A stretch of 36,326 bases of DNA from Candidatus Methylomirabilis sp. (GTDB lineage Bacteria; Methylomirabilota; Methylomirabilia; Methylomirabilales; CSP1-5). Of this stretch, positions 1 through 36,326 are shown piece by piece. The stretch covers positions 1-36,326 of the forward strand of contig JAAXQN010000157.1 in NCBI GenBank assembly GCA_012974305.1. The letters run 5' to 3'. The stretch's first letter is position 1. The number at the start of each line of letters is the position of its first letter. A program made the position numbers and the translations under genes. Under the pieces are notes generated by a model, which had not been told where the DNA came from, made no database searches, and worked only from the letters and a program-made list of their open reading frames with translations.

Positions 1-1972
1 GATCCTCCCCCTCGCTCTCCACCCAGATCTCGCCCCCCTGAAGCTCCACGAGCCGTTTGGCTAGGGAGAGACCAAGACCGACTCCAGGGATCCGGCGGGC
101 GACAGCGTTCTCCCCTCGTCCAAAGGGGTCAAAGATCCGCCCCCGATCCTCCGGGCGGATTCCAATGCCGTTATCCTTCACAGAGACGGCAATGGTATCG
201 GAATCCTTAACGCGGGCTGCCATGACGACCTCGCCTCCTTCGGGCGTGAACTTGATTGCATTAGAGACCACATTCAGGAGGATCTGTCTGAACTGGTGGA
301 GATCACCCCGGATTGGCGGGAGTCCTGACTCTCCGTCGACTACGAACCTGATCCCGTGTTGCGTCGCTTGAGGAGCCATGAGGGCACCCACCTCCTCCAT
401 GACAACGAGGGGACTAAACTCGTCGCAGAAGATGGTCCTTCGACCGGCATCGACGGCGGCGAGTTCCAGCAGGTCATTGGCCAACTTCAAGATGTGCTGG
501 GCGCTGCCATAGATATTTTGCAGATACTGCTGCTGGCGTGCGGTGAGGGGGCCGACCCGCTTATCCTGAAGAAGCTCGGCGTACCCCAGAATCCCCGTGA
601 GCGGTGTCCTAACTTCCTGGGAGAGGTGGGAGAGGAACTTATTCTTGTGGCTATTGACCTCGAGGAGTTGGTGGTTCTTCTGCACCAGCTGATCATGGAG
701 CCGGGCGTTTTCCAATGCCGTGGCCGCATGATTGGCAATCGCGGACAGGAGGGCAAGATCTGCCTCCCCGAAGGGGGTTCGGTCGATCCGGTTAATCAGC
801 TGAATCACCCCGAGAACCCTGTCTGCGGTTTTCACCGGCACGCAAAGCATGGAACGAGTCACGAAGCCGGTCATGGCATCAACCTTGGATGAAAAGAGCG
901 GGTGTTTCCTGACGTCGGGGAGCACGAGCGCTTCACCGGTAGAGGCAACCCAGCCGGCGATCCCCTCTTCCGCCGCGATGCGCAGCCCCTGGAGCAACTC
1001 ACGCCCCTCCCCCAGGACCACCGCGAAGGTCATTTCTCCCGTCTCCTCCCGGAGGAGGAGGGAGCCGGCCTCAACCTTCATCAGCTCCCCCACCTGCTCC
1101 ATCACCAATTTGAGAAGTACAGGAAAATCCAGTGTGGACGTGAAGGCCGACGTAACCTGGTTGAGTACCGAAAGTTCGTGAAGCCGCTGGTGGACAGGGC
1201 TAATATCCTGGAGGATCATGACCCCGCCGGCCGCTTTGTCCTCATCCACCAGGCCGGTCATGGTCACCTTAAGGACCCGCTCGCTATGTGGAAATTCGAA
1301 CTCCTCCCGCCCTCCAGACCGTTCCATCCGCCGAACCGCTTCCGGGATCGGATCACCAAAGATGGAAAAGATGGAGATCCCCACAAGCTCGGTTTCCGAT
1401 CGCCCGAGAAGGTGGACACCAGCCGGATTGACGTACACCACCTGATGGGACTCGTTAAACTCGATGACGGCTTCTCCGATCGCCGCCAGCAACGTGTCCA
1501 GGTGTCTTTTTATTGAAAGGAGCTCTCGGGCGAGGACCGGGGGTCGTTGCTCCTGAAGACCAACCACGACCGGGGAACCTGGTTCCACCCCGTCTGTTTC
1601 GAATCGCCGGATCACCTCCAGGAGGTCCGCTACCATGCCATCCATTCGGCCCTTGGCAATGTAGGCATTCGCCCCTACCTCTTGCAGGTCCTGAAAGCTG
1701 GCAAGACCCTCGGCCATCGTCGCGGTGACCATGACGACGGGGATGTTACTCAGTTGCGGATCTTCCCGGACGTGGCGGCAGAGTTGACGGCCATCCATCA
1801 CGGGCATGATGAAATCCGTCACGATGAGATCAGGGGTAGAGAGCCGCGCTTGGTCCAACGCCTCCAGACCATTTCGAGCCTTGGAAACGCGAAAGCCCTC
1901 CTCTCCCAGAGCGTCTCCGACTCCCTCGAGGATGAGCTCGTCGTTGTCAACGATGAGGATTTCCTTCAGCAC
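1..1972 (-). CDS. Hybrid sensor protein REC-PAS-GAF-HisKA-HATPase (3' end outside window)
   Basis: Translating the minus strand gives about 657 codons open to the window edge. Order seen: receiver domain (ILIVDNDE, phospho-acceptor Asp in TDFIMPVMDG, VTAT, YIAKG), PAS domain (AVIEFNESHQVVYVNPAG), GAF domain (EEGIAGWVASTGEALVLPDVR ... VLGVIQLINR), dimerisation helix and HATPase_c with N box (LLNVVSNAIKF), DNGIGI, IFDPFGRG and GVGLGLSLAKRLV. The start is GTG at 1972, 6 nt after AAAGG; an in-frame TTG lies at 1992. The canonical H-box (SHELRTPL) reads SQEVRTPL: the phospho-acceptor His codon is CAG (617-619). Receiver and ATPase residues look intact, so loss of autophosphorylation is inferred, not shown. 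A two-component role is certain by domains; the stimulus is unknown. Confidence 0.9.
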   Translation of the reverse strand, partial: MLKEILIVDNDELILEGVGDALGEEGFRVSKARNGLEALDQARLSTPDLIVTDFIMPVMDGRQLCRHVREDPQLSNIPVVMVTATMAEGLASFQDLQEVGANAYIAKGRMDGMVADLLEVIRRFETDGVEPGSPVVVGLQEQRPPVLARELLSIKRHLDTLLAAIGEAVIEFNESHQVVYVNPAGVHLLGRSETELVGISIFSIFGDPIPEAVRRMERSGGREEFEFPHSERVLKVTMTGLVDEDKAAGGVMILQDISPVHQRLHELSVLNQVTSAFTSTLDFPVLLKLVMEQVGELMKVEAGSLLLREETGEMTFAVVLGEGRELLQGLRIAAEEGIAGWVASTGEALVLPDVRKHPLFSSKVDAMTGFVTRSMLCVPVKTADRVLGVIQLINRIDRTPFGEADLALLSAIANHAATALENARLHDQLVQKNHQLLEVNSHKNKFLSHLSQEVRTPLTGILGYAELLQDKRVGPLTARQQQYLQNIYGSAQHILKLANDLLELAAVDAGRRTIFCDEFSPLVVMEEVGALMAPQATQHGIRFVVDGESGLPPIRGDLHQFRQILLNVVSNAIKFTPEGGEVVMAARVKDSDTIAVSVKDNGIGIRPEDRGRIFDPFGRGENAVARRIPGVGLGLSLAKRLVELQGGEIWVESEGED

Positions 1973-2012
1973 GCGATGCCTTTGGCGAGAATTGGAATTC
2001 AAATCCGCTAAG

Positions 2013-2297
2013 GAATGTAGCAAGCTTTGTGCCACTTAGTGGTGCCTGAGGGGGGAGCCTTGCGCGTGCAACATACGCAAAATAAAGGGGCGAATCCTGT
2101 AGGATTCGCCCCGAGCAGATGTTGGTGGAGGCGGTGGGCCATCCGGGCCCATTGGTGAAGTAGGGTGCAAAATGTAAAGCTTCGACCCCCAATCCCGACC
2201 GCTGCGCGGACGTTAGCAACACCAGGCAGTGACTTGATGGTGCGGCCAGCTACCGGGAGTTTGCGGCACGACAGCTTTCGTTCCTGTGAACCCTTGC
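2013..2297. other. Intergenic region between the Fic gene and the sensor kinase
   Basis: No credible coding potential was seen; open frames here are overlaps of the neighbouring genes. It holds the hairpin terminator at 2087-2112 and presumably the promoter of the sensor kinase, for which I see no clear -35/-10 pair. Confidence 0.4.
2087..2112 (-). terminator. Intrinsic terminator after the Fic gene
   Basis: A 12-bp perfect inverted repeat (GGGGCGAATCCT / AGGATTCGCCCC) with a very short loop. Read on the minus strand it is followed by TTTATTTT, so it terminates transcripts from the Fic gene upstream (2298-3854). Confidence 0.75.
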
Positions 2298-3854
2298 CTA
2301 CTCGTCGGGTACTCTGGGCACGGGGCGGCCCTCGAGCCGGGCTTGGACCAGACGGGCCAGGAAGGCCGCGAACTGCTCGATGTTCTGCTTTACGCTGGCG
2401 GCTTCGAGCGCCGCCATGTATTCGTTGCGTCCCTCGACCGGCAGCACAGTCCACGGATAGCCGCCGGCGGCGAGCATGACATTCATCAGAAATCGGCCCA
2501 TACGGCCATTGCCGTCCATATAGGGATGGATGTACACAAACACGAAATGACCCAATACGATCCGCACGGACGGCTCTTCCTCCTCCCGCAGCAGATCGAA
2601 AAACGCCGGCATAAAATCGCGTACCGCCTCGTGGCGGGGAGGCACGTGCTTCGAGCGCCGGATATAGACCTGGTCGCTGCGGTAGCCTGCGAGGTCGGCT
2701 GCCCCGATGATTCCGGCGGTTACACTCGGTGTAAAGAGCTCCCGGTACCAATCGCCATGGTCACCATCAACGACTGCACCCGGGTTGTCGCCCCCGAGCA
2801 CCTTGCGCACGCTTTCCCTGACAGCCTGATAGGCCTGCCAATAACCGCGCGCCGCAAGCGCGTTGCGGTGTTCGCGGTCATCCTCGTCATCATCGGGGTT
2901 CCACGCGCCGGTGCGCACGCGCTCGATGAGGGCCGGGCTGACCCGGTATCCCTCGATCGACAGCGAATGGTAGGCGTCGGTGACATAGATGTCTTCGACG
3001 ACCTTCATATACGCATTGATGTCGGCAACTGGCCCCGGTGCGGCGGGGAACATCTCCATCACCGTCTTCCGCATCTGCTGCCACATCAGGCGAACGCGGT
3101 TAACGTAGGGCGATTGTTCGCGCGCCGGTAGAGCCAGCGCGGGTCGGTCACTGAACGGATCATTCTCGCGCACGTCATAGCCAGCTGCCCGCATCGTCTT
3201 GAGGATGTCGTCGGCGATGCGCGCGCGCCCGATATTCCGGAACGCCCCAGCAAGGCGGCCCGCCAGCGCGCTGTGGCCGCCGGCCAGCAGCAGGGCTAGG
3301 ACATCCGAAGCATCACGCACCATGGCAAGCGCGGCGCGCGCATCGGTCGCCCTTTGCGGGAAGTATCCCGGGGGACAGGCGATCAGCGCAGCCGGCAAAG
3401 AGAACAGGCGCAGACCTTCTTTCTCTTCCCGTTGTCCTTCCGCCGGTAGGGCAAGCCGGACATCGAACAGAGAGGTGTCGTGTGGTAGCGGCGTGACGCG
3501 GTTGCGCGCCTTCGGCGAGCGGACGAGCAGTTGGTGCGGCACCGCCCGGTTGCCGACATGCAGAGACAGAGATCGCTCGGGCGATAAGGACCATTCCGTC
3601 CCGAACCGCTCGTTCAGGTAGGCCGCGCAGAAGTCCCAGAAGGAGGCATACCAGGTCGTACTTTCCCCGCCAGCTCCATCCGGCCGGGCCGGGATGTACC
3701 AGCCCTTTATCACCTGGTGCAAGAACCCGTTCCGCAAGAGCCGCTCCCGATGGGTGCGGCTCAGGTAGGCGGAGCGGATGGCGACCACACCGCGCTCTTG
3801 AAGCTTTCTTAGAGCTCTAAGGGAGTCAGCCAGTTTTTCCTGCGGTCTTGCCAT
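2298..3854 (-). CDS. Fic family AMPylase with N-terminal AbiEi-like winged-helix domain
   Basis: 518 aa. Residues about 5-60 resemble the winged-helix/antitoxin domain of AbiEi-type proteins (ALRKLQERGVVAIRSAYL ... GWYIP). The C-terminal half is a Fic domain with the full catalytic motif HPYMDGNGRMGR (residues 443-454; catalytic His443). An upstream SLSIEG (297-302) matches the (S/T)xxxE(G/N) inhibitory helix, so this is a class II, self-inhibited Fic enzyme that would transfer AMP or another phosphate-containing group to a protein target. The gene stands alone, between a terminator and a 120-bp direct-repeat array directly upstream of its start. Inference: the N-terminal winged helix may bind that array and autoregulate, giving a one-protein toxin-antitoxin-like unit. 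No Shine-Dalgarno is obvious before the ATG. Confidence 0.88.
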   Translation of the reverse strand: MARPQEKLADSLRALRKLQERGVVAIRSAYLSRTHRERLLRNGFLHQVIKGWYIPARPDGAGGESTTWYASFWDFCAAYLNERFGTEWSLSPERSLSLHVGNRAVPHQLLVRSPKARNRVTPLPHDTSLFDVRLALPAEGQREEKEGLRLFSLPAALIACPPGYFPQRATDARAALAMVRDASDVLALLLAGGHSALAGRLAGAFRNIGRARIADDILKTMRAAGYDVRENDPFSDRPALALPAREQSPYVNRVRLMWQQMRKTVMEMFPAAPGPVADINAYMKVVEDIYVTDAYHSLSIEGYRVSPALIERVRTGAWNPDDDEDDREHRNALAARGYWQAYQAVRESVRKVLGGDNPGAVVDGDHGDWYRELFTPSVTAGIIGAADLAGYRSDQVYIRRSKHVPPRHEAVRDFMPAFFDLLREEEEPSVRIVLGHFVFVYIHPYMDGNGRMGRFLMNVMLAAGGYPWTVLPVEGRNEYMAALEAASVKQNIEQFAAFLARLVQARLEGRPVPRVPDE

Positions 3855-3864
3855 GGTCGTGCTA

Positions 3865-3984
3865 TATTTCGCTTATCGTGCTGTGCAGTTTTTAGCTTTT
3901 TCTGCCAAAACTCTTATAGCTTATAGTGTTGTATCATTTTAAGCTTATTATGTCGAGCAAAATTTAGCTTATCCAGTTATATCA
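3865..3984 (-). promoter_or_regulatory. Five 24-bp direct repeats upstream of the Fic gene
   Basis: Core GCTTAT begins at 3871, 3919, 3943 and 3967 with GCTTTT at 3895, i.e. exactly every 24 bp. Each core is preceded by an A/T-rich hexamer, and the fourth base after each core is G in all five units. The array is AT-rich in a GC-rich genome and ends about 10 bp before the Fic start codon. It is probably an operator/promoter array for the Fic gene; this role is inferred. Confidence 0.7.
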
Positions 3985-4012
3985 TGGTTTTGGGTCACTA
4001 TAAGGCCTTGAT

Positions 4013-4376
4013 TCACCTCAATTCCGCCCACTGATTCCCCTGAAATACTCGCGGCGTCTTAGCGGTTTCCTCGCCCCTTTCGGAATCCCGCCTGTGGCGG
4101 GAAGGGGTAAAGGGGACATTAGAGTTTTCCTGGTCCTTGCGTGGCCGCCCGGGGGGGCTGCAGACTGGCCTCGAGCCCGAGGTCCTGCGCGGTCTGAACC
4201 GCCCACGCCTCGCTCCCAAAGGAGGTGCCCCGGTTGACGCTCCGTCGGACGCGTTCCAGCTCGGTTTCCGTCATAGCCTCGCTCACCCAGGCGACCCAAT
4301 CCGCCGGCCAGGGCACGGGGTCGGGACAGGTCTCCGCCCTCCCCCACTTCTCCAGACTCGACCGCTCAGACACCAT
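4013..4376 (-). pseudogene. Truncated, frameshifted REP-associated tyrosine transposase (RAYT/TnpREP)
   Basis: The fragment WPADWVAWVSEAMTETELE and RRSVNRGTSFGSEAWAVQTA followed by LGLEASLQP is the typical C-terminus of IS200-like REP-associated transposases. The N-terminal HUH/Tyr catalytic part is missing. The usual GRPRK ending (GRPRKDQENSNVP) is present one frame away, after a run of seven Cs on the minus strand (near 4151-4157), so there is a homopolymer frameshift as well. The remnant sits just beyond the terminator of ssrA, a common landing site. It is non-functional as it stands; exact borders are uncertain. Confidence 0.7.
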
Positions 4377-4426
4377 CCGACGCGCGAGGAGCGGCTCCCC
4401 AGGCGCAGATGGCCTGCCAAAAGCAA

Positions 4427-4460
4427 GCGGGGAAAGCTCTCGTCAGAAAGCTTTCCCCGC
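4427..4460 (-). terminator. Intrinsic terminator of ssrA
   Basis: A 12-bp perfect stem (GCGGGGAAAGCT / AGCTTTCCCCGC) lies immediately 3' of the tmRNA end; on the minus strand it is followed by TTGCTTTTGG. Confidence 0.8.
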
Positions 4461-4468
4461 GCGTCGAA

Positions 4469-4822
4469 TGGTGGAGGCGGCGGGAGTCGAACCCGCGTCC
4501 GAGAACAGGCCCATAAAGGCTTCTACATGCTTAGCCTGTGTTTTTTGTCTCGCCAGTAAACGCCCCCACAGGAAGGGTCACTTACCGGCCAGCCCTTTAA
4601 GTCTCGCCCTTCTCCCCCGGGCCGGAGAAGAAAAGCCAGCTCACCTATATGACGCCTTCCCTTCCCCGGTAAGCGAGGAAAGGTGGGCGTGGCTGCTCGT
4701 TAGGCAGCCAGTGCCAGCTGTTGGTTGGCAGTTGTGTGTTTCCCATCTGTTTTACGAGGAAGATGGGACCTCGGCATGCCGCCTCTACTAACCATTGTCC
4801 CCGTCGAAACCCTTTCGCCCCC
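4469..4822 (-). ncRNA. ssrA: Transfer-messenger RNA (tmRNA, SsrA)
   Basis: About 354 nt. The 5' end GGGGGCGAAAGGGTTTCGACG and the 3' end GGTTCGACTCCCGCCGCCTCCACCA (in pieces) form the tRNA-like domain; GGGGGCG pairs with CGCCTCC with one G-U pair, and CCA is encoded. The tag frame at 4700-4744 reads GKHTTANQQLALAA followed by TAA, starting with a GGG resume codon. It ends in the ALAA degron and resembles the GK-initial tag of Bacillus. tmRNA rescues stalled ribosomes with SmpB, whose gene lies directly upstream. Confidence 0.96.
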
Positions 4823-4828
4823 CTTTCT

Positions 4829-4940
4829 GCCGACCACCGATCACCGTTGACCGCTTTGATTCGGACATAGATCATTGGTTCACGGTCGTCGGTCATCGGT
4901 TCACGGTCATCGGTCGTCGGTTATCGGTCGTCGGTCATCG
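4829..4940. repeat. Heptameric tandem array between smpB and ssrA
   Basis: Strict 7-nt period (accgatc, accgttg ... gttcacg, gtcgtcg, gtcatcg, gtcatcg, gtcgtcg). The first units are ACCG-oriented and later ones CGGT-oriented, so the array flips strand. It fills the whole smpB-ssrA gap and includes the smpB stop codon. Confidence 0.8.
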
Positions 4941-5390
4941 GGCTCTCTTAAGTGCGTCGGCGATTTCTCGTTCCTGGGTCCGGCGCTTCAGGTCTTCCCG
5001 TTTATCGTACTGTTTCTTCCCCCGGCACAGGGCTAACTCCACTTTGACCCGGCCGTTTTTCAGATAGAGACTCAGCGGAACAAGGGTTAGCCCCTTCTCC
5101 TGCACCTTTCCGATCAGCCGCCGAATCTCCGCCCGGTGCAGGAGGAGCTTCCGGCGCCGAAGCGGTTCATGGTTGAACCGGTTGGCTGGCGTGTACGGGC
5201 TGATGTGGCAATTTCGAAGAAACACCTCCCCACCCTCCACGGCCCCATAGCCGTCCCGCAGATTCGCCCGTCCCTCTCGGAGCGACTTTACCTCAGTTCC
5301 CGTGAGGGCGATGCCGGCTTCAAACGCCTCATCGATGTGGTAGTCGTGGTAGGCCTTCCGATTCGTGGTAAGTACCTTCCCATGCGCCAT
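4935..5390 (-). CDS. smpB: SsrA-binding protein SmpB
   Basis: 151 aa, the usual SmpB length. It shows the OB-fold hallmarks [33 protein letters not shown] and LIPLSLYL-type [19 protein letters not shown], and the basic C-terminal tail ([20 protein letters not shown]) that inserts into the mRNA channel. It binds tmRNA (gene 112 bp downstream) and delivers it with EF-Tu to stalled ribosomes. The stop codon lies inside a heptamer array. Start ATG at 5390 fits the family. Confidence 0.97.
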
Positions 5391-5470
5391 ATTTTCTTAC
5401 CCCTTAGCAGTCTCCAGCCTTCTAATAATAAGCTGTTTTGCCGCTTTTTGCAAGTCAACGCCCCCGCCGT

Positions 5471-6352
5471 TCAGGCCTCGCGACCCGGTCCCCACAACAC
5501 CCAAGGGCCCGGGAGCGCCCGGATCGGCACCCCCCGTGAGATGAATCCCTTGGCGGCGAGGCGTACAAGTGCCCCCTCGACTTCCCCCACGGACAGGTCA
5601 AGGAGGCGGGCCATGGTCCGCTCCTGACTCGCGATGACAATCTTGAGGTATGCCTTTAATAACTGGAGAATCGCTTCATCCCGCGAAAGTTCCTCCCCCC
5701 TCTTCACCTGTTCGGGTAACCAGTGGTCCAGGAAGTCCCAGCGATAGCTGAATGTGGGTTCGTAGATTTCCTCTATCTTGACCACCCAGAGCTTTCGCTG
5801 AAGCTCCGCCATGGCCCTCTCGAATTGAGGGGTCTGTACCGGGCTTCCGAGACCGGCACGACGCCGAAGCTCACCAGTCTCCAGAGGATGCCGTTCCATC
5901 AAGGCATCCATGAGCTGGAGCGCAGGTCGGCTCAGACGGCCGTCCCGGTAGTCGAACAGGTAATCACCGCTCCGCCTGCCGTTCCGGATCAAGGCCACGA
6001 AGGCGGGCAAGATTTCACGCGACACCAGCGTCGGCTTTCCCTTGAGGAGCTTCCCATAATAGACGAGGCGCTTGGCCGGGAGGCTGTCTTTCAGCTCCCA
6101 GGTGAGGCCAACCGCCGAATCATGGTGAGTATGTTTCGGCCAGCGGGGATGACGACGGCCGCATACCGCGACGTACAGGCAGGGGAGAATGTGGCCAAAG
6201 GTGCGGAAGGTAAAACAGAAGCCGACTTCCTCAATGAATCGGAGGGCGTGCTTTTCAGTCCGAACTCTGAGATGGGGAAGGCGGTGAAAGGCCCGGTCCC
6301 TCAGTCTTTCCAAGGCCGCCCGCGTCAGCGGTGGATGCCTCTGCCGCTTCAT
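5471..6352 (-). CDS. AlkZ-related winged-helix protein (putative DNA glycosylase family)
   Basis: 293 aa. The central part (RFIEEVGFCFTF, KDSLPAKRLVYYGKLLKGKPTLVS, LPAFVALI) and the following helical repeats match the AlkZ-related/HTH_42-like proteins, distant relatives of the AlkZ/YcaQ interstrand-crosslink glycosylases. I do not see a convincing QxD/QxQ catalytic motif, so activity is uncertain. The start lies 4 bp after the stop of the DGQHR gene, so the two form one transcription unit; a shared DNA-repair or DNA-modification role is inferred. Confidence 0.65.
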   Translation of the reverse strand: MKRQRHPPLTRAALERLRDRAFHRLPHLRVRTEKHALRFIEEVGFCFTFRTFGHILPCLYVAVCGRRHPRWPKHTHHDSAVGLTWELKDSLPAKRLVYYGKLLKGKPTLVSREILPAFVALIRNGRRSGDYLFDYRDGRLSRPALQLMDALMERHPLETGELRRRAGLGSPVQTPQFERAMAELQRKLWVVKIEEIYEPTFSYRWDFLDHWLPEQVKRGEELSRDEAILQLLKAYLKIVIASQERTMARLLDLSVGEVEGALVRLAAKGFISRGVPIRALPGPWVLWGPGREA

Positions 6353-6356
6353 CTCG

Positions 6357-7481
6357 CTAGCGGTGTCGCAGGCCGTCTCGCAGTTCTCGAACTAGCGTCT
6401 CTACAGTGCCCCGCGTTCCACCGGCCAGTTTTTGACGCCACGGGCCCTCAGTCTCGAAGCGGCTGTCCCCGATTCGCTCTCTCCAAGGGGAGACAGCTTG
6501 GCGGATGGCGGCGGCATCGAACGGGTCCTTTTTAATTTCGCGGGAGGCTGCCATGACATCCGGCGAGACTCGCATAAAGGCTCTGAGCGCCGTTCCAGTC
6601 TTAATGCTGTACTTCCGCCCCGCCCAGGCCTGGGGAAATGTGCCTGCGATCGCCTTAAAATAATTCAAGAAGAAGCGGCGTGCGCCGTCACGGAGCTCCC
6701 GGGCCCGCTGCTCTCCACCAATCTTCCGTACGGTCTCGAGGAGCTCCACCATCTCGTCAGCCAAGGGTGCCTGAGAGACCTTGCCCCGCCCCACGCCCAG
6801 AATGCGGATCTCTCCTCGTAGGGGGGATGATTCTGTCTCGTTGAGCGCCCGGATGACATCATGGGCTAATGCCTGGTTCTCGTCAGCGTAAAGCCGCCGT
6901 CCGGCCAGGCTGATCAGGTGGGACGGGTTCAGACGCGTGTGCTTGGCGTTGATGGTGACGAACAGTTCCACGATTTGGCGGTCATCCAAGTTGTCAAAGA
7001 CGACGGCCGGGACCTCCATCGCTTTCAGTTCCTGGGCCGCGGCATGGAGGGCTAGCAGGCGATGTTGGCCATCGAGGGCTCGGAGGATACCCTGGTCTTC
7101 CGGAATCTGTAACAGTCCGAGGCTCGGGTTGGCCCCTCCTGGGGTGAATTTGAGCCGGCGCTCGGCGATGATGATCACTGCCCCGGGAATCGCCGGCAGG
7201 TTTCCCGCATCCTGACACTCCCGGTAGTACTGCAGCAGGTCCTCGATCTTACGACGGATTACGGGTCGCTGAAAGGCCCCCTCGCCCCGCGATATTCGCT
7301 TTTCTAAGAGTTCCCAGTTGATCCGCGAGGGGCGGCGCGGGAGCTTCGTTCGGGGTGCCTCGGGCGAGGCGTACCCTAAGACCTCGAATCGGACCAGTCG
7401 GTCAATGTCAGCCGCCGAAAAGGAAGCCTGATAAAATTCGACGCCGAACTGTCGAACCTTGTGAGCTGCAACCGTGATCAT
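6357..7481 (-). CDS. DGQHR domain protein (DndB-like family)
   Basis: 374 aa. It contains the defining motif LDGQHRLLAL, followed by FVTINAKHTRLNPSHLISLAGRR (read in two parts: FVTINAKHTRLN and PSHLISLAGRR) and a C-terminal NYFKAIAGTFPQAW segment typical of DGQHR proteins. Relatives include DndB, the regulator of phosphorothioate DNA modification, and proteins of other DNA-modification islands. No dnd, dpd or restriction genes are present here. Start ATG at 7479-7481 has GGGG about 11 nt upstream. It is the first gene of a two-gene unit with the AlkZ-related gene. Confidence 0.75.
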   Translation of the reverse strand: MITVAAHKVRQFGVEFYQASFSAADIDRLVRFEVLGYASPEAPRTKLPRRPSRINWELLEKRISRGEGAFQRPVIRRKIEDLLQYYRECQDAGNLPAIPGAVIIIAERRLKFTPGGANPSLGLLQIPEDQGILRALDGQHRLLALHAAAQELKAMEVPAVVFDNLDDRQIVELFVTINAKHTRLNPSHLISLAGRRLYADENQALAHDVIRALNETESSPLRGEIRILGVGRGKVSQAPLADEMVELLETVRKIGGEQRARELRDGARRFFLNYFKAIAGTFPQAWAGRKYSIKTGTALRAFMRVSPDVMAASREIKKDPFDAAAIRQAVSPWRERIGDSRFETEGPWRQKLAGGTRGTVETLVRELRDGLRHR

Positions 7482-7502
7482 CGCTCGCCATCCCCTTTTT
7501 CT

Positions 7503-7590
7503 GCAGTTCTCAGTTCACCGTTCTCAGTTCGTAGACGCCTCAACCCTTCGCCATCAACCGTGAACCGTGAACCCTGAACCATGAACCAGT
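7503..7590. repeat. Heptameric tandem array, gcvPB-DGQHR gap
   Basis: Twelve consecutive 7-nt units without phase break. The left half is nnnGTTC (gcagttc, tcagttc, accgttc, tcagttc), the right half nnTGAAC (cgtgaac, cgtgaac, cctgaac, catgaac), so the two halves are inverted copies. It starts at the gcvPB stop codon. Confidence 0.85.
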
Positions 7591-9084
7591 TCAAGACGTG
7601 GGTCGCCAGCGGAGTTTTGGCTCTCGGGCCGCCTTGGTCTCGTTCATGCGGGTGACCTTGGGATTGTGAGGAGCTTGCCGCAAAACCTCCGGGTTTTCCT
7701 CCGCCTCTTGGGCGATTCGCTTCATGGCCGCGATGAACTGGTCCAGTGTTTCCTTGCTCTCGGTCTCCGTCGGCTCGATCATCAGCGCGGCCTTCACGAT
7801 CAGGGGAAAGTAAATGGTCGGCGGGTGAAAGCCATAATCGATGAGCCGCTTGGCGATGTCGACGGTGTGGATGTCGTGCCGCGCCTGCAGGGCGTCGGTG
7901 AAGACGCACTCGTGCATGCAGTGGCGGTCGTACGGCAGGTGGTAGGTCCCCTTGAGCTGACTCTGGATGTAGTTGGCGTTGAGCACGGCGACCTCGGACG
8001 CCCGCCGGAGCCCCGCCGACCCCATGGACCGGATGTAGGTGTACGAGCGGACCAGGACCCCGAAGCTTGCCGCGAAGGCGCGGACCTTCCCGATTGACTT
8101 GGGTCGCTTGAAATCGAGCGTTAATCGGTTCCCCTTTTTCTCCACCGTCGGGACCGGCATGAAGGGGGCCAGGTGCTTCTTCAGTGCAACGGGACCCGCC
8201 CCCGGCCCGCCGCCCCCGTGCGGCTGCGAGAAGGTCTTGTGGAGGTTAATCTGGATGACATCGACGCCACAGTCCCCGGGGCGACTGATCCCCATTACAC
8301 TATTCAGGTTGGCCCCATCGCAGTAGACCTGGCCTCCCTTGGCGTGGACGATCTTGGAAACCTCGACAATCTGATCCTCGAAGAGCCCTAAGGTATTCGG
8401 GCTCGTGACCATGATGGCAGCCACCTCGTTGTCCATGACCTCGGCCACCGCCTTGGCCTCTACAATGCCGCGGGGCCCCTCCTTGACGGGCACCACGCGG
8501 TACCCGCACAGGGCCGACGTCGCCGGGTTGGTCCCGTGGGCCGAATCGGGAATCAGGACCTTGGATCGCGGATTGCCGCGCGAGGTGTGATAGGCCCGGA
8601 TCATCATGAGGCCCGTGAGTTCTCCATGGGCGCCCGCCGAAGGCTGCAGCGTGACCCGGTCCATGCCGGCCACTTCGGCCAGGTACTGCTCCAACTCCCA
8701 CATCAGCTGAAGCGCCCCCTGACTGAGTTCCTCGGGCTGATAGGGATGCGCCTTGGCGAACCCCGGGAGGCGCGCCATATCTTCGTTGATCCGGGGATTG
8801 TACTTCATCGTGCAGGAGCCGAGCGGAAAGAACCCCAGGTCGACGCAGTAGTTCCACTGTGAGATCCTGGTGTAGTGGCGGATCACGTCGACCTCGCTCA
8901 CCTCGGGCATGCCGGGGATGCCGTCCCGGAGGAGCCGCTTGGGGATCAAGACTTCAGCCTTCTTCTCCGGCACGTCCACCGGCGGAAGAGAGTATCCCAC
9001 TCGACCCGGCGAACCCTGCTCGAAGATCAACGGCTCGTTCAAGACCAGTCCCCGTGTGCCGATGGTGTTCCCGGTGCCGCTCAT
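7591..9084 (-). CDS. gcvPB: Glycine dehydrogenase (decarboxylating) subunit 2, P-protein beta
   Basis: 497 aa, the normal length for the PLP-binding half of split glycine decarboxylase. The PLP lysine is in INLHKTFSQPHGGGGPGAGP. The N-terminal SLPPVDVPEK and GSCTMKYNPR, and LTGLMMIRAYH and PDSAHGTNPATSA, are family signatures. With GcvPA it decarboxylates glycine and passes the aminomethyl group to lipoyl-GcvH. Its start overlaps the gcvPA stop by 4 nt (ATGA), so translation is coupled. Last gene of the gcv operon; its stop is followed directly by a heptamer array. Confidence 0.97.
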   Translation of the reverse strand: MSGTGNTIGTRGLVLNEPLIFEQGSPGRVGYSLPPVDVPEKKAEVLIPKRLLRDGIPGMPEVSEVDVIRHYTRISQWNYCVDLGFFPLGSCTMKYNPRINEDMARLPGFAKAHPYQPEELSQGALQLMWELEQYLAEVAGMDRVTLQPSAGAHGELTGLMMIRAYHTSRGNPRSKVLIPDSAHGTNPATSALCGYRVVPVKEGPRGIVEAKAVAEVMDNEVAAIMVTSPNTLGLFEDQIVEVSKIVHAKGGQVYCDGANLNSVMGISRPGDCGVDVIQINLHKTFSQPHGGGGPGAGPVALKKHLAPFMPVPTVEKKGNRLTLDFKRPKSIGKVRAFAASFGVLVRSYTYIRSMGSAGLRRASEVAVLNANYIQSQLKGTYHLPYDRHCMHECVFTDALQARHDIHTVDIAKRLIDYGFHPPTIYFPLIVKAALMIEPTETESKETLDQFIAAMKRIAQEAEENPEVLRQAPHNPKVTRMNETKAAREPKLRWRPTS

Positions 9085-10427
9085 CGTCCACCTCCCAGCG
9101 CTTTGGCCAGCGCGTCGATCTCCGGGCGGCTGTTCTGCTCCGTAACGCAGACCAGGAGACAGTCCTTGAGCTCCGGATAGAACCGCCCCAGGTCCAATCC
9201 GCCGATGATCTGCCGCTTCAGCAATCCCTTGAGGATCTCACCCGGTTTCTTCTTGGTGCGCAGGACAAACTCGTTGAACGTCGGGCCCGTGAAGCGGAGG
9301 CTGAACCCGCGGACCTTCGCCAGCCGATCCTTGGCGTAGGCCGCCTTGCGCAGGTTCAGCAGGGCAACGTCCCGCAGGCCCTGGGGACCCATGGTGACCA
9401 TGTACATCGCCGACATGTTGGCGATCAGCGACTCGCTGGTACAGATGTTCGAGGTCGCCTTCTCCCGTCGGATGTGCTGCTCCCGGGTCGCCAGCGTCAG
9501 GACATACCCGGTCCGCCCCTCGCGATCCTCCGTCTCGCCCACCAACCGTCCCGGCATGTGCCGCATGAACTTCTCTCGGGTCGCGAAGAAGCCGACGGCC
9601 GGCCCGCCGTAGTTCAAACCCGTCCCGAGCCCCGCCCCTTCGCCGGTGACGATGTCGGCGCCGCACTCTCCCGGCGGCTTCACAATGCCGAGGGAGACCG
9701 GTTCGGCCACCGCGACGACCAGGAGGGCACCCACCGCGTGGGCGGCCTCCGCGAGCGGCGTGAGGTCCTCGATAACGCCCAAAAAGTTGGGGGACTGGAC
9801 GACCAGGCAGGACACCCGCTCGCTCAGCATCTTCCGGACCTGGCCGATATCGGTCACCCCGGCCTCGGTGAAGGCGACCTCCCGGAAGGAGATCCCCAGT
9901 TGCGAGGCATAGGTCCGCGTCACCGCCCGGTATTCAGGATGGACGGCGCGCGCCATCACGACCTCGGAGCGGCCCGTGATCCGGTGCGCCATCAGGGCCG
10001 CTTCCGCCGTCGCCGAGGCCCCTTCGTACATGGAGGCGTTACTGACGTCCATGCCGGTCAGCAGACAGATCAAGGTTTGGTATTCGTAAAGCGCCTGCAG
10101 CGTCCCCTGAGCGACCTCGGGCTGATACGGGGTGTATGGGGTGAGGAATTCCCCGCGCAAGACCAGATGATTGAGGATGGACGGGCTGAAGTGGTTGTAA
10201 CAGCCGGCGCCGAGGAACATGCTGTAGCGATCGGCGTTGGCATTCTTGTCCGCCAACGCCCTGACCTGCCGTGCGACCTCGGACTCGGACAAGGCCGGTG
10301 GCACCTTGAGCGGCCGCTTCAACCGGACAGCTGCCGGAATGTCAGCGAAAAGCTCCTCAACCGAACGGACCCCTATGGCCTGGAGCATCGCCTTGCAATC
10401 CGCGTCAGTATTGGGAATGTATCGCAT
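9081..10427 (-). CDS. gcvPA: Glycine dehydrogenase (decarboxylating) subunit 1, P-protein alpha
   Basis: 448 aa, the usual size. MRYIPNTDADCKAMLQAIG, FLGAGCYNHFSPSILNHLV, TPYTPYQPEVAQGTLQALYE and DVSNASMYEGASATAEA are strong family signatures. It forms the P-protein with GcvPB. The start overlaps the gcvH stop by one base (TGATG) and its own stop overlaps the gcvPB start. Confidence 0.97.
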   Translation of the reverse strand: MRYIPNTDADCKAMLQAIGVRSVEELFADIPAAVRLKRPLKVPPALSESEVARQVRALADKNANADRYSMFLGAGCYNHFSPSILNHLVLRGEFLTPYTPYQPEVAQGTLQALYEYQTLICLLTGMDVSNASMYEGASATAEAALMAHRITGRSEVVMARAVHPEYRAVTRTYASQLGISFREVAFTEAGVTDIGQVRKMLSERVSCLVVQSPNFLGVIEDLTPLAEAAHAVGALLVVAVAEPVSLGIVKPPGECGADIVTGEGAGLGTGLNYGGPAVGFFATREKFMRHMPGRLVGETEDREGRTGYVLTLATREQHIRREKATSNICTSESLIANMSAMYMVTMGPQGLRDVALLNLRKAAYAKDRLAKVRGFSLRFTGPTFNEFVLRTKKKPGEILKGLLKRQIIGGLDLGRFYPELKDCLLVCVTEQNSRPEIDALAKALGGGR

Positions 10428-10822
10428 CAGTGCCCTCCTCCCGCCTGCTTAAGGTACGCGGAATACTCCGACGCAGAGAGGAGATTGTCCAGGTCCTTTG
10501 CCTGGGTGATCTTGACCTCAAGCATCCATCCGGCTCCGTAAGGGTCCGCGTTGACCATCTCCGGCTTCCGCTCAAGCTCACTGTTGACCTCTACGATCTC
10601 CCCCCCGACGGGGCAGTACAGATCCGACACCGCCTTCACCGACTCTACCACCCCGAAGGACTCCATCTGGCGGAGCTGTCGCCCTTTCTTTGGCAGCTCG
10701 ACGAACACCACATCTCCCAACTGATCCTGCGCGTAGTGAGTGATCCCAACCCGGCCGGTATTCCCCTCCATCTTGATCCACTCGTGCTCCCGTGTGTACT
10801 TGAGTCCCTCTGGCACATCCAT
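10427..10822 (-). CDS. gcvH: Glycine cleavage system H protein
   Basis: 131 aa from the chosen start. The lipoylation site is the Lys in ESVKAVSDLY. REHEWI, GDVVFVELPKKG and GAGWMLEVK fit the family. I chose ATG at 10822 (MDVPEGLKY) rather than the ATG seven codons upstream, because GGAGG sits at proper distance before it and the upstream codons derive from a heptamer array. H protein shuttles the aminomethyl intermediate between P-protein and GcvT and can act in lipoate relay. Confidence 0.96.
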   Translation of the reverse strand: MDVPEGLKYTREHEWIKMEGNTGRVGITHYAQDQLGDVVFVELPKKGRQLRQMESFGVVESVKAVSDLYCPVGGEIVEVNSELERKPEMVNADPYGAGWMLEVKITQAKDLDNLLSASEYSAYLKQAGGGH

Positions 10823-10835
10823 AATCCCCTCCGAT

Positions 10836-10940
10836 GAGTTCATGGTTCAGGGTTCACAGTTCACCGACCAGAGTTCAGGGTTCATAGTCAATAGTTCAGG
10901 GTCTATGAACCATCCACCATGAACCCTCAACCGTGAACCG
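10836..10940. repeat. Heptameric tandem array between gcvT and gcvH
   Basis: Fifteen 7-nt units. The first ten are mostly nnGTTCA/ggGTTCA types; then the array flips to TGAACCn (tgaacca, tgaaccc, tgaaccg), giving an imperfect hairpin. It fills the whole space from the gcvT stop to the gcvH ribosome-binding site. Confidence 0.85.
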
Positions 10941-12047
10941 CTACCGTTTGCGCTTGTAAAAGGGGACGGGAACGATCTTCGCCCGGACCGGCTCGCCTCG
11001 GATCAGGATGTCAAACTCGGTCCCGATCGTGGCATGCGCGATCCCGACATACGCGAGTCCGATGTTCTTGCCCAAGGTCGGGGACGGACCACCGCTGGTG
11101 ACCTCTCCGATCTCCTGGCCGTCCGCGACGACCTTATAATGGGGACGAGCGATGCCGCGGCCGACCATCTCGAAGCCTACCAGCTTCCGCGTCAGCCCAG
11201 CCGCCTGCTGCTGCTGGAGCGCCGCCCGACCGATAAAATCCCCCTTCTCGAATTTGACGATCCAGCCGAGGTCGGCCTCCAGCACCGTGTGGGCGTCGTC
11301 AATATCGTTGCCGTAGAGGGCCATTTTGGCCTCGAGCCGCAAGGTATCGCGGGCCCCCAGCCCAACGGGCAGGAGGCCGAAAGGACGGCCCTCTGCCAGC
11401 AGGCGCTGCCAGAGGGACTCGGCTTTTTCCGCAGAGAGATAGATCTCAAAGCCATCCTCGCCCGTATATCCGGTCCGGGAGATCAGGGCATCCGTATCCA
11501 GTACCCTGCCGGGCTGGAACCAGTAATACCTGATCTGGCTGAGATCCACAGGAGTGAGTTTTCGGAGAATCTCAGGCGCCTTGGGGCCCTGCAGGGCCAG
11601 TAGCGCGGTCTCATCACTGATGTTCCTGACCTCGACGCCGCCGGTGACATGCTCCTTGATCCAGTGATAGTCTTTTTCAATATTGGACGCATTGACCGTG
11701 AACATGTAGTGATTATCGGCCACCTTGTACACCGTGAGGTCATCGACGAACGTCCCATTGTCGTAGCAGAGGGCCGCGTACTGGACCTGCCCTCTCTGGA
11801 GCCGGGAGGCATCGCCAGTCACCAGCCGCTGGACCGCTCCGAGGGCCTCCGGGCCGCGAAACTCGATCTCACCCATGTGGCTGATGTCGAATAGGCCGGC
11901 CGAGCCCCGGACCGCCCGATGCTCCTCTAAGATGCCCGAGTATTGGACAGGCATATCCCAGCCCCCAAAGGGGACCATCCGGGCCCCTATCTGGCGGTGA
12001 ACGGCGTTCAGAGGGGTCCTCTTCAGATCGGCCTGGGATGCGTCGAT
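10941..12047 (-). CDS. gcvT: Aminomethyltransferase (glycine cleavage T protein), non-standard start
   Basis: About 368 aa. LKRTPLNAVHRQIGARMVPF, then GGWDMPVQYSGI, RTGYTGEDGFEIYL and ARDTLRLEAKM identify GcvT, which takes the aminomethyl group from GcvH and makes 5,10-methylene-tetrahydrofolate. The only early ATG is internal (11978) and would remove the conserved KRTPL segment. Upstream to the in-frame TGA there is no ATG, GTG or TTG. An ATC at 12045-12047 lies 6 nt after a perfect AAGGAGG, and CTG at 12021-12023 begins the LKRTPL segment. I annotate the ATC start, inferred from Shine-Dalgarno placement. First gene of the gcv operon. Confidence 0.93.
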   Translation of the reverse strand: MDASQADLKRTPLNAVHRQIGARMVPFGGWDMPVQYSGILEEHRAVRGSAGLFDISHMGEIEFRGPEALGAVQRLVTGDASRLQRGQVQYAALCYDNGTFVDDLTVYKVADNHYMFTVNASNIEKDYHWIKEHVTGGVEVRNISDETALLALQGPKAPEILRKLTPVDLSQIRYYWFQPGRVLDTDALISRTGYTGEDGFEIYLSAEKAESLWQRLLAEGRPFGLLPVGLGARDTLRLEAKMALYGNDIDDAHTVLEADLGWIVKFEKGDFIGRAALQQQQAAGLTRKLVGFEMVGRGIARPHYKVVADGQEIGEVTSGGPSPTLGKNIGLAYVGIAHATIGTEFDILIRGEPVRAKIVPVPFYKRKR

Positions 12048-12119
12048 GACGGACCTCCTTTGCGGTCAAGGAGGAAAAGGAAGGGCAGGATGAAAAAAGT
12101 GCATACTGATCGGCCTTAT

Positions 12120-12147
12120 AATGTAAATGGAGTTTTATATTTGTCAA
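12120..12147 (-). promoter_or_regulatory. Sigma70-type promoter of the gcv operon
   Basis: Minus strand: TTGACA (12142-12147), 16-bp spacer, TACATT (12120-12125), about 70 nt upstream of the gcvT start. No glycine riboswitch core was recognised in the short leader. Confidence 0.6.
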
Positions 12148-12231
12148 GGAGAAAGTCGCCGATTCCGGCAGGGGGGGGGGAAAGTGGATGTCCTGCATCT
12201 CATTGAAAAATAAAACAGCATTAAATTTTGC

Positions 12232-12259
12232 TTGACACCCCTTCTCCCCTTTTGATAAA
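12232..12259 (+). promoter_or_regulatory. Probable promoter of the MFS transporter gene
   Basis: TTGACA (12232-12237), 16-bp spacer, GATAAA (12254-12259). It implies a leader of about 210 nt before the ATG at 12478, containing a weak hairpin (GGAAA...TTTCC near 12357-12377). The remaining gcvT-MFS gap holds no gene I can support. Confidence 0.5.
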
Positions 12260-12477
12260 GGAGCGGGCAGGCTCAGAGAAGTGTGGGGTCTTATTTGGTC
12301 TGCTAAGCGACAAGCCGAGGGGGGTGATAGATGTAAGGTTGCGTCAGGTGGGGTTGAGGAAAGAGGGAGTTTTTCCTGCCTCTCCATGACAACGACGCTG
12401 GTCCCGAACAGGGCAGTATATCGGACCTCAAGATTCGAGAGTCATGAGAGAGAAACCTGTAGCGGGGAGGCGCAGAC

Positions 12478-13746
12478 ATGAACCGATGGGCTATCTGTTT
12501 GGCCGGGACAGGCATTAACATCTGCCTCGGCGTCCTTTACTCATGGAGCATCTTCGTCGTACCCCTGATTGCAAAGTTTGGGCCGGGGACGGAAGTGAAT
12601 AGCGCCGCCTTCACGAGGGCGAACCTGTCGTGGGTTTTCACCGCCTCGATCTTCACCTTCGCCTTGGTGATGGTCTATGCAGGGCGACTGCAAGATAGGA
12701 TTGGGCCCAAAGCCGTTACCATGATCGGCGCGGGGATCATGGCGACCGGGTTTATCCTCACCTCATTTGTCAGCTCCGTCCCGGCGATTTTCCTAACGTA
12801 CGGGGTCATCGGCGGCGCTGGCGTCGCCTTCGGGTACGTGACCCCGGTCGTCACCACGATCAAGTGGTTCCCCGACAAGAAGGGGCTAACGGTCGGGATT
12901 ACGGTGGCGGGATTCGGATTCGGGGCGTTCGTCTTTACCCCGATCGCCGTGAAGCTCATCAAGACCGTTGGGGTCAGCAGCGCGTTTCTGTACCTGGGGT
13001 TCATCTTCCTGATCGTGATCATGGCGCTCGCGCAGATCCTCAGGGTGCCCCCCCCCGGGTACAAGCCCGAGGGCTGGACCCCGCCGGCGCCTAAGCCGGG
13101 AGCCGCGAAGGCGAGAGACTACACCCCCGGCGAGATGATCAAGACCGGGACCTTCTGGACGCTCTGGTTGGCCTTCGTGGGGAACGCGGGAGTGGGCCTG
13201 ATGGTGATCAGTCTCATCGCCCCTTACGCGAAGACCCTCGGCATGAGCGCAGAGACGGCGGCCTACTTGATCGGCTTCCTGTCGATCGCGAATGGCTTTG
13301 GCCGCATCATCGCCGGCTTTATGTCCGACGCCATGGGCCGCGCCACGGCGATGATCGTCATCTTCGCCGTCACCACGGCGACCGTCATAGCGATCCCGTA
13401 CATGGCCAACACGACGGTCGGGTTGGCGGTCGGGCTCATGGTCTGCGGGGCGGCATATGGGGCGAACTTTGCCCTGTTCCCCGCCGCGACCGCCGAGTAC
13501 TTCGGCACCAAGAACCTGGGGGTGAACTACGCGTCTGTCTTCACCGCCTGGGGTATCGCCGGTGTCATTGGCCCGCAATCGAAGGCGGCTATGCTCCGGT
13601 CCTATCCCAAGGACGTGGCGGGACGGTTGGATGCGTACAATGCCGGTTTCAAGATTGCTGCCGCCCTGGGCATATTGGCGGTCGTGATGGCCCTCATGAT
13701 CAAGCCGCCGAAGGAGACCGCGCCTGCGCCCGCCGTCGGCTCGTAA
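12478..13746 (+). CDS. MFS transporter, oxalate/formate antiporter (OFA) family
   Basis: 422 aa with about 12 hydrophobic segments. The N-terminus RWAICLAGTGINICLGVLYS, then W..F, and the loop TTIKWFPDKKGLTVGITVAG are typical of OxlT-like OFA carriers, which exchange small carboxylates across the cytoplasmic membrane. The central cytoplasmic loop (PPPGYKPEGWTPP) is also characteristic. Start ATG has GGGGAGG 7 nt upstream. The gene is monocistronic, with its own promoter and terminator. The substrate cannot be told from sequence. Confidence 0.9.
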   Translation: MNRWAICLAGTGINICLGVLYSWSIFVVPLIAKFGPGTEVNSAAFTRANLSWVFTASIFTFALVMVYAGRLQDRIGPKAVTMIGAGIMATGFILTSFVSSVPAIFLTYGVIGGAGVAFGYVTPVVTTIKWFPDKKGLTVGITVAGFGFGAFVFTPIAVKLIKTVGVSSAFLYLGFIFLIVIMALAQILRVPPPGYKPEGWTPPAPKPGAAKARDYTPGEMIKTGTFWTLWLAFVGNAGVGLMVISLIAPYAKTLGMSAETAAYLIGFLSIANGFGRIIAGFMSDAMGRATAMIVIFAVTTATVIAIPYMANTTVGLAVGLMVCGAAYGANFALFPAATAEYFGTKNLGVNYASVFTAWGIAGVIGPQSKAAMLRSYPKDVAGRLDAYNAGFKIAAALGILAVVMALMIKPPKETAPAPAVGS

Positions 13747-13773
13747 CCTGCACGCCGTAGATACCATCTGAAG

Positions 13774-13805
13774 AGAGAGGCTGTCGCGGATGCGACAGCC
13801 TCTCT
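13774..13805 (+). terminator. Intrinsic terminator after the MFS gene
   Basis: A 14-bp perfect stem (AGAGAGGCTGTCGC / GCGACAGCCTCTCT) with a GGAT loop, followed by TTATTATTTTT. Confidence 0.9.
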
Positions 13806-13821
13806 TTATTATTTTTGCGTC

Positions 13822-14568
13822 ATGCGCACACTAGGCTCATTTCGCTTCGCCGAGACCATCGTGGTGGCCCTCGCCCTCTGGCTGTGGGCGTCGGCGCCGG
13901 CCGGGGCCGTGGAGTGTCGCTTTACCCGCGAAACGAGCGCGCCCTTCGCGGACCCCGAGACGACCACTTTCATGCTCGACTGCGCGCTCCCCCTGCCGGC
14001 TGAGGCGGTCTGGAAGAGCGTGCGAAATTTCCCACGGCTGGCCGAAAAGGGGGTGCGCCCCAAAGGGATCGAGTATGCGCGCGTTCTCGACTCCGAGGCG
14101 GCCAAGCGCGAGGTGGCAGCGCGGTTGAAGAATCCCCCCCTGGCGCGCAAGGAAGCCGTCTCCCAGCTGCTCAAGCTTCCGCTAGACAGTCCGCTCCTCT
14201 ATGAGGAGTATTACCACGTCAATCTCTTCTTTATCTGGGGGGTGCGGCGCTTTGCCGCTGACACCTCCCGATCGGCAGAGGGGATTTATCGGCTGACCTT
14301 TCAGCAGGTGGATGGACTGAGCAGTGAGGCGGTCTCCCAGGGGGGCTTTGAACTGACCGACGAGGGAGAGCGATCCCACCTGCGGTACACCCTCACCCTG
14401 AGTACCCATGGGAAGCTTGCGGGGGAAGGCCTCCTCAATTTGCTCCAGCGGGCGGTCGTGGGTGGGATGTACCTTGACGGCTACCGAACGTACATGGAAG
14501 AGCGGGTAGAGGCGATCGTGCGGGAAGCACTACGCCTGGGCTCGGGCGACGGCAGCCGGGGTGGGTGA
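13822..14568 (+). CDS. Exported SRPBCC-like hypothetical protein
   Basis: 248 aa. It has an N-terminal signal peptide (hydrophobic VVALALWLWASAPAGA, likely cut after AGA near residue 29). The mature part alternates beta strands and a long C-terminal helix (LNLLQRAVVGGMYLDGYRTY) in the manner of START/SRPBCC domains, which bind hydrophobic ligands. The family call is tentative. Its stop overlaps the start of the next small gene (TGATG), so they are probably co-expressed. Confidence 0.7.
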   Translation: MRTLGSFRFAETIVVALALWLWASAPAGAVECRFTRETSAPFADPETTTFMLDCALPLPAEAVWKSVRNFPRLAEKGVRPKGIEYARVLDSEAAKREVAARLKNPPLARKEAVSQLLKLPLDSPLLYEEYYHVNLFFIWGVRRFAADTSRSAEGIYRLTFQQVDGLSSEAVSQGGFELTDEGERSHLRYTLTLSTHGKLAGEGLLNLLQRAVVGGMYLDGYRTYMEERVEAIVREALRLGSGDGSRGG

Positions 14569-14759
14569 TGGAGGACATCTCCCTCTACGTCTGGCTGTCC
14601 GCCGGGTTTTTCCTCGGCTTCTGCATCACGGCTGGGGCACTCATCTGGTTCTTCCGGCGGCGGGCTCAGGGAACATGTGCGTCCCACGAGTGGGAGGCGG
14701 GACCCAATGGACGGCTCCGCTGTGCGCGGTGCGGCCTGGTGGCCGGCGAGCGGGACTGA
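14568..14759 (+). CDS. Small membrane protein with C-x2-H-x-W-x9-C-x2-C motif
   Basis: 63 aa. One transmembrane helix (LYVWLSAGFFLGFCITAGAL) is followed by a short basic stretch and CASHEW-(9)-CARC. The Cys/His spacing suggests a metal-binding knuckle at the membrane face. Exactly the same spacing occurs in the small protein at 16015-16263 on the other strand. Start ATG overlaps the preceding stop; a GTG one codon upstream is possible. Function unknown. Confidence 0.65.
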   Translation: MEDISLYVWLSAGFFLGFCITAGALIWFFRRRAQGTCASHEWEAGPNGRLRCARCGLVAGERD

Positions 14760-14796
14760 CCCGGGGATTACCGTGTGGGCCGGGAGGATCCAGGCA

Positions 14797-14826
14797 TTGA
14801 CGCCTCAGACATCCTTTCGGTATAGT
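14797..14826 (+). promoter_or_regulatory. Promoter for the small membrane protein at 14837
   Basis: TTGACG (14797-14802), 18-bp spacer, TATAGT (14821-14826). The predicted start of transcription (about 14833) is only a few bases before the ATG at 14837, suggesting a nearly leaderless mRNA. Confidence 0.5.
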
Positions 14827-14836
14827 GATGAACATC

Positions 14837-15034
14837 ATGAGCCATGGCGGGGATTGGGGTGAAAAGCAGCTGCGCAAGGGGACCCGCTCCATCGTGTTCG
14901 GAGCGGCGGTCCTCACCGGCGGCGCCGCGTACAAGATGGCGCAGCAGACCCCGCAATTACAGGACTTCGAAATCCTGATAGGCCTCGTGATTGGAGCCAC
15001 GGTCTTCGCCCTTCTCCGGCGGCTCCTCATGTAG
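14837..15034 (+). CDS. Small hypothetical membrane protein
   Basis: 65 aa from ATG 14837 (upstream GTG 14825 and ATG 14828 overlap the predicted -10 box). It has a Gly/Ala-rich hydrophobic segment (SIVFGAAVLTGGAAYKMA) and a second helix (FEILIGLVIGATVFALL) ending in basic residues: two short membrane spans. No family recognised. Confidence 0.55.
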   Translation: MSHGGDWGEKQLRKGTRSIVFGAAVLTGGAAYKMAQQTPQLQDFEILIGLVIGATVFALLRRLLM

Positions 15035-15100
15035 GGTGGGGCGAGCCGGACCACTGCTCCAGGCGAAATGCCCGGACATGCCCTCGGCGAAAGAGCGTCA

Positions 15101-15748
15101 ATGGATCCCATCGTCGAAATCATATTGATAGCCGTCTTTGCAACCCCCTTGGTGGTCGTCTTGTTTTATGTCGCGGCGACCGTGCTCGTCCTCCCCCTGA
15201 CCGGAGAATCGATCTTCCGATTCACGGATCGGGCGCTGGTGGACGAGATCCTCGCGCTCGTGCCGATGCGACCCGGCCAGCGATTCTACGACCTCGGGTG
15301 CGGGGAGGGCCGCGTGCTGATTGACGCCCGGCGGAAATACGGCGTGCACGCCATAGGCTATGAGGTGAATGTCTGCGCGTATCTCTACGCGCGGCTGAAC
15401 ATCTGGTGGCACGGGGGCGGGGCCGAGGTCCGGTTCCAGAACTTCATGCACGTGGACCTCTCGGACGCGGACGTCATTTACTGCTATCAAGCCTCGGGGG
15501 CAATCCAGCAGCTCCGGGACAAATTCAACCGTGAACTGAGACCCGGCACCATCGTGATCAGTAACACGTATACCATCGAGCGCTGGCTGACACCGTCGGT
15601 GGTGACGTTAGGGCACGGCATCACCGTGCGGAACATCTACCTCTACGAGGTTCCCGCTCTCCATGCGACCGTTCCACCCTCGCCAGCAGCACCCCTGCCC
15701 CAGGCGGCGGCAGCGCCGATCCGGGAAGAGGTACGAGGTCACTCATGA
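15101..15748 (+). CDS. Membrane-anchored SAM-dependent methyltransferase, FAM173/ATPSCKMT-like
   Basis: 215 aa from ATG 15101 (an upstream ATG at 15068 would add 11 residues). An N-terminal transmembrane helix (IILIAVFATPLVVVLFYVAA) precedes a class I methyltransferase fold with motif I YDLGCGEGRVLI (63-74), then AIGYEVN (acidic residue binding SAM ribose), DVIYCYQ and ELRPGTIVISNTY. This order and the N-terminal membrane anchor match the FAM173 protein-lysine methyltransferase family. The substrate is unknown. The C-terminal tail is Pro/Ala-rich. Its stop overlaps a short downstream ORF (ATGA). Confidence 0.75.
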   Translation: MDPIVEIILIAVFATPLVVVLFYVAATVLVLPLTGESIFRFTDRALVDEILALVPMRPGQRFYDLGCGEGRVLIDARRKYGVHAIGYEVNVCAYLYARLNIWWHGGGAEVRFQNFMHVDLSDADVIYCYQASGAIQQLRDKFNRELRPGTIVISNTYTIERWLTPSVVTLGHGITVRNIYLYEVPALHATVPPSPAAPLPQAAAAPIREEVRGHS

Positions 15749-15879
15749 TGGACACCACGAAGGCAACGGGCGACGCACAGTCCCTGACGAGCTGGACCCG
15801 GATCCGGATGTGGATCTTGCACGTTCTGGAGCTCAGTGTGATCGAGGTTTCTGAGGGGACCTATGTCGGGTCGATATGA
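15745..15879 (+). CDS. Possible 44-aa small protein coupled to the methyltransferase
   Basis: ATG overlaps the methyltransferase stop (ATGA). The product reads MMDTTKATGDAQSLTSW and continues to VIEVSEGTYVGSI, with a moderately hydrophobic middle (MWILHVLELSV). No family recognised. Translational coupling is the only support, so it may be spurious. Confidence 0.3.
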   Translation: MMDTTKATGDAQSLTSWTRIRMWILHVLELSVIEVSEGTYVGSI

Positions 15880-15912
15880 TAATCTCTTCGTCCCCCGGGC
15901 GGGGGACAGAGT

Positions 15913-16012
15913 AGTTGACCGACGACCGATGGCCGGTGACCGTAAAGAACCAAAAGCATTTTCCGGTGGTCGGTAGTCGGTCGTCGGAGCGGACAGCTGA
16001 TTGCTGACTGCT
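15913..16012. repeat. Heptameric tandem array
   Basis: 7-nt units agttgac, cgacgac, cgatggc, cggtgac, then after a short non-repetitive bridge cggtggt, cggtagt, cggtcgt and gattgct, gactgct. GACCG-oriented units on the left and CGGTC units on the right are inverted copies. It abuts the stop codon of the gene at 16015. Confidence 0.7.
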
Positions 16013-16014
16013 AC

Positions 16015-16263
16015 TTAGAAGAGGGGCCAGTCCCGATCAAAAAAGTTGATCATCGGGAAGCCAAACATGGATTGCGCCACACGCTTGTGGCACACGGAAC
16101 AGACCATGCCACTGGGTGATCCCGACTTCCACTGATGGAGTCCACACCGGGCCTCCAGCAGCCGGCGGCGATCCAGCCGGTGCAGCTGCAATAAAATTGC
16201 ACTGTAGGCGAGAATCTCGAGGCTATAAAGCAGAATCATCGTTGCCGCATCCACCGTAATCAT
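16015..16263 (-). CDS. Small membrane protein with C-x2-H-x-W-x9-C-x2-C motif
   Basis: 82 aa. An N-terminal membrane helix (ATMILLYSLEILAYSAILLQ) is followed by CGLHQW-(9)-CSVC and a hydrophobic, aromatic tail (MFGFPMINFFDRDWPLF). The ligand spacing is identical to that of the 63-aa protein at 14568-14759, although the sequences differ otherwise. AGGGGAGA lies 7 nt before the ATG. It lies 66 nt downstream of the UGA-interrupted ORF and probably shares its promoter (16577-16606). Metal binding is inferred. Confidence 0.6.
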   Translation of the reverse strand: MITVDAATMILLYSLEILAYSAILLQLHRLDRRRLLEARCGLHQWKSGSPSGMVCSVCHKRVAQSMFGFPMINFFDRDWPLF

Positions 16264-16329
16264 AGTAGATCTCCCCTAGGAAGACTATGAAGGCGATGGA
16301 GGGCAGTGCAATTTCTGGGCCAGCGTCGG

Positions 16330-16521
16330 TTACGGTACTATCCGGCTGTCTTCGGCCACCGCAGTAGCTTCTGGGGCGAGCCCGAGACGGCACCAAATGG
16401 CCTGATAGCCGTCCAGATCAGCCTGCACGGTCTCTGATACAGTCTCCGCGCCCGCGGAGAAAATCAGACATCAGGTCAAGATCGGACGTTGGCAGATGAG
16501 TTGCCACAGTTTGGACACCAT
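16330..16521 (-). pseudogene. Small ORF interrupted by in-frame UGA (nonsense or possible selenocysteine)
   Basis: ATG at 16521 has an excellent Shine-Dalgarno (AAGGAGGG, 5-nt spacing) and a promoter about 56 nt upstream. It encodes 16 codons (MVSKLWQLICQRPILT), then UGA (16471-16473), then 46 further in-frame codons beginning CLIFSAGAETVSE and ending DSRIVP-TAA. If the UGA is read, the N-terminus looks like a short signal peptide. A 6-bp hairpin (CTCCGC-GGGC-GCGGAG) starts 11 nt after the UGA. Alternatives: a decayed gene, a 16-aa leader peptide, or a selenoprotein. I cannot decide; annotated conservatively as a broken gene. Confidence 0.35.
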
Positions 16522-16576
16522 CGTTACCCTCCTTCGTACACATTCGACGTTTCATGGGTTCCACATATTCTCAACA

Positions 16577-16606
16577 CATATAGCATGAACGTTATTCCAC
16601 CTTCAA
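16577..16606 (-). promoter_or_regulatory. Promoter upstream of the UGA-interrupted ORF
   Basis: Minus strand: TTGAAG (16601-16606), 18-bp spacer ending in TGC, then TATATG (16577-16582), an extended -10 type. It would drive the two small genes at 16521-16330 and 16263-16015. Confidence 0.5.
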
Positions 16607-16834
16607 TCCGCTGACCCGCTTCTTTTTTGGCGAGAGGAAAGACCGCTCCTATTCTAGGCCTTGACATATCTCGCCGCTCAAGCGTACGCTCAGAATGTGT
16701 GTTGCGCTGATGCGGGTCGAGAGGCTTTTCGCGATCATCGATGGCCATAGCGACGCTCATGAAGGCAAGCACCGAAGCCTGGAGGAATCCTGGAGAAACT
16801 GGGGCGATCTGCCTGCGGGGCTAGGATAGAGCAG
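16607..16834. other. Intergenic stretch without recognised gene
   Basis: An open frame here on the minus strand (to 16772) lacks a ribosome-binding site, has unprotein-like composition and runs through the promoter above, so it is not called. A TTGACA at 16670-16675 on the plus strand has no convincing -10. Confidence 0.35.
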
Positions 16835-16918
16835 GTGTCAGCAGTCAGCGATCAGCTATTAGCCCCAGGATTTCACGACTGACGGCGGACTGCTGGTTGC
16901 TGATGGCTAATATTGACC
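16835..16918. repeat. Heptameric tandem array, GCTGA/TCAGC type
   Basis: Left units gtgtcag, cagtcag, cgatcag, ctattag and right units gactgac, ggcggac, tgctggt, tgctgat, ggctaat are inverted copies around a short non-repetitive centre. It ends about 10 bp before the ATG at 16929. Confidence 0.7.
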
Positions 16919-16928
16919 GGAGTATCCC

Positions 16929-17360
16929 ATGTGGACTGTGCTGCTGGTAGTTGGCCTCCTTTTGCTCTACGCCTATGGCATGACCCGTGGCACGGCCTGG
17001 CTCGATCAGTGTTCGGATGATGATTTTCGACTGTTCATCTGGGAAACCGAGCCGCACCGGACGGCCGACGCCGTCGGCACGCTCATAGCTCACGTACTCG
17101 TCATCCACGTATGGGCGACCGACCCCGGACGCGTGTGGCTACGGATCGAAGGCTGGATCTTCTTCCCCTGGGCTCGCAGGCTAGAGCGGACCTGCCGGAA
17201 GTACCTGGCTGAGTCTGAGCTTACGCTTGACTTCAGCCGGGTCAGATGGATCAGTCCTGGGGGGCGTCGTTTGCTCCGGCGCCTGGATGACCCCAAGCTG
17301 CACATACAACGCTGGCCGCGCCACCTTCGGCCTCTCTATCCGGCTGCAGGCAGCCCCTAG
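16929..17360 (+). CDS. Hypothetical membrane-anchored protein with STAS-like C-terminus
   Basis: 143 aa. N-terminal helix (WTVLLVVGLLLLYAYGM), a middle region with several Trp residues, and a C-terminal segment ELTLDFSRVRWISPGGRRLL that resembles the strand-helix core of STAS domains (a conserved strand followed by S-x-G-x-x-x-L). The family call is weak. ATG has GGAG 7 nt upstream. It lies just before the E2-like/JAMM block in the same orientation; membership of that block is unproven. Confidence 0.6.
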   Translation: MWTVLLVVGLLLLYAYGMTRGTAWLDQCSDDDFRLFIWETEPHRTADAVGTLIAHVLVIHVWATDPGRVWLRIEGWIFFPWARRLERTCRKYLAESELTLDFSRVRWISPGGRRLLRRLDDPKLHIQRWPRHLRPLYPAAGSP

Positions 17361-17425
17361 GGGCGTGCCCTAATCGTAAACGACCTTTTTCCCTTTTTCG
17401 TGTGCCTCCCCCATGCTAAAAATCA

Positions 17426-18592
17426 ATGAAGGGTGACGGAACCACCACGTTGAGCGGGATGAACCGAATGGGCCTGACACACGACGAGTGCCATGCGCCG
17501 GTTTCGAGAAGGCTGGAACCGGTCTTTGAGGAGTATGCCAAGGCCTTGGGGATTCCGATGCGTGTCCATGTCCCGGTGAACCATTTCTCCCCTCCCTGGT
17601 GGGGCGGTGGTCTGCATCTCCACGTCTTTGCCCTGCCGGCCCGACCCCACTGGTTTAGCCTCTGGCCGATCACCCCAAGCGTCGAGATGCGCGCCGTCTT
17701 TTCTCTGGCGTTGGCCGACAAGACGAACAATCCACTGGATCCTCGGCAGCTCTTCTCGCAGGGCGCCTTGAAATACGATCAGCAGGGGCATGCGGTCGCC
17801 GGAATTCTGGGAGAGAACATCTACGTCCTCTTCGATCTCCTGGGGCAACCCGAGGAGTTGGTGCCGCTCATGCTGCGCAGGATCCTCGACCTGTGTCTCG
17901 AGGGCTTGACAGAGTCGCTGTCCCACTGGACCGGGAGACTCCCTCATCAGCTCGAGATCACCCTCCATCGTCTGAGTCACTCGACCACGCTGGCCAGCCT
18001 GGACCACTCCGTTTCCCCGGAGGACTCCGGAACCCAAGACCCCCCACCTCGAGTGGCGGGGGACCCTGTGGATGTGTTCAATGGACGGATGGCGGCCGTG
18101 GAAGAGAATCTCAAAGAGCTCTCACGCCAAATGGGGTCGCAAACCCGCCTGCTGAGGAACTGCCGGGAGCGACTTGGCACACTCAAGCAGGCCGAGCAAT
18201 CCACAGAGCTGCTTGAGCGAGAGCTGGATGGGTTGCTTAGTATTCCCGAAATACGAGAAGTACAGGTCTTGGAGGATCGCCTGCGCGTCTTCACGGATAC
18301 CGTTGATACCGTCGTCGCCAGCAAGCGGTACCGGTTGGGACGCTTTCGCCTCGATATCCGCTTCAATGGCGACGTGGACATCAAGAACCTGACCCGGGCA
18401 TACGGCTACTATGACCATCCGCACGTCTGGAATGCCAAACCCTGCCTGGGCAACATCCATCAGAGTGTCCTGAAACTGGTCAGCGAATTCCAGTGGGTTG
18501 CCACTGCTGAACTGCTCCTCGAGTATCTGAAGACCGTGAATCCGAACGGGTGGTACACGCCCATCGACCACTGGGAGGAGCTTCAGGCGTGA
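17426..18592 (+). CDS. Protein with E2/UBC-like C-terminal domain
   Basis: 388 aa from ATG 17426 (ATG 17459 is an alternative; neither has a strong Shine-Dalgarno). The N-terminal half is mixed alpha/beta; residues about 220-265 look like a coiled coil (AVEENLKELSRQMGS ... LLERELDGLL). The C-terminus runs GRFRLDIRFNGDV, then YYDHPHVWNAKPCLGNI and WVATAELLLEYLKTVNP. This matches the E2 pattern (beta meander, HPN/HPH-V, a Cys near residue 340 in P-C-L-G-N-I, a Trp, then a helix), including a possible thioester Cys. Its stop overlaps the GTG start of a JAMM isopeptidase gene, supporting a ubiquitin-related role. The fold assignment is inferred from motifs only. Confidence 0.6.
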   Translation: MKGDGTTTLSGMNRMGLTHDECHAPVSRRLEPVFEEYAKALGIPMRVHVPVNHFSPPWWGGGLHLHVFALPARPHWFSLWPITPSVEMRAVFSLALADKTNNPLDPRQLFSQGALKYDQQGHAVAGILGENIYVLFDLLGQPEELVPLMLRRILDLCLEGLTESLSHWTGRLPHQLEITLHRLSHSTTLASLDHSVSPEDSGTQDPPPRVAGDPVDVFNGRMAAVEENLKELSRQMGSQTRLLRNCRERLGTLKQAEQSTELLERELDGLLSIPEIREVQVLEDRLRVFTDTVDTVVASKRYRLGRFRLDIRFNGDVDIKNLTRAYGYYDHPHVWNAKPCLGNIHQSVLKLVSEFQWVATAELLLEYLKTVNPNGWYTPIDHWEELQA

Positions 18593-19230
18593 ACTGGACC
18601 GGCAACACCCCGCCCGAGATCCTGATTACCCCGCAGGCTTTTCAAAAGCTGCGACTGTACATCGACCTCTGCCCGATGGAGATTGGCGGACTCGGCGAAG
18701 TGGAGCGGGACGGCCACCGTTTCTTGATTACCGATCTCTTCATTCTCCCGCAAAAAGTTTCCCCGGCGGAGACGGAGCTTGACCCGGCGGCCATGCTCGA
18801 AATCCTTGAATGCTGCGTTGCCGAGGGGCGGAATCCTGCATCCCTGTGTCTGTGGTGGCACAGCCACGCAGAGATGGACCTGGAGTGGAGTGAAACCGAT
18901 AAACGCACCATCGCGAATTTCTCCGGGGACTTTATGATCTCTGTCGTCGGCAATAAGGCCGGCGCCTTTGCCTGTCGCCTCGACACCTTGGACTCGAACG
19001 GGCAGACGCTCGGGGATCTTTCCCTGACGATCCTTCCCAGCGAGGGGACTGAAGTGGACGAGGCAGTTCTCCGCAGCGCCATCATTGCCGAGATGTGCGA
19101 GAAGCTCCAAGTGATCAACAAGGATCTGCAGTTTCATGAGATCCCTGTCGAAGTGGAATTTTTGTCTCCCTTCCCCCCTGAGCTTTGCCCGCCAGAGTCC
19201 CCATCCTCGTCGGTGACCGACGACCGTTGA
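18589..19230 (+). CDS. JAMM/MPN-type metal isopeptidase (Mov34/PAD-1-like)
   Basis: 213 aa from GTG 18589, which overlaps the preceding stop (GTGA) and has GGAGG at proper spacing. The full JAMM zinc signature is present: Glu31 (CPMEIGGLGEV), then H91-S-H93 followed by seven residues, S101, two residues, D104 (HSHAEMDLEWSETD). JAMM enzymes remove ubiquitin-like proteins from targets or trim their C-termini. The downstream half is unassigned. The last residues (SSVTDDR) are encoded by a heptamer array. Coupling to the E2-like gene argues for a joint conjugation/deconjugation role. Confidence 0.85.
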   Translation: MNWTGNTPPEILITPQAFQKLRLYIDLCPMEIGGLGEVERDGHRFLITDLFILPQKVSPAETELDPAAMLEILECCVAEGRNPASLCLWWHSHAEMDLEWSETDKRTIANFSGDFMISVVGNKAGAFACRLDTLDSNGQTLGDLSLTILPSEGTEVDEAVLRSAIIAEMCEKLQVINKDLQFHEIPVEVEFLSPFPPELCPPESPSSSVTDDR

Positions 19231-19287
19231 CCGCGAACCAAGAGCTCGGACATTGGACCTCGGACCTTAAGCCGTGAAGCGTGAACA
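19211..19287. repeat. Heptameric tandem array overlapping the JAMM gene end
   Basis: Eleven 7-nt units: cggtgac, cgacgac, cgttgac, cgcgaac, caagagc, tcggaca, ttggacc, tcggacc, ttaagcc, gtgaagc, gtgaaca. The first units encode the JAMM C-terminus and stop. Confidence 0.75.
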
Positions 19288-19301
19288 TGTTGGAGGTGGA
19301 C

Positions 19302-20042
19302 ATGATCCGATTCTTGCGAGTCACCGATCTCCGATCTGCGGACAACCATGCCATCCCAGCCTATCTATTCCTCCCAGAATCCCCCCGGGGGGGGGCGGCC
19401 GTCGTTCACGGCTATGGAGGGTGCAAGGAGCAGATGCTGGGGATCTCGGCGCGCCTCGCTGAGGAGGGATGGGCCAGCCTGGCCATCGACATCCGCGGAC
19501 ACGGTGAGCACCCCGCCCCCTTGGACGAGAGGCTGCTGCAGGATCTGGAGGCGGCCCTGGACTCCCTACGACGTTACGGGAGGGTGGTTGCCCTAGGGCA
19601 CAGCCTGGGCGGGCGCCTTGCCCTGATCTCCAGCGCCGACCTCGTTATCGCCATCTCTCCCGCCGTGGCCAGTCGGCCTTCCGAGGAGGGAAGGCAGATG
19701 CTCCTCGCCTTTGGGTCCACCACCGTCCGGAGCCCGAGTCCAGACTATATCCTGGAACTCCTTCGGAAGATGGAGCAGGTCCAGGAGCCGACCCGGCCGG
19801 TCCTGCTCCTTCACGGGGACCAGGATATTCCGACCCTCATCGAAGGGATTCGTGGGCTGGCAGGAGACCTCCCCCAGGGAACGTTGGCGGCCGTGACCGC
19901 CTTCCAGCACCCCGAGGCCTCCCTCAGCCCTGCCATCCTGCCCTATCTCAACCGATGGTTCAACCACCTGGACCTGAAGTTCAACCCCGACGTCTTCCAG
20001 CGGGCAGTGGCATGGCTCAAGGTCCAAGAGGGGAGCGGATAA
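19302..20042 (+). CDS. Alpha/beta hydrolase
   Basis: 246 aa from ATG 19302 (GGAGGT 5 nt upstream; the ATG/GTG codons earlier lie at the edge of a heptamer array). HGYGG forms the oxyanion region, the nucleophile elbow is GHSLGG, and LLLHGDQD carries the likely acidic residue; the catalytic His may be in TAFQHPEA. Cytoplasmic, no signal peptide. Substrate unknown. It lies between the JAMM gene and a second E2-related gene on the same strand. Confidence 0.85.
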   Translation: MIRFLRVTDLRSADNHAIPAYLFLPESPRGGAAVVHGYGGCKEQMLGISARLAEEGWASLAIDIRGHGEHPAPLDERLLQDLEAALDSLRRYGRVVALGHSLGGRLALISSADLVIAISPAVASRPSEEGRQMLLAFGSTTVRSPSPDYILELLRKMEQVQEPTRPVLLLHGDQDIPTLIEGIRGLAGDLPQGTLAAVTAFQHPEASLSPAILPYLNRWFNHLDLKFNPDVFQRAVAWLKVQEGSG

Positions 20043-20052
20043 CTCGGTCGCC

Positions 20053-20901
20053 TTGACACGTGAATTGAAGACACCTAAGCTCAAGGGACACAGGAGGGAA
20101 AAGGGAGCTGTGGAGTGGATCGAGATTCGAGAGAAAAAGGTCTTCCTCTACCGGGATGGGTCACCCCCCACCCTTAATCGAGAGGTTCCGCTCGAGGACT
20201 TTCTCCGGCAGGTGGCCGCTTCAGCCCGTCGTCCCGGTCGAGGGCACCATCTCCTCCTCCCCCCCGGCACTCGCATCGCCAAGCTGGAAGGGGCGGTCAA
20301 CGTGCTCTGCATCGAGCAACCGCCACAGCTGCGACTGATCCGCTGGAGCGATACCCCTATGGGGAAAGGGGGGGAGTACCAGACCCACCGCCTCGCCTTC
20401 CCCTATATTGTCTATCTCTTCCTCTTCTTCCAGGGAAGCTTCGAGGAGATGCGCGTCTACTATCGGACCGCCCCGATTCAGAGCCCGAATGACGTCTTGC
20501 TGATGCCGAACCTCTGGAATGTGCAGGCCGACCCCGGAAAGCTCTCGGCCTGTCGTGCCTGTCTCAGAGGCCGACGCTCTGATCTGTGGGGGGATCCTTT
20601 GGCCGACCAAATACCGGTCCTGTTGGACCACTTCTGGGGCACCGGCTTTAACACCGACATCGAGGGGAATTGCTTCGAGCGTGCCCGGGGCCTCGACTCT
20701 CGCGTCGCCTCGCTCGAGGCGTGGAAAGACGCTTCAGTGGCCGATCCCCTCTTCCCCCTTGCACTCAGCTGGGAGCCGCTCGAGCCGACCGTCGGGGAAG
20801 TCATGGATCGCCTCATCCAAACCGGTCCCCAGCCGCGTCAGGCCATCGGCGAAGCCTCCGACCTGGCAGACCTGATCTACCGCATTCCCGAAGCCAAATA
20901 G
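20053..20901 (+). CDS. Prok-E2_D / PRTRC-B-like protein (putative E2-fold)
   Basis: 282 aa from TTG 20053; GTG 20110, preceded by AGGAGGG, is a good alternative start. The middle (LAFPYIVYLFLFF, MRVYYRTAPI, DVLLMPNLWNV ... ACRACLRG) followed by PLADQIPVLLDHFWGTGFN resembles the arrangement in PRTRC system protein B / Prok-E2_D: a hydrophobic strand, a 'P-x-x-NV' segment, a Cys (here C167 and C170), then a helix with F-W/F-F. The similarity is by pattern only. Ten bases separate it from the hydrolase stop, so it probably belongs to the same transcription unit. Confidence 0.5.
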   Translation: MTRELKTPKLKGHRREKGAVEWIEIREKKVFLYRDGSPPTLNREVPLEDFLRQVAASARRPGRGHHLLLPPGTRIAKLEGAVNVLCIEQPPQLRLIRWSDTPMGKGGEYQTHRLAFPYIVYLFLFFQGSFEEMRVYYRTAPIQSPNDVLLMPNLWNVQADPGKLSACRACLRGRRSDLWGDPLADQIPVLLDHFWGTGFNTDIEGNCFERARGLDSRVASLEAWKDASVADPLFPLALSWEPLEPTVGEVMDRLIQTGPQPRQAIGEASDLADLIYRIPEAK

Positions 20902-20946
20902 GGGAGAAACGCGCACATGGCGGGGTGGGGTTTTCACCTTCAATAG

Positions 20947-21271
20947 GTGAAGCATCCCTTATACTTCACGTATGAGGGATCGATTGTCGCCACGGAGGAG
21001 ACAGAGCCGCTCCACTGCTTCTTGATGCTGGGCCAGGATCACTTACCCGTTGAACTCAAGTCCCTGGAGCAGCATTTTCCCCGAGGAGCTCATGCAGGCC
21101 TGGGGGGCCCATTTGGGGAACCCGGCCTACGGCCCGATCACCCACTCTCGGACAGGAGAGATCGAAGAGCCCTTTGGCGAGATGATCCTGACCGCAACAT
21201 GGCGCTTTCCCCCCGAGGACCGCGAGATTCTCAGGGCCAGGGTCGAGAGCTTCCTGGAAAAAAACACTTGA
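20947..21271 (+). pseudogene. Frameshifted small gene of unknown family
   Basis: The first frame (MKHPLYFTYEGSIVATEE ... VELKSLEQHFP) continues meaningfully only one base later (PEELMQAWGAHLGNPAYGP ... RARVESFLEKNT). The switch is at TTTTCCCC (21075-21082): dropping one C restores a protein of about 107 aa. In addition the frame extends upstream to an ATG at 20917 but is cut by TAG just before the GTG at 20947. It is a broken gene, an assembly error or a +1 frameshift at CCC-C. No family recognised; it lies inside the E2/JAMM block. Confidence 0.5.
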
Positions 21272-21397
21272 TAAAGATCTATGTGCTATATTATAGAACA
21301 AGGTTTGAGGGGGTAATCCTCGTAGGATGGATCCCATGAAGCCCGACCGACGCCGGAGCCGACTTGGCGACACCGCGCGGAGCGAGTGAGGAAGACG

Positions 21398-21739
21398 ATG
21401 ATCACAGGGCAGGAGCGGAAACGCATGGAAGAGCGATTCGGGGAGATCGGTGAGGGCCTCACCGAACTCACCATAGAGGGGAAGCGGTACGATCTGTATC
21501 AACTGCTCAAGGGCATAGGATTAGACCACGCTGACATCCGCCCCATCGACGCCCACGTCGTCGATGCGCCCAACCGCTTCGCCATCCGGTACTTTGACCT
21601 GGAGGACCGGTGCATCGTCGCCTACGAGTTCGACCCCGAATTCCGGTATCTGGGGGAGGTTCGGGCCCATATAGACGAATGGATGGGAAATGACTACTAC
21701 GACTTCCCCTGGTCCATCTCTTGCCCCGACTCCTTCTGA
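21398..21739 (+). CDS. Hypothetical protein, 113 aa
   Basis: ATG 21398 is preceded by GAGG at 6 nt. Acidic protein with an N-terminal helical part (ERKRMEERFGEIGEGL) and alternating hydrophobic strands (FAIRYFDLEDRCIVAYEFD). No known family. An extended -10 box (TGCTATATT, near 21284-21292) lies upstream, overlapping a half-site ATAGAAC like that of the IclR operators. Confidence 0.6.
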   Translation: MITGQERKRMEERFGEIGEGLTELTIEGKRYDLYQLLKGIGLDHADIRPIDAHVVDAPNRFAIRYFDLEDRCIVAYEFDPEFRYLGEVRAHIDEWMGNDYYDFPWSISCPDSF

Positions 21740-22019
21740 TCCCTGCCCCAAGGAAACGTGGCGGATCCAGGGGATCGGATGGGAGAGACGCGGGTTCGCC
21801 TATGAGGGGACCGCGAAAAACGACCAGGAGGACCTTTCCTTCTCCCTCCGTTACCATGAAACCCACTTGGCTCTAGCGATCTATTCGTCCCGACCTGCCG
21901 CCTTTCAGCTTGTAGAGCACCTGAGCAAAACCCTGGGAAAGCCAACCACCGGCCCCGATCTTCTCAACATCGGAGAGCTCAGCGACAGCGACGGGGAAGT
22001 CTCCACCTATACCGTTTAG
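21690..22019 (+). CDS. Hypothetical protein, about 109 aa
   Basis: The open frame overlaps the previous gene by 50 bp; the first 15 residues (Thr/Ser/Pro-rich) are probably not natural, and the true start is unclear because no ATG/GTG/TTG follows soon. From about residue 20 it looks protein-like (GWERRGFAYEGTAKNDQED, LSFSLRYHETHLALAIYSS). Possibly translated by coupling or frameshift from the upstream gene. No family recognised. Confidence 0.45.
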   Translation: MTTTTSPGPSLAPTPSDPCPKETWRIQGIGWERRGFAYEGTAKNDQEDLSFSLRYHETHLALAIYSSRPAAFQLVEHLSKTLGKPTTGPDLLNIGELSDSDGEVSTYTV

Positions 22020-22023
22020 TTTG

Positions 22024-22128
22024 TCCGTGGTTCGTGATTGGTGGTAGGTGGTTGGTGAAAACCACCAGCCACTAATCACTAGTCACCAGTCACTATCGGT
22101 CATCGGTCAACGGTCGTCGGTCATCGAG
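22024..22128. repeat. Heptameric tandem array, GTGG/CCAC then CGGT type
   Basis: Fifteen consecutive 7-nt units without phase break: tccgtgg, ttcgtga, ttggtgg, taggtgg, ttggtga, aaaccac, cagccac, taatcac, tagtcac, cagtcac, tatcggt, catcggt, caacggt, cgtcggt, catcgag. Three unit families follow one another, the first two being inverted copies. Confidence 0.9.
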
Positions 22129-22136
22129 GTGCAGAG

Positions 22137-23492
22137 ATGGATGAGCATCCACGGATCGCCCCGCAGCGAAGACACCTCGAGAGACAGGCGCAAGATCTCT
22201 TAGAGCGCGTCCCCTTCATGGAGGACGAAGAGCTGCGGTGGACCGTTCGGTTTCTCAGAGATTGTCTCCCCCCTATGGAGCAAGCCGCAATGCTCCGGGA
22301 CCACAGTGAGCATCTCGACCTCCATCAGATGCGGCAGATGGTGGAGCAGTTTATCCCCCGGTACACGGACCATGCCCTTGAGGCGCTGGAGGCCAAGCGG
22401 TTTACCTCGGGACAAAGCCTTCGGGATTTGACCGATGAAGAACTCCAGGGGATCTCTGCGGCAGAGAAGTGGGATCTCTTCCTGCAAGATTCCACTGCCT
22501 TACAGCCATATCAGGTCCGGCGAGAGCTGGCGCGCCTGTTCATGTGTCTCAATTTCGACCTTTTTCATGACACCCTCTCGGCAGAAGCGGCGATCGAATT
22601 TAGCGCCTACCTTGACCTCGTGGAACGTTTCGGCGCACTGTCGGATCAGGCGATCGAGAATCTGAAAGAGCAGGCCGTCGCTGCCTTTCGAGGCCTCAAT
22701 GTTCGAGACGTCTCTGCAGTGGAGGCGGCGTTGGCCACACTGCGGGAGGCCATCGGCGGGGCAGCAGGTCTCAATCCGCCCTTCGATTCCCTCTTCAGCG
22801 AGCGGATGGAGCGATGGCCCGCGAGCGCTCCAGAAACCCTCCCGGACGTGTTAAATCCGGAAATCACGGCCGCCGTCGAGGCGATGAATCTCGAGCAGCT
22901 GCAGACCTCTCTCCGGGTTCTGATGGAGTTGATGAGCCTGGAAGAACAACAACGGGAGATCGAGCCCCTCAAGGGAAAATATCGTTCCCTCACTGATATC
23001 CCCGCCGAGGAGCTCAGCATCTTCCTTCCCCAACTCTCCATGCGGTTAGGAGATAGGAATGTCTGCGACTTCGCTCTTCGATACCGGTCAGGGCGTCTCT
23101 GGGCTCGGGAAAAGGTGAGTCCGCAGGCCTGGAAGCTCCTCCCCTTCCAGGACAAATTCATGGTGCTCGAGGCAGATAACGATGCCATGGACTTGCTGCA
23201 GGCCTCCCGGCACCTGACTCGCCTCTTGCTCACCGACGGATACGAACGCCTCTTTGATCCTGCCTATCAGGTTGCCCTGACACACGAGCCTCTGTATCGC
23301 CGCGTCCTCGACTACTGCATGACGGAGCTTCAGGACCGAGACCAGCTGCAACGGGTGAACCGCCAGGTCACCAGAATGATGCTGGAGCTCGAGGAGCTCG
23401 TGCCGGAAGGGGAGAGAGCGGGTCGGTTTCTTGAGATCCGGGAGGTCATCGGCAAGATCTTCAAGATCGAACCGCCCGCCGAAAAGCAATAA
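22137..23492 (+). CDS. Large helical protein of unknown function
   Basis: 451 aa, almost entirely predicted helical, rich in Leu/Glu/Arg (MRQMVEQFIPRYTDHALEAL, EQLQTSLRVLMELMSLEEQQ). No signal peptide, catalytic motif or known family recognised. ATG has GAGG 7 nt upstream. Its stop overlaps the start of the TPR gene by one base (TAATG), so the two are translationally coupled and probably interact. It belongs to the same-strand block after the JAMM and E2-like genes. Confidence 0.75.
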   Translation: MDEHPRIAPQRRHLERQAQDLLERVPFMEDEELRWTVRFLRDCLPPMEQAAMLRDHSEHLDLHQMRQMVEQFIPRYTDHALEALEAKRFTSGQSLRDLTDEELQGISAAEKWDLFLQDSTALQPYQVRRELARLFMCLNFDLFHDTLSAEAAIEFSAYLDLVERFGALSDQAIENLKEQAVAAFRGLNVRDVSAVEAALATLREAIGGAAGLNPPFDSLFSERMERWPASAPETLPDVLNPEITAAVEAMNLEQLQTSLRVLMELMSLEEQQREIEPLKGKYRSLTDIPAEELSIFLPQLSMRLGDRNVCDFALRYRSGRLWAREKVSPQAWKLLPFQDKFMVLEADNDAMDLLQASRHLTRLLLTDGYERLFDPAYQVALTHEPLYRRVLDYCMTELQDRDQLQRVNRQVTRMMLELEELVPEGERAGRFLEIREVIGKIFKIEPPAEKQ

Positions 23493-24493
23493 TGACGCAA
23501 GAGCGAACATCGCAGGAGAAGGTCGAGACCCTCGAGGCCCTCGCCCAGACCCAAGAGGCGGAAGGGGACGGGGTCGGTCTGCTCGAAACCCTTGCAGAAC
23601 TCGCAGGCCTGCTGACGGAATTGCAGGATGAGCCGAAGGCCCGAAGGACCCTGACTCTGGCCTACCAAGTCGCCCAGACCGCCGAGGATGAACCAAAGAT
23701 TGCCCAGGCCTTTCACCAACTGGGTGTCCTCTACCATCTTCAAGGAGGCTGGGATCGGGCCCTGGAGCTGTTTCACCGGGTGCTGGCGGTCCACCAGAGG
23801 GCCAACGACCGGCATGGAATCGCCGTGACTCTGGGGAGTATCGCCGAGTCGTTTCAGGGCAAGAGAGAGTTTCGAAAGGCTTTGGAGAAGTACGAGGAGA
23901 GTCTTGCCATGAGGAGGGAACTTCAGGATGAGCGGGGACTGTCCCTCACCTGGAACAACATCGGGACGGTCAAGGCCCGGATGGGAGACATCCCCGAAGC
24001 CCTCGAGGCTTTCGAGAAAAGTCTCCAGACGCAGGAGAAACTGGGGGATTCCCTCGGGAAGGCGGTGACCTTGACTAACATCGCGAGTCTCCACCAGCGC
24101 CAAGAAAACTGGCACGAGGCGCTCCGGGGCTTCGAGCAGAGTCTCGGCCTTTATGAGATGGCGGGAGATCCCCTGGCGTTGGCGACCACCCTAAACAATC
24201 TCGGCCTGGTTCGACGTCGCCTGGGTGACCTAGATGGGGCTTACCAAAGTTACGCCCGGGCCAGGGACCTGATGCTGCAGCGGGGGGACCACCTGCGGGT
24301 CACCATCCCCATTCACAATATGGCCATGATCCACGAGGAGCGTGGGGAGTACCGGGACGCCCTCCGCCTCATGCAAGAGGTCATCAACATCGACAAGCGG
24401 ATCGGGCACCCGGACCTGAAACAGGATCTCGAGACCTTTGGCCGCATCCGGGAGAAGCTCGACCGAGAGCGAGACCAGCGGCAGTCTGTTTAG
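23492..24493 (+). CDS. Tetratricopeptide repeat (TPR) protein
   Basis: 333 aa built of roughly seven 40-residue TPR units from about residue 55 to 300 (e.g. GIAVTLGSIAESFQGKREF, SLTWNNIGTVKARMGDIPEA, ALATTLNNLGLVRRRLGDLD), of the Rapsyn/LGN-like long-repeat kind. A protein-protein interaction scaffold; no enzymatic domain. Translationally coupled to the helical 451-aa protein, with which it may form a complex. Confidence 0.85.
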   Translation: MTQERTSQEKVETLEALAQTQEAEGDGVGLLETLAELAGLLTELQDEPKARRTLTLAYQVAQTAEDEPKIAQAFHQLGVLYHLQGGWDRALELFHRVLAVHQRANDRHGIAVTLGSIAESFQGKREFRKALEKYEESLAMRRELQDERGLSLTWNNIGTVKARMGDIPEALEAFEKSLQTQEKLGDSLGKAVTLTNIASLHQRQENWHEALRGFEQSLGLYEMAGDPLALATTLNNLGLVRRRLGDLDGAYQSYARARDLMLQRGDHLRVTIPIHNMAMIHEERGEYRDALRLMQEVINIDKRIGHPDLKQDLETFGRIREKLDRERDQRQSV

Positions 24494-24539
24494 CCGCTTT
24501 TCATCCCCCGGTACCCCTCTACGACAAGGGGGAAAACTC

Positions 24540-24568
24540 TTGATTCTCGCGATGTTTTGTCGTATGGT
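24540..24568 (+). promoter_or_regulatory. Possible promoter in the 24494-24706 gap
   Basis: TTGATT (24540-24545), 17-bp spacer, TATGGT (24563-24568), upstream of the nucleotidyltransferase gene. The rest of the 213-bp gap holds a terminator hairpin and no gene. Confidence 0.4.
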
Positions 24569-24646
24569 GCCCTCGAAGATGAGGGTGTAAGTAGGCTCGG
24601 TGAGGAGATCAAGATCGACGGTGAAGGTATGGGCTCCAGGACCACC

Positions 24647-24690
24647 AAAAAACGCCCCCATCCCGGGGACGCGAGGTGGACGGGGGCGTT
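24647..24690 (-). terminator. Intrinsic terminator, minus-strand direction
   Basis: A 13-bp stem with one mismatch (AACGCCCCCATCC / GGACGGGGGCGTT). Read on the minus strand it is followed by TTTTTT. It would stop minus-strand transcripts from the U32/zinc-ribbon operon that run antisense through the nucleotidyltransferase gene. Confidence 0.65.
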
Positions 24691-24706
24691 TCGAAGGTGC
24701 TAGGCC

Positions 24707-25162
24707 GTGCACTGCAGGTACCGACTAACGTCTCGGGAGAAGGCCCGCGTCACCTCCGCCCTGCAGGACCTTCTGGGGTTTCGCGAGGAAGTCCTCTTCG
24801 CCTATCTCCACGGCTCTTTCATCAACGGGAACAGATTCCGCGACATCGACGTGGCGGTCTACCTCCATGGCCGCCTCACGCGGCGGGCCTCCCTGCAGTA
24901 CCAGGTGACCCTCGCCAAAGACATGAGCCGGGCGTTACGGCTCCCGGTCGATGTCACCGTCCTCAATGTGGCTCCCCTCGGCTTGAGGCACAACGCCGTT
25001 TCCGGCCGAGTCCTCCTCTGTCGCGAGAACGGGACGCGCACGCACTTTGCGGATGGAGTCTGCCAGCATTACGAGCGGATCCGTAAGACGGCGCGCCACG
25101 CTCTTTTCGGCCTTCTTTGGGGAGATCTGACAGCGCGCCGCCTCACCAAATGGCGGCGCTGA
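24707..25162 (+). CDS. MNT-type minimal nucleotidyltransferase
   Basis: 151 aa starting at GTG 24707. The nucleotidyltransferase signature is intact: AYLHGSFINGNRFRDIDVAVY (read as HGS then DIDVAV, the two metal-binding Asp). Later VDVTVLN may hold the third carboxylate. Proteins of this kind (MntA) usually pair with a HEPN toxin gene and silence it by AMPylation, but no HEPN gene follows here, so this copy is an orphan or acts alone. Confidence 0.75.
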   Translation: MHCRYRLTSREKARVTSALQDLLGFREEVLFAYLHGSFINGNRFRDIDVAVYLHGRLTRRASLQYQVTLAKDMSRALRLPVDVTVLNVAPLGLRHNAVSGRVLLCRENGTRTHFADGVCQHYERIRKTARHALFGLLWGDLTARRLTKWRR

Positions 25163-25207
25163 ACACCCCTGCACCTTCTGCCCTCTCTGTACCTGCTGCA
25201 CCTGCGC

Positions 25208-25453
25208 CTATCCTTTCCCGATGATACGACTATCCAGCTCTTTCTCGGCCTCTCGCAGCGTCTTGAACGGCCAACGCTTCGCCACTGTCTCCTGTTGATG
25301 ACCACACGCGGTGCAGCGCATCACGAAGACAGTCTCCACGTAATAATGACCGCAGTTGGGATCGGCGGGGTCATCGGCTAGCGTGATCCGCTCGAAGCCG
25401 TCCAGCCGCTGGAAATGATCACTCCCCTCCTTGCCACACCGCTTACAGCTCAT
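25208..25453 (-). CDS. Small zinc-ribbon protein
   Basis: 81 aa. Two Cys pairs, CKRC near the N-terminus and CTAC at about residue 47, with a short beta hairpin between (YYVETVFVMRC), form a probable zinc ribbon, followed by a charged C-terminal helix. AGGAG lies 6 nt before the ATG. It starts 12 bp after the stop of the U32 gene and is likely its operon partner. Specific role unknown. Confidence 0.65.
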   Translation of the reverse strand: MSCKRCGKEGSDHFQRLDGFERITLADDPADPNCGHYYVETVFVMRCTACGHQQETVAKRWPFKTLREAEKELDSRIIGKG

Positions 25454-25465
25454 GGGATCTCCTGC

Positions 25466-26434
25466 TCACTGACAGCAAGTCCCCACTGGCTGCCTGGCTT
25501 CCTCAAAGAGATGAAGCGTCCCCTTGGCCCGCTCCAGGTCCCGCTGAGCCTGGATCTCGGCCAGTCGCACTGTCCAGGGATGCAGGTCAAACGCCTGAGG
25601 ATCCGCCGTGTAAGCATCGATGAGGTCCCGGTAGAATTTAACCATCCGGCCGATGAGGTCGAGGGCGTACTCCCGCCCCTGGACCTTGAGGGTGCGGACC
25701 CCCATGTCGATCAGGTGGGGAATGTCGTCGAGGAGGAAGAAGGCATCATTCTTGAGGGCTACCCGGTCCGCCCATAAGTCCTGATTTCCTCGCCAGAGGC
25801 TCCAGGCCTCGAGACAGACACGGTAATCCAGGCCGCCGCGATTCGGACTCCCCTTGAACTGGTCTTTGCCGGTTTCATCTTGGCTCCGCTCGAGGCGATG
25901 GTAAGGTGACATCCAGCACTTGCCCAGATAGGTATAGCAGTTGTTGGCATGGATCAAAACTTCAACCCCCACCTCGATCTCGCGCCGCACCCTGAGCTCT
26001 TTGAGTGAGAGCTTGGTATCGGCAACCACCTGGCTGACCCCGATCTCACGATACCAGCGGATATCCTCGTCGTTCAGGATGTTGGCCCCGATGCTCGCGT
26101 GGATCGTGATGAGGGGGAAGGCCCGGTGGACCGCCGCCATCACCCCCACATCACTCAGGATCACGCCGTCAATGCCGTCGCCCACCCAAACCTCCATCCG
26201 TTTGAGCAGCGTGGAAAGCTCCGAAGAGGCGGGATGCGTATTGACGGCTGCCCGAACCTTGGCCCCACGGGCATGGGCAATCCGGACCGCCTCTCGAAGG
26301 GCCTCATCGGTCAGTTCATAGGCATCCCGCCTGCGGCTCCACCCTTTGGGCCCCACGTAGAGGGCATTCGCCCCGTTGTCCACGGCCGCCTTGACCATTT
26401 CAATGCTGCCCGCCGGCACGAGTAGTTCGATCAT
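25466..26434 (-). CDS. U32 family protein (UbiU/UbiV/YhbUV-like) 1
   Basis: 322 aa. MIELLVPAGSIEMVKAAVDN, GANALYVGPKGWSRRRD, AAVNT, GVDGVILSDVGV-type (DGVILSDVGV) and VLIHANNCYTYLGKCWMSPY are U32 hallmarks, with conserved Cys in NCYTYLGKCW and YRVCLEAW that in UbiU/UbiV hold a [4Fe-4S] cluster. U32 proteins act in O2-independent hydroxylation of quinones, prephenate-type or tRNA substrates. Here it is one of three adjacent U32 genes. A good Shine-Dalgarno (GGAGGA, 5 nt) precedes the ATG. The exact reaction is unknown. Confidence 0.85.
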   Translation of the reverse strand: MIELLVPAGSIEMVKAAVDNGANALYVGPKGWSRRRDAYELTDEALREAVRIAHARGAKVRAAVNTHPASSELSTLLKRMEVWVGDGIDGVILSDVGVMAAVHRAFPLITIHASIGANILNDEDIRWYREIGVSQVVADTKLSLKELRVRREIEVGVEVLIHANNCYTYLGKCWMSPYHRLERSQDETGKDQFKGSPNRGGLDYRVCLEAWSLWRGNQDLWADRVALKNDAFFLLDDIPHLIDMGVRTLKVQGREYALDLIGRMVKFYRDLIDAYTADPQAFDLHPWTVRLAEIQAQRDLERAKGTLHLFEEARQPVGTCCQ

Positions 26435-26457
26435 CGTCTCCTCCTTTTCACCTCGCT

Positions 26458-26531
26458 GTCAGCAATCTACCGCCATCGATCAAGAAATGACCTTGAGCTG
26501 ATTGCCGACCGCTGATTGCTGATTGCCGATG
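26458..26531. repeat. Heptameric tandem array, GCTGATT type, within a gene end
   Basis: Clear units gctgatt, gccgacc, gctgatt, gctgatt, gccgatg at 26497-26531, with weaker units to the left. It includes the last codons and stop of the U32 gene at 26480. Confidence 0.65.
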
Positions 26532-27430
26532 TAGAGCTGCCCTGATTGACCGAAATAGAAGCCGTTACACAGCCCCACCTTTGCGTGTGCCTGGATTTTT
26601 TGCCACCACGCCTCGCGAATCTCGTATGCACTGCTGCAGGCCTGTTCGAGGGCTTCCCGGTAGACCATGCCAATGTCACGGCGGTATGCAGGATCCTCCG
26701 AAACTGCCTCGATTCTGAAGAAGCGAAACCCACCCGCCACCAGACGGGGCAGATACTCGAGCATACAGACATCCCGGCCGCTCAGGACTCCCTTCCCCGT
26801 TGACTTCATCGCCCAATCCCCTTGACGGAGAAACAAGTCCTGCTGACAGAGATCCGGACACTGCATCCCCCACGCCTTTTCATACTCCAGCAGGAAGCAA
26901 TAGTCGGAGATCCCTAACGGCATCTTGCCGTGGACCAAAATCTCAAGGGGGAGACTGGTGCTGTGGGCCATCCCTTCGATCTCCTCCAGGGAGAGCTCGT
27001 AGTTGGGAGTCACTCGGGTCCCCCCGTAGTCTCGGAGGACCAATGCCCCTGTATCGGTATAGACATTCGCAAACCCGCCGATGTGGATCGAAAGTGCGGG
27101 AAACTCGTTCCGGAGGATCCGCACCACCCCGAGGTTGTGCGCTTCAACGGCGTCCACCCCCTCCTCTGCTGCCACGGCGATTGCCTTGCGGATTTGCGGG
27201 AGAAAATAGTTGCGGGGGGCTGCATACGTGGTGAGATATACCTTGCAACCTGCCTCTCGGCAGTGGCGGATCCCTGCTCGGAGATCGTCCAGCTTCTCCA
27301 AAAAGTTGGCCTCGTAATCTCGGCAGTAGAGATTCCCCAGATAGACCGCATCATACGGACTCAAATCCGAGGCCACCAGATCTTTCATATTCGAGATTGC
27401 CATATTCAGCTCGAACAATTCAGAGTTCAT
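26480..27430 (-). CDS. U32 family protein 2
   Basis: 316 aa. LSPYDAVYLGNLYCRDY, VDAVEAHNLGVVRILRNEFP and VHGKMPLGISDYCF with later Cys (MQCPDLCQQD, VCMLEYLP) fit a U32 core with Fe-S ligands. The C-terminal tail (IGNQQSAVGNQLKVIS) is encoded by a heptamer array, so it is probably a recent extension. The first codons (MNSELFELN) touch another array; ATG 27403 (MAISNM) is an alternative start. It probably works with the flanking U32 proteins. Confidence 0.8.
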   Translation of the reverse strand: MNSELFELNMAISNMKDLVASDLSPYDAVYLGNLYCRDYEANFLEKLDDLRAGIRHCREAGCKVYLTTYAAPRNYFLPQIRKAIAVAAEEGVDAVEAHNLGVVRILRNEFPALSIHIGGFANVYTDTGALVLRDYGGTRVTPNYELSLEEIEGMAHSTSLPLEILVHGKMPLGISDYCFLLEYEKAWGMQCPDLCQQDLFLRQGDWAMKSTGKGVLSGRDVCMLEYLPRLVAGGFRFFRIEAVSEDPAYRRDIGMVYREALEQACSSAYEIREAWWQKIQAHAKVGLCNGFYFGQSGQLYIGNQQSAVGNQLKVIS

Positions 27431-27604
27431 AGTTCAGAGTTGAGAGTTGAGGGTCTAAGGTCCAACGTCCAAAGTCCGATGTCGCCAAGAGCGAGGAGGG
27501 GGTTCAATAAATCTGAAACTCGAATTTCGAAATTCGAAATGTCCAGGGTCGTCGGTCATCGGTCGACGGTCATCGTTTCCGACTGCTGATCGCTGACTGC
27601 TGTT
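27424..27604. repeat. Long heptameric tandem array between two U32 genes
   Basis: Two runs: 27424-27486 (agttcat, agttcag, agttgag, agttgag, ggtctaa, ggtccaa, cgtccaa, agtccga) and 27514-27604 (tgaaact, cgaattt, cgaaatt, cgaaatg, tccaggg, tcgtcgg, tcatcgg, tcgacgg, tcatcgt, ttccgac, tgctgat, cgctgac), with about 27 non-repetitive bases between. No gene is seen here. Confidence 0.85.
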
Positions 27605-27605
27605 T

Positions 27606-28529
27606 TCATCGTCCCACCACCACCCACGAGGGCGGCAGCTCAAATGGCGGCACCTCCAAGACCTGCCGTCCCTCCCGAACCTGATCAATGGCCATGCGGA
27701 ATCGCCGGACCATGGGAAAAATGAGCTCTGGGGGGAGGCTTCTTCCCTGAAGTTTGATCACGTCCACGCCGGCGTCGAGGTAGGCGCCGACCTCCGGAGC
27801 CCGACTCACCTGTCGAGCGGGCAGCATGCGCTCCTCCTTTTTTTGTCCATTCAGATAGAGACCCCAGGGATGCTGGCAGACCTTGAAGCAGACCCCCGCC
27901 CCGCCTCGCTTGATCGATCCCGTGAGACGCTCACCGTCAGCCGGCATCTCTGGCATCGGAGAGGGGTTCGTCCGAAAGTAGCTGGGCATCCAGCACTTCC
28001 CGAGCTGGTGAAACTCATCTACCATGTGGATCATGACCTCGATCTGAGCCTTGACATAAGGTCGCATCTCGGCAATCTCTGCAGGATGTACCGTTCCCGG
28101 CAGGACGATGCAGGTCGCGCCGATCTCCTCAAGCAGGGCGACATCATCCACATTGAGGGCACCACACCCAATGCTCGCGGTGAGGGGCAGCTCGGGATAA
28201 CACCGGTGAATGTACGCAAGAATGCCAGGGTCGTTCAGGATGACTCCCGTGATGCCCCATCGTTTGAGTTCCGGGAGGCGCTCAAGGAGGTAGTCGATCT
28301 CACGCCCGCGGGGAATGGTGTTAAGGGCCAGCTGAACGGCTGCCCCCTTCTGGCGAGCGAGGACGAGGACCTGTTCGAGCTCTCTGGGGGTAAGCTCACC
28401 GTGTGCTCCCCCTCGGCTCCACCCTTTGAGCCCGACATAGATCGCATCCGCCCCTGCGTCCAGGCCGGCCTTCGCCGCCTGCACGCTCCCCGCCGGAGCT
28501 AGGAGAACTGGGCGCCTAGTGAGCTGCAT
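27606..28529 (-). CDS. U32 family protein 3
   Basis: 307 aa from ATG 28529 (MQLTRRPVLLAPAGS), chosen because the U32 N-terminus begins there and AAGG lies 6 nt upstream; an in-frame ATG at 28601 would add 24 unlikely residues. GADAIYVGLKGWSRGGAHGE, GVILNDPGILAYIHRCYPEL and FHQLGKCWMPSYF with GVCFKVCQHPW carry the U32 motifs and Cys ligands. It is closely similar to U32 protein 1 (both share the GWSR and LGKCWM motifs), suggesting duplication. First of the three tandem U32 genes, downstream of an IclR regulator. Confidence 0.85.
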   Translation of the reverse strand: MQLTRRPVLLAPAGSVQAAKAGLDAGADAIYVGLKGWSRGGAHGELTPRELEQVLVLARQKGAAVQLALNTIPRGREIDYLLERLPELKRWGITGVILNDPGILAYIHRCYPELPLTASIGCGALNVDDVALLEEIGATCIVLPGTVHPAEIAEMRPYVKAQIEVMIHMVDEFHQLGKCWMPSYFRTNPSPMPEMPADGERLTGSIKRGGAGVCFKVCQHPWGLYLNGQKKEERMLPARQVSRAPEVGAYLDAGVDVIKLQGRSLPPELIFPMVRRFRMAIDQVREGRQVLEVPPFELPPSWVVVGR

Positions 28530-28609
28530 GGGCAACCTTCGTCTGTTCGGCCAAGAGAACGAACTTCGCGGCAGAATAGCATCGTAAGTCGAGCCCGTCA
28601 AGCGGAAAT

Positions 28610-29377
28610 TCAGGGCCTGGGCTGGCCACCCATGATACGAGTAATCAGCCCGGAGACCTCGCGGAGTTTTCGTCCGCAGTGGGCCAGACGACGGTGTGGG
28701 AGAACAGAGGCAAACCCAATCACCCCGAGGGCCAACGCCACGTCCCCCCGGTGGTCGAAGATAGGGGTCGCCACCGCATTGACCCCCTTGGCGATTTCTC
28801 CAAAGCTCTCGGCAAACCCCTGACGCCGGTCTTTGGCCAAGGCTTTCTTAATTTGGGGTTGTCCTTTTCGGCGGTCAGCCTGCTCTAAGACTCCTTGGGA
28901 CCACAGATGATCGAGATCCGATTCGGGTAAGTAGGCGAGAAAGCACCGTCCCAGGGCCCCCTGGCCTAGCGGGAGGGCTTGACCGATGGGAATCGTAATC
29001 CGGAAAGCATCCTGAGCCTCGACTCGATCAACGATAATGACCCGATCCTGGAATCGCTGACCCAAGAGACAGGTGAGGTTCAGGTCTTCAAAAAGGTCTT
29101 GCAGGAAAGGTTTTGCCACCTCAGCGCGACTGGTGGCGATCGAAGCCGCACCCCCGAGTTCAATGAGGGCCGGACCTAAACCGTACTTCCTCGTCCCTGC
29201 GTCGTAGGCCAGCAGGTCATGACCGGAGAGAGCCTTGAGGATATTGAAGCAGGTGCTTTTGTTGAGATGAAGTGATCGGCTCAACTCTGATACCCCCCAC
29301 GGACGGTGGTTCCGATCTTTCAAGAACTTGAGGATCCGGACCGCGCTCTCGACCGCTGGAACCCGATCTTCCGCCAT
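28610..29377 (-). CDS. IclR family transcriptional regulator
   Basis: 255 aa. N-terminal winged helix (VESAVRILKFLKDRN ... GVSELSRSLHLNKSTCFNIL) and C-terminal effector domain (LGQGALGRCFLAYL, GVNAVATPIFDHRGDVALAL). IclR proteins sense small carboxylic or aromatic acids. It lies head-on to no other gene but directly upstream of the U32 trio (81 bp), whose regulation it may share. A perfect 16-bp palindrome sits 16 bp before the ATG and overlaps the probable -10, indicating autorepression. AGAGGG precedes the ATG. Confidence 0.93.
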   Translation of the reverse strand: MAEDRVPAVESAVRILKFLKDRNHRPWGVSELSRSLHLNKSTCFNILKALSGHDLLAYDAGTRKYGLGPALIELGGAASIATSRAEVAKPFLQDLFEDLNLTCLLGQRFQDRVIIVDRVEAQDAFRITIPIGQALPLGQGALGRCFLAYLPESDLDHLWSQGVLEQADRRKGQPQIKKALAKDRRQGFAESFGEIAKGVNAVATPIFDHRGDVALALGVIGFASVLPHRRLAHCGRKLREVSGLITRIMGGQPRP

Positions 29378-29392
29378 TAATACCCTCTTATT

Positions 29393-29408
29393 GTTCTATA
29401 TATAGAAC
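29393..29408. promoter_or_regulatory. Palindromic IclR operator
   Basis: GTTCTATATATAGAAC is a perfect 16-bp palindrome of the GTTC-n8-GAAC type bound by IclR regulators. It contains the likely -10 (TATATA) of the regulator gene. Confidence 0.65.
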
Positions 29409-29455
29409 GAAGTTCTCCAGACTAAACAGCGGAGCGCCCTCGTGTCAAGGAAAAA

Positions 29456-29482
29456 AGAAGGGACCCATCCGGGTCCCTTCTT
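29456..29482 (-). terminator. Intrinsic terminator of the CoA-ligase gene
   Basis: A 10-bp stem GAAGGGACCC / GGGTCCCTTC (loop ATCC); on the minus strand it is followed by TTTTTTCC. Confidence 0.85.
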
Positions 29483-29511
29483 CTCGACTCTGGAAATGTT
29501 GCCTCTACGCG

Positions 29512-31176
29512 TTAGCCTGCCTCGCGCTGCCTCAACACGCGCCGCAGGAGCTTGCCTGTCCCGGGACCACCAGGCCCCGGCGCCCGCGGCATCTTATCAA
29601 TAAACTCGATCTCCCGTGGCAGCTTATAGACCGCAACCTTGCCCTTGCAAAACTCAATGAGCTCCTGCTTCAGATCCTCCGAGCCCTGCTTACCCTCTTT
29701 GAGGTGGACGTAGGCCTTGGTTTTTTGGCCCATCATCGGGTCTAGAACCCCGACGACCCCCGCATCCGCCACCGATGCGTGGGTGACGAGGACGTCCTCG
29801 ATCTCCTCCGGCCCGATTCGGTAGCCGGAAGACTTGATCAGGTCATCCTCGCGGGAGAGGAACCAGATGTAGCCGTCCTCGTCCATGGTAACCATATCGC
29901 CGGCCCGGCACCAGCCCTCCTTGACTACGGACTGCTGCTTCTCGGGATCGCGCCAGTACATCGTCCCCGTGGGGCCACACGCTACGAGCTGTCCGGTCTC
30001 TCCCGGCTTGCACTCCTTTCCCTCCTCGTTGATCACCTTGACCTCATATCCCGGAATGGCTGGCCCGATGGAGCCGGGCTTGACCTTCTTGGTGGCCGCG
30101 GAGGAGATAAAGACGAACATCATCTCGGTGGTCCCCAGCCCCTCGAAGATCTCCTGGCCGAACTTTTCCTTCCAATCTTCGTACGTTTTCGCGGTGAGTG
30201 ACTCCCCCCCACCCGTACAGACTCGGAGGGAACTCAGGTCGTACTTCTTTTCGGCCCCCGGGACCTGGTGCATCTTTCGATAGGCCGTCGGCAGGGCCGA
30301 GAGAATCGTTGCCTTGTGATTCTGGATTTGCTCGAACATCCCCTCGGGGCTAAAGCGGGGGAAGATGGAGACCGCCGCTCCGAACCGGTAGGGGATCGTG
30401 GCTACGGCGGAGTATCCGGCGGCCATGGCGATGGGGGCGGCACTCAGGATCACATCGCTCTCCGTCACGTTCCAGCAATACTTACCAAAGCCATCGGGAA
30501 CGATGAGCGCCTCCTCATTGAAATGGGCTGTCCCCTTGGGCGGCCCTGTGGTTCCAGAGGTATAGAGCAGGACCGAAACATCCATGCGATCACGGCGCAC
30601 TGGTTCACACTCCGGCTTCCCGCCGTCCACCAGCTCCTGGTACAAGAGATACCCTTGCTGCTTATACGTGGCCTGCTGCTCGGGCGTACCGCCGATCACG
30701 ATGATATGCTGCAAGGTCTTGAGATCTGGCTTGGCCTTCTCCAGTTCCTCGATCAGCGCCGCCGCCACGACCACCGCCTTGACCTCGGCATTGTTGAAGA
30801 CGTGGGCGATCTCGGCGCGGGAGAAGAGTCCGGAGGTCGGCAGGAAGATGCCGCCGATCTTCAGGACCGCAAAATTCGTCACCAGCGCGGGGGGGATATT
30901 CGGGGCGCGTAGTGCCACCCGGTCCGCCTCCTCGATCCCCAAGCCCTTCAGGCTACTGCCGAGCTTGTTGACCATGCCAAGCAGTGCCTTATACGGGATC
31001 CTTTTATCCTCAAAAAGGATGGCAGGCCGATCCCCTCTCCCCGCGGCCACCTGCTTGTCTAAGAGCTCCTCGGTGCTGTTGAATTTCTGCGGGTAGGCCT
31101 GATACTCGGGGAGCTTGTAGACCCAGGTTGGCCAGAGCTCCTTGGGGGGGAGATACCCTTCTGGGATTTTTCCCAT
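29512..31176 (-). CDS. AMP-forming acyl/aryl-CoA ligase
   Basis: 554 aa. ANL superfamily motifs are complete: P-loop LLYTSGTTGPPKG, A5 (GLGTTEM), A7/A8 (GWCRAGDMVTMDEDGYIWF, LSREDDLIKSSGYRIGPEEI) and the catalytic Lys near the end (GTGKLLRR). The overall layout resembles the benzoate/2-aminobenzoate-CoA ligase group, so it probably activates an aromatic or medium acid with ATP and CoA. GGAGGGG precedes the ATG. Lies downstream of the class III CoA-transferases and ends at a strong terminator. Substrate not determinable. Confidence 0.9.
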   Translation of the reverse strand: MGKIPEGYLPPKELWPTWVYKLPEYQAYPQKFNSTEELLDKQVAAGRGDRPAILFEDKRIPYKALLGMVNKLGSSLKGLGIEEADRVALRAPNIPPALVTNFAVLKIGGIFLPTSGLFSRAEIAHVFNNAEVKAVVVAAALIEELEKAKPDLKTLQHIIVIGGTPEQQATYKQQGYLLYQELVDGGKPECEPVRRDRMDVSVLLYTSGTTGPPKGTAHFNEEALIVPDGFGKYCWNVTESDVILSAAPIAMAAGYSAVATIPYRFGAAVSIFPRFSPEGMFEQIQNHKATILSALPTAYRKMHQVPGAEKKYDLSSLRVCTGGGESLTAKTYEDWKEKFGQEIFEGLGTTEMMFVFISSAATKKVKPGSIGPAIPGYEVKVINEEGKECKPGETGQLVACGPTGTMYWRDPEKQQSVVKEGWCRAGDMVTMDEDGYIWFLSREDDLIKSSGYRIGPEEIEDVLVTHASVADAGVVGVLDPMMGQKTKAYVHLKEGKQGSEDLKQELIEFCKGKVAVYKLPREIEFIDKMPRAPGPGGPGTGKLLRRVLRQREAG

Positions 31177-31203
31177 GACCCCTCCTCCTTCTTTCTTTTT
31201 TCT

Positions 31204-31578
31204 TTAGGCCTTGTTCAGCAGATCCTGCAGGACCTCCTCAATGCCGAGCAGTCTACTGAGCTCCCGATCTGACCGTGGAAAGACCTCGTTGGGGTACCGG
31301 TCTTCTTCCTTTTCAAAGATGAGCAGCGCCGGGACCGTCTTGCCGAACTCTTCCTCTAATGCGCCCTTGGCGCCGAAGACCGGCCGCTTCGCCGCGGGGG
31401 CGCCGGTCACGGCGGCATTATACGTCATGAAGGCAGCCGCCTCCTCCCCACAGTCCTGGGTCTTGACGTTGACCCCCTTGTCCTTCAACTGCTTGCACAG
31501 CTCGAGGGCCTTGGTATTATCACAGGGGAACTGGACCCCGGACGCATGCTTGCTGCTGTAATAGAACTCGACCTTCAT
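31204..31578 (-). CDS. Hypothetical 124-aa protein, possibly thioredoxin-fold/ArsD-like
   Basis: Begins with strand MKVEFYYSSKHASGV, has Cys at FPCDN, ELCKQ and QDCGE, and ends RYPNEVFPRSDRELSRLLGI, reminiscent of ArsD or thioredoxin-fold proteins where a C-terminal 'YP..EEL..LLG' helix is common. The resemblance is weak. GGAG lies about 9 nt before the ATG. It starts after the UUCG-loop terminator and lies 27 bp upstream of the CoA-ligase gene, so the two are co-transcribed. Confidence 0.7.
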   Translation of the reverse strand: MKVEFYYSSKHASGVQFPCDNTKALELCKQLKDKGVNVKTQDCGEEAAAFMTYNAAVTGAPAAKRPVFGAKGALEEEFGKTVPALLIFEKEEDRYPNEVFPRSDRELSRLLGIEEVLQDLLNKA

Positions 31579-31657
31579 CGCTCTATTCTCCTTTCGCTGA
31601 GGAAAGCGGGGGGCTCACCCCACCTTGCATAGAGGGACGTGTCAATGGGGATATAAA

Positions 31658-31689
31658 CACATCACGACCGCCGAAGCGGTCGTGATGTG
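31658..31689 (-). terminator. Terminator hairpin with UUCG tetraloop
   Basis: A 14-bp perfect stem (CACATCACGACCGC / GCGGTCGTGATGTG); on the minus strand the loop is TTCG closed by C-G and the stem is followed by TTTATAT. It separates the CoA-transferase operon from the ligase pair. Confidence 0.85.
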
Positions 31690-31715
31690 CCTATCATCCC
31701 CCGATGAAGAACAGG

Positions 31716-31928
31716 CTACTCGAGTGGAAAGCCTTTTCGTATCGGAGCCGTCCCCTTGCAGTAATCACACTCCTTGGGCTCGCTCCCCTTGGCAACGATT
31801 TTCTGGTAGGGCCAGTCGTTCACCACATCGTAGCCCCAGTACGCCTTCGCAATATGAGGATCGAGCGCCTTTGCGTAGTGGGGACACCCAAAGGGATACG
31901 TTTCGGTCGGCCACGTCTTTTTCGCCAT
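31716..31928 (-). CDS. Small Cys-containing protein of the CoA-transferase operon
   Basis: 70 aa from ATG 31928 (GGAGG 8 nt upstream; longer upstream extension rejected). Motifs FGCPHYAKALDP and ECDYCKG provide three Cys and a His that could bind a metal or Fe-S cluster. No family recognised. It follows the 140-aa zinc-ribbon-like protein and precedes the terminator, so it is the last gene of the operon. Confidence 0.7.
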   Translation of the reverse strand: MAKKTWPTETYPFGCPHYAKALDPHIAKAYWGYDVVNDWPYQKIVAKGSEPKECDYCKGTAPIRKGFPLE

Positions 31929-32009
31929 CCTGAATGCCTCCTTTCCTTGCTCCCATGTACACCAAGGTTTGCACGGGGGCGCTCGGGTCGAGCGCCCCCG
32001 TGACTTCAC

Positions 32010-32426
32010 TTACGACGACGGCTTATAGGGTGTGCCCTCCACGATAAACCGGGCGCGGCTCCCTTGCAGGTCCGCAGCCGTCAACTTCCCGGCGGCCACC
32101 AGGTTTCCCCGGACATTCTTGTAGGTCGGTCCATGTTTATTCGCCGGGTCCCGCGCGTACGCCGGGGGGCTCACCTTGTCCGGCGTGGTGTACTGGGTCT
32201 TGAAGTCCTTGGTCTGGGCAAAGCCGGGCAGCCGATCGGGCTTCCCCTCGGCCGCGTCCGGGCCCTTCATCTTCTGGCCGTTGGAGTACGTGACGGCGTA
32301 GACTGTATCGCAGCCGGCGCACTTGGTCTTGCCCGTGAAGTTCCAGAAGGAAAAGGGGTCCATGTAGTTGAGCACCGAGCACTTGGCACACTCTAAAATC
32401 AGGTGACAGTGTTTAAAATCTGTCAT
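32010..32426 (-). CDS. Small zinc-ribbon-like protein of the CoA-transferase operon
   Basis: 138 aa from ATG 32426 (AAGGAGG 7 nt upstream; the ATG two codons earlier is too close to it). CAKCSVLNYMDPFSFW followed by CAGCDTVY gives two CxxC pairs typical of a zinc ribbon or rubredoxin-like knuckle; the C-terminal half is basic and unassigned (ANKHGPTYKNVRGNLVAAGK). Lies between the CoA-transferase genes and the 70-aa Cys protein. May be an accessory subunit of the transferase; inference from linkage only. Confidence 0.7.
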   Translation of the reverse strand: MTDFKHCHLILECAKCSVLNYMDPFSFWNFTGKTKCAGCDTVYAVTYSNGQKMKGPDAAEGKPDRLPGFAQTKDFKTQYTTPDKVSPPAYARDPANKHGPTYKNVRGNLVAAGKLTAADLQGSRARFIVEGTPYKPSS

Positions 32427-32455
32427 GCGCATGCCTCCTTCTTGTTAGAGCCTGG

Positions 32456-33799
32456 TTAGATCACCCCGTCCGCCTCGAGCTCTGCAATCTTGCCCTTGGA
32501 AAAGCCGCAGAGCTTGCCGAGGATGTACTCGTTGTCGGCCCCTACGGGCTTGAAGGCCCATTTGTGGCGGGGCGGAGTCTCGGACGAATGGAAGGCAGGC
32601 CCCTGGCTCTGCAACTCCCCAAAGGACGGATCATCCAGCCACTCCAGCTCCCCCCGGAGGTGGAAGTGCTCTTGGGTCGAAACCTCCTTGGAATTCCAGA
32701 CCGGCTGGTTGTTGATCCCCTCTTTGTTGAGGATATCCCGGACCTGCTCTTTGGTCTTGTCCTTGGCCCACTCCTCGATTGCCGGGTAGAGCTCGTACTG
32801 ACTCTCTGCCTTGACCCGCTCATCGTGGGCCGTGTACTTCTTCGCCAGGTCGTCCCGCTTGATGAGCCTCATCAGCTTGGCGAAGTCGGCATCGGTGTAC
32901 GCGCTGACCAGGATGTAGCCCACCTCCAGCTCCTGCGGGTTCTTGGAGTCGGGATACGACGACTTGCCGCAGCCGATGATCCCGTGGACGGAGAGGAGGA
33001 TGTCCCAGTTTCCAAACCGCTGGGCCACGAGCCCGTAACGGCCGAAGAGCGCGATGCAGTCGGACAGGTGCCGCTGGGCCCCCTGCACCTGGGAGTACTC
33101 CATGAAGTTGCCCTGGCCAGAGATATGGTCACGCCAGTACATACAGGCGATGATCTGGAAGGCCCCCATCATCCCGCCCCAGTAATCCATGATCCAGATG
33201 GTCTGCTTGGACGGATTGCCTCCCTTATCCAATGGCCAGCCGGTCACCGAGAAGCAGCCGCCCTGGGCCTGACCCAGGATGTCGTAGCTGGCCCGCTTCC
33301 GGCCGGGGCCCCAGCCACCAAAGCCTCCCAGCCACTGGTAAATGATCCGGGGGTTGATCTGGCTAAGCTGCCGGTAGCCGATTCCCCACCGGTCAAAGGT
33401 GCCGGCCCGGTAGTTTTCGGCCACGCCGTCGGACTTGGCGCCGAGCATCCGGACGATCTCCTGTCCCTCCGGCTTGTGGAAATCGACCGAAAGGAAGTAC
33501 TCGTTGTGGTTGGCCCCGAAGAAACCGAGCCCGGTCCCCACATCCGGCAACCACTTGGAGCAGGGGTAGAGCTTGGGCTCGTTGAAGGGGGTGGTGTGCC
33601 GCATCGGCTCGCCCCGGCGGGGCAGCTCGATCTTGATCACCTCGGCCCCCAGCTCGGCCAGATAATTGGCACAGGAGGGACCAAGGATGTACTGGGTGCA
33701 GCTCAGGAACCGCGCCCCCTTCAGCGGCTCTGGCTTGGCAAACGCCTTTTTTGGGTCAAAGACGTCTCGACAATACTCTTCAAAAGACATCGTCGCCAT
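32456..33799 (-). CDS. Class III (CaiB/BaiF) CoA-transferase, subunit 2
   Basis: 447 aa from ATG 33799, which overlaps the previous stop (TAATG). LSCTQYILGPSCANYLAELG, AEVIKIELPRRGEPMR and FHKPEGQEIVRML are family III signatures. The catalytic Asp is in SYDILGQAQGG. It moves CoA between carboxylic acids through aspartyl-CoA anhydride chemistry. Translational coupling with the upstream paralogue suggests a heteromer, as in succinyl-CoA:benzylsuccinate CoA-transferase (BbsEF). Substrate unknown. Confidence 0.9.
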   Translation of the reverse strand: MATMSFEEYCRDVFDPKKAFAKPEPLKGARFLSCTQYILGPSCANYLAELGAEVIKIELPRRGEPMRHTTPFNEPKLYPCSKWLPDVGTGLGFFGANHNEYFLSVDFHKPEGQEIVRMLGAKSDGVAENYRAGTFDRWGIGYRQLSQINPRIIYQWLGGFGGWGPGRKRASYDILGQAQGGCFSVTGWPLDKGGNPSKQTIWIMDYWGGMMGAFQIIACMYWRDHISGQGNFMEYSQVQGAQRHLSDCIALFGRYGLVAQRFGNWDILLSVHGIIGCGKSSYPDSKNPQELEVGYILVSAYTDADFAKLMRLIKRDDLAKKYTAHDERVKAESQYELYPAIEEWAKDKTKEQVRDILNKEGINNQPVWNSKEVSTQEHFHLRGELEWLDDPSFGELQSQGPAFHSSETPPRHKWAFKPVGADNEYILGKLCGFSKGKIAELEADGVI

Positions 33800-35202
33800 T
33801 AAATCACCCCCTTCTTCTTGAGACCGTCCATGTCCGCCCTTGTAAAGCCCAACAGCCGGCGGTAGACATCCTCGTTGTCGTAGCCGGTCGGCCGGCCGAT
33901 CCACTTCACCCGGCCCGGGGTTTTCTGGCCGAGGAAGGCGGAGGCGCCGAGCAGGACCTTGCCGTAGAGGACGTCGTCGATGATCTCCAGGTGTCCCCGG
34001 TACTTGTAGTGAGGAAACTCGCAGACTTCGTCGAAGAACGAGACGCCGCCCGAGGCCACCTCCTCTGCCTGAAGCTTGTTTTCGGCATCGGTCCGGGTGT
34101 TATCTTTCATCCACTCGCACAGTGTGGTGTAGGTCTCGACCTGCCGGAAGTGCGGAAGCCGGTCGGTCACCACCTTGAGCGCGGGATCTTCTACGATATG
34201 CTGCTCGAGTTCCGCCCGATCCTTGCCGACGGTCCGCCAGATCCGGAACCAGAGCCGGTCGTGGCCGCCGCCCACCATGATCTGGCCGTCCTTACACGGG
34301 TTGACCGCGTAAATGTTGATGGCGAGATCCCAGTTGCCGTACCGGGGCCGGATGCTGCCGTCCACGCCGTACCACCCCCAGTTGTAATCGAGGATGCGGA
34401 TGACGCCGGCCGCACCGGTCGCCTCGACAAACTGGCCTCGGCCCGAGACCCGCTCCCGGTAGTAAAGCGCCGTCACGATTCCAACGGCCCCGCCGGTCCC
34501 GCCGACCTGGTCGCACATCCACCAGCCGGATCGGGTAGGGGTTCCACCGAAAGCCACCGGAGCGCCGGTGCCGTGCACAAAGCCGCAGGAGGCCTGGGCG
34601 GTAGGATCGAGATTGCCTGGCTTATCCTTGAGGGGCCCCCACTGGCCGAGCTGGCCGACCCAACAGTAGATCAACCGGGGGTTGAGCTGGCTGAGCTGGC
34701 GGTAGCCGATCCCCCACTCATCAAACTGGCCGGGGGGAGCGTTCTCGATGAGCACGTCGGCGTGCATGGCAAGTTTCTTGAGGATTTCGCGCCCCTCGGG
34801 CTTGGTGAGGTCCAACGTGACGGACTGCTTGCTCCGGGCCTCTGCCAGGAAGCGGGCGCCTACCGCCTCGCCCGTCTCTGTATCCTTGAACATGTAGTCT
34901 TTCCGCCCCCAGGGGGTGAGCTTGCGCAGCGGATCACCTCCGGGAGGTTCCACCATGATGACCTCGGCCCCCAGCTCTGAAAAGAGCGATGAGCACCAGT
35001 GGCCGATGATCATCATCGAACTGCAGTCGAGCACCCGGATGTTGTTCAGGGCCTCAGGTTTTTTGAAGTTTTCGCTCTGCCGGAGATTGGCCTCCAGCCA
35101 CAGCGCGTACTCCTTTGCCGCATCGCTCTCGCCTTTGTAGACTTCATCCGGGGTCGGCGTTGGAACGGCTGGCCAGGGTAGCACCGGATAACTCTTTGAC
35201 AT
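33799..35202 (-). CDS. Class III (CaiB/BaiF) CoA-transferase, subunit 1
   Basis: 467 aa. RVLDCSSMMIIGHWCSSLFS, ELGAEVIMVEPPGGDPLRK and LDLTKPEGREILKKL fit the family; the probable catalytic Asp is in GNLDPTAQAS. An N-terminal extension of about 50 residues precedes the core. GGAGGG lies 5 nt before the ATG. Same domain and orientation as the next gene, to which it is coupled; both retain Asp, so each may be active. Downstream of an IclR regulator gene by 108 bp. Confidence 0.9.
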   Translation of the reverse strand: MSKSYPVLPWPAVPTPTPDEVYKGESDAAKEYALWLEANLRQSENFKKPEALNNIRVLDCSSMMIIGHWCSSLFSELGAEVIMVEPPGGDPLRKLTPWGRKDYMFKDTETGEAVGARFLAEARSKQSVTLDLTKPEGREILKKLAMHADVLIENAPPGQFDEWGIGYRQLSQLNPRLIYCWVGQLGQWGPLKDKPGNLDPTAQASCGFVHGTGAPVAFGGTPTRSGWWMCDQVGGTGGAVGIVTALYYRERVSGRGQFVEATGAAGVIRILDYNWGWYGVDGSIRPRYGNWDLAINIYAVNPCKDGQIMVGGGHDRLWFRIWRTVGKDRAELEQHIVEDPALKVVTDRLPHFRQVETYTTLCEWMKDNTRTDAENKLQAEEVASGGVSFFDEVCEFPHYKYRGHLEIIDDVLYGKVLLGASAFLGQKTPGRVKWIGRPTGYDNEDVYRRLLGFTRADMDGLKKKGVI

Positions 35203-35310
35203 GCTGACCCTCCTTCTAGCTAGATGAAATGGATGAGCCGTTCGGTCTTACACCAGGATTCCTCTCTCGTCTCCTCCTGATTCCACCTCCTTTCATTGTC
35301 AATCCGTCAA

Positions 35311-36117
35311 TTATCCCAGGCTTACGGAATGGAGTTCGTAACCCAGGCGCTGGGAGACCTTCATTGCCGCGTCCTTGACAAGGGGGACCAGCTCCTTCTC
35401 GATCCGCTCCATGGAGAACCGAGAGACCGGTCCCGAAAGCCCCACCCCGGCCACCACCCGATGGGAGTAATCTTTGACCGGTGCCGCGATGCACCGGACC
35501 CCCTGTTCCAATTCCTCGTTGTCTACGGCGTAGCCGAGCCGGGCGACGTCTTTCAGATGGTTCATCAGCTTCTCATAATTATCAATCGTGTTGCCCGTGT
35601 ACTTCTTCAGCGCATGGCCTTCGAAGATATGGGCCATATGATCCCGCGATTCATGCGCCAGCTGGATTTTGCCGGAAGCGGTGCAGTGTGCGGGCAGACG
35701 GTGCCCCAGGCGTGGGACGATGCGAACCGTCTGCGCGGTCTCGTGCATCAAGACATACACCACCTCGGGACCATCCAGAATGGCGAGATATGCTGTTTCA
35801 TCACACCGATGCACCAACTCCTCCAAGATGGGGCGGGCCTGGCGTCTCAGGCCCAAATGATGGAGGAAAATATTGGCCACCTCGAAGGTCTTGATCCCCA
35901 ACCGGTAGTTCCCGGTCTTCTTATCCTGCTCGATATACCCGCGGCACTCGAGGGTGGCCAGCAATCGAAAAACGTTGTTTTTGTGGAGTCCCAGCTTCTG
36001 GCTCAGCTCGGTAACCCCCAGCTCCTCTTGTTGATAGTTGAAGGCCTCCAGGATGTCGAAAGCCCGGTCAACCGACTGGACGATGTAATCTGATTTTTCC
36101 TTGCGGCGATGAGCCAT
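35311..36117 (-). CDS. IclR family transcriptional regulator
   Basis: 268 aa. Winged helix (VQSVDRAFDILEAF, GVTELSQKLGLHKNNVFRLL ATL) and the effector domain (LPAHCTASGKIQLAH, LEQGVRCIAAPVKDYSHRVV, GVGLSGPVSRF). Likely controls the CoA-transferase operon directly downstream in response to an organic acid. Its promoter carries a GTTCTATTG element in the spacer, like the palindrome of the other IclR gene. Confidence 0.94.
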   Translation of the reverse strand: MAHRRKEKSDYIVQSVDRAFDILEAFNYQQEELGVTELSQKLGLHKNNVFRLLATLECRGYIEQDKKTGNYRLGIKTFEVANIFLHHLGLRRQARPILEELVHRCDETAYLAILDGPEVVYVLMHETAQTVRIVPRLGHRLPAHCTASGKIQLAHESRDHMAHIFEGHALKKYTGNTIDNYEKLMNHLKDVARLGYAVDNEELEQGVRCIAAPVKDYSHRVVAGVGLSGPVSRFSMERIEKELVPLVKDAAMKVSQRLGYELHSVSLG

Positions 36118-36254
36118 CCGTCCGCCTATATGCTACGGGGAATAGGCTCGAAGAAGGATCCCGTTCTCGAGAACCCCTGAACGGCGATCCGGCGCTTACC
36201 TACTCGAAAGGAGTTCTATTCGTGTGTGGGTAGCCAATTCCTGAAAGCGCAGGC

Positions 36255-36283
36255 ATTGTAAAATCTCGTTCTATTGTTGTCAA
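36255..36283 (-). promoter_or_regulatory. Strong promoter with IclR half-site for the second iclR gene
   Basis: Minus strand: TTGACA (36278-36283), 17-bp spacer, TACAAT (36255-36260). The spacer holds AATAGAAC (36268-36275); another copy, GTTCTATT, lies at 36213-36220. The rest of 36118-36326 shows no gene. Confidence 0.75.
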
Positions 36284-36326
36284 GCAAAAAATGATATCCG
36301 GGGGGGAGGGGGTCAGGGAGGCGGAT

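Follow-up and report, generated by a model that had tools for sequence, protein, structure and literature searches.

AbiEi and Rv2827c are autorepressors of type IV toxin-antitoxin systems that act at 23-bp inverted-repeat sites overlapping their own promoters; the AbiEi site pair lies 3 bp apart and Rv2827c has two pairs, which are inverted (PMC7319586). CccR of Yersinia pseudotuberculosis is a Fic-HTH protein described as repressing its own promoter via a pair of 10-bp inverted repeats separated by 26 bp (PMC9755527). SoFic, a class II Fic protein, is presented as a one-protein phage defence (PMC12249575).

The window analyzed here is a 36,326-nucleotide stretch of DNA from Candidatus Methylomirabilis sp. 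It contains the gene of a 518-aa protein that joins an AbiEi-like N-terminal half to a Fic domain, with a row of 24-bp units in front of it. Our preferred reading, to which we assign a probability of about 0.85, is that this one-gene module represses itself via these head-to-tail operator units, with residue 117 of the protein reading base 4 of the unit.

Domains and relatives of the fusion protein

The gene and its parts are as follows.

2298 to 3854, minus strand: gene of the 518-aa AbiEi-like/Fic fusion (open frame; Pfam Fic 2.1e-14; start conserved in the family alignment)
3675 to 3854, minus strand: winged helix-turn-helix, residues 1-60 (AlphaFold model; winged-helix structures align to 1-60)
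3135 to 3674, minus strand: nucleotidyltransferase-like second domain of the AbiEi/Rv2827c fold, residues 61-240 (structure matches 1zel, 6y8q, and 8an5)
3504 to 3506, minus strand: codon of Arg117, in a beta-hairpin loop between strands 108-113 and 119-123 (covariation with base 4; strands from the AlphaFold model)
2319 to 3110, minus strand: Fic domain, residues 249-512 (FICD Z about 24; SoFic 3eqx Z 19.8)
2949 to 2966, minus strand: SLSIEG, residues 297-302, candidate class II inhibitory motif (S297 and E301 invariant in 78 members)
2493 to 2528, minus strand: Fic active-site motif HPYMDGNGRMGR, residues 443-454 (open frame, Pfam, family alignment)

In a fold search with the whole protein (AlphaFold pLDDT 92.3) the matches listed were all Fic folds, so the N-terminal half was modeled separately (residues 1-245, pLDDT 93.4). 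Residues 1-240 of this half matched Rv2827c (1zel; Z 10.3, 219 residues aligned, rmsd 4.6, over 7-240) and AbiEi (6y8q; Z 8.4, 166 aligned, rmsd 5.0, over 10-205) across both domains, bearing out the AbiEi-like N-terminus proposed in the preliminary description. The other high-scoring structures covered one domain, either nucleotidyltransferase or winged helix, as did MenT1 (8an5; Z 8.6 over 67-208, nucleotidyltransferase domain only). Profile search found no relative of the N-terminal half in the PDB, and Pfam, NCBIfam, and PHROGs returned nothing useful for it. No AbiEi family appeared among the Pfam matches of 78 family members, so the kinship with AbiEi is one of fold alone. A weak match to PF14407, a Frankia peptide-precursor family, was seen in 20 of these 78 proteins (alignment A3; best E 0.002).

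The C-terminal part belongs to Fic by its HPFxxGNGR-type motif, its Pfam match, and its fold. SLSIEG lies within helix 290-300 and directly after it, and a weak VbhA antitoxin match covers residues 291-310. We take SLSIEG to be a class II Fic inhibitory motif, (S/T)xxxE(G/N), placed N-terminal to the Fic core. By fold and motif the Fic part is of class II type, with predicted AMPylation and self-inhibition.

The likeness to AbiEi and Rv2827c lies in the fold of residues 1-240, where fold comparison finds both a winged helix and a nucleotidyltransferase-like domain, and in promoter sites of 23 bp there (PMC7319586) and 23-24 bp here. The sites described there are inverted, whereas here 2-8 units run head to tail, as direct 24-bp repeats in one orientation; and the effector there is a separate nucleotidyltransferase toxin, whereas here it would be the Fic domain of the same chain. 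No AbiEii nucleotidyltransferase toxin gene is annotated beside the plasmid homologues viewed (L099 being unannotated). Membership in AbiEi was thus considered and rejected, and the fusion family is set outside it because sequence family, inverted sites, and partner toxin are all lacking. CccR likewise has Fic and DNA-binding parts on one self-repressing protein, repression being predicted for ours; it differs in having an N-terminal Fic part and a C-terminal HTH (PMC9755527), whereas our protein has the opposite domain order, an AbiEi-like DNA-binding fold, and direct repeats. SoFic shares the class II design (PMC12249575), and besides the 3eqx match listed above the PADLOC SoFic model matches residues 288-506 at 8.9e-24. 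SoFic has no AbiEi-like half, and the likeness is confined to the Fic part: the PADLOC match spans positions 55-263 of a 361-position model rather than its whole length, and the NCBIfam SoFic equivalog scores 31.7 bits against a cut-off of 550. On our best reading, members of the family would behave as autorepressors of the AbiEi type that have their own Fic domain as effector and an operator in direct 24-bp phase.

The repeat array in the window and across the family

GCTTAT/GCTTTT cores begin at 3871, 3895, 3919, 3943, and 3967, exactly 24 bp apart, the same five positions that the preliminary description had given. The phased triple GCTTWT-N18-GCTTWT-N18-GCTTWT occurs three times in the window, always within the array, versus a mean of 0.00 over 100 dinucleotide shuffles, and the 24-bp self-identity of the array was equaled in 9 of 5000 first-order simulations. 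Because its copies have only about half their bases in common, the array escapes Tandem Repeats Finder at score 30. Since the Fic gene is on the minus strand, the units read ATAAGC... toward the gene, and on that strand they form direct repeats that run up to its start codon. Their order is ATAAGCTAAATTTTGCTCGACATA, ATAAGCTTAAAATGATACAACACT, ATAAGCTATAAGAGTTTTGGCAGA, AAAAGCTAAAAACTGCACAGCACG, ATAAGCGAAATATAGCACGACC, then ATG. The five units, about 3853-3972 in all, were phased on the family motif, with coordinates calculated from the called units.

3949 to 3972, minus strand: unit 1, farthest from the gene, contains the predicted -35 box (unit calling)
3925 to 3948, minus strand: unit 2, contains the predicted extended -10 box (unit calling)
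3901 to 3924, minus strand: unit 3 (unit calling)
3877 to 3900, minus strand: unit 4 (unit calling)
3853 to 3876, minus strand: unit 5, abuts the start codon, with the diverged core ATAAGCGAAA (continues the called chain)

An end of the array about 10 bp before the Fic start, as first described, does not hold, as the family-phased unit 5 reaches the start codon. Elsewhere in the window, Tandem Repeats Finder reports short tandem arrays with periods of 7, 14, or 21 bp (4872-4941, 7551-7588, 10838-10939, 22070-22126, and 27515-27602), with units such as CGGTCAT, AACCGTG, and GTTCAGG.

The preliminary description had made the presence of such repeats before homologous fusions a point on which its proposal should be judged. 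The best upstream period was 23 or 24 bp in 171 of 175 non-redundant loci, drawn from 189 upstream stretches, versus 63 of 875 simulated sequences. All four exceptions are damaged genes: L068 has an internal stop and has lost its N-terminus, L149 contains a TGA, L191 is split over two frames, and in L192 the match is restricted to residues 1-311. Other stop-bearing genes (L074, L135, L148, L163, L189, and L267) retain the array, so damage to the gene does not by itself abolish it. In the first 88 upstream stretches the best period was 24 in 86 and 23 in one; 9 diverged plasmid homologues (37-52% identity), whose unit sequences differ, gave 24 in 7 and 23 in 2, both Vibrio; a further sample gave 23 or 24 in 55 of 60 rows, counted before duplicates and one artefact were removed. 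Nine full-length relatives on IMG/VR contigs all had a period of 23 or 24, as did all 27 non-duplicate test stretches, three of them from IMG/VR. No match was found among 50,697 phage records searched for a phage origin.

Control stretches of the same loci gave 24 as the best period in 12 and 23 in 14 of 343 coding stretches, and 24 in 18 (a slight excess) and 23 in 11 of 230 stretches farther upstream. Other Fic genes of the same genomes have no comparable array: the best period was 24 in 3 of 19 non-family Fic genes, at scores of 0.48-0.50, the null level (in this control set, L114 lacks a frame and L127 is a family member whose start was called too far upstream). Alignment A3 omits L068 and L074 (stop codons) and L028 (a fragment, retained in A4). 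Also left out were L158, L188, L193, and L197 (N-terminus missing), L139 (N-terminus at a contig edge), the duplicates L144, L164, L178, and L196, and, from the covariation analysis, L070 and L181 (array score below 15).

The family is widespread. Homologues are present in 80 plasmid records, and a scan of genome contigs found at least 574 relatives, of which the best 80 were taken. At E 1e-40 or better, and with the central genome counted, the gene is carried by 32/369 genomes in the group around a Haliea genome, 13/385 around Sphingobium, 19/395 around Paraflavisolibacter, 16/337 around Granulicella, and 5/327 around Puniceicoccaceae. In the window's own phylum it was found in 2 of 95 genomes, the window's own and the sister genome G006, whose protein is 87% identical. 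G006 has the same array, extended to eight units and thus 72 bp longer (L008, upstream of 1957); four of the eight are near-identical and lie between the predicted -10 box and the gene, where the operator's leader part has recently expanded in tandem. Diverged homologues with a 23-bp period and other unit sequences are L095, L103, L163, L183-L187, L189, and L190. On pRi1724 and a Sinorhizobium plasmid (L096 and L100) the Fic gene occupies the same site, flanked by traH and a small HTH gene, then traM, with AATTAGTG-type units.

Promoter boxes and base recognition

The two units farthest from the gene contain a predicted promoter.

3951 to 3956, minus strand: predicted -35 box TCGACA (sigma70-type consensus match)
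3928 to 3936, minus strand: predicted extended -10 box TGATACAAC, 17 bp after the -35 box (sigma70-type consensus match)

Unit phase 16 holds the best sigma70-type -35 box in 63 of 109 loci, the window among them. Usually the farthest called unit has TCGACA or TTGACA and the next unit TACAAC 17 bp on, often with TG before it; 56 of the 109 loci combine a -35 box of at least 5/6 with a -10 box of at least 4/6 consensus. A -35 box of at least 5/6 occurs at the farthest unit pair in 50% of loci, versus 7-17% at other pairs (at least 20 loci each). By consensus match, the promoter is thus predicted to be located inside the array. Cores and promoter boxes alternate, and the gene-proximal units are downstream of the predicted transcription start. 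Given this alternation, the protein and polymerase would be expected to occupy the region in a mutually exclusive way.

Scanning the gene strand of 109 loci with 57% identity or more gave 2-7 called units per locus and spacings of exactly 24 bp in 290 of 294 cases. When 343 variable protein columns were compared with the 24 unit positions by mutual information, a single pair stood out, namely residue 117 and base 4 (Z 30.2). It was followed by the neighbors 116, 119, and 120 with the same base (Z 13.5-13.9) and by 83 and 84 with base 6, 134 with base 8, and 229 with base 17. R117 accompanies G in 43 of 45 loci, G117 accompanies C in 35 of 37, D117 accompanies C in 7 of 7, and Q117 and K117 accompany A in 8 of 8. 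The pairings R-G, Q-A, and D-C resemble contacts made with duplex DNA. Among 54 disjoint sister pairs, residue 117 differs in 13 of the 14 that differ at base 4 versus 6 of the other 40, the smallest p (3e-7) of 2072 tests, with 229/base 17 second; the four base positions tested were picked after the first covariation analysis. Fic-domain columns (e.g., 380, 307, and 263) covary too, more weakly, and so relatedness contributes to the signal. Unit similarity follows the identity of the N-terminal domain (partial r 0.65) rather than that of the Fic domain (0.05), over 9727 non-independent pairs from 156 loci.

The base-4 rule was set after seeing the 109 loci, of which 102 conform. In a hold-out for which arrays were called with base 4 masked, it was correct in 10 of 16 loci: 8 of 8 at 60% identity or more and 2 of 8 at 49-56%, with T117 proteins that have G making up 4 of the 6 errors. 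The 16 came from 31 test loci, after 4 had been set aside as duplicates of training loci and 11 for a low array score, for having only one unit, or for a residue that the rule does not cover. This split by identity indicates a correspondence that is solid in the near family and fails in diverged relatives, not a universal code. The window has R117 and G in every unit. G006 has G117, and its four near-identical units have C and three older units have G; the window and G006 may represent a change still under way.

The winged helix had been proposed as the DNA reader. The AbiEi-like half is supported in this role, but the best-supported base-reading residue is in the nucleotidyltransferase-like domain, outside the winged helix, which is too conserved across the family to show covariation. 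The self-regulation suggested in the preliminary description gains support from this covariation together with the promoter within the array.

Covariation indicates recognition and not its sign, and the protein might bind the array to activate its gene or to switch between activation and repression. About 46 of the 109 loci have no promoter match at phase 16, and TACAAC is a poor -10 box. On the other hand, where a promoter is predicted, cores lie between the -35 and -10 boxes and downstream of the start, in places where a protein would block polymerase, and AbiEi and CccR are repressors (PMC7319586, PMC9755527). We consider such activation or switching improbable.

A repeat row before a toxin-like gene could also act as RNA, either as a type III-like repeated RNA antitoxin or as a structured leader. 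Since gene-proximal units follow the predicted start, units 3-5 would be transcribed, and some arrays fold better than shuffles (z -2.6 in the window, -4.0 in L012). The folding is inconsistent across six stretches, however, with z ranging from -4.0 to +0.8; the only Rfam match in 3700-5000 is the tmRNA; the median of about 19 bp that separates the array from the start codon is too short for a terminator; and the residue-117 pairings point to double-stranded DNA. With no consistent structured repeat RNA among these stretches and no Rfam family, a type III toxin-antitoxin assignment was rejected, and we regard an action as RNA as very improbable.

Because binding of the array by the Fic protein is itself a prediction from sequence, another cellular regulator could in principle occupy it, linked to the Fic protein only indirectly. 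We give this hardly any weight, since array and gene occur together on plasmids and chromosomes of several phyla in differing neighborhoods, and the array changes with the N-terminal domain of that very gene. A regulon beyond the family's own gene was sought with the paired core WTAASCT-N17-WTAASCT in 27 genomes and rejected: of 35 matches, 22 were at Fic arrays by position and 13 elsewhere, fewer than the 21 of the reversed control pattern, and G000 and G006 had no match outside the Fic array.

Mobility and proposed mechanism

2296 to 4071, minus strand: gene and array block common to the window and G006, at another site there, and absent in G001 (genome comparison)

G006 has this block in different surroundings, its homology on one side stopping at the stop codon, and in G001 the two flanks of the window (1-1974 and ssrA) are 318 bp apart with the block missing. 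The neighbors of the plasmid copies also vary. Gene and array therefore move as one 1.78-kb block, which fits the "self-contained" module of the preliminary description.

Several other features surround the block. A 137-bp stretch at 4363-4498, which includes the tmRNA gene's 3' end along with a palindrome (4427-4460), has a copy of 87% identity in G006 (contig C166). ARAGORN detects no tmRNA gene at that copy, and the stretch might be what remains of the attachment site of an ssrA-targeting element. Between array and ssrA, 4105-4363 matches G005 (contig C55) at 81%, away from the ssrA of that genome. The frame at 4119-4376 (minus strand), which has no Pfam match, may correspond to the end of a transposase of the RAYT type. 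Some 1.5 kb away from the Fic module, a DGQHR-domain protein (6357-7481; NCBIfam 3.6e-34; PADLOC DpdB 1.8e-15, DndB 4e-4) adjoins an AlkZ-related protein (5471-6352, minus strand; Pfam 6.5e-32), perhaps the remnant of a DNA-modification or defence system.

Conservation of period and position, the joint change of protein and operator, the promoter in the array, and the shared mobility of gene and array were computed directly. An array present in nearly all relatives, placed within the promoter, and with a key base that tracks one residue makes the protein very probably self-repressing. In the mechanism that we propose, the array would be the dedicated operator of the downstream Fic gene, and the AbiEi-like N-terminal half would bind its contiguous head-to-tail units, base 4 being read by residue 117 in a loop of the second, nucleotidyltransferase-like domain. 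Since the -35 and extended -10 boxes are in consecutive units, bound protein would keep RNA polymerase out and repress its own gene. Self-repression would thus keep levels of a self-inhibited and potentially toxic AMPylator low with no need for a second gene encoding an antitoxin. We infer physical binding, repression over activation, one monomer per unit, and AMPylation from these patterns.

The operator DNA might, in addition, help to control the enzyme. The array would then hold Fic molecules head to tail, either inactive or modifying one another, with the number of units setting a threshold, and the AMPylator would be freed once the array is lost or cleared, for example upon plasmid loss or phage attack. 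We consider this extension unlikely.

The literature searched, largely open-access journal papers, yielded no account of phased direct repeats in front of a Fic gene, and within it the AbiEi-Fic family is undescribed. Under self-repression through the head-to-tail units, the family gains a testable mechanism, with a residue-to-base correspondence that can be read from genomes alone. An AbiEi-like fold would be employed on direct repeats, and a nucleotidyltransferase-like domain hitherto seen as the antitoxin part is indicated as a base reader. The same approach may offer a route to finding the operators of orphan Fic proteins.

Follow-up and report, generated by a model that had tools for sequence, protein, structure and literature searches.

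How could a bacterial ubiquitin-like conjugation pathway operate from a locus that encodes an E2-like protein and a JAMM isopeptidase, and neither an E1 nor a ubiquitin-like protein (Ubl)? The window analysed here, a stretch of 36,326 nucleotides, is the whole of contig C22 of a 2.82-Mb draft genome (G000), whose host belongs to Methylomirabilota (candidate division NC10) in a genus shared with CSP1-5 and SPGG6. All genes of the cluster are on the plus strand, and the open reading frames were found where the original prediction had placed them and in the same order. E2a (17426..18592; 388 aa) comprises an N-terminal alpha/beta domain, a coiled coil and a putative C-terminal UBC-like domain with H331-P-H and C340. 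The JAMM isopeptidase gene follows (18589..19230; E31/H91/H93/S101/D104); its open reading frame spans 18550-19230, and the GTG at 18589 is probably its start codon, because the GTGA at 18589-18592 holds this start together with the E2a stop. Next are an alpha/beta hydrolase resembling S33 serine aminopeptidases (HYD, 19281..20042; Pfam E=1.7e-12) and E2D (20053..20901; 282 aa), which has conserved C167 and C170, belongs to a family with paralogues in the PRTRC_B position and has a putative E2 fold. Two small proteins, F117 (21386..21739), conserved in homologous clusters, and the fast-evolving G109 (21690..22019), which stops earlier than the copy of a close relative, precede H451 (22137..23492), likewise conserved in homologous clusters and without known relatives, and a TPR-repeat protein (23492..24493; Pfam TPR_12 E=5.8e-46); the last two genes overlap by one base, at 23492. 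Among the window proteins, Pfam, NCBIfam and PADLOC recognised only the hydrolase, the TPR protein and, weakly, the JAMM protein. No E1 or Ubl gene was found within the window, as had been predicted. The suggestion that the 109-aa and 113/117-aa proteins might be beta-grasp proteins found no support; they match nothing, and ubiquitin-like small proteins in the window were rejected for want of support.

Several genes lie around this cluster. An MFS transporter gene (12478-13746) is located about 4-5 kb upstream of E2a-JAMM, and the same MFS family adjoins the JAMM gene in six other loci. A DndB-like gene (6357-7481; PF14072, E=1.8e-13) and a gene for a Fic-domain protein (2298-3854) are found approximately 10-15 kb upstream. 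A small polymerase-beta-type nucleotidyltransferase gene (POLB, 24707-25162) lies 3′ of the cluster in the genus; with 84-87% identity it evolves like housekeeping neighbours and probably stands outside the cluster.

E2a has no convincing match in Pfam, NCBIfam or PADLOC, and Pfam finds no UBC domain in it. Because no Pfam model exists, a survey based on established E2 profiles would overlook this family, which is present in 21 of the 95 genomes of the phylum. E2 enzymes carry an HPN-type motif about 8-10 residues before the catalytic cysteine, with helices after it, and E2a shows H331-P-H-V...C340 in this arrangement, with His replacing the Asn of HPN. H331, P332, H333, C340, L341 and G342, together with an upstream N-L-T and Y-D, are invariant among the homologues (n=24), and H331, P332, H333 and C340 are also kept in a viral homologue. 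In the AF2 model (pLDDT 76, pTM 0.50), the N-terminal alpha/beta domain and the coiled coil are followed by a helix (260-271), strands (276-331), C340 and two helices, and the order of these C-terminal elements can be read as that of a UBC domain. A Foldseek search of the PDB placed UbcH7 and Ube2T at ranks 1 and 2, with E=0.05 and 0.2 and low TM-scores. A profile of the C-terminal domain matched E2 L3 or a derivative in 9 of 10 PDB matches (E 0.4-0.8), with the HP and the active cysteine in register between E2a and E2 L3, and the whole-length profile retrieved mostly coiled coils. Each of these scores is weak alone; the argument that E2a is an E2-type enzyme is that two methods, one working from the model and one from the sequence profile, agree on both the family and the residue, and that in relatives the gene sits between or beside those for E1, JAMM and Ubl.

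The JAMM metal-site residues E31, H91, H93, S101 and D104 are invariant in 17 homologues, although Prok-JAB scores the protein at 16 bits against a cut-off of 25 bits, and the gene is the sole copy of its family in this genome. An E2-like protein coupled to an intact JAMM, as originally proposed, is thus borne out by the GTGA overlap, the invariant motif and the metal site. The anticipated conservation of gene order was likewise recovered: the E2-JAMM pair, with its order kept and its genes overlapping or adjacent, was seen in four families of the order, and the larger cluster of the window is repeated across the genus, which argues that the linkage is not due to chance. Across 35 genomes of the order, 14 have both JAMM and the E1 described below, 4 have JAMM only, 2 have E1 only and 15 have neither (P=1.3e-4, a value that ignores relatedness). 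A stand-alone JAMM gene in another genome (L014/L031, G018:C189:2753-3331) contains an in-frame stop codon, reflecting either decay or a sequencing error.

A search of the complete draft for ThiF genes identified four, all on contigs other than that of the window. One of them, on contig C6, encodes an E1 flanked by a paralogue of E2a, named E2b (HPHIYQGRPCLGNI), and by a 77-aa protein ending in VPKIRGG (Ubl1), in the order E2b-E1-Ubl1; a cognate E1 and Ubl are thus encoded elsewhere in the genome. Of the two options first put forward, an E1-less and a trans-dependent system, the latter is therefore the one favoured by the data, and a truly E1-less system was rejected. In three relatives, E2-JAMM-E1-Ubl1 are consecutive in one operon; E1 and Ubl share a cluster with E2 and JAMM at L026, L027 and L029, and do not in the window. 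Other relatives keep E2-E1-Ubl1 together with JAMM apart, and the family of the window and a second family, f2, carry an extra E2a-JAMM pair besides E2-E1-Ubl1. JAMM-linked E2 proteins fall apart from E1-linked ones in the E2 tree, whose deepest fork is weak (60/73). The E1 is a minimal ThiF protein (215-239 aa) in which the nucleotide-binding glycines and one cysteine, mostly in a "PCT" context, are invariant (n=18), and no further conserved partner of its operon was found across families. The GG of Ubl1 is invariant (n=14) and is followed by 0 to 6 residues, so that trimming of a precursor by JAMM is possible in some lineages and would be needless in the genus of the window.

We consider it likely that the locus represents the E2-plus-deconjugase half of a split bacterial Ubl conjugation system, of whose genes this genome keeps E2b-E1-Ubl1 on contig C6 and E2a-JAMM in the window. 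If it works like the E1-E2-JAMM systems already described (PMC1779556; PMC10097602), E1 would adenylate Ubl1 and transfer it via its own invariant cysteine to the cysteine of E2b or to C340 of E2a; E2a would attach Ubl1 to targets handled by the proteins of the cluster, and JAMM would remove it again and could also trim the precursor in relatives with a short tail after the GG. E2a and E2b are diverged paralogues with 35% identity, and E2a may not accept Ubl1 given this divergence.

A second potential source of Ubl emerged from the relatives of E2D. On contig C198 of the same genome, an E2D paralogue is followed by a JAB protein, a ThiF protein (ThiF2) and an 89-aa protein ending in GEKG (Ubl2). 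In the corresponding operon of a relative, the JAB and ThiF proteins resemble PRTRC_A and PRTRC_ThiF, below cut-off; several plasmid PRTRC systems show the same B-A-ThiF order, and both PRTRC C proteins inspected end in KG, as does Ubl2. An AAA+ ATPase gene lies directly 5′ of the E2D-like, JAB, ThiF and Ubl genes in all 11 operon-type loci that hold the upstream side (for example L044:5491-9831, which is G000:C198, and L153:4794-9048; also L154-L162), and in the two cases scanned its product is nearest CDC48 and proteasome-activating nucleotidase (PAN). The AAA-E2D-JAB-ThiF-Ubl arrangement is a candidate Ubl-guided unfoldase operon and is absent from the listing in PMC1779556. In the E2D tree, operon and cluster clades are split at 99/96, with the window E2D in the cluster clade. 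The original description of this 282-aa protein as Prok-E2_D/PRTRC-B-like stood in part: comparison with a profile of eight PRTRC_B sequences gave P=0.011, and its paralogues in the second system occupy the position before PRTRC_A and ThiF, which the window copy does not, whereas neither Pfam nor NCBIfam has a Prok-E2_D or PRTRC_B match for it. When no more than two PRTRC_B or PRTRC_C sequences went into the profile, the comparison gave no information, and an AF2 model from five sequences (pLDDT 43) was too poor for a fold search. We infer the E2 fold of E2D from the gene order of its paralogues and the weak profile match. No E2D was found in viral contigs.

Comparison across relatives clarified how the cluster is composed. 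In two genomes of sister species it reads E2a-JAMM-HYD-E2D-Ubl2-E2D2-F117-G109-H451-TPR, and a third (G012) has a contig-limited portion of the same E2a-to-TPR order. The window and its closest relative (L146) have neither Ubl2 nor the second E2D, E2D2, and no convincing remnant of either was detected between 20901 and 21386. The in-cluster Ubl2 copies (L025:7239-7565, L147:4985-5293 and L024:9685-9996) have a tail of 14-19 aa after GEKG, which the Ubl2 of the C198 operon does not, and in the sister species the protein may need processing. In other families HYD-E2D-F117-H451-TPR is present without E2a-JAMM, at L148 and, interrupted by gaps or contig ends, at L149 and L150; the hydrolase also adjoins E2D in several families. 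Because other families hold this set on its own, two modules, E2a-JAMM and HYD-E2D-F117-H451-TPR, appear to have been joined in the genus of the window. For the "new partners" of the original prediction, the conserved linkage of the hydrolase, F117, H451 and TPR is in their favour, and nothing beyond linkage was recovered; no PDB relatives of F117 or H451 were found. H451, TPR and G109 share only 32-43% identity between species of the genus, whereas neighbours such as POLB and U32 peptidases share 79-87% between the same species, a contrast that would suit recognition or target roles for the fast-diverging proteins. The window G109 (21690-22019) is about 21 residues shorter at its end than that of a 97%-identical neighbour (L146:7852-8244) and may be truncated.

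Extending the split-system explanation to both sources is more tentative. ThiF2 of the C198 operon might load Ubl2 onto the window E2D, as a cluster-specific paralogue, and both systems might supply the cluster in trans, making it a branch dedicated to particular targets in which the fast-evolving H451 and TPR act as target or recognition partners; these steps have less behind them than those involving Ubl1. It is conceivable, at a clearly lower probability than the split itself, that the cluster is a hub joining two Ubl systems, those of the ThiS-like Ubl1 and the PRTRC-C-like Ubl2, with specialised E2 duplicates of both, one JAMM and fast-evolving partners of its own, all fed in trans. If so, the bacterium would have a network in which one E1 serves several E2s, as eukaryotes do, and one of its feeding systems would be built around a CDC48/PAN-like AAA+ ATPase.

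Homologues in viruses bear on what such a system might be for. Three viral contigs carry an E2-like gene followed by JAMM and E1; their E2-like proteins match the family profile at 4.7e-44 (L184, itself in the profile), 5.5e-5 (L041) and only 0.02 (L042), and an independent BLAST comparison of the window E2a with L184 gave 4e-13. The E1 family is present in about 80 phage records, mostly of Bacteroides crAss-like and Flavobacterium phages. In all three of the records read, which come from crAss-like phages and Flavobacterium phage FpV4 (L211:1139-4705, L212:1313-4699 and L210:1548-4618), JAMM lies directly upstream of E1. The gene before JAMM encodes 393-428 aa that include Y-x-H-x-H...C-x-G, and its product resembles E2 in motif and position alone. 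The trios of the viral contigs and of these phages share with the NC10 operon the order E2-like, JAMM, ThiF, with overlapping or adjoining genes, and match the family profiles at 4e-37 to 9e-44 for E1 and 1e-7 to 4e-10 for JAMM; no Ubl was identified in them. A phage protein of 420 aa is a further match of the E2a model (E=4.7e-6), but with a TM-score of 0.25. Since the Ubl systems known from bacteria have defence roles (PMC10097602; PMC13373217), the locus might serve an anti-phage or stress response in the manner of Bil, Bub or CBASS, and H451/TPR might be its sensor or effector. The rapid divergence of H451, TPR and G109 and the presence of the same E1 family with JAMM in phages would fit such a role, but PADLOC matches only a generic JAB and TPR, no defence island or known effector adjoins the cluster, and its inheritance looks vertical within the order. 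We regard a defence function as possible but rather unlikely; it is compatible with the split-system explanation at the biochemical level.

The similarity of Ubl1 to sulfur carriers raises a different reading, in which Ubl1 is a ThiS/MoaD-type carrier, E1 its adenylyltransferase and JAMM a peptidase of the Mec+ kind, while the "E2" serves as scaffold or sulfur relay instead of conjugating. Ubl1 does match ThiS (two members were scanned, one of which scored above cut-off) and MoaD models, E1 matches ThiF, and JAMM-ThiS-E1 sulfur operons have been described (PMC1779556). Sulfur chemistry is nevertheless improbable: at these loci E1 lacks a rhodanese domain, its conserved neighbours include neither a cysteine synthase gene nor any other sulfur gene, an E2-like protein with the invariant HPH...C always accompanies it, and the genome encodes a MoeB-type protein separately, as well as a JAB on contig C248. 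Still harder to sustain is an E1-independent or de-conjugation-only function, in which E2a and JAMM bind or trim without an activating enzyme. The cluster contains no E1 in any genome seen, and three genomes (G001, G004 and G011) have E2a and/or JAMM with no cognate E1 detected, but these are drafts of 76-93% completeness, the cognate E1 is encoded elsewhere in 6 of the 7 genomes of the genus (in one as a contig-edge fragment), and in relatives it is part of the operon. Decay of the cluster after loss of its E1 and Ubl is the least probable reading of all, for although Ubl2 and E2D2 of the sister species are missing here and G109 is shortened, the catalytic residues are all intact, the frames are open across species 35-80% diverged, and E1 and Ubl1 persist elsewhere in the genome.

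The split system can be placed among known ones by its parts. The second system resembles the PRTRC core and Iyer 2006 type 6d (Ubl, JAB, E1, E2) in its B-A-ThiF order, but differs in scoring below all curated cut-offs and in being preceded by an AAA+ ATPase rather than ParB, E, C and F genes. PRTRC systems combine ParB, A, B, C, E, F and ThiF genes, and the window was rejected as a member because only a B-like protein is present. A link to type II CBASS Cap2/Cap3 and the 6A-6C operons is that PADLOC models for E1-E2 match the E1 here over their E1 portion, and JAMM is predicted to take the deconjugase role of Cap3; unlike in CBASS, E1 and E2 are unfused, no cGAS-like gene was identified as a substrate, and the JAB model matches only at E=0.01. 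Type II CBASS is defined by an E1-E2 fusion (Cap2), a JAB (Cap3) and a cGAS-like synthase, and it was rejected since the cluster has no Cap2 fusion or CD-NTase match. With CysO/Mec+ and ThiS/MoaD systems it has in common a ThiS-like Ubl, a ThiF-type E1 and a JAMM peptidase, whereas the E2-like protein in every E1 locus seen and the lack of conserved sulfur-metabolism neighbours set it apart. Searches of literature text on crAss/ThiF, NC10 and PRTRC with ubiquitin returned nothing on point. In gene content the E2-JAMM-E1-Ubl1 operon of relatives is like Bil (BilABCD) and Bub, with an individual gene each for Ubl, E2, E1 and JAB, and would follow the same logic of reversible Ubl conjugation. Bil itself encodes in one operon a tandem-Ubl BilA, a BilB with a CEHH motif and a BilD E1 with two adenylation domains (PMC11354881). 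Here the Ubl is a single-domain, ThiS-like protein of 77 aa, the E1 is a minimal ThiF, the loci are split, and the E2 differs from BilB in its HPH...C and extra N-terminal domain; membership in Bil was rejected, as Ubl, E1, E2 motif and operon features all differ.

The usual picture of a bacterial Ubl system is a self-contained operon with a single E2. The genome studied here appears to hold two full Ubl systems, with E2 duplicates located away from the E1s and a cluster drawing on both. Whether one E1 serves several E2s, and whether separate loci divide the work, can thereby be tested in a bacterium. The AAA(CDC48/PAN-like)-E2-JAMM-E1-Ubl operon, if functional, would provide a bacterial parallel to Ubl-guided unfolding.

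Follow-up and report, generated by a model that had tools for sequence, protein, structure and literature searches.

The window, that is, the whole stretch of 36 326 nucleotides that was analysed, is contig C22 of a 2.82 Mb draft genome of Candidatus Methylomirabilis sp. Its features include a tmRNA gene, which was the sole match in an Rfam scan of the window, the genes gcvT, gcvH and gcvP2 and an ORF for a U32 peptidase. Gaps between the genes contain arrays of degenerate 7 nt units (Table 1), with GTTCANN, CGGTCNT, GCTGANN and GTGRTTG as the main units of this genome. Unit-to-unit identity in its arrays is 0.73 (∼73%), several families occur per genome and per array, and near-perfect units of a single consensus were not found in these arrays. 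The sequence-only reading had listed nine gaps filled with such units. Seven is the best short lag at all nine, and the arrays at 4829, 7503, 10836, 15913, 22024 and 27424 are strong; those at 16835 and 19211 are weak, and at 26458 the scoring run (26511–26530; TRF 26497–26530) falls within the 3′-terminal part of the U32-peptidase ORF.

Table 1. Heptad arrays and associated features of the window
Positions	Strand	Feature	Lag-7 score	Fold z	Remarks
4469–4822	-	tmRNA gene adjoining the 4829 array			Rfam RF00023, 214.7 bits
4829–4941	-	GACCG..CGGTC array		-4.1	Between ORF 4935–5390 and tmRNA
7499–7588	-	GTTCA..TGAAC hairpin		-3.5	Downstream of gcvP2
10838–10940	-	GTTCA..TGAAC hairpin		-6.6	Between gcvT and gcvH
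15913–15987		GACCG..CGGTC inverted arms
16837–16920		TCAGC..GCTGA inverted arms	10		Weak
19211–19285		GACCG block, right-end fragment of the ∼205 bp element, TCGGAC-type units	8		Weak
19214–19250		Right-end fragment of the ∼205 bp element			92% match to element bases 188–224
22023–22057	+	5′ arm of the 22024 hairpin, five GTGRTTG-family units	13		Pairs with 22062–22093
22062–22093	+	3′ arm, CACYARN units	12.5		Reverse complement of the first block
22095–22126	+	CGGTCNT block, another family, single arm	15		Kept in G006 (L261 alignment)
26449–26530		TCAGC/GCTGA-type units			About three units in the gap, the rest in the predicted ORF end
27419–27602		Composite: GTTCA/GTTGA, GTCCRA, left end of the ∼205 bp element, GAATTTC palindrome, CGGTC, GCTGA
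27480–27503		Left end of the ∼205 bp element			Within the 27419–27602 composite

The array at 22024 had been described as 15 units with no phase break. It does follow a single 7 nt grid, but it consists of three blocks and lag-7 continuity is broken at the two joins between them. Blocks 1 and 2 form a predicted 29 bp RNA stem (22027–22093) interrupted by single mismatches, and the entire stretch has a predicted folding energy of −47.8 kcal/mol (z = −5.5). No GACCG partner for the CGGTCNT block is found within the 22024 gap. Composites resembling this array occur at C172, C4, C242 and C86, with 76–81% identity across matched segments of 53–94 bp. In the close relative G006, in which the protein adjoining the array is 95% identical, the orthologous gap contains GCTGA-type units in place of the GTGRTTG hairpin and retains the CGGTC block. 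A reading of the array as an intrinsic terminator was rejected, as the stem-loop is without a T-run in the region scanned (21700–22400); some paralogous copies of the 22024-type composite carry T4–T5.

Periodicity was assessed by local lag segments. Autocorrelation over whole intergenic DNA was dropped as uninformative owing to uncalled coding sequence and runs of N that swamp the signal. Coding DNA displays no lag-7 excess. The window contains eight local lag-7 segments scoring 12 or more, compared with a mean of 0.017 and a maximum of one in 60 locally dinucleotide-shuffled windows, and the same test gave zero segments at lags 5, 6, 8, 9, 10, 11 and 13. Results for the rest of this genome rest on ∼0.66 Mb of sampled stretches, with a less biased subset of 385 kb. 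This subset holds 23 segments at lag 7 (18 of them intergenic), seven each at lags 14 and 21 and 0–2 at every other lag, corresponding to a lag-7 density of 5.98 per 100 kb against a mean of 0.16 for lags 5, 8, 10, 11 and 13. The claim of a genome-wide set of 7 nt arrays belonging to a few unit families thus holds in the sampled DNA; apart from a small lag-8 class, the excess is at lag 7 and multiples of it. A smaller lag-8 class is also seen in G002 and G013. The periodicity extends to other genomes of the order. Lag-7 segments number ten in G002 of the same genus (2.5 per 100 kb versus 0.25 for other lags), 15 in G026 of the same order, a single contig of 2 752 854 bp (3.75 versus 0.05), and 17 in G013 of another family (11.5 versus 1.2), whereas no segment was found in the 164 kb sampled from G035, which belongs to a different order of the class (other lags 0.12 per 100 kb). 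Among 80 control loci from other phyla (1.43 Mb), which were picked as gcvT homologues, there are 18 lag-7 segments and at most eight at any other lag (1.26 versus 0.25 per 100 kb). The phenomenon is therefore strong in Methylomirabilales and weak but real elsewhere.

Inverted halves are common in the arrays, as the sequence-only reading had noted, but the switch between strands is not free. Among same-family inverted pairs lying within 120 nt of each other, counted after removal of duplicates, each family has a single polarity (GTTCA..TGAAC 15:0, GACCG..CGGTC 11:0 and TCAGC..GCTGA 5:0; 31 of 31), although the counts are partly non-independent because some of the loci are orthologous between species. 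The flipping is therefore not random inversion. Families also follow an order: proceeding inwards, GTTCA precedes GTCCRA in 18 cases and follows it in two, and 14 of 19 transitions from GTTCA to GTCCRA or GACCG fall on the 7 nt grid. Similarity between units decreases with distance (0.43, 0.37, 0.34, 0.30 and 0.28 at lags 7 to 35), a curve that is partly biased because the arrays were chosen by lag-7 similarity. Within the unit, single-base divergence sits mainly at two neighbouring positions (observed 0.59, expected 0.49; 63 of 86 arrays in this genome). Derivation of all families from one ancestral heptad (NRKTSAY) was considered and rejected, since the GTTCA and CGGTC consensus sequences match better in opposite orientation.

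Orthologous gaps, the comparison of which had been suggested, preserve the heptad-hairpin layout while the unit family or one module is exchanged. In the gap between gcvT and gcvH, the layout [GTTCA]..[TGAAC] is common to this genome, G002, G004 and G005, heptad arms surround unrelated inserts in G003 and the f6 relatives, and the layout is missing in the f4, f3 and f7 relatives compared. Measured between the stop codon and the ribosome-binding site, the orthologous gaps are 111, 83, 83 and 55 nt long, and all four values are 6 modulo 7. Together with the in-phase transitions described above, these lengths show that the gap changes by gain or loss of whole units, which partly answers how a 7 nt phase is kept as the sequence diverges, a question that the sequence-only reading had left unexplained. 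Upstream of the tmRNA gene three families occupy the same place: GACCG/CGGTC in this genome, GTGGTTG/CACTAAT in G002 and GTTCA/TGAAC in G005. A palindromic GACCG..CGGTC array of 102 bp is present at a site where the gap in G026 is 3 bp. Other repeats were also seen. In the distant relatives G026 (L143) and G013 (L139), CCCCCTTTATTAAAGGGGG-type palindromes are inserted between gcvT and gcvH, and the copy in G013 lies between inverted TATGCGCTAACTTA. A second dispersed element, AGTAAACGC..GCGTTTACTTTGGAGCAATGGAGCA.., occurs in two unrelated gaps of G002 (L225 near 10563 and L275 downstream of gcvP2), one of which matches a gap in this genome that holds a heptad hairpin. Positions 25163–25207 of the window contain CTGCACCTG-type repeats, and the orthologous gaps of G002 (L234, 12495 and 12816) hold far longer degenerate TTCTGCAC arrays with a period of ∼7–9.

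An all-against-all comparison of intergenic DNA revealed an element of ∼205 bp with terminal inverted repeats (CCAAGAGCGAGGAGGG..CCCTCCGAGCTCTTGG). Genomes of the genus each hold 4–16 full or partial matches, with essentially none in other genomes, and the element is dispersed at unrelated loci in the manner of a MITE. No credible Rfam match was found for it. All 15 copies examined have a lag-7 array in the left flank, whereas 9% of control gaps contain one, and by inspection the right flank usually has one too; a short target-site duplication would be masked because the flanks consist of heptad arrays. Gene calls alone place partial copies at seven loci between ordinary-looking genes. The arrays themselves are also dispersed as modules. 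The composite [GTTCA][GTCCRA]-core-[CGGTC] recurs at separate loci with differing cores, a GAATTTC palindrome and a GTGRTTG hairpin being alternatives between like arms. Unrelated loci thus carry composites that agree in their unit families and in the order and polarity of these, and the composites nest with each other and with the ∼205 bp element. A link to RAYT/REPIN systems is not supported, as there are no arrays within 1.2 kb of the Y1-transposase genes at any of the three readable Y1_Tnp loci; Y1_Tnp is absent in G001 and G004. A further repeated intergenic element of this genome (L161, 17189–17504; ∼195 bp), with ends CTAGCCCG/CGGGCTAG, has copies in L183, L185, L167 and L174 that are mostly 90–95% identical.

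The proposal that the arrays can fold into long hairpins agrees with the predictions, in which most of the folded hairpins have z values of −2.7 to −6.6, with −1.7 for the gcv hairpin of G004. Array gaps are predicted to form more stable RNA folds than other gaps (median z of −1.95 versus −0.38; p = 0.0005). Their orientation also differs, with 45 co-directional, four convergent and no divergent array gaps against 211, 22 and 37 other gaps, respectively (divergent share 0/49 versus 37/270, p = 0.0026; gaps of 60–500 bp in a pooled sample that includes contigs chosen for carrying arrays). Pairing in a five-plus-two pattern was discarded as evidence: for the five core positions the argument is circular, because the inverted pairs were found by those letters, which leaves the two variable positions as the informative ones. 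These do not stay paired (24 of 78 and 39 of 78 cases are paired), giving no indication of compensatory maintenance there.

Much of this has precedents. The GGGAATC repeats of Xanthomonas and the GGGGA(C/T)T repeats of Nostoc PCC7120 are intergenic runs of 2–26 units, mostly between co-directional genes and variable in length among related species (Rehm et al., 2015; PMC4692102), and the Xanthomonas heptamers form ∼70 convergent inverted pairs per genome (PMC4692102). Intergenic 7 nt units in convergent inverted pairs (31 same-family pairs here) are thus shared, and flipped arrays also occur in acidobacterial and deltaproteobacterial control loci and on a Persicobacter plasmid, so that flipping does not set the present arrays apart from known heptameric repeats as had been supposed. 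The Xanthomonas/Nostoc type has a single G-rich family per genome with G-quadruplex potential, whereas here there are many families that are not G-rich, with ∼73% identity, and the main units contain no GGG runs; in-phase transitions between families, the swapping of families and the nesting of dispersed elements are further differences from the Xanthomonas type. Cyanobacterial STRRs and the TAACTGA repeats of Beggiatoaceae, cyanobacteria and Bacteroidetes are intergenic heptamer arrays, sometimes of mixed families (MacGregor, 2015; PMC4679880), and share with our arrays indels in 7 nt steps, there between close strains (PMC4679880). The TAACTGA sets, however, are near-perfect direct repeats located mostly just upstream of start codons, with inverted pairing being rare (one indirect repeat in BOGUAY; PMC4679880). 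REPINs are dispersed and nested intergenic inverted doublets that form hairpins and adjoin a RAYT gene (PMC3116915); the hairpin-forming inverted pairs are alike, but REPINs are without 7 nt periodicity. Heptads (GGTCATC/T and CCCCACT) are also present in a Nostoc plasmid. Small dispersed repeats (SDR) of Nostoc are reportedly often embedded in tandem heptamers or minitransposons (Elhai et al., 2008). By description, not by sequence, these resemble our case in being small dispersed elements nested in heptamer arrays, although the SDR measure 21–27 nt, compared with ∼205 bp and inverted-repeat ends for the present element. An excess of heptamers, their intergenic location and their inverted pairs (Xanthomonas), as well as mixed arrays with 7 nt indels (cyanobacteria and others), are therefore already known (PMC4692102, PMC4679880). 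In the open-access literature searched we found no report of heptamers in Methylomirabilis and no description of arrays that combine several degenerate families, each with one polarity, with exchange of families between orthologous gaps and consistent occurrence beside a dispersed element that has inverted-repeat ends.

We give about even chances to the view that the arrays are modular, palindromic, non-autonomous elements of a MITE- or REPIN-like kind, dispersed and nested, with degenerate heptad arms that are locally remodelled in 7 nt steps. Modules would spread among intergenic sites through a putative trans-acting transposase or ectopic copying (gene conversion), probably with a preference for existing arrays as targets. 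Landed copies would then be remodelled by gain and loss of 7 nt units, a process that would hold the phase while point changes accumulate. In transcripts the arrays would fold as long imperfect hairpins that may be tolerated between co-directional genes and may sometimes serve as operon spacers or mRNA-stability hairpins. Fixed polarity, composite order, in-phase transitions, the flanking of the ∼205 bp element, swaps of modules and families, the 102 bp array opposite a 3 bp gap, the gcv lengths and the decay of similarity all support modular elements. Against them, no transposase or autonomous partner was identified by gene call at the seven partial-copy loci, the three Y1-transposase genes inspected have no arrays nearby, no target-site duplication was defined in the array-bearing flanks, and for most arrays the shortness and degeneracy of the heptad arms prevent proof that loci are homologous. 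That lag 7 is also in excess in unrelated phyla suggests a general mutational tendency, for which no mobile element would be needed. Purely local mutation, in which 7 nt replication slippage produces tandem units and template switching at quasi-palindromes produces inverted copies with neither mobility nor selection, would draw on that excess at the 80 control loci, on the whole-unit length change at gcvT–gcvH and on the fact that in many bacteria no other long simple repeat is as common as the heptamer, for which slippage over a polymerase footprint has been proposed (PMC4679880, PMC4692102, citing Mrazek). We nevertheless consider it improbable, since independent local events would not give 31:0 polarity, a shared composite order at unrelated loci or heptad arrays at 15 of 15 copies of the element; the dispersed composites already refute it in part.

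Selection on RNA is similarly doubtful as the explanation. On that account intercistronic stem-loops would stabilize or separate operon mRNAs, so that the architecture would be conserved as the sequence turns over. The layout kept with three unrelated families upstream of tmRNA and genus-wide at gcvT–gcvH is consistent with this, as are the predicted folding of array gaps and their absence from divergent positions, but the variable unit positions are not kept paired, many arrays are single-armed, the gcv hairpin of G004 folds poorly and the 22024 array lacks a T-run terminator. The concentration of variation in two adjacent columns could also point to candidate direct-repeat sites for a DNA- or RNA-binding protein that reads five of the seven bases. 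The many unrelated unit families, their replacement at orthologous gaps and the avoidance of divergent (promoter) gaps make this very improbable. The readings based on mobile elements, slippage and RNA selection are not exclusive, and hairpins that moved or were copied may persist where they are helpful or harmless.

A broader form of the mobile-element reading, which we regard as unlikely, would be a class of mobile or copied elements with ends that are grown and rebuilt in 7 nt steps, so that phase, polarity and outside-to-inside order are fixed and unit sequence is replaced; it would be active in Methylomirabilales and possibly lie behind the heptamer arrays of other phyla. If true, this would make architecture, rather than sequence, the defining trait of a repeat family. 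Many bacteria favour heptamers among their long simple repeats, and the cause of this preference is not known to have been demonstrated. The combination of many degenerate arrays, sequenced congeners and synteny makes slippage, template switching, transposition and selection separable in Methylomirabilales, where fixed polarity and family swapping at orthologous gaps are testable facts that slippage alone does not predict.

Heptad arrays of several further kinds were encountered. Strand-flipped arrays lie near gcvT in an acidobacterium (L051, 11498–11583) and a deltaproteobacterium (L066, 11296–11381). The Persicobacter plasmid pPP9 (Bacteroidota; L286, ∼1480–1575) carries a hairpin of degenerate TGGTGAC/GTCACCA-type heptads, with TTTT after it. 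Finally, the units of a 170 bp array at L031 (1138–1307) drift through TTAGGTG, CTGAGTG, GTGAGAG, CTAAACT, CTCAACC and GACTTTG, remaining on the 7 nt grid for the first 140 bp.
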